Origin: an uncultured Actinomycetes bacterium
GTDB taxonomy: Bacteria; Actinomycetota; Coriobacteriia; Coriobacteriales; RUG844
DNA: 16,289 nucleotides
NCBI GenBank assembly: GCA_900313875.1
Contig: OMSY01000046.1
Location: 1 to 16,289, forward strand
Direction of reading: 5' to 3'
Shown: piece by piece, positions 1 through 16,289 of the stretch
Layout of the letters: every line of letters starts with the position of its first letter
Position numbering within the stretch: the first letter of the stretch is position 1
Notes under the pieces: model-generated
What the model was told of the DNA's origin: nothing
Databases searched by the model: none
What the model saw: the letters and a program-made list of their open reading frames with translations, nothing else
Program-made: the position numbers and the translations under genes

Positions 1-228
1 CGGAACAAGAAGCTCGGGGAGGTCGACTTCGTGTGCGAGAGGGGTGGCGGCGCCGTCTTGCCCATCGAAGTGAAATCAGGAAAGGACCACAAGCGCCACA
101 GCGCCTTGAGCAACATTCTGAGCTCGCCGAACTACGAAATCGAGCAGGCGATCGTGTTGTGCGAGGGCAACGTGAGCGAAACTGGAAAGGTGGCCTATCT
201 TCCCGCTTACATGGTCATGTTCGTCTAA
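1..228 (+). CDS. C-terminal end of a DUF4143-type AAA ATPase (partial)
   Basis: The reading frame is open from the first base of the window and stops at TAA 226-228, so only the last 75 codons are present. The visible part reads NKKLGEVDFV, then LPIEVKSGKD and IVLCEGNV, and ends in YLPAYMVMFV. The D-F-V / P-I-E-V-K-S-G-K pattern is the nuclease-like C-terminal fold (DUF4143) found behind an AAA ATPase domain in a large family of poorly understood prokaryotic ATPases. The ATPase part would lie left of the window and cannot be checked. These genes are often single, mobile-looking cargo genes; here it lies just upstream of a decayed tRNA 3' end, which fits a location inside or beside an old integrated element. 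Family assignment rests on the motif only. Its in vivo function is not known. Confidence 0.66.
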   Translation, partial: RNKKLGEVDFVCERGGGAVLPIEVKSGKDHKRHSALSNILSSPNYEIEQAIVLCEGNVSETGKVAYLPAYMVMFV

Positions 229-299
229 ACACTCTGAACGACCGGGGTGTCTGCGCCTTCCCCGACGTCTTCTTAGGAGGTTTTACACAAACACTGCGA

Positions 300-349
300 G
301 GGGGGAATCGAAAACCCCGATTTCGAGGAATCGGGGGGAAATCGGGGGG
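300..349. repeat. G-run cluster with short hairpin in a noncoding stretch (229-462)
   Basis: The 230 bases after the ATPase stop hold no convincing gene. They contain three runs of six G (300-305, 333-338, 344-349). The last two are part of a direct repeat AATCGGGGGG. An 8-bp inverted repeat, CCCCGATT (315-322) against AATCGGGG (329-336), can form a hairpin with a 6-nt loop. A 140-codon frame (33-455) crosses this region but has no ribosome binding site and an arginine-rich, low-complexity product, so I regard it as spurious. The role is unknown; it may be the terminator region of the ATPase gene or residue of the element's end. Confidence 0.45.
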
Positions 350-462
350 AGTGTTAGAGAGCGCGTCCCGAAAGAACCGAGAGAATGAAATAGAAAAATC
401 GAATCTGAACTGGGATTACGGCTTGACAGACGAAAGTGGCGAGACGTCCCGATAATGGAAAC

Positions 463-512
463 GCCAGTTCATAATCCGGAGGTCGTAGGTTCGAATCCGG
501 CCCCCACAACCA
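463..512 (+). pseudogene. Decayed 3' half of an initiator-type tRNA(Met); putative attachment-site remnant
   Basis: The segment contains a TTCATAA anticodon-like loop (CAT at 470-472), then GGAGGTCGTAGG, the T-loop TTCGAAT and an acceptor 3' strand ending in an encoded CCA at 510-512. GGAGGTCGTAGGTTCGAATCC is what I recall of the 3' half of bacterial initiator tRNAs. There is no matching 5' half: no TGTGGGG acceptor strand or D-arm in the 60 bases upstream. The anticodon stem does not pair well and the T-stem has a mismatch (GTAGG against CCGGC). It is therefore not a working tRNA. A 3'-half copy of about 50 bp is typical of the far end of an element that integrated into a tRNA gene, which would put the element on the left, with the ATPase gene. 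Simple gene decay is the alternative. Confidence 0.6.
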
Positions 513-519
513 AAAGCTC

Positions 520-553
520 AAAGCCCTGGCCTGGAAACCAGCCCAGGGCTTTT
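520..553 (+). terminator. Rho-independent terminator after the tRNA remnant
   Basis: The stem is AAAGCCCTGG (520-529) paired with CCAGGGCTTT (543-552). After one C/C mismatch a further 4-bp stem CTGG/CCAG (531-534, 538-541) closes on an AAA loop. The 3' side runs into TTTT. The AAA/TTT ends make it work in both directions. It follows the CCA of the tRNA remnant by 7 bases, as expected for the original terminator of a tRNA gene. Confidence 0.85.
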
Positions 554-609
554 CGTTGCGGGGGGATTTCTCGGTCTGCGAGCTCTCAAGACCATGTTGG
601 AATTGATGG

Positions 610-638
610 TTGACATGTAGGTTAGGTTGAGCTAACTT
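610..638 (+). promoter_or_regulatory. tetR promoter with embedded GTTAG-N6-CTAAC operator (site 1)
   Basis: A -35 box TTGACA (610-615) and a -10 box TAACTT (633-638) are 17 bases apart. The inverted repeat GTTAG (621-625) - N6 - CTAAC (632-636) fills the spacer and overlaps the -10, so a bound dimer would block RNA polymerase. The same palindrome with the same spacer lies before the transport operon (1333-1348) and before the methyltransferase (8281-8296). This is strong internal evidence that it is the binding site of the TetR protein encoded just downstream, and hence that tetR is autoregulated. Confidence 0.8.
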
Positions 639-685
639 TCGGTGAAAACAGTGTTATCACGATGAAACGAGCCCACAGGAGCGAC

Positions 686-1309
686 ATGGCAGCCTTCGAC
701 GAAACGATCGACCCGAAGATCAGAGAGAGCGCGATGGAGGAGTTCCTCGAAAAGGGCTTCATAAACGCATCCTTGCGGAAGATTTGCGCGAAGGCCGGCG
801 TCACCACAGGTGCGCTGTACAAGCGCTACGGCAGCAAAGAGGACCTCTTCCAAGCTCTCGTGCAGGCGGCCATAGATGACATCGACGCGGTTGTCGCATC
901 CAAGAGCGTCGATTACTCCCTCGTGACGGACGAGCAGCTCTACGACATGTGGACGCTGACCGAAGGGTATTTGGATTGGTGGTTCGAGTTCATGATCGAC
1001 CGCAAAGACAGCTTTACGCTGCTCGTCAAATGCTCGGAGGGAACACAGTACCAAGACTTTCAGCACGAGCTGGTGGAGAAGGTCTGCCGGGAAACATACA
1101 AGTGCTATCGCGTTGCCGCCGATCGCGGTTTGGCGAGGGACGATATCACCTCACGGGAGCTGCACGTGCTCACGACGGCATTTTGGAGCACGATGTTCGA
1201 ACCCCTTGTCCACGACTTCACCGATGAGGAGATTCGGCTCCATTGCCAGCTTACCATCCAGTTCATCGACTGGCACCGCGCGCTGGGTTTCCATGATCGA
1301 AAGGCCTGA
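686..1309 (+). CDS. TetR/AcrR-family transcriptional regulator
   Basis: This is a cytoplasmic DNA-binding repressor of about 207 residues, a normal TetR length. Residues ~8-55 hold the TetR_N domain: IRESAMEEFLEKGF, then the helix-turn-helix SLRKICAKAGVTTGALYKRYGSKEDLF, with the usual G-x-x-x-G-x-(L/I)-Y-x-(R/H)-(Y/F) recognition helix. The C-terminal ligand domain is rich in aromatic residues (WTLTEGYLDWWFEF) and resembles nothing I can name. I chose the ATG at 686 because AGGAG (677-681) precedes it; an in-frame ATG at 662 would add eight residues but has no Shine-Dalgarno sequence. The gene is followed after ~50 bases by the ABC/ECF operon. Its likely operator occurs in its own promoter and at two further targets, so it probably acts as a local repressor relieved by the transported compound or a related metabolite. 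The ligand is unknown. Confidence 0.93.
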   Translation: MAAFDETIDPKIRESAMEEFLEKGFINASLRKICAKAGVTTGALYKRYGSKEDLFQALVQAAIDDIDAVVASKSVDYSLVTDEQLYDMWTLTEGYLDWWFEFMIDRKDSFTLLVKCSEGTQYQDFQHELVEKVCRETYKCYRVAADRGLARDDITSRELHVLTTAFWSTMFEPLVHDFTDEEIRLHCQLTIQFIDWHRALGFHDRKA

Positions 1310-1322
1310 TGGACTTCTTTTT

Positions 1323-1350
1323 TTGATTATGAGTTAGCTTTTCCTAACTA
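1323..1350 (+). promoter_or_regulatory. Transport-operon promoter with GTTAG-N6-CTAAC operator (site 2)
   Basis: A -35-like TTGATT (1323-1328) and a -10-like TAACTA (1345-1350) are 16 bases apart. The inverted repeat GTTAG (1333-1337) - N6 - CTAAC (1344-1348), extended by one A/T pair on each side, lies between them in the same position as in the tetR promoter. The operon's Shine-Dalgarno sequence GAGGAGG (1353-1359) follows immediately, so the transcript from this promoter would be nearly leaderless. Read-through from tetR is also possible because no terminator separates the genes. Confidence 0.75.
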
Positions 1351-1363
1351 ATGAGGAGGTCGA

Positions 1364-3094
1364 ATGTTCGACAAGGTCCGACCATACATGGAAGGATACA
1401 TGGGCTATACGTACAAGGCGATTGCATGCGTCTGCGTCGCCATCGTCCTGAGCGTCATCCCGTACTTCTTCCTGTACCAAATCCTGGCCCCGCTGATAGC
1501 GGGCCAGACGTTGAAGTCTGGCCATGTGCTGCTGCTCGTGGCGTGCGCGGCGATATGCCTGGCAGGCAACGCGCTGCTGTACGTGAAGGGACTCGAATAC
1601 TCCCACATGTGCGCCTACAACACGCTGAGGAACATCCGCACCGCTTTGCAACAGAAGCTGGAGGTGCAACCGCTCGGCACCATCCGTGAGCTGGGCAACG
1701 GGCGCATCAAGAAGATGTTCACCGACGACATCGAAACCATCGAGATCCTGCTCGCGCACGCCATCCCCGAGGGAATCGGGAACCTGCTGGTCCCGACCAT
1801 CGTGATCGTCGCCATGTTCTTCGTGGACTGGAAGCTTGCGCTCTTGTGCATCGCCTCCCTGCCGTTGGGGCTGCTGGCCATGGGCATGATGTACAAGGCA
1901 GGCATGAGGCGCATGGAAACCTACTACGGTGCCGCCGCCAAGATGAACAACACCATCATCGAGTACATCAACGGCATGGAAGTCCTGAAGGTGTTCAACC
2001 GCGACGGCGAAAGCTACCGGCGTTTCGAAGGGGATATCACGAGCTATCGCGATTTCACCTTGGCATGGTACAAGGTCTGTTGGCCTTGGATGGCGCTGTA
2101 TTCCAGCATCATACCCTGCGTGGCGCTGTTCACCATCCCCTTCGGCGCCTGGTTCGTCCTGCAGGGTTGGAGCAGCTTGGCCGACCTCATCCTGGTCATC
2201 TGCATGTCGCTCGCCGTCGGTGAACCTCTTCTGAAGGCCATGAGCTTCGGCGGCAAGTTCCCGCAACTGAACTACAAGATCGACGAGCTGGAACGACTCA
2301 TCGAGCACCCGGCGCTGAAGCAATCGGAACGCGGTTTCGAGGGTGACGGCCACGGCATCTGCTTCGAGGACGTGCGCTTCTCCTACAAGGACGCCGAGGT
2401 CATCCACGGCATCGAGCTGAAGCTTGAAGAGGGCACCATGACCGCGCTCGTCGGCGAATCGGGCAGCGGCAAGTCCACCTTGGCAAAACTGCTGGTGCAC
2501 TTCTACGACTTGGACAGCGGGCGCATCACGCTGGGCGGGCAGGACCTGACCGACATGCGGATCGAGGCACTCAACGACCAGATCTCGTATGTATCGCAGG
2601 AGCAGTTCCTGTTCAACACGAGCCTGTACGAGAACATCCTCATCGGACGCCCCGACGCTAGCCGCGAGGATGTCATCGAGGCTGCTCGCCGGGCGCAGTG
2701 TGACGAGTTCCTCGCCCGCTTCCCGCAGGGAATCGACACGCCCGCTGGTGACGGCGGCAAGATGCTCTCCGGTGGCGAGCGGCAGCGCATATCCCTTGCG
2801 CGCGCCCTGCTGAAGGACGCGCCGGTCATCGTGCTCGACGAGGCGACCGCTTTCATCGACCCCGAGAACGAGGAGAAGATGAATGCCGCCATCTCCGAGA
2901 TCATAGAGGGCAAGACGGTTCTGGTCATCGCCCACCGACTGCACACCGTCACCGGGGCGGACAAGATCGTCGTGCTCAAAGACGGCACCGTCGAGGCGCA
3001 GGGCACGCACGAGGAGCTGCTCGGAAGCTCCAATGAATACCGGCGCCTGTGGGCGGCGGCACAGGAGAGCGCCGCTTGGGAGGTGGGGGCATGA
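1364..3094 (+). CDS. ABC transporter, fused permease/ATPase, first half of a heterodimer (siderophore/heme-associated type)
   Basis: A 576-residue half-transporter with the exporter fold: membrane domain ~1-310 with six predicted helices (e.g. LLLVACAAICLAGNALLYV, VIVAMFFVDWKLALLCIA), then an ATPase domain. Walker A GESGSGKST is at 364-372 (K370), the signature LSGGE at 468-472, Walker B with D492/E493, and the switch histidine at H524, so this subunit looks catalytically complete. It starts at ATG 1364 behind GAGGAGG and overlaps the next gene by ATGA, which implies translational coupling. Pairs of this type next to ECF genes occur with iron-chelate or heme uptake clusters (e.g. YbtP/YbtQ-like proteins, and the streptococcal sia operon, as I recall). 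Despite the exporter fold, such pairs can work as importers. The substrate cannot be read from the sequence; multidrug or peptide export is the alternative. Confidence 0.92.
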   Translation: MFDKVRPYMEGYMGYTYKAIACVCVAIVLSVIPYFFLYQILAPLIAGQTLKSGHVLLLVACAAICLAGNALLYVKGLEYSHMCAYNTLRNIRTALQQKLEVQPLGTIRELGNGRIKKMFTDDIETIEILLAHAIPEGIGNLLVPTIVIVAMFFVDWKLALLCIASLPLGLLAMGMMYKAGMRRMETYYGAAAKMNNTIIEYINGMEVLKVFNRDGESYRRFEGDITSYRDFTLAWYKVCWPWMALYSSIIPCVALFTIPFGAWFVLQGWSSLADLILVICMSLAVGEPLLKAMSFGGKFPQLNYKIDELERLIEHPALKQSERGFEGDGHGICFEDVRFSYKDAEVIHGIELKLEEGTMTALVGESGSGKSTLAKLLVHFYDLDSGRITLGGQDLTDMRIEALNDQISYVSQEQFLFNTSLYENILIGRPDASREDVIEAARRAQCDEFLARFPQGIDTPAGDGGKMLSGGERQRISLARALLKDAPVIVLDEATAFIDPENEEKMNAAISEIIEGKTVLVIAHRLHTVTGADKIVVLKDGTVEAQGTHEELLGSSNEYRRLWAAAQESAAWEVGA

Positions 3095-4830
3095 TCGCAT
3101 TCATCGGCAGGATCCTGAGGGTCGCGCACGATTACCGTGGGAGGATCTATGTGACGGCGGCGTGCTCGTTCCTGAAGGCGTTCCTGGGCAAAGCTCCCAT
3201 CGTCGTGACCTTCTTCCTGGCTGTGGGCTTCCTTGACGGCTCCATCACAGAGGCGAGCTGTCTGTGGGCGGGATTGGCGCTCGTGACCTGCATCGTGTTG
3301 CAATGCGTGTTCCAGAACATCGCCGACCGGCTCCAGTCCGCAGCCGGCTTCGAGATCTTCGCGGACATGCGCCTTGGCCTGGGCGAACGCCTCCGCAAGA
3401 TGCCGATGGGCTTCTTCACGGAGGGCAACATCGGTCGCATCAGCTCGGTGCTCTCCACCGACATGAATTTCATCGAGGAGAACCTGATGATGGTTCTCGC
3501 CGACTTGATGAGCTACGTGTTCTCCGCCACGGTCTTCATCCTGTTCATGCTCGCATTCGATTGGAGGCTCGGCCTTCTGTGCCTGCTCGTCGCCGGCATC
3601 GTGTTCGGCATCGGCGAAGCCATGAAGAAGAACACGCTGATGCACTCCAACGAGCGCCAGGAGGCGAGCCAACAACTCACCGAGGCCATCATCGACTTCA
3701 CCGAGGGCATGGGCATCATCAAGACCTACAACATGCTGGGGGAGAAGTCCAAGGAGCTCACGGACGCCTTCCAGGTATCCTGCGACAAGAACCTCAGCTT
3801 CGAGTTCGATTTCGCTCCCTGGGCGAAGGCGCTCAACCTGGCCTGCGGGCTCGGCAGCGCTGCGATGCTTGGCGCCATGTGGCTGCTGTACCAAAGCGGG
3901 TCGTTGTCGCTTGCCTTCTTCATCGGCATGTTGCTGTTCGTGTTCGAGCTGTTCGGTCCGCTCAAGGCGTTCTACGGACAGGTTGCACGGCTCACCGTGA
4001 TGGACGCCTGCCTCGACCGCATCGAGGCGATCTTCGCCGAACCGGAGCTTGCCGACGATGGCGACGGGCTTATTCCCGCAGATGGCGTGCCGGAGATCGA
4101 GTTCGACGACGTCAGCTTCGCCTACGGAGCCGAAGACGTCCTGCATGACATCAGCTTCACGGTGCCGAGGAACACCATGACGGCGCTCGTCGGCCCCTCC
4201 GGTGGGGGCAAATCCACCATCGCGAGCCTGCTCGCCCGTTTCTGGGACGTGCGGGAAGGCAGCGTGAGGCTGCGCGGTCAGGACATTCGCGAGGTGCCAC
4301 TTTCCCAGGTGATGGACAGTATCAGCATGGTGTTCCAGCGGGTCTACCTGTTCCAGGACACGGTATACAACAACATCGCTATGGGTCGCACGGACGCGAC
4401 GAAGGAAGAAGTATACGAGGCCGCGCGGAAAGCCCGCTGCTACGACTTCATCATGGAGCTGCCGCAGGGTTTCGACACGGTGATCGGCGAGGGCGGGGCG
4501 TCGCTTTCCGGTGGCGAGCAGCAGCGCATCTCCATCGCACGCTGCATCCTCAAGGACGCCCCCATCGTCATTCTGGACGAAGCCACCGCCAGTGTGGATG
4601 CCGATAACGAAAGCCACATCCAGGCAGCGATTTCGGAACTTGTGAAAGACAAAACCGTGCTGGTCATCGCCCATCGGCTGCATACGATTGCCGGTGCCGA
4701 CCAGATCCTCGTGGTGAGTGACGGGCGCATCGTCGAACGTGGCAGCCACGAAACGCTCATGGCCCAAAGCGGCGTTTACGCCGACATGGTTCGGAAAAAG
4801 GCTTCCATGCGAAGCTTCATGGATAAGTAA
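3091..4830 (+). CDS. ABC transporter, fused permease/ATPase, second half of the heterodimer
   Basis: A 579-residue half-transporter, partner of the preceding protein. Membrane helices occupy ~1-310 (e.g. APIVVTFFLAVGFLDG, VFILFMLAFDWRLGLLCLLV). The ATPase domain has Walker A GPSGGGKST at 368-376 (K374), signature LSGGE at 472-476, Walker B D496/E497 and switch H528. Both ATPase sites of the pair therefore look canonical, unlike many heterodimeric exporters in which one site is degenerate. The ATG at 3091 overlaps the upstream stop as ATGA and has GGGAGG (3078-3083) before it; a longer frame from ATG 3049 would add a glycine/arginine-rich stretch and is unlikely. Fifteen bases separate it from the ECF S-component gene, so it sits mid-operon. 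The substrate is inferred from context only. Confidence 0.92.
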   Translation: MIAFIGRILRVAHDYRGRIYVTAACSFLKAFLGKAPIVVTFFLAVGFLDGSITEASCLWAGLALVTCIVLQCVFQNIADRLQSAAGFEIFADMRLGLGERLRKMPMGFFTEGNIGRISSVLSTDMNFIEENLMMVLADLMSYVFSATVFILFMLAFDWRLGLLCLLVAGIVFGIGEAMKKNTLMHSNERQEASQQLTEAIIDFTEGMGIIKTYNMLGEKSKELTDAFQVSCDKNLSFEFDFAPWAKALNLACGLGSAAMLGAMWLLYQSGSLSLAFFIGMLLFVFELFGPLKAFYGQVARLTVMDACLDRIEAIFAEPELADDGDGLIPADGVPEIEFDDVSFAYGAEDVLHDISFTVPRNTMTALVGPSGGGKSTIASLLARFWDVREGSVRLRGQDIREVPLSQVMDSISMVFQRVYLFQDTVYNNIAMGRTDATKEEVYEAARKARCYDFIMELPQGFDTVIGEGGASLSGGEQQRISIARCILKDAPIVILDEATASVDADNESHIQAAISELVKDKTVLVIAHRLHTIAGADQILVVSDGRIVERGSHETLMAQSGVYADMVRKKASMRSFMDK

Positions 4831-4845
4831 ACGAAAGGGAAAACC

Positions 4846-5436
4846 ATGAACGAAAGCAACAAACTTACCATAAAAGACCTTATCAACATCGGCGTGTTCA
4901 CCGCGCTCTACTTCGTGGTGTTCTTCGTCGTCAGCTTTGTGGGCTACGTTCCCATCCTGATGGTCCTTCTGCCCTTCATCTGCCCCATCGTCGCGGGGAT
5001 CCCGTACATGCTCTTTCTCACGAGGGTGAGGAAGTTCGGCATGGTGCTCATCATGGCGCTCATCCTGGGCCTGTTGGAGCTGGTGATGGGGCGCCCCTGG
5101 CCGGTGGTGCTCATTGCAATCGCCGCCGGGCTGTGCGCCGAGCTGATCCTGAAGGCAGGCCAGTACAAGAGCGTGAAGTCCTGCGTCCTGTCCTCTGGTG
5201 TCTTCTCCCTATGGATGATCGGCATGGCGCTGCCGCTGTTCTTCGGCTATCGCGACAGCTACCTCGCGGGCCTCGTCAGTGGATACGGCCAGGCCTATGT
5301 GGACACGTTGGCCAGCCTCACACCGGATTGGGCATTTTTCGCGCTGATTGCGCTGTGCTTCGTCGGCGGCATCATCGGTGGTCTTGTGGGCTCGGCGGTT
5401 CTGAAGAAGCATTTCAAGAAGGCGGGTATGGCCTGA
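4846..5436 (+). CDS. ECF transporter S component, MptD/Trep_Strep-like family
   Basis: A 196-residue, almost wholly hydrophobic protein with about six membrane helices: LINIGVFTALYFVVFFVVSF, VLLPFICPIVAGIPYML, FGMVLIMALILGLLELVM, CVLSSGVFSLWMIGMALPL, and WAFFALIALCFVGGIIGGLV near the C-terminus. The N-terminal pattern (K-L-T-I-K-D-L-I-N-I-G-V-F-T-A-L) and length match the S components annotated as the MptD or Trep_Strep family (TIGR02185), which bind the substrate in an energy-coupling-factor importer. The start has AAAGGGA upstream with 7-nt spacing. EcfT follows one base after the stop and the double ATPase after that, so a complete importer is encoded here. The family substrate is not firmly established; related cassettes are linked to heme or chelated metal. 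It is the most likely specificity determinant of the operon. Confidence 0.85.
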   Translation: MNESNKLTIKDLINIGVFTALYFVVFFVVSFVGYVPILMVLLPFICPIVAGIPYMLFLTRVRKFGMVLIMALILGLLELVMGRPWPVVLIAIAAGLCAELILKAGQYKSVKSCVLSSGVFSLWMIGMALPLFFGYRDSYLAGLVSGYGQAYVDTLASLTPDWAFFALIALCFVGGIIGGLVGSAVLKKHFKKAGMA

Positions 5437-5437
5437 T

Positions 5438-6160
5438 ATGCAGGCACAGGTAGACACGTTTCGCATTACTGGCGAGCGCTCGATTCTGGACCCAAGAGTC
5501 GGGATGCTCGCCATCCTGACCGTGAGCGCGGTGATGATCGGTGGCAGCATCACCGGCATCGACTTTTGGCTGCGCCTGGTCTGTTGCGTGCTGCCGCTGC
5601 TGGGCCTTGTGGCGCTTCGCCGCTGGCGGTTCGCGGTGGTCTACGCAGCGCTTTATGCCTTCGCGCTCATGATGGAGGGTGCCGTCTTCCAGCTGACCAG
5701 CGGCGCATTCAACATGGTCGTCATGATCCTGGGCGGTCTCATCTCCCGGTTCTTCGCACCTGTCGTGATGGGATACTGCGTGATGCAGAGCACGACCGTC
5801 GCGGAGTTCATCGCCGCCATGGAACGGATGCACGTCCCCTCCGCGGTGACAATTCCCTTGTCGGTCATGTTCCGCTTCTTCCCGACGATTGCCGAGGAGA
5901 ATGGCGCCATAACCGAGGCCATGAGGATGCGGCAGGTCTCGGGCATGCGTCGGGGGCTGGTGAAGCGCATGGAGTACGAGCTGGTGCCGGTCATGATGAG
6001 CACCGTCCGCATCTCCGATGAGCTCTCGCAGGCGGCGCTGACCAAAGGGCTTGGCGGCGACACAAGGCGCACGCACATCTGCGAAGTCGGTTTCCGAGCG
6101 CGTGACTACGTTTTGCTGGTGCTGCTTTCGGCGGTGCTCGTCCTGTTTGTGGTGACCTGA
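5438..6160 (+). CDS. ECF transporter T component (EcfT/CbiQ family)
   Basis: A 240-residue membrane protein that couples the ATPases to the S component. Helices are visible at ~22-38, 42-60, 66-80, 92-112 and near the C-terminus (YVLLVLLSAVLVLFVV). The cytoplasmic coupling region lies at ~120-206 and includes AMRMRQ (161-166) and ALTKGLG (200-206), which occupy the place of the two A-R-G-type coupling motifs that dock in the ATPase grooves. The starting ATG lies one base after the stop of the S-component gene; a weak GAAGGCGG lies further upstream, so translation is probably coupled. Length is slightly below the ~260 residues usual for EcfT. Family confidence is high; the substrate depends on the S component. 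Confidence 0.87.
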   Translation: MQAQVDTFRITGERSILDPRVGMLAILTVSAVMIGGSITGIDFWLRLVCCVLPLLGLVALRRWRFAVVYAALYAFALMMEGAVFQLTSGAFNMVVMILGGLISRFFAPVVMGYCVMQSTTVAEFIAAMERMHVPSAVTIPLSVMFRFFPTIAEENGAITEAMRMRQVSGMRRGLVKRMEYELVPVMMSTVRISDELSQAALTKGLGGDTRRTHICEVGFRARDYVLLVLLSAVLVLFVVT

Positions 6161-6161
6161 C

Positions 6162-7685
6162 ATGATCGAGCTCAAAGATGTCTCATATGCCTACCGCGTG
6201 ACCGATGCGGATGGGAACGTTCAGATGCGTCCAGCTCTGAAGAAGACAAGCCTGTCCATTCGGGCTGGCGAGTTCGTCGTGCTTACCGGCGGGTCCGGGT
6301 GCGGGAAGACGACCGTCTGCCGCCTGCTCAACGGGCTGATTCCCCATTACTTCGAGGGGGAGCTTGAAGGTGAGGTTCTGCTGGACGGCGCGAACGTTGC
6401 CGCACAGCCCATCTACGAGACGGCCAAGCGCGTGGGAAGCGTCTTCCAGAACCCCCGTAGCCAGTTCTTCAACGTGGATACCACAAGCGAGCTCGCCTTC
6501 GCCGCGGAGAACCAGGGGCGCGACCCGGAGCGTATCAGGCGCGATATCGCCGTCGCAGCCGAACGGCTCGGCCTGGAGCCGCTGTTGAGGCGAAGCATGT
6601 TCGCCCTGTCCGGTGGGGAGAAGCAGAAAATCGCCTGCGGCAGCGTGGCCGTGGCAGACAGCGATGTGGTCGTTTTGGATGAGCCGTCGTCGAACTTGGA
6701 TGTGGAGGGCATCGAGGCGCTGCGCGCGACGCTCGTTCTCTGGAAGGAGCAGGGCAAGACGGTCGTCATCGCCGAACACCGGCTCTTCTTCCTCAAGGGG
6801 ATTGCCGACCGCGTCCTGGTTTTCCGCGACGGGGAGGTCGTCCGCTCGCTGGATGCGGTCGCGTTCGCGATGCTGACTCCCGAGGAATGCGTGGGGATGG
6901 GCCTTCGAGCGACGGACCTGAACTCCGTGGCTTTCCCGGCCCATAGCATCGACGAGAGCCCCGTGGTCATCCTGAAAGATGTGAGTTTCCACTACACGAA
7001 AGAAAGCGGCATGGACATTCCGAGTCTGTCGCTGCCCCAAGGACAGATCACGGTTGTGATCGGGCGGAACGGTGCCGGCAAGAGCACGTTGGCGCGGGCT
7101 CTCTGCGGATTGAACAGGCGGGCCAAGGGCTCGGTCGTTCTGGGCGGTGAAACGATCCCCCTCTCCAGAATGCTCTCACGATGCTACCTGGTCATGCAGG
7201 ACGTGAACCACCAGCTGTTCACCGACAGCGCGCTGGAAGAGGTGCGGATCAGCGTGCCGGAAACGGTTCCCGAGAAGCTGCGGGAGGAAAAGGCGCGTGA
7301 GGCTCTCCGGCTCGTGGGTATGGAGGAATTCTCCGAGCAGCATCCGATGGCGCTCTCTGGCGGTCAGAAGCAGCGCGTCGCCATCGCGAGCGCGATTGCC
7401 GCGAACAAGGAGATTCTCATCTTCGACGAGCCCACCAGCGGCCTCGATTACGTCCACATGCGCCAAACCGCCGACGCACTCCAGGCACTCCGGGACCTCG
7501 GCAAGACGATCCTTGTCATCACCCATGACGTGGAGCTCATCGCGTTGTGCGCCGACAATGTCGTGCGGATGGATGACGGCCGAATCGCCGAGAGCTACTG
7601 TGTCAACGTCGAGAACGTGCCCCGGCTTGTCTCCTTCTTTCTGAATCAGCCCGCACAACAGCCGGCCGTTGCCGTAACGACATAG
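6162..7685 (+). CDS. ECF transporter ATPase, two ATPase domains in one chain (EcfA1-EcfA2 fusion, CbiO-like)
   Basis: A 507-residue cytoplasmic ATPase made of two complete ABC domains. Domain 1: Walker A GGSGCGKTT at 43-51 (K49), signature LSGGE 149-153, Walker B D173/E174, and H206 in AEHR. Domain 2: Walker A GRNGAGKST 301-309 (K307), signature LSGGQ 398-402, Walker B D422/E423, and H455 in THD. In standard group II ECF systems these are two proteins of ~280 residues; here they are fused, as in many dedicated (group I-like) modules. All catalytic residues are present in both halves. It starts one base after the EcfT stop. It completes the operon ABC-ABC-S-T-A. A weak hairpin and then a long noncoding region follow, so this is probably the last gene. 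Confidence 0.92.
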   Translation: MIELKDVSYAYRVTDADGNVQMRPALKKTSLSIRAGEFVVLTGGSGCGKTTVCRLLNGLIPHYFEGELEGEVLLDGANVAAQPIYETAKRVGSVFQNPRSQFFNVDTTSELAFAAENQGRDPERIRRDIAVAAERLGLEPLLRRSMFALSGGEKQKIACGSVAVADSDVVVLDEPSSNLDVEGIEALRATLVLWKEQGKTVVIAEHRLFFLKGIADRVLVFRDGEVVRSLDAVAFAMLTPEECVGMGLRATDLNSVAFPAHSIDESPVVILKDVSFHYTKESGMDIPSLSLPQGQITVVIGRNGAGKSTLARALCGLNRRAKGSVVLGGETIPLSRMLSRCYLVMQDVNHQLFTDSALEEVRISVPETVPEKLREEKAREALRLVGMEEFSEQHPMALSGGQKQRVAIASAIAANKEILIFDEPTSGLDYVHMRQTADALQALRDLGKTILVITHDVELIALCADNVVRMDDGRIAESYCVNVENVPRLVSFFLNQPAQQPAVAVTT

Positions 7686-7689
7686 CCTT

Positions 7690-7707
7690 GCCAGCTGGAC
7701 GGCTGGC
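7690..7707 (+). terminator. Short hairpin after the transport operon (weak terminator candidate)
   Basis: GCCAGC (7690-7695) pairs with GCTGGC (7702-7707) across a 6-nt loop, starting five bases after the EcfA stop. There is no T-run, so intrinsic termination is doubtful. Position is the main argument. Confidence 0.3.
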
Positions 7708-7829
7708 CTCCCGATAAAGGACCGTCGTCTTCTGCTAAAACGTGCGCTCGGATGCCTCCAAGGCGTTCGGGTGACGCTGGCGATGAATCAGGCTGAGCCC
7801 GAGAGCGTGGTCGAACCCCTTCAGCGGCT

Positions 7830-8059
7830 CTCCGACCCCTCGGCACCTTGCACTTTTCAAGAAGGACGCTGATTGTGTCACGAAGTCGAGTTTTTACAAT
7901 CATTCCGGCCCGGTTACGACCGAATACGTGCAATCAGGGGGCTAAAACGGTCGTCCATCGCCGCAATTCTCACGATTTCGAGCGAGTCAATTGTAAAAAC
8001 TCGACTTCGTGACATGTTCCGAGAGGCTTTTGAAACAAGCGCTGGCATAGGGGTCGGAG
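7830..8059. repeat. Large palindromic intergenic repeat, copy 1 (core 7876-8014)
   Basis: A perfect 25-bp inverted repeat, starting TGTCACGAAGTCGAG and ending TTTTTACAAT (7876-7900), returns as its reverse complement at 7990-8014, giving a 139-bp core. Symmetry continues outwards. On each side, 17 bases beyond the core lies a TTTC/GAAA motif (CTTTTC 7853-7858; GAAACA 8032-8037), and further out CTCCGACCCCT (7830-7840) mirrors AGGGGTCGGAG (8049-8059). The inner loop also has an inverted pair, ACGACCG (7916-7922) / CGGTCGT (7948-7954). No open frame of substance is inside. No target-site duplication is evident. A second copy lies at 13915-14143. It could be a MITE, a REP/BIME-like repeat or a transcribed structured element; the rest of 7686-8280 shows nothing else I can support. 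Confidence 0.8.
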
Positions 8060-8280
8060 CTAGGCACCCTATTGGCCCCGTCCATCGATTCGCCGCTCAG
8101 CGCGCAAGCCCCTCCCCCGTGCTGCGGCAATCCAACTCGCGCCAAGAAAGGGAGGCCCCCCTTTCGGCGTTCCCTTTTGGTTCGGTGCAGCGGATTGGCT
8201 TCCTGCTCTCCTCTGAGATATCCACGCCCACTATCACGCCACGACCTTCGCAATTCTGGTTTTCGTCATATGGTGATTAT

Positions 8281-8298
8281 GTTAGACTGTCCTAACTT
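8281..8298 (+). promoter_or_regulatory. GTTAG-N6-CTAAC operator before the methyltransferase (site 3)
   Basis: GTTAG (8281-8285) - N6 - CTAAC (8292-8296) is the same palindrome as at 621-636 and 1333-1348, and as in the tetR promoter it runs into TAACTT (8293-8298), a -10-like hexamer. The -35 is poor (TGGTGA at 8271-8276 with a 16-nt spacer is the best I see). The GATTAT just before it (8275-8280) also precedes site 2. Transcription would start near 8305, giving a leader of about 120 bases before the methyltransferase ATG. Confidence 0.72.
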
Positions 8299-8310
8299 TA
8301 GTGAAGGGAA

Positions 8311-8368
8311 CCTGGATGCGAAAGGGCAAACCTGCGAGTCTGGCATCCAGGCGCTGCGGCATCGCATA
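8311..8368 (+). promoter_or_regulatory. Structured leader with possible 17-residue upstream peptide
   Basis: CCTGGATGC (8311-8319) pairs perfectly with GCATCCAGG (8343-8351), a 9-bp stem with a 23-nt loop, early in the presumed transcript. A short frame, ATG 8315 to TAG 8366-8368, encodes MRKGKPASLASRRCGIA and has AAGGGA seven bases or so before its ATG. Its start codon lies inside the stem. Stem and mini-frame together would suit a translation-dependent switch in front of the methyltransferase, but this is inference from layout only. I could not fit the segment to a known riboswitch. Confidence 0.35.
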
Positions 8369-8422
8369 GCCGTCTTCAACCTCTCACGGAGTTCAGACAG
8401 CACGGACGAAAGGAAGCGATCG

Positions 8423-9019
8423 ATGTCGATTTCAGAGAATTTCGGCAACCCGAAGGGCCTCATAGGCAGATTGATGTTGTCTGGCATGAACATGGGTCAT
8501 ACGCCGATGGCGAAGTGGGGCTTCGCGCAGTTCGAGGTGCCAGAGGCGGCAGTTGTCGTCGACATCGGCTGCGGTGGCGGGTACAACGTGAAGAGGCTTC
8601 TGGAACGCTGTCCGCGGGGCCACGTATTCGGCGTCGATATCTCCGAGGAAAGCGTCAAGAAGTCGCGTGCAGTCAACAAGAGCGAAGTTGGAAAACGCTG
8701 CGACATCGTGCGGGCGAGTGTGGAGGTGCTTCCCTTCGACGATCATGTGCTCGACCTGGCGACGGCGTTCGAGACGGTCTACTTCTGGCCCGACATTGCC
8801 GAGAACTTCAAGGAGGTACGCCGCGTCTTGGCAGACAGCGGGCATTTCGTCGTGATCAACGACCCCGGCAACCCGAACACGCACTGGGAGGACAAGATTC
8901 CCGGCATGAGAGCGTACACGGCCGAGCAGGTCGCCGAAACCATGGAAGCAGCCGGCTTCTCCGACATCCAGATCAGCAGCGAAAAGAACATGTTCTGCGT
9001 GAACGGGACCGCAAAGTAA
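8423..9019 (+). CDS. Class I SAM-dependent methyltransferase
   Basis: A 198-residue soluble enzyme that would transfer a methyl group from S-adenosylmethionine to a small molecule. Motif I VVVDIGCGGGYN has D47 and the glycine loop G49-x-G51-G52-G53; the acidic residue after strand 2 is D72 in FGVDIS. Later motifs are PFDDHVLDLATAFETVYFWPD and LADSGHFVVIND. The fold is that of the UbiE/Methyltransf_11 group, slightly short. I chose ATG 8423 for its AAAGGA (8409-8414) and the methyltransferase-like N-terminus; the frame is open upstream to 8072, but that part runs through the operator and encodes no recognisable domain. It stands alone, ~740 bases after the transport operon, yet carries the same operator, so it is probably co-regulated with transport. 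The substrate is unknown; the transported compound or a metabolite of it is a reasonable guess. Confidence 0.9.
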   Translation: MSISENFGNPKGLIGRLMLSGMNMGHTPMAKWGFAQFEVPEAAVVVDIGCGGGYNVKRLLERCPRGHVFGVDISEESVKKSRAVNKSEVGKRCDIVRASVEVLPFDDHVLDLATAFETVYFWPDIAENFKEVRRVLADSGHFVVINDPGNPNTHWEDKIPGMRAYTAEQVAETMEAAGFSDIQISSEKNMFCVNGTAK

Positions 9020-9146
9020 CGAACGGCGGTCGAGACGCTCCGTGCGTCGGGACATCAGCCTCCATCCCCCGTTGCCCGCGCGCGTCCGTTGTCTGCGCCA
9101 TGGACGCTCCGCATGTCTTCGACCCTGGTACCGAACGCACCGCGTT

Positions 9147-9161
9147 GCTACGATACGTAGC
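9147..9161. promoter_or_regulatory. Palindrome upstream of the XRE/DUF4097 gene (operator candidate)
   Basis: GCTACG (9147-9152) and CGTAGC (9156-9161) flank ATA, a perfect 6-bp inverted repeat ~100 bases before the gene. TACGAT within it could be part of a -10, but no good -35 is seen. The 240-base gap 9020-9259 holds nothing else that I recognise. Confidence 0.35.
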
Positions 9162-9259
9162 GGCTAATGCGCAGATGTCAGCACTTGTTGCTGGCTGCCA
9201 CCGGCGGATCGGGCGCATGATCGCGGCGCTGGATGCAATCGCAGGGAAAAGGAGCGAGC

Positions 9260-10159
9260 ATGTTGATTTCTCAGAAGATCAGGGAACTGCGCGGCGGGCG
9301 CGGGTGGTCCCAGGAGCAGATGGCCGAGAAGCTGAACGTCTCGCGGCAGGCCATCACGAAGTGGGAAACCGGCGGCGGGATGCCCGACATCGAGAACCTG
9401 GCCGCCATCGCGCAGCTGTTCGGCGTGTCGACCGATGCCCTCATCTTCGGCGAGAGTGCCCCGAGCTCAGGTCCGGGCGGCACCGGCCGCTTCGAGAGCG
9501 TCACGTCGGTCGACATCGCCGAGGAGAAGCACTACGACATCAAGGTCGGATGCGCGCGCTCGGTCGTCGTGAGCTCTTGCGAAGGAGAGAAGGTGACGGT
9601 GCGCCTCGCGGCCGACTCCATCGCCGACTTGGAGCGCGCGTTCAAGGCGATCCTGGACACGGAGGGACGCGGTTTCGACATCGACGTGACCAGCACGGGA
9701 ATCGTCGCAGACGCGCTCGCCCGCCAGCAGCTTGATGTGGCAATCGGGCTGCCCGCCGCCTACACAGCTGACGTGGAAGTCGAGCTGTACGCCGACGAGC
9801 TGCGCGTCGAGGGCATTCGCACGCACCTGGAGGTCGGCGGCAAAGTCGGCCTCGTGCGCTTGACGGACGTGGACGGCCATGTCGAGCTCGACGTGCCCGT
9901 CGACATGGAGGTCTGGGCCGATGACGTACGTGGCCGGCTCGACGTGAACCAGGTCGGTGCGACGTCGGTCCTGCACGTCGCCCAAGGCACGGCTTTCACC
10001 GCCAAGGCGCGCGGGCACCTGGGCAAGCGCACACTGCGCTTCACCCGCGACGGCCAGCCCGCCGACCCGCCGTCAGCCGAGGATGCCCCGCTTGCCATCG
10101 AACTCGCGGGCGCCCGCTGCGAGCTGACCGTGGATTCGGTCACCGGCTCCGGGATGTAG
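9260..10159 (+). CDS. XRE-family regulator with DUF4097-like C-terminal domain
   Basis: A 299-residue protein. Residues ~3-60 are a Cro/C1 helix-turn-helix: IRELRGGRGWSQEQMAEKL, then NVSRQAITKWETG and the closing IAQLFGVSTDALIFGE. After a glycine/serine linker comes ~200 residues of alternating short beta strands with repeated V-x-V/L-x-V patterns (ADVEVELYADELRVEGI, VRLTDVDGHVELDVPV, MEVWADDVRGRLDVNQ), the look of the DUF4097 beta-repeat domain common in Firmicutes and Actinobacteria. The combination suggests a DNA-binding protein whose C-terminal part senses or oligomerises. ATG 9260 has AAAGGAG (9248-9254) with good spacing; the frame is open to ATG 9233 without such a site. It appears to be a single-gene unit. 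No transmembrane segment is visible. Targets are unknown. Confidence 0.87.
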   Translation: MLISQKIRELRGGRGWSQEQMAEKLNVSRQAITKWETGGGMPDIENLAAIAQLFGVSTDALIFGESAPSSGPGGTGRFESVTSVDIAEEKHYDIKVGCARSVVVSSCEGEKVTVRLAADSIADLERAFKAILDTEGRGFDIDVTSTGIVADALARQQLDVAIGLPAAYTADVEVELYADELRVEGIRTHLEVGGKVGLVRLTDVDGHVELDVPVDMEVWADDVRGRLDVNQVGATSVLHVAQGTAFTAKARGHLGKRTLRFTRDGQPADPPSAEDAPLAIELAGARCELTVDSVTGSGM

Positions 10160-10194
10160 GAGGCGCATCGCTGTCGGGCAATCGCGCACTTCCT

Positions 10195-10229
10195 TACCCT
10201 TGCCCTTGCCCCTGCCCTTGCCCCTGCCT
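10195..10229. repeat. Hexanucleotide tandem repeat TGCCC(T/C)
   Basis: Five to six consecutive units of TGCCCT/TGCCCC (with a leading TACCCT) lie between the XRE gene and the marR promoter. The alternating T and C at the sixth position makes a 12-base period. A tract like this may slip during replication, but it lies ~30 bases upstream of the -35 box, so any effect on expression is speculation. Confidence 0.7.
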
Positions 10230-10258
10230 GTGATGATCGGCTTTGCTTCACGGGGGTA

Positions 10259-10316
10259 TTGACGGCACCTGCCAATAACTGTATAGTTTAGCCACTATAC
10301 AGTTAAGTGGCTAAAC
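10259..10316 (+). promoter_or_regulatory. marR promoter with two interlocked palindromes
   Basis: TTGACG (10259-10264) and TATAGT (10282-10287) are 17 bases apart, a good sigma-70 promoter. A first perfect 12-bp inverted repeat, TAACTGTATAGT (10276-10287) / ACTATACAGTTA (10294-10305), covers the -10 and start site. A second perfect 10-bp repeat, GTTTAGCCAC (10286-10295) / GTGGCTAAAC (10307-10316), interlocks with it, its left arm lying across the spacer of the first. The arms cannot all pair at once. This fits two adjacent or competing sites for the MarR dimer encoded at 10330 and so autoregulation of marR and the genes behind it. Confidence 0.8.
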
Positions 10317-10329
10317 AGTAGGAAGAGCG

Positions 10330-10800
10330 ATGACGGCAGAGGCAGGTATAGAGCTCAGCTGGGCATTCGAGAAGGCGTTCCACAAATATACTGCCTACGA
10401 GAGCCAGCCGCGCGATTTCGGCATCGGCTTCCCTCTCACGCAGAACGAGATCCACGCCATCGTGGTCGTGTGCGAGAACGAGGGCATCAGCCTCGGAGAG
10501 CTCGCGCGGATGCGCGGCGTCACGAAGGGCGCGATGTCCCAACTGGTAAGCAGGCTCGTCAAGAAGGGCCTGCTCGTGAAGGAGACCGCCGAGCATTCCG
10601 CGTCGTACGTCTCCCTCACGCCCACGAAGCTGGGCAGGAAAGCGCACGACAACCATTCCCGTGCGCACAAGACCATGGGCAAGACCATCGACCAGGAGCT
10701 GTTTTCCGACATGAGCGTGGAGGAAATGAAGCGCATAACCCAGAAGTTCAACCGCTTCGCGGAGCTTCTCGATGCCGAGATGGAAAAGGAGGGCGCATGA
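10330..10800 (+). CDS. MarR-family transcriptional regulator
   Basis: A 156-residue winged-helix regulator, typical MarR length. The HTH core lies at ~38-75: LTQNEIHAIVVVCENEGISLGELARMRGVTKGAMSQLVSRLVKKGLL, followed by the wing VKETAEHSASYVSLTPTKLGRK; the C-terminal helices (EEMKRITQKFNRFAELL) are the dimerisation part. ATG 10330 has AGGAAG (10320-10325) in place. It overlaps the next gene as ATGA. With the KTR mini-protein and the MFS exporter downstream, it probably represses its own operon and is released by a toxic small molecule or drug, the usual role of such MarR-exporter pairs. The strong palindromes in the promoter support autoregulation. Confidence 0.93.
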   Translation: MTAEAGIELSWAFEKAFHKYTAYESQPRDFGIGFPLTQNEIHAIVVVCENEGISLGELARMRGVTKGAMSQLVSRLVKKGLLVKETAEHSASYVSLTPTKLGRKAHDNHSRAHKTMGKTIDQELFSDMSVEEMKRITQKFNRFAELLDAEMEKEGA

Positions 10801-10982
10801 ACCCACCAGCGACATGGGCCACCTGTCCGCTATGCGGAAGGACGACGAAGTTGAAGCTGCGGCCTGACACGCGAATCGAGAACTTCCCGTTCTTCTGCCC
10901 CAAATGCAAACAGGAGGCACTCATCGACGCCGAGGGCACGCGCATCACCCGGGCAAGGAGGATGGCAGAGCGCAGGACATAG
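10797..10982 (+). CDS. Cysteine-rich KTR-type zinc-ribbon mini-protein
   Basis: A 61-residue protein too small for a standard length cut-off. Its start codon overlaps the marR stop (ATGA), a strong sign that it is real. It has two CxxC knuckles, C10-P-L-C13-G and C34-P-K-C37, 20 residues apart, with R-T-T-K-L-K-L-R-x-D-T-x-x-x-N-F-P between them and K-Q-E-A-L-I-D after the second. This is the pattern of the 'cysteine-rich KTR' family (PF14205), seen in conjugative elements and beside regulators in Firmicutes and Actinobacteria. It should bind one zinc ion; no function is known. The C-terminus is arginine-rich (RITRARRMAERRT), which may bind nucleic acid. Confidence 0.85.
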   Translation: MNPPATWATCPLCGRTTKLKLRPDTRIENFPFFCPKCKQEALIDAEGTRITRARRMAERRT

Positions 10983-11018
10983 CGCACGGCCGAACACGAT
11001 AGAGCCAGACGTTTAACG

Positions 11019-11054
11019 CAGAGCCGGTTTCCGAAAGGGGGGCCGGCTCTGTTG
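11019..11054 (+). terminator. Hairpin between the marR-KTR unit and the MFS gene
   Basis: CAGAGCCGG (11019-11027) pairs perfectly with CCGGCTCTG (11043-11051) around a loop that can pair further (CC-GAAA-GG), followed only by TTG. It may terminate part of the transcript after the KTR gene, leaving attenuated read-through into the exporter. The U-tract is poor, so efficiency is uncertain. Confidence 0.6.
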
Positions 11055-11087
11055 TCATGGCGCTGAACTGAAAGGCTGGAGAAGGCA

Positions 11088-12389
11088 ATGATCGAGGTGG
11101 AAACCATGAAAGACCAGAAGATGATGACGGATGGCGAGAAGGGATGGCTCGGCCCTGTCGCGCTCATCTGGACAGCGTACGCCATCACGTGCTTCGTGGC
11201 CATCGCCACCATCTACAGTATGGGATGGCATGTCACGAGCACCACGGGCGACCCCATGGCCATCGCGGCGGTGACCGTATGCGGGCTGCTGCCGCAGGGG
11301 CTCCTGGCGCCATTCGGCGGCGTGGTGGCCGACCGCCTCAACCGCAAGAGCATCCTGCTGGTGTGCTACGTGGCAATCGCGGTCGCGGCGCTTGCCACGG
11401 CGGGCATCATCTTGTCGGGGCACCTGAGCCTGCCCGTCATCCTGGCGTTCGTGCTCGTGATGGGCGTGCGCAACGGCTTTCGCGACCCGGCGTTCAACGC
11501 GCTCATGCCGATGCTCGTGCCAGAGCGACATCTGATCCGCATCAACATGCTGGACAACCTGCTTTCGGCGGCGTCGATGATTCTAGCGCCGGCTCTGGGC
11601 ATTCTTCTGTACTCGACGTTCGGGCTGAGCGCACCGATGCTCGCATTGGCGATCGGCAGTGTCCTCAGCATGCTGACGCTCGCCACCGTGCGCGTCCCGA
11701 CCGTCAGGAACGAGGCGGAGGTTCGTTTGCGCGACGAGTTCGCGGGCGGCTTCAAAATGATAGCGGAACATCGGGGTATGCTCGTCCTGATCCTCGTGTT
11801 CGTGGTGGGGCTCATGGCTTACGGCCCCTTCGACGACCTGATGCCGCTGCTCGTGTCCAGCGTGTTCGGCGGCGACGGCTATGCGGCGTCCATCTGCACG
11901 GGGGCGTTCGGTGCAGGGCTGCTCGCGGGAAGCGCGGGGATGATGGCAATCGGGGAGAAGGTTCCCCTGACCCGCATCATCGCGGGATGCGCCGTTGCCC
12001 TGAGCATCCTTATCCTGGTCTGTGGCCTCATGCCGGGGACGATGCTCCCCCTCCTCGCTGTCTGCACGGGACTTTCCGGAGGGTGCTGCGCGGGATTCGC
12101 AGGCCCCGCCACGACACTGCTGCAGAAGAACTGCGATCCCGAGTACCTCGGGCGGGTGATGGGCGTCTTCAACTCCGCCATGGCGCTGGGCATGCCGATT
12201 GGCACGGGCGTCGGCGGGACGATTGCCGCCCTTACCGGCGTGCAGCCCTTTTTCATGCTTGACGGCGCGGCCATGCTCGTTATCGGCATGTTCGCCGTGT
12301 TCTCGAAGAGCCTGTGCAGCTTGGACGGGAAGGCCACGCCGACCACTGGACCGGAGACGGTCGCTCATCAGTCAGGCGATATCGGCTGA
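11088..12389 (+). CDS. Major facilitator superfamily efflux transporter (MFS_3 / Mef-like)
   Basis: A 433-residue integral membrane protein with about 12 hydrophobic helices. The MFS motif A is present in the loop after helix 2: GGVVADRLNRKSILL (G-x-x-x-D-R-x-x-R-[KR]). The second half begins around residue 210 after a charged cytoplasmic loop (RNEAEVRLRDEFAGGFKMIAEHRG) and carries ADRL-like and GRVMGVFNSAMALGMPIG segments typical of MefA/enterobactin-exporter-like MFS proteins. ATG 11088 has GGAGAAGG (11078-11085); an in-frame ATG at 11106 is a weaker option. It lies 105 bases after the KTR gene with a hairpin between, downstream of MarR, so drug or metabolite export under MarR control is likely. 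The substrate is not identifiable. Confidence 0.88.
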   Translation: MIEVETMKDQKMMTDGEKGWLGPVALIWTAYAITCFVAIATIYSMGWHVTSTTGDPMAIAAVTVCGLLPQGLLAPFGGVVADRLNRKSILLVCYVAIAVAALATAGIILSGHLSLPVILAFVLVMGVRNGFRDPAFNALMPMLVPERHLIRINMLDNLLSAASMILAPALGILLYSTFGLSAPMLALAIGSVLSMLTLATVRVPTVRNEAEVRLRDEFAGGFKMIAEHRGMLVLILVFVVGLMAYGPFDDLMPLLVSSVFGGDGYAASICTGAFGAGLLAGSAGMMAIGEKVPLTRIIAGCAVALSILILVCGLMPGTMLPLLAVCTGLSGGCCAGFAGPATTLLQKNCDPEYLGRVMGVFNSAMALGMPIGTGVGGTIAALTGVQPFFMLDGAAMLVIGMFAVFSKSLCSLDGKATPTTGPETVAHQSGDIG

Positions 12390-12487
12390 AGCCGTGACGC
12401 GAAGCCGGATTCCACCCAGCGTAGGTCGCCATGCGCAGCACACGCGTACTGCCGTCGCAGCGAGCATGCGGCGCAACGTCTCGTTGC

Positions 12488-12530
12488 GTGACTCCCGGCG
12501 CGACGGCCCATATACTCGGAAGCACCGAGT
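12488..12530 (+). promoter_or_regulatory. Promoter of the XRE/zinc-ribbon gene with short palindrome
   Basis: GTGACT (12488-12493) and TATACT (12511-12516) are 17 bases apart. ACTCGG (12514-12519) and CCGAGT (12525-12530), an inverted repeat with a 5-nt spacer, overlap the -10 and expected start site. It may be an autoregulatory operator or a short hairpin at the 5' end of the RNA. Confidence 0.55.
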
Positions 12531-12546
12531 TGAATGGAGGTCCGCA

Positions 12547-12996
12547 ATGACCATCAAGGAAGCCTTGCCCGCGATTCGCAAGGAAAAGGGAATGACGCAG
12601 GAGGAGCTCGCCGCCAAGGTATACGTGACACGCCAGGCCGTGAGCCGCTGGGAGACGGGCGAGACCACCCCGAGCATCGATATGGCGAAGTTGCTCGCAT
12701 CCGTGCTCGACGTGCCCGTCATGCGTCTGCTCGACCTTCCACAGGAACCCGCATGCCAGTGCTGCGGCACGCCGTTCTCGGTCCCCAACATGGACAAGGG
12801 CACGGATGCGGACGGCACCGAGAACCCGGCCTTCTGCAAGTGGTGCTATGACGGCGGTGAGTTCGCCGACGCGACGATGGACGAGGTCATCGAGAAGTCG
12901 GCACCCTATCTGGTGCAGGCCACGGGCGTGAGCCTGGACGAGGCGGTATCGTTCATGGGCGCGCTGCTGCCAACCCTGGACCGCTGGAAGCAGTAG
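12547..12996 (+). CDS. XRE-family regulator with C-terminal zinc ribbon
   Basis: A 149-residue protein. Residues ~4-62 form a Cro/C1 helix-turn-helix: IRKEKGMTQEELAAKVYVTRQAVSRWETG and LLASVLDVPVMRLLDL. Residues ~68-125 form a zinc ribbon with C70-Q-C-C73-G and C97-K-W-C100-Y, and the spacing G-T-D-A-D-G-T-E-N-P between them matches the 'putative zinc ribbon' domain (PF12674), followed by its usual tail of acidic helices (ATMDEVIEKSAPYLV). The product probably binds DNA and zinc, but targets are unknown. ATG 12547 has GGAGG at 12536-12540; the frame is open upstream to 12199 inside the MFS gene, which is not coding in that frame. It has its own promoter and converges on the GyrI-like gene. 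Confidence 0.9.
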   Translation: MTIKEALPAIRKEKGMTQEELAAKVYVTRQAVSRWETGETTPSIDMAKLLASVLDVPVMRLLDLPQEPACQCCGTPFSVPNMDKGTDADGTENPAFCKWCYDGGEFADATMDEVIEKSAPYLVQATGVSLDEAVSFMGALLPTLDRWKQ

Positions 12997-13087
12997 CGGA
13001 AGCCTGCGTCGTCAGACGCCCTCCTTCGCCGCATTGCCATGTCAGCATCTCTGGGCTACATCGCCACGCTAGCATGTCGGACAGCTA

Positions 13088-13720
13088 TCACGCCTTCCGG
13101 ATAGGGTGGCGCACGACGGTTTTCGTCTTGGCGGGGTCACCTTTGCTCGGGTCCGAGAGGTAGATCTCGTGATGGCGCCGCGTGTCCGAAAAATCGGGGA
13201 CGTAGCCTTGGGATGCGGCGAACTCATGCATGGCGGCGACGGTGGCTGGCTCGTCATCGTATGGCCCCACATGCATGCATTGCACGCACAGGCCTTCCTC
13301 GATTTCGACGAGCTTCACGGGAGAGAAGTCGAGCTTCTTCTTGGCCGCTGCGGTTTCGACGGCCCAGGCGAAGGCAACTTCATCCACGAACTCGGGAACG
13401 CGGATGGCGGACACCCAGTGAAACGACGCCTTGTCCGCGTAGCCGACACCGTACACACCGGGCTGCCACCAGAAACCCTCGAGCGGCGGCACGACGTACT
13501 CGAAGAACCCCGGAATCGCATGGTCGGTCTTGTAGCTCATCTTCAGCGTGTATGCGACACCATACAGCAACCCGACTGCATTCTTGTATGCGCCGCCCTC
13601 CTCGTTGGGGTCGCCCGAGTCCTCAACCGATATGAAGCGCATGCGCGGCACTTCGACAAGAGACGGCTTCGTCTTCGGTCGGTACAGATTGCCGTATTCC
13701 TTCTTGAAGTCAAACGCCAT
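13088..13720 (-). CDS. GyrI-like small-molecule-binding domain protein
   Basis: A 210-residue cytoplasmic protein of a conserved stand-alone GyrI-like family (PF06445). Recognisable blocks are MAFDFKKEYGNLYRPKTKP at the N-terminus, ISVEDSGDPNEEGGAYKNAV, PPLEGFWWQPG, EGLCVQCMHVGPYDDEPAT and RRHHEIYLSDPSK near the C-terminus. GyrI-like proteins bind small hydrophobic ligands, and some stand-alone members hydrolyse DNA-alkylating cyclopropanoid toxins; the conserved E/W residues in PPLEGFWW would fit a ligand pocket. ATG 13720 (minus strand) has AAAGGCGG just upstream; the frame continues 27 codons further without such a site. It has its own promoter-like sequence and is convergent with the XRE/zinc-ribbon gene. 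Role inferred: detoxification or sensing; substrate unknown. Confidence 0.88.
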   Translation of the reverse strand: MAFDFKKEYGNLYRPKTKPSLVEVPRMRFISVEDSGDPNEEGGAYKNAVGLLYGVAYTLKMSYKTDHAIPGFFEYVVPPLEGFWWQPGVYGVGYADKASFHWVSAIRVPEFVDEVAFAWAVETAAAKKKLDFSPVKLVEIEEGLCVQCMHVGPYDDEPATVAAMHEFAASQGYVPDFSDTRRHHEIYLSDPSKGDPAKTKTVVRHPIRKA

Positions 13721-13765
13721 GATCCGCCTTTCGTCCGACGATCCCCGCTGCATCGCATCCCGACA

Positions 13766-13795
13766 ATTGTAGCCACCGATTGTGGCGGTTGGGAA
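13766..13795 (-). promoter_or_regulatory. Probable promoter of the GyrI-like gene with palindrome
   Basis: On the minus strand a -10 TACAAT (plus 13766-13771) and a -35-like TTCCCA (plus 13790-13795) are 18 bases apart. The spacer holds GCCAC-N5-GTGGC (plus 13772-13786), a possible operator. The -35 is weak (4 of 6). Confidence 0.45.
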
Positions 13796-13914
13796 CAGCA
13801 TGCGGCCCCAATGCTTTCAGGAGCGCGTTGCTGAGCCCCGTTGGCACTCGGAGAGCATTGGATGCAAGACGGGTGCAAGCGGGAAGTGAGTTCGATGCGG
13901 CATCTGCCCTGCGC

Positions 13915-14143
13915 TCTGCACGAGGACGAGCCTCTCTGTTTCATCTGAGCAGGCGAATGTGTCACGAAGTCGAGTTTTTACAATCGATACGTCCGAATTC
14001 ACGCATTTTTCGTTACAAAAGCGATCCTACAACTCATGATTCGCTCGTTTTGGAAGCGATTTGAGAGCATTCGGTTGTAAAAACTCGACTTCGTGACAGC
14101 TTTTGGAGCGGTATTGAAACAGAAGCCATCTTGTCGCTGCAGA
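13915..14143. repeat. Large palindromic intergenic repeat, copy 2 (core 13960-14098)
   Basis: The same arm as at 7876 starts at 13960 (TGTCACGAAGTCGAG...) and returns inverted at 14075-14098, 24 bp perfect; the core is again 139 bp. The outer symmetry is kept with different bases: TGTTTC (13937-13942) and GAAACA (14116-14121) lie 17 bases outside the core, and TCTGCA (13915-13920) mirrors TGCAGA (14138-14143), both 45 bases out. The inner loop is also self-complementary in an imperfect way (CCGAAT near 13992 against ATTCGG near 14069). The loop differs from copy 1 at most positions. It sits between the GyrI-like promoter and the 3' end of the GNAT gene. No gene is seen in 13721-14170. Confidence 0.8.
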
Positions 14144-14170
14144 CAGAATGATTGCGCGGCGAGCCCTCTC

Positions 14171-14719
14171 CTACCCTAGAGCGGATCTCGCCCACTCCGC
14201 TCTCGTCAACCTCGTGAAATACTCGGTGCGTACGTCGCCCATGAGCTCGCAGGGGACATCTCTCTCAACATGGTGGAACGTGAAACCGCATTTCTCCTGG
14301 CAGCGCCTCGACCTCTCGTTGCCCTCGTAATAACCGCACCACAAGGCACTGCAGCCGAGATCCTCGAATGCGTGGCGGATGAGGCGCCCGGCGGCTTCGG
14401 GGATGAGGCCGCGCCCCCAGAACGGCACCCCAATCCAGTAACCGATCTCGAGTTCATTCGCATCGATCTCGGTGTGCGACTGCATGGGGCTGATGAGCCC
14501 GATGCTGCCGATGGCCCGGTTGTCCTCCTTGAGACACACGGCGTAGGTCTCGTCGGCCGACAGCACGTCACGGATGATGGCACGGCTGTTCTCGACCGAC
14601 GTGTGCGGCGGCCATCCTGCGATGGGCCCGACACCCGGGTCCTTCGCGTATTCGTACAGGCTCTCCGCGTCGTCCTGCACCCAGGGGCGAAGAATGAGGC
14701 GCTCTGTTTCCAGGATCAT
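14171..14719 (-). CDS. GNAT-family N-acetyltransferase (RimJ/RimL type)
   Basis: A 182-residue acetyl-CoA-dependent acetyltransferase. The N-terminus LETERLILRPWVQDDAESLYEY is the hallmark of the Acetyltransf_3 (RimJ/RimL) group. The acetyl-CoA-binding motif A lies in ELEIGYWIGVPFWGRGLIPEA (residues ~95-115; the x-x-G-R-G-L loop replaces the canonical Q/R-x-x-G-x-G/A), followed by CSALWCGYYEGNERSRRCQEKCGF, the N-x-x-S-x-x-x-x-x-x-x-(L/C)-G-F motif B. Its ATG overlaps the polyferredoxin stop (14716-14719, ATGA), so it is the third gene of a minus-strand operon headed by tetR. Substrate unknown: an antibiotic, polyamine or protein N-terminus are all possible. Confidence 0.9.
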   Translation of the reverse strand: MILETERLILRPWVQDDAESLYEYAKDPGVGPIAGWPPHTSVENSRAIIRDVLSADETYAVCLKEDNRAIGSIGLISPMQSHTEIDANELEIGYWIGVPFWGRGLIPEAAGRLIRHAFEDLGCSALWCGYYEGNERSRRCQEKCGFTFHHVERDVPCELMGDVRTEYFTRLTRAEWARSALG

Positions 14720-15474
14720 CTGCTTCCCGCTTTCGGTAGTTGCCCGAACTTCAGCTTGAGCGCGCCTTTGCGGCAGGCATCGCAACAGGCAGCGCACTGG
14801 ATGCACTCGGGATGTGTGATGGCGCCCGGTTCCAGCAGCTCGCTCACAGGGAGGCTCATGGGACACACCTGCTCGCAAAGACCGCACGAGATGCACTTGG
14901 CCGAATCGGCGGTCACGTGCAGCTGCGGGACGCGCATGGCAGCGCCGAGCTTCTCGCCGATGATCATGAACGGCGCCATCCAGCAGACGCAATGGCACAT
15001 GGCACGGCGTCCCAGAAACAGATTGGGAACGAAGAACAGCGCCACGATGATGAGATAGACCGCCATCGCGCCAGGAGATGACACCGAGATGCCGCCGTCG
15101 ATGTGGAAGAGGGGGTCGACACATGCGATGCCACCCGCCACGATGAGCCCCGCGACGATGGATGCGACCCACGGCACCCAGATGACCCATTTCAACAGGT
15201 CGCGCTTGCCCGGCTTGCAGTGCTTGCCGACCGCCTGCGCGCCCAGCTCCTGGAAGCCGCCCGCAGGGCAGACCCACCCGCAGCACGCGCGGCGAAGGAA
15301 GACGGCGCTCGTCAGCTGCAGCCCGAACGTGATGGCGCTGCCGGCCACGACGCCCTGGAACGCGCCCCAGGCGATCAGGTAAGGCGAGAAGTAGAAGATG
15401 GTAACGGGGAACAGCGCGAACGATGCGAGCAGAACCCCGATGCGCACGCGCTGGCGCTTCGCCTGGTACCTCAT
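14716..15474 (-). CDS. Membrane polyferredoxin (NapH/YccM-like 4Fe-4S protein)
   Basis: A 252-residue membrane iron-sulfur protein. Hydrophobic helices lie at ~11-32, 38-60, 94-115 and 136-154. C64, C65 and C69 in CCGWVCP and C160-H-C162-V-C164 in MCHCVCW are the paired membrane-edge cysteine clusters typical of the NapH/NosR/CcoG group. Two ferredoxin motifs follow: C194-x2-C197-x2-C200-x3-C204-P and C224-x2-C227-x2-C230-x3-C234 (the second lacks the final proline and has an extra C231). Such proteins pass electrons from the quinone pool or cytoplasmic ferredoxin to a partner reductase. None is visible here, so the partner must be elsewhere. ATG 15474 has AAGGAG and overlaps the tetR stop (ATGA). 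It is unusual that the downstream gene is a GNAT rather than a redox enzyme. Confidence 0.9.
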   Translation of the reverse strand: MRYQAKRQRVRIGVLLASFALFPVTIFYFSPYLIAWGAFQGVVAGSAITFGLQLTSAVFLRRACCGWVCPAGGFQELGAQAVGKHCKPGKRDLLKWVIWVPWVASIVAGLIVAGGIACVDPLFHIDGGISVSSPGAMAVYLIIVALFFVPNLFLGRRAMCHCVCWMAPFMIIGEKLGAAMRVPQLHVTADSAKCISCGLCEQVCPMSLPVSELLEPGAITHPECIQCAACCDACRKGALKLKFGQLPKAGSR

Positions 15475-16046
15475 CGCGACTCCTTCGGGCTGCCGCCCAC
15501 GGCGATGGCGAACGCCTGGAAGGCAATGAACACGCGGTCGGCGAGCTCGTCGTCGGGGATGTCCGCACCGGCGCAGAGCATGACGGCCAGCCCGTGGGTG
15601 TACACGATCATGTTGAGGTACAGCTCGTGAGCTGCAGCGGCATCCAGGTGACCGAGCTCCATGATGCATTCCTCGACGCCGGGCTGAGAGACCGACCGGT
15701 ACAGTTCGTCCAGGTTGCGCGTGTCGAGGTAGGGCGAGAGGTACAGGAACGCGAACAGCAACGGCTCCTCCCGCGCGAGCCGCAGGTGCGCGAGACCATT
15801 CGACTCGAACAGGTTCTCTCCGTCGCCCGCATGCTCTTCGTTGAAGGCGGTCACCCAGGCGCGGGCATGCTCGTAGAGCGCTTGCATGAGTCCTTCCATG
15901 TCGCCGAACAGACTGTAGATGGGTTGAACCGAACAGCCCGCACGCTCTGCTACGGCGCGCGTGCTCAGCGCATCGTACCCGCGCTCACGCACGAGACCGA
16001 GCGCAGCGTCGAGCACGCTTTCCCGGTCGAATCTCTGTGCTGGCAT
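15471..16046 (-). CDS. TetR/AcrR-family transcriptional regulator heading the polyferredoxin operon
   Basis: A 191-residue regulator. TetR_N is at ~5-50: RESVLDAALGLVRERGYDALSTRAVAERAGCSVQPIYSLFGDMEGL. The C-terminal domain (e.g. PLLFAFLYLSPYLDTRN, LYLNMIVYTHGLAVMLCAGADIPDDELADRVF) has the shape of the TetR_C_33/WHG-like ligand domains. ATG 16046 (minus strand) has AAGGGAGG upstream; the frame extends further to 16205 but through the promoter, so that extension is rejected. It overlaps the polyferredoxin gene by 4 bases. A near-perfect 20-bp palindrome sits between the -35 and -10 of its own promoter (16074-16102), so it is probably an autorepressor that controls the polyferredoxin and GNAT genes with itself. 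Inducer unknown. Confidence 0.92.
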   Translation of the reverse strand: MPAQRFDRESVLDAALGLVRERGYDALSTRAVAERAGCSVQPIYSLFGDMEGLMQALYEHARAWVTAFNEEHAGDGENLFESNGLAHLRLAREEPLLFAFLYLSPYLDTRNLDELYRSVSQPGVEECIMELGHLDAAAAHELYLNMIVYTHGLAVMLCAGADIPDDELADRVFIAFQAFAIAVGGSPKESR

Positions 16047-16073
16047 GACCCCTCCCTTGAATATGACATATGT

Positions 16074-16102
16074 AATATAACAATTGTAATATTCTTTGTC
16101 AA
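16074..16102 (-). promoter_or_regulatory. Strong promoter and operator of the tetR-polyferredoxin-GNAT operon
   Basis: On the minus strand TTGACA (plus 16097-16102) and TATATT (plus 16074-16079) are exactly 17 bases apart. The palindrome AATATAACAATTGTAATATT (16074-16093; 18 of 20 positions symmetric around CAATTG) fills the spacer and covers the -10. The AT-rich operator in a GC-rich genome is conspicuous. It is the best binding-site candidate for the TetR protein encoded at 15471-16046. Confidence 0.85.
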
Positions 16103-16180
16103 ACAGTGGGGGAGCTGGATTGTTGGCGCTGGTTCTCGCAATCATCTCGAGTTGACAGGCGGGCGTGGCGAGGCGTCCCG

Positions 16181-16230
16181 GTGGTGACTTCGGCGGGGCG
16201 GGCACAAGCCCGCCCCGCCGAAGTCACCAC
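16181..16230. terminator. 23-bp perfect GC-rich hairpin at the window's right edge
   Basis: Positions 16181-16203 (starting GTGGTGACTTCGG, ending GGGCGGGC) pair base for base with 16208-16230 around the 4-nt loop ACAA. There is no T-run on either strand, so it is not a classical intrinsic terminator, but such GC-rich stem-only hairpins commonly end genes in high-GC bacteria. It lies ~80 bases upstream of the minus-strand tetR promoter and would insulate it from a gene to the right of the window. Confidence 0.7.
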
Positions 16231-16289
16231 GCCGCTGCAAACCCACTAGCACCGCTCGACGCTCCAACCGGCGCTCTCATGCTGCAAGC

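Follow-up and report, generated by a model that had tools for sequence, protein, structure and literature searches.

Regulons of the DtxR/IdeR type in Actinobacteria are described, in PMC1382209 and PMC8464063, with a core TTAGG-N4-CCTAA, with operators overlapping promoters and with sites at iron uptake genes. For the binding of a single IdeR dimer, PMC8464063 proposes the consensus TTAGGNNNNCCTAA, which is part of the 19-bp DtxR box given in PMC1382209. The equibactin locus of Streptococcus equi, according to PMC3672683, encodes the DtxR-like repressor EqbA, which lacks an SH3 domain, an importer, EqbHIJ, on which most iron uptake depends, and EqbKL, two fused permease-ATPase proteins that are 28-30% identical to YbtP and YbtQ. 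Deletion of eqbKL left iron toxicity in place and efflux was suggested by the authors (PMC3672683). A further relevant system is LhaSTA of Staphylococcus lugdunensis, described in PMC7299338 as an iron-regulated ECF heme transporter controlled by Fur.

The DNA analysed here, called the window in the following, is a stretch of 16,289 nucleotides from an uncultured member of the Coriobacteriales. It carries the palindrome GTTAG-N6-CTAAC at the promoter of a tetR gene, upstream of an operon with ABC and ECF transporters and upstream of a methyltransferase gene. We assign a probability of about 0.87 to the reading of this palindrome as an iron box for a single dimer of an iron-activated repressor from the DtxR/IdeR family, which would control transporter, methyltransferase and tetR alike. 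The iron-loaded repressor would occupy the palindromes and block the three promoters; under iron scarcity it would leave them, and the half-transporter pair resembling YbtPQ and IrtAB, the ECF transporter, the methyltransferase and TetR would be made.

The likeness to the DtxR/IdeR regulons comprises the core sequence, the overlap with the promoter at two of the three window sites, the position of sites at iron uptake genes and the presence of a DtxR-family protein with Met and Cys ligands in the genome bin, to which the window contig may have been wrongly assigned. However, the boxes of the window are of the single-dimer type, flanked by G and C, instead of a 19-bp double box, and the candidate repressor has only 135 aa and no SH3 domain. 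A DtxR-like repressor without SH3 domain, an importer and a YbtPQ-related pair are shared, by description alone, with the equibactin locus, from which the window differs, as far as the source describes it, by the methyltransferase and the TetR that accompany the cassette and by the 36-bp operator proposed for EqbA (PMC3672683). Also unlike there, no genes for siderophore synthesis or peptide synthetases were found among the 16 window proteins scanned. With LhaSTA, the window has the transporter type and control by a predicted iron repressor in common, with Fur acting there and a DtxR-type repressor being proposed here. A search of open-licence papers gave no title on such a regulon in Coriobacteriia or Lachnospiraceae, which is not proof of absence.

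Palindromes in the window and in the genome bin

Three exact copies of GTTAG-N6-CTAAC with three differing spacers, without strand assignment, are located at 621-636 (GTTAGGTTGAGCTAAC), 1333-1348 (GTTAGCTTTTCCTAAC) and 8281-8296 (GTTAGACTGTCCTAAC), as had been noted in a sequence-only reading of this DNA. Its statement that the window holds no other copy also stands, since a fourth one is absent even if two mismatches are allowed. At that tolerance three or more matches appeared in 50 out of 200 shuffled windows and are hence unremarkable; the three real sites are all exact. Each site runs into a -10-like hexamer as described before, TAACTT or TAACTA being present in every case. The first palindrome lies between the -35 (TTGACA, 610-615) and -10 (TAACTT, 633-638) elements of tetR, which are 17 bp apart. 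The second one, 5' of the transport operon, is preceded by TTGATT (1323-1328), 16 bp ahead of TAACTA, and for the third, 5' of the methyltransferase gene, a good -35 element was not found at a spacing of 17 bp, where ATGGTG is located. No RNA families were found in a search of the window against Rfam.

The whole genome bin (1.16 Mb in 217 contigs, 80% complete) contains the exact palindrome at eight places and the reversed control at none. Of the half-sites GTTAG and CTAAC, just two copies each were counted in 124 kb of sequence from 20 other contigs of the bin, so that about 0.0003 palindromes are expected per bin. The scan for random occurrence suggested in the earlier reading thus gave no sign of a frequent chance motif in the home bin, and the three palindromes are real. 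None of the eight sites departs by more than one change from the IdeR/DtxR box for a single dimer, TTAGG-N4-CCTAA; the fuller form of the motif is GTTAGG-N4-CCTAAC, one half being at times off by one base. Four of the five sites outside the window are located on a single contig, namely between feoA and the bin's own feoB, between the genes for a flavodoxin and a DtxR-family protein, 5' of a DUF3793 gene and 5' of a radical-SAM gene. The search within the same family covered three genomes in all, and the other two were without the strict motif.

The transport cassette and its relatives

The operon on the forward strand starts with two half-transporters, each with PF00664 and PF00005 domains. 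Among the best 60 of 239 PDB chains, the top half-transporters for the first protein (1364-3094, YbtP/IrtA-like) are chain A of 6p6i and 8vsi, the partner chain of YbtQ, and IrtA, and for the second one (3091-4830, YbtQ-like) YbtQ followed by MsbA, among the best 60 of 247. A tRNA call at 3611-3703, inside the second ABC gene, was taken as false. Next come an ECF transporter S component of the Trep_Strep/MptD family (4846-5436; PF09605, E 8.2e-64, with TIGR02185 above cut-off), a CbiQ-like T component (5438-6160; PF02361) and a double ATPase with two ABC domains (6162-7685; PF00005 twice, TIGR04520 and TIGR04521 just below cut-off), so that S, T and A components are all present together. The cassette resembles transporters of the YbtPQ/IrtAB type plus an ECF importer. 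Like YbtPQ and IrtAB, the pair consists of heterodimeric half-transporters of the exporter fold, for which import of a ferric siderophore is putative. Unlike in IrtA, the match of the window protein starts at IrtA residue 304 and the N-terminal part, the siderophore-interaction domain, is absent. The half-transporter pair and the ECF transporter probably move together a ferric metallophore or a similar iron complex, although the persistence of iron toxicity after eqbKL deletion, with the efflux suggested for that pair, indicates that the ABC pair of the window may export.

In 16 of 26 related cassettes a perfect site lies at most 210 bp upstream, a count in which not all loci are independent, since L056 is almost identical to the window DNA and L057 and L058 resemble one another closely; permuted half-sites gave no match. 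Olegusella massiliensis is among the relatives with the site at the cassette. The earlier reading had named loss of the site in relatives that keep the genes as evidence against it. Such loss is seen in the cassettes of Methanobrevibacter (no perfect site in four) and of Actinomycetes (none in three) and not in most cassettes of Coriobacteriia and Clostridia. Relatives of the methyltransferase are present in seven of the 26 loci (L059, L061, L067, L068 and L074-L076), which together with the shared palindrome supports the proposal that tetR, the ABC/ECF operon and the methyltransferase belong to one regulon. On a Lachnospiraceae contig (L059), an iron-boxed FeoB homologue, a methyltransferase, a TetR and an iron-boxed cassette are found together. 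On another such contig (L067), iron boxes stand before a flavodoxin gene, before the cassette and before two paired methyltransferase genes with DUF3793 behind them.

The palindrome in other genomes

Within 1 kb 5' of feoB, the perfect site was detected in 22 of 48 Coriobacteriales regions, consisting of the eight top full-length matches and 40 regions hand-picked from a longer list, and it was absent from the other 26. Without three sites known beforehand (L145, L196 and L197) the count is 19 of 45. The 29 other half-site permutations yielded a single match, summed over the same 48 regions. In three loci (L219, L226 and L228) the site is located between divergent feoA and dtxR genes. The first 101 rows in a list of 297 Coriobacteriales genomes, retyped by hand, contain 223 copies of the motif versus 82 of the reversed control, and 177 versus 82 once the home bin and G080, an outlier, are set aside.

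The first 30 loci listed (L026-L055) all belong to one family, and the domain scan covered 20 of the proteins encoded next to their sites. Some of these sites adjoin genes without an obvious link to iron (CstA, VanZ, Crp-like), and four of the 30 sites are situated inside a predicted frame.

With ten fixed bases, the palindrome could recur at promoters by chance, and the control pattern is present too in larger genomes of the order. Against this stand the eight sites versus none in the bin, where about 0.0003 are expected, and the marked feoB, cassette and methyltransferase regions (22, 16 and 23, respectively) versus one, none and two for all permuted half-sites, and we regard chance as practically negligible.

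The TetR regulator and a second palindrome

The sequence-only reading had named the TetR-family regulator (686-1309, forward strand) as the reader of all three palindromes and repressor of the three units. Its PF00440 match (E 1.4e-13) was obtained from an alternative start at 662; by eye, the better ribosome site belongs to 686. TetR proteins commonly repress themselves and their neighbours, and the sites flank tetR, with one of them in its own promoter. However, homologues of this TetR are encoded in 23 of the 297 Coriobacteriales genomes and in none of the 48 feo regions, so feoB is marked where this TetR is missing, and no TetR was detected in seven fetched loci with iron-boxed cassettes, two of which (L065 and L069) include little upstream sequence. 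In addition, the relatives of the tetR gene carry another palindrome at their own promoters. For these reasons we reject TetR as the reader, a role that we consider very unlikely.

This second palindrome is located at 642-660 (GTGAAAACAGTGTTATCAC, without strand assignment), with a core GATAAY-N3-RTTATC at 644-658 that has one mismatch, and is the only copy in the whole bin at up to two mismatches. The core is perfect in Olegusella. Within one mismatch it was found in eight of ten TetR promoters versus none of 15 cassette promoters; the latter were picked for having the iron-box site, so that only the absence of GATAAY is a test. The motif was not seen before tetR in L063 and L071. One copy is present elsewhere in the L063 locus. 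A perfect iron box was missing from the nine other TetR promoters examined, whereas the window's own has one, and at the place of palindrome 1 in the tetR promoter a copy with one mismatch is all that Olegusella and Atopobium sp. oral taxon 810 show. In Clostridia loci where a TetR gene adjoins the cassette, perfect iron boxes are absent from the tetR promoters and the GATAAY palindrome from the cassette promoters. The GATAAT...ATTATC of the window resembles a Fur-type box. This assignment is less likely than a TetR operator, given the 3-base spacing and the near-confinement to tetR promoters.

TetR probably represses its own promoter through this palindrome, perhaps sensing the cargo of the transporter, and appears to belong to the regulon without governing it. 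A dual control, in which a DtxR-type protein binds the GTTAG palindrome and the cassette additionally responds to TetR, through its binding or through transcription continuing from the tetR promoter, is an alternative, as both palindromes adjoin at the tetR promoter of the window and tetR is followed by the operon in the same direction after a gap of 54 bp. Nevertheless, nothing points to a preference of this TetR group for sites of the GTTAG type, and the operon has a promoter-like site of its own, which leaves dual control possible but on balance unlikely.

The candidate repressor

For the DtxR-type reader that we favour, the best candidate in the bin is a 135-aa DtxR-family protein on contig C66 (10019-10426). 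Its DtxR match ends at residue 121, which indicates that the C-terminal SH3 domain is lacking. Three DtxR-family proteins above cut-off are encoded in the bin, so the reader could be another than the C66 protein. In the C66 protein, Met and Cys occupy the places of the iron-type ligands of DtxR, and S-x-P-T is kept in the recognition helix, a helix that is variable among homologues of the protein. At least seven site-bearing genomes (G024, G027, G032, G051, G053, G069 and G131) have no homologue of it at E<=1e-12, and the perfect site was absent from 13 of 20 fetched DtxR loci.

The window and the candidate may not stem from the same cell. Only seven substitutions separate the window contig from one that was binned under another family. 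In tetranucleotide use, the window contig matches its own bin more poorly than the eight other contigs tested do, and it may be mobile or have been placed in the wrong bin.

Alternatively, the palindrome could be read by a different metal repressor from the DtxR family, such as one of the manganese type (MntR-like), and the regulon would then answer to manganese and not iron. By score, the best PDB match of the C66 protein is an MntR (2h09), Asp replaces the Met in six of its 20 homologues, which are the more distant among them, and in another genome an Nramp gene has a site in front of it. The nearest homologues, however, share Met and Cys at the iron-type positions with the C66 protein, and sites are placed at feoAB, which makes a manganese regulon improbable.

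Methyltransferases and significance of the proposed regulon

The gene behind palindrome 3 (8423-9019, forward strand) encodes a class I SAM-dependent methyltransferase (PF08241, E 9.3e-20). Of 29 related methyltransferase genes, 23 have a perfect site within 1.5 kb on their 5' side, versus two for all permuted half-sites together; most of these loci stem from genomes close to one another and are not independent. Concerning its substrate, only general methyltransferase domains reach the cut-off, NCBIfam models being below it among the matches listed, and its relatives in the PDB and among proteins name no settled substrate. Iron-boxed methyltransferases beside the cassette recur across loci. 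It is conceivable, though we consider it rather doubtful, that small-molecule methyltransferases of several families (class I, to which that of the window belongs, LCM and PEMT) are a standing part of the importer module in a DtxR-type iron-starvation programme of anaerobic gut Coriobacteriia and Clostridia, where they would methylate the imported metallophore and so release iron or retire the spent ligand. If true, methylation would be an iron-release step other than reduction or hydrolysis.

With the reading proposed here, three unexplained palindromes and an unassigned ABC/ECF cassette of gut Coriobacteriia would become an iron regulon that has a short, defined signal and can be put to the test. 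The analysis also shows that the reader of the site is unlikely to be encoded by the regulator gene next to it. The motif may be used to find iron genes in little-studied gut bacteria, and a recurring group of methyltransferases with iron boxes has already come to light through it.

Distribution of the palindrome in the home bin

A motif scan of the window confirmed GTTAG-N6-CTAAC at the three places named by the sequence-only reading: 621-636 before tetR (686-1309), 1333-1348 before the transport operon and 8281-8296 before the methyltransferase gene (8423-9019, plus strand). In the home bin, the assembly to which the window belongs, the exact palindrome is found in eight places and the reversed motif, used as control, in none. 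Half-sites are scarce here, with two GTTAG and two CTAAC in 124 kb taken from 20 contigs, and their frequency predicts about 0.0003 palindromes per bin. With the stricter motif GTTAGG-N4-CCTAAC and one mismatch allowed, a ninth place was obtained, 21 bp from the site of a DUF3793 gene. At up to two mismatches, 16 places for the strict motif compare with 14 for the control, so that only near-perfect sites are informative.

Contig C66 (locus L009) carries four of the five sites that lie outside the window. One precedes a radical-SAM gene, another is situated between the genes of a flavodoxin and a DtxR-family repressor, a third separates feoA from feoB, and the last precedes the DUF3793 gene. 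The fifth site, on contig C62, is flanked by the genes of an FtsX permease and an EamA transporter. Since the DtxR gene, feoA and feoB are all found on C66, the palindrome is suggested to be an iron box and not a TetR operator.

Candidate regulator and origin of the window contig

The Corynebacterium DtxR box, given as TTAGGTTAG(G/C)CTAACCTAA (PMC1382209), holds two TTAG-N6-CTAA units offset by five bases, and an IdeR study proposed TTAGGNNNNCCTAA as consensus for one dimer (PMC8464063). The window motif is the same as this half-box, with an additional G and C at the ends, and at least one perfect TTAGG or CCTAA half is kept in each of the eight home-bin sites. The reader would most likely be an iron-sensing DtxR-type repressor. 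The 135-aa DtxR protein of C66 is a candidate: it retains the S-x-P-T of the recognition helix and, like its nearest homologues, has Met and Cys where DtxR has iron-type ligands (residue roles according to PMC3672683 and PMC8464063). It terminates without an SH3 domain, as described for EqbA of Streptococcus equi (PMC3672683). The proposed regulon of tetR, ABC/ECF operon and methyltransferase gene is supported, but the local TetR is unlikely to be its reader.

The window contig may be mobile or misbinned, and the C66 DtxR may consequently not be its reader. Positions 292-7444 differ by seven substitutions from a contig in the bin of another family (G029:C148), to which the sequence before approximately 287 is unrelated. 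The tetranucleotide correlation (r) of the window contig to its own bin is 0.75, compared with 0.80-0.90 for eight other contigs, and 0.77 to the other bin. Either recent transfer or misbinning would explain 202-7444. Two 137 bp elements (7877-8013 and 13961-14097) have terminal inverted repeats (GTCACGAAGTCGAGTTTTTACAA..., at least 23 bp) but differ in their interiors, and look like a miniature transposon; allowing two mismatches, the element is absent from 22 other contig stretches of the home bin and 20 of the G029 bin. At 434-545, a tRNA-like 3′ end (GGTTCGAATCC...CCA) is followed by a terminator-like hairpin (by eye), which could mark the insertion point of an island; ARAGORN called no tRNA there.

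Conservation in Coriobacteriales

The perfect palindrome was detected in 22 of 48 Coriobacteriales feoB upstream regions (about 1 kb each), and the 29 other base orders of the half-site gave one match altogether. Three of the 22 sites were known beforehand; without them, the figure is 19 of 45. No TetR homologue was found in the 48 regions. Across 297 genomes, a DtxR homologue (E<=1e-12) is present in 262 versus 23 with a TetR homologue (E<=1e-20). The palindrome occurs in 213 of the 297, a weak figure by itself because the control is also frequent: in the first 101 genome rows, 223 copies (71 genomes) compare with 82 control copies (50 genomes), or 177 with 82 when the outlier G080 and the home bin are left out. 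G080, from the same order, has 38 copies and no control copy, more than twice the number of every other genome among the rows listed, owing to either a large regulon or a site-carrying repeat.

Among 20 fetched loci with a DtxR homologue, the home one included, seven contain a perfect site and 13 none; in three (L219, L226, L228) it is flanked by feoA and a divergently oriented dtxR gene. Since a close homologue of the C66 DtxR is missing from at least seven genomes with sites, different DtxR-family members may read one common box.

The TetR and its putative operator

A second palindrome, GATAAY-N3-RTTATC, is located at 642-660. With at most one mismatch it was detected at eight of ten TetR promoters, 28 to 59 bases upstream of the gene, and at none of 15 cassette promoters; a single copy (L063) lies away from TetR promoters in these loci. 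Only in the window does one of the ten TetR promoters carry a perfect iron box. The window copy is unique in the home bin (own extended pattern, two mismatches allowed). We infer that 642-660 is probably the TetR's own operator. Another TetR-family gene (15471-16202, minus strand) adjoins a ferredoxin-type protein gene near the window end, and the motif scan found no iron box beside it.

Transport cassette and methyltransferase

For comparison of the cassette, 26 named loci that encode an ECF S-component relative were used. Sixteen of them have a perfect site no more than 210 bp upstream of the cassette or its S gene; each permuted half-site gave none. Sites are present in Coriobacteriia (3/3) and Clostridia in the wide sense (13/16), and perfect ones are absent in Methanobrevibacter (0/4) and Actinomycetes (0/3). 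The remaining Clostridia loci have one mismatch (L060), no site (L073) or begin inside the cassette (L081). In seven of the 16 site-bearing loci no TetR homologue was detected, two of which (L065, L069) show little upstream sequence.

Two single contigs echo much of the gene set divided between C66 and the window contig (C117), and this evidence is independent of home-bin binning. The order in L059 is iron box, FeoA-like frame (by eye), FeoB homologue, FeoC-like gene, an unassigned gene, methyltransferase, TetR, a pair of iron boxes and then the cassette. L067 has iron boxes in front of the cassette, of a flavodoxin gene, of two paired methyltransferase genes with DUF3793 next to them downstream, and of an enolase-looking gene (by eye). 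In both Clostridia and Coriobacteriia, DUF3793 proteins are repeatedly encoded at or close to iron boxes (L067:17774-18352, L009:15728-16429, L047:1686-2414) and are likely iron-related.

In the PDB comparison, the best solved half-transporters for the first ABC protein (1364-3094) were IrtA and chain A of 6p6i/8vsi, taken as YbtP because its partner chain is named YbtQ; for the second (3091-4830) it was YbtQ. This ranking applies among half-transporters, as full-length ABCB proteins score higher by adding up two domains. The ECF part (4846-7685) comprises an MptD-family S component, a CbiQ-like T component and a double ATPase. In S. equi, the importer EqbHIJ is reported as required for most equibactin-dependent iron uptake and is located with EqbKL, a pair related to YbtPQ, and with a DtxR-like repressor; eqbKL deletion left iron toxicity, and efflux was proposed for EqbKL (PMC3672683). 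By analogy with these systems, the cassette probably handles a ferric metallophore: the ECF part would import, and the ABC pair could run in either direction. Heme is a possible cargo, since an iron-regulated ECF heme transporter has been described (PMC7299338). No siderophore synthesis genes were found among the 16 window proteins scanned.

Relatives of the class I SAM-dependent methyltransferase are encoded in seven of the 26 cassette loci, on the same strand in L059, L061, L067 and L068 and on the other in L074-L076. Among related genes from other Coriobacteriales genomes, most of them closely akin to one another, 23 of 29 have a perfect site within 1.5 kb upstream, and all permuted half-sites together gave two matches in these stretches. 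In L235 (3188-5422), also from Coriobacteriales, an iron box is followed by three consecutive methyltransferase genes, encoding a class I enzyme, a homologue of the window enzyme and an LCM-family enzyme. Elsewhere, the genes directly at such sites include some of the PEMT type (in two scanned loci), one of the LCM type and a further class I gene. The methyltransferase leader can fold a hairpin, CCTGGATGC...GCATCCAGG (8310-8350, computed), between iron box and start codon. Our guess is that the enzyme might modify the metallophore under iron starvation. Regulons of this kind are already known; the novelty lies in finding one in these gut bacteria and in the repeated presence of methyltransferases.
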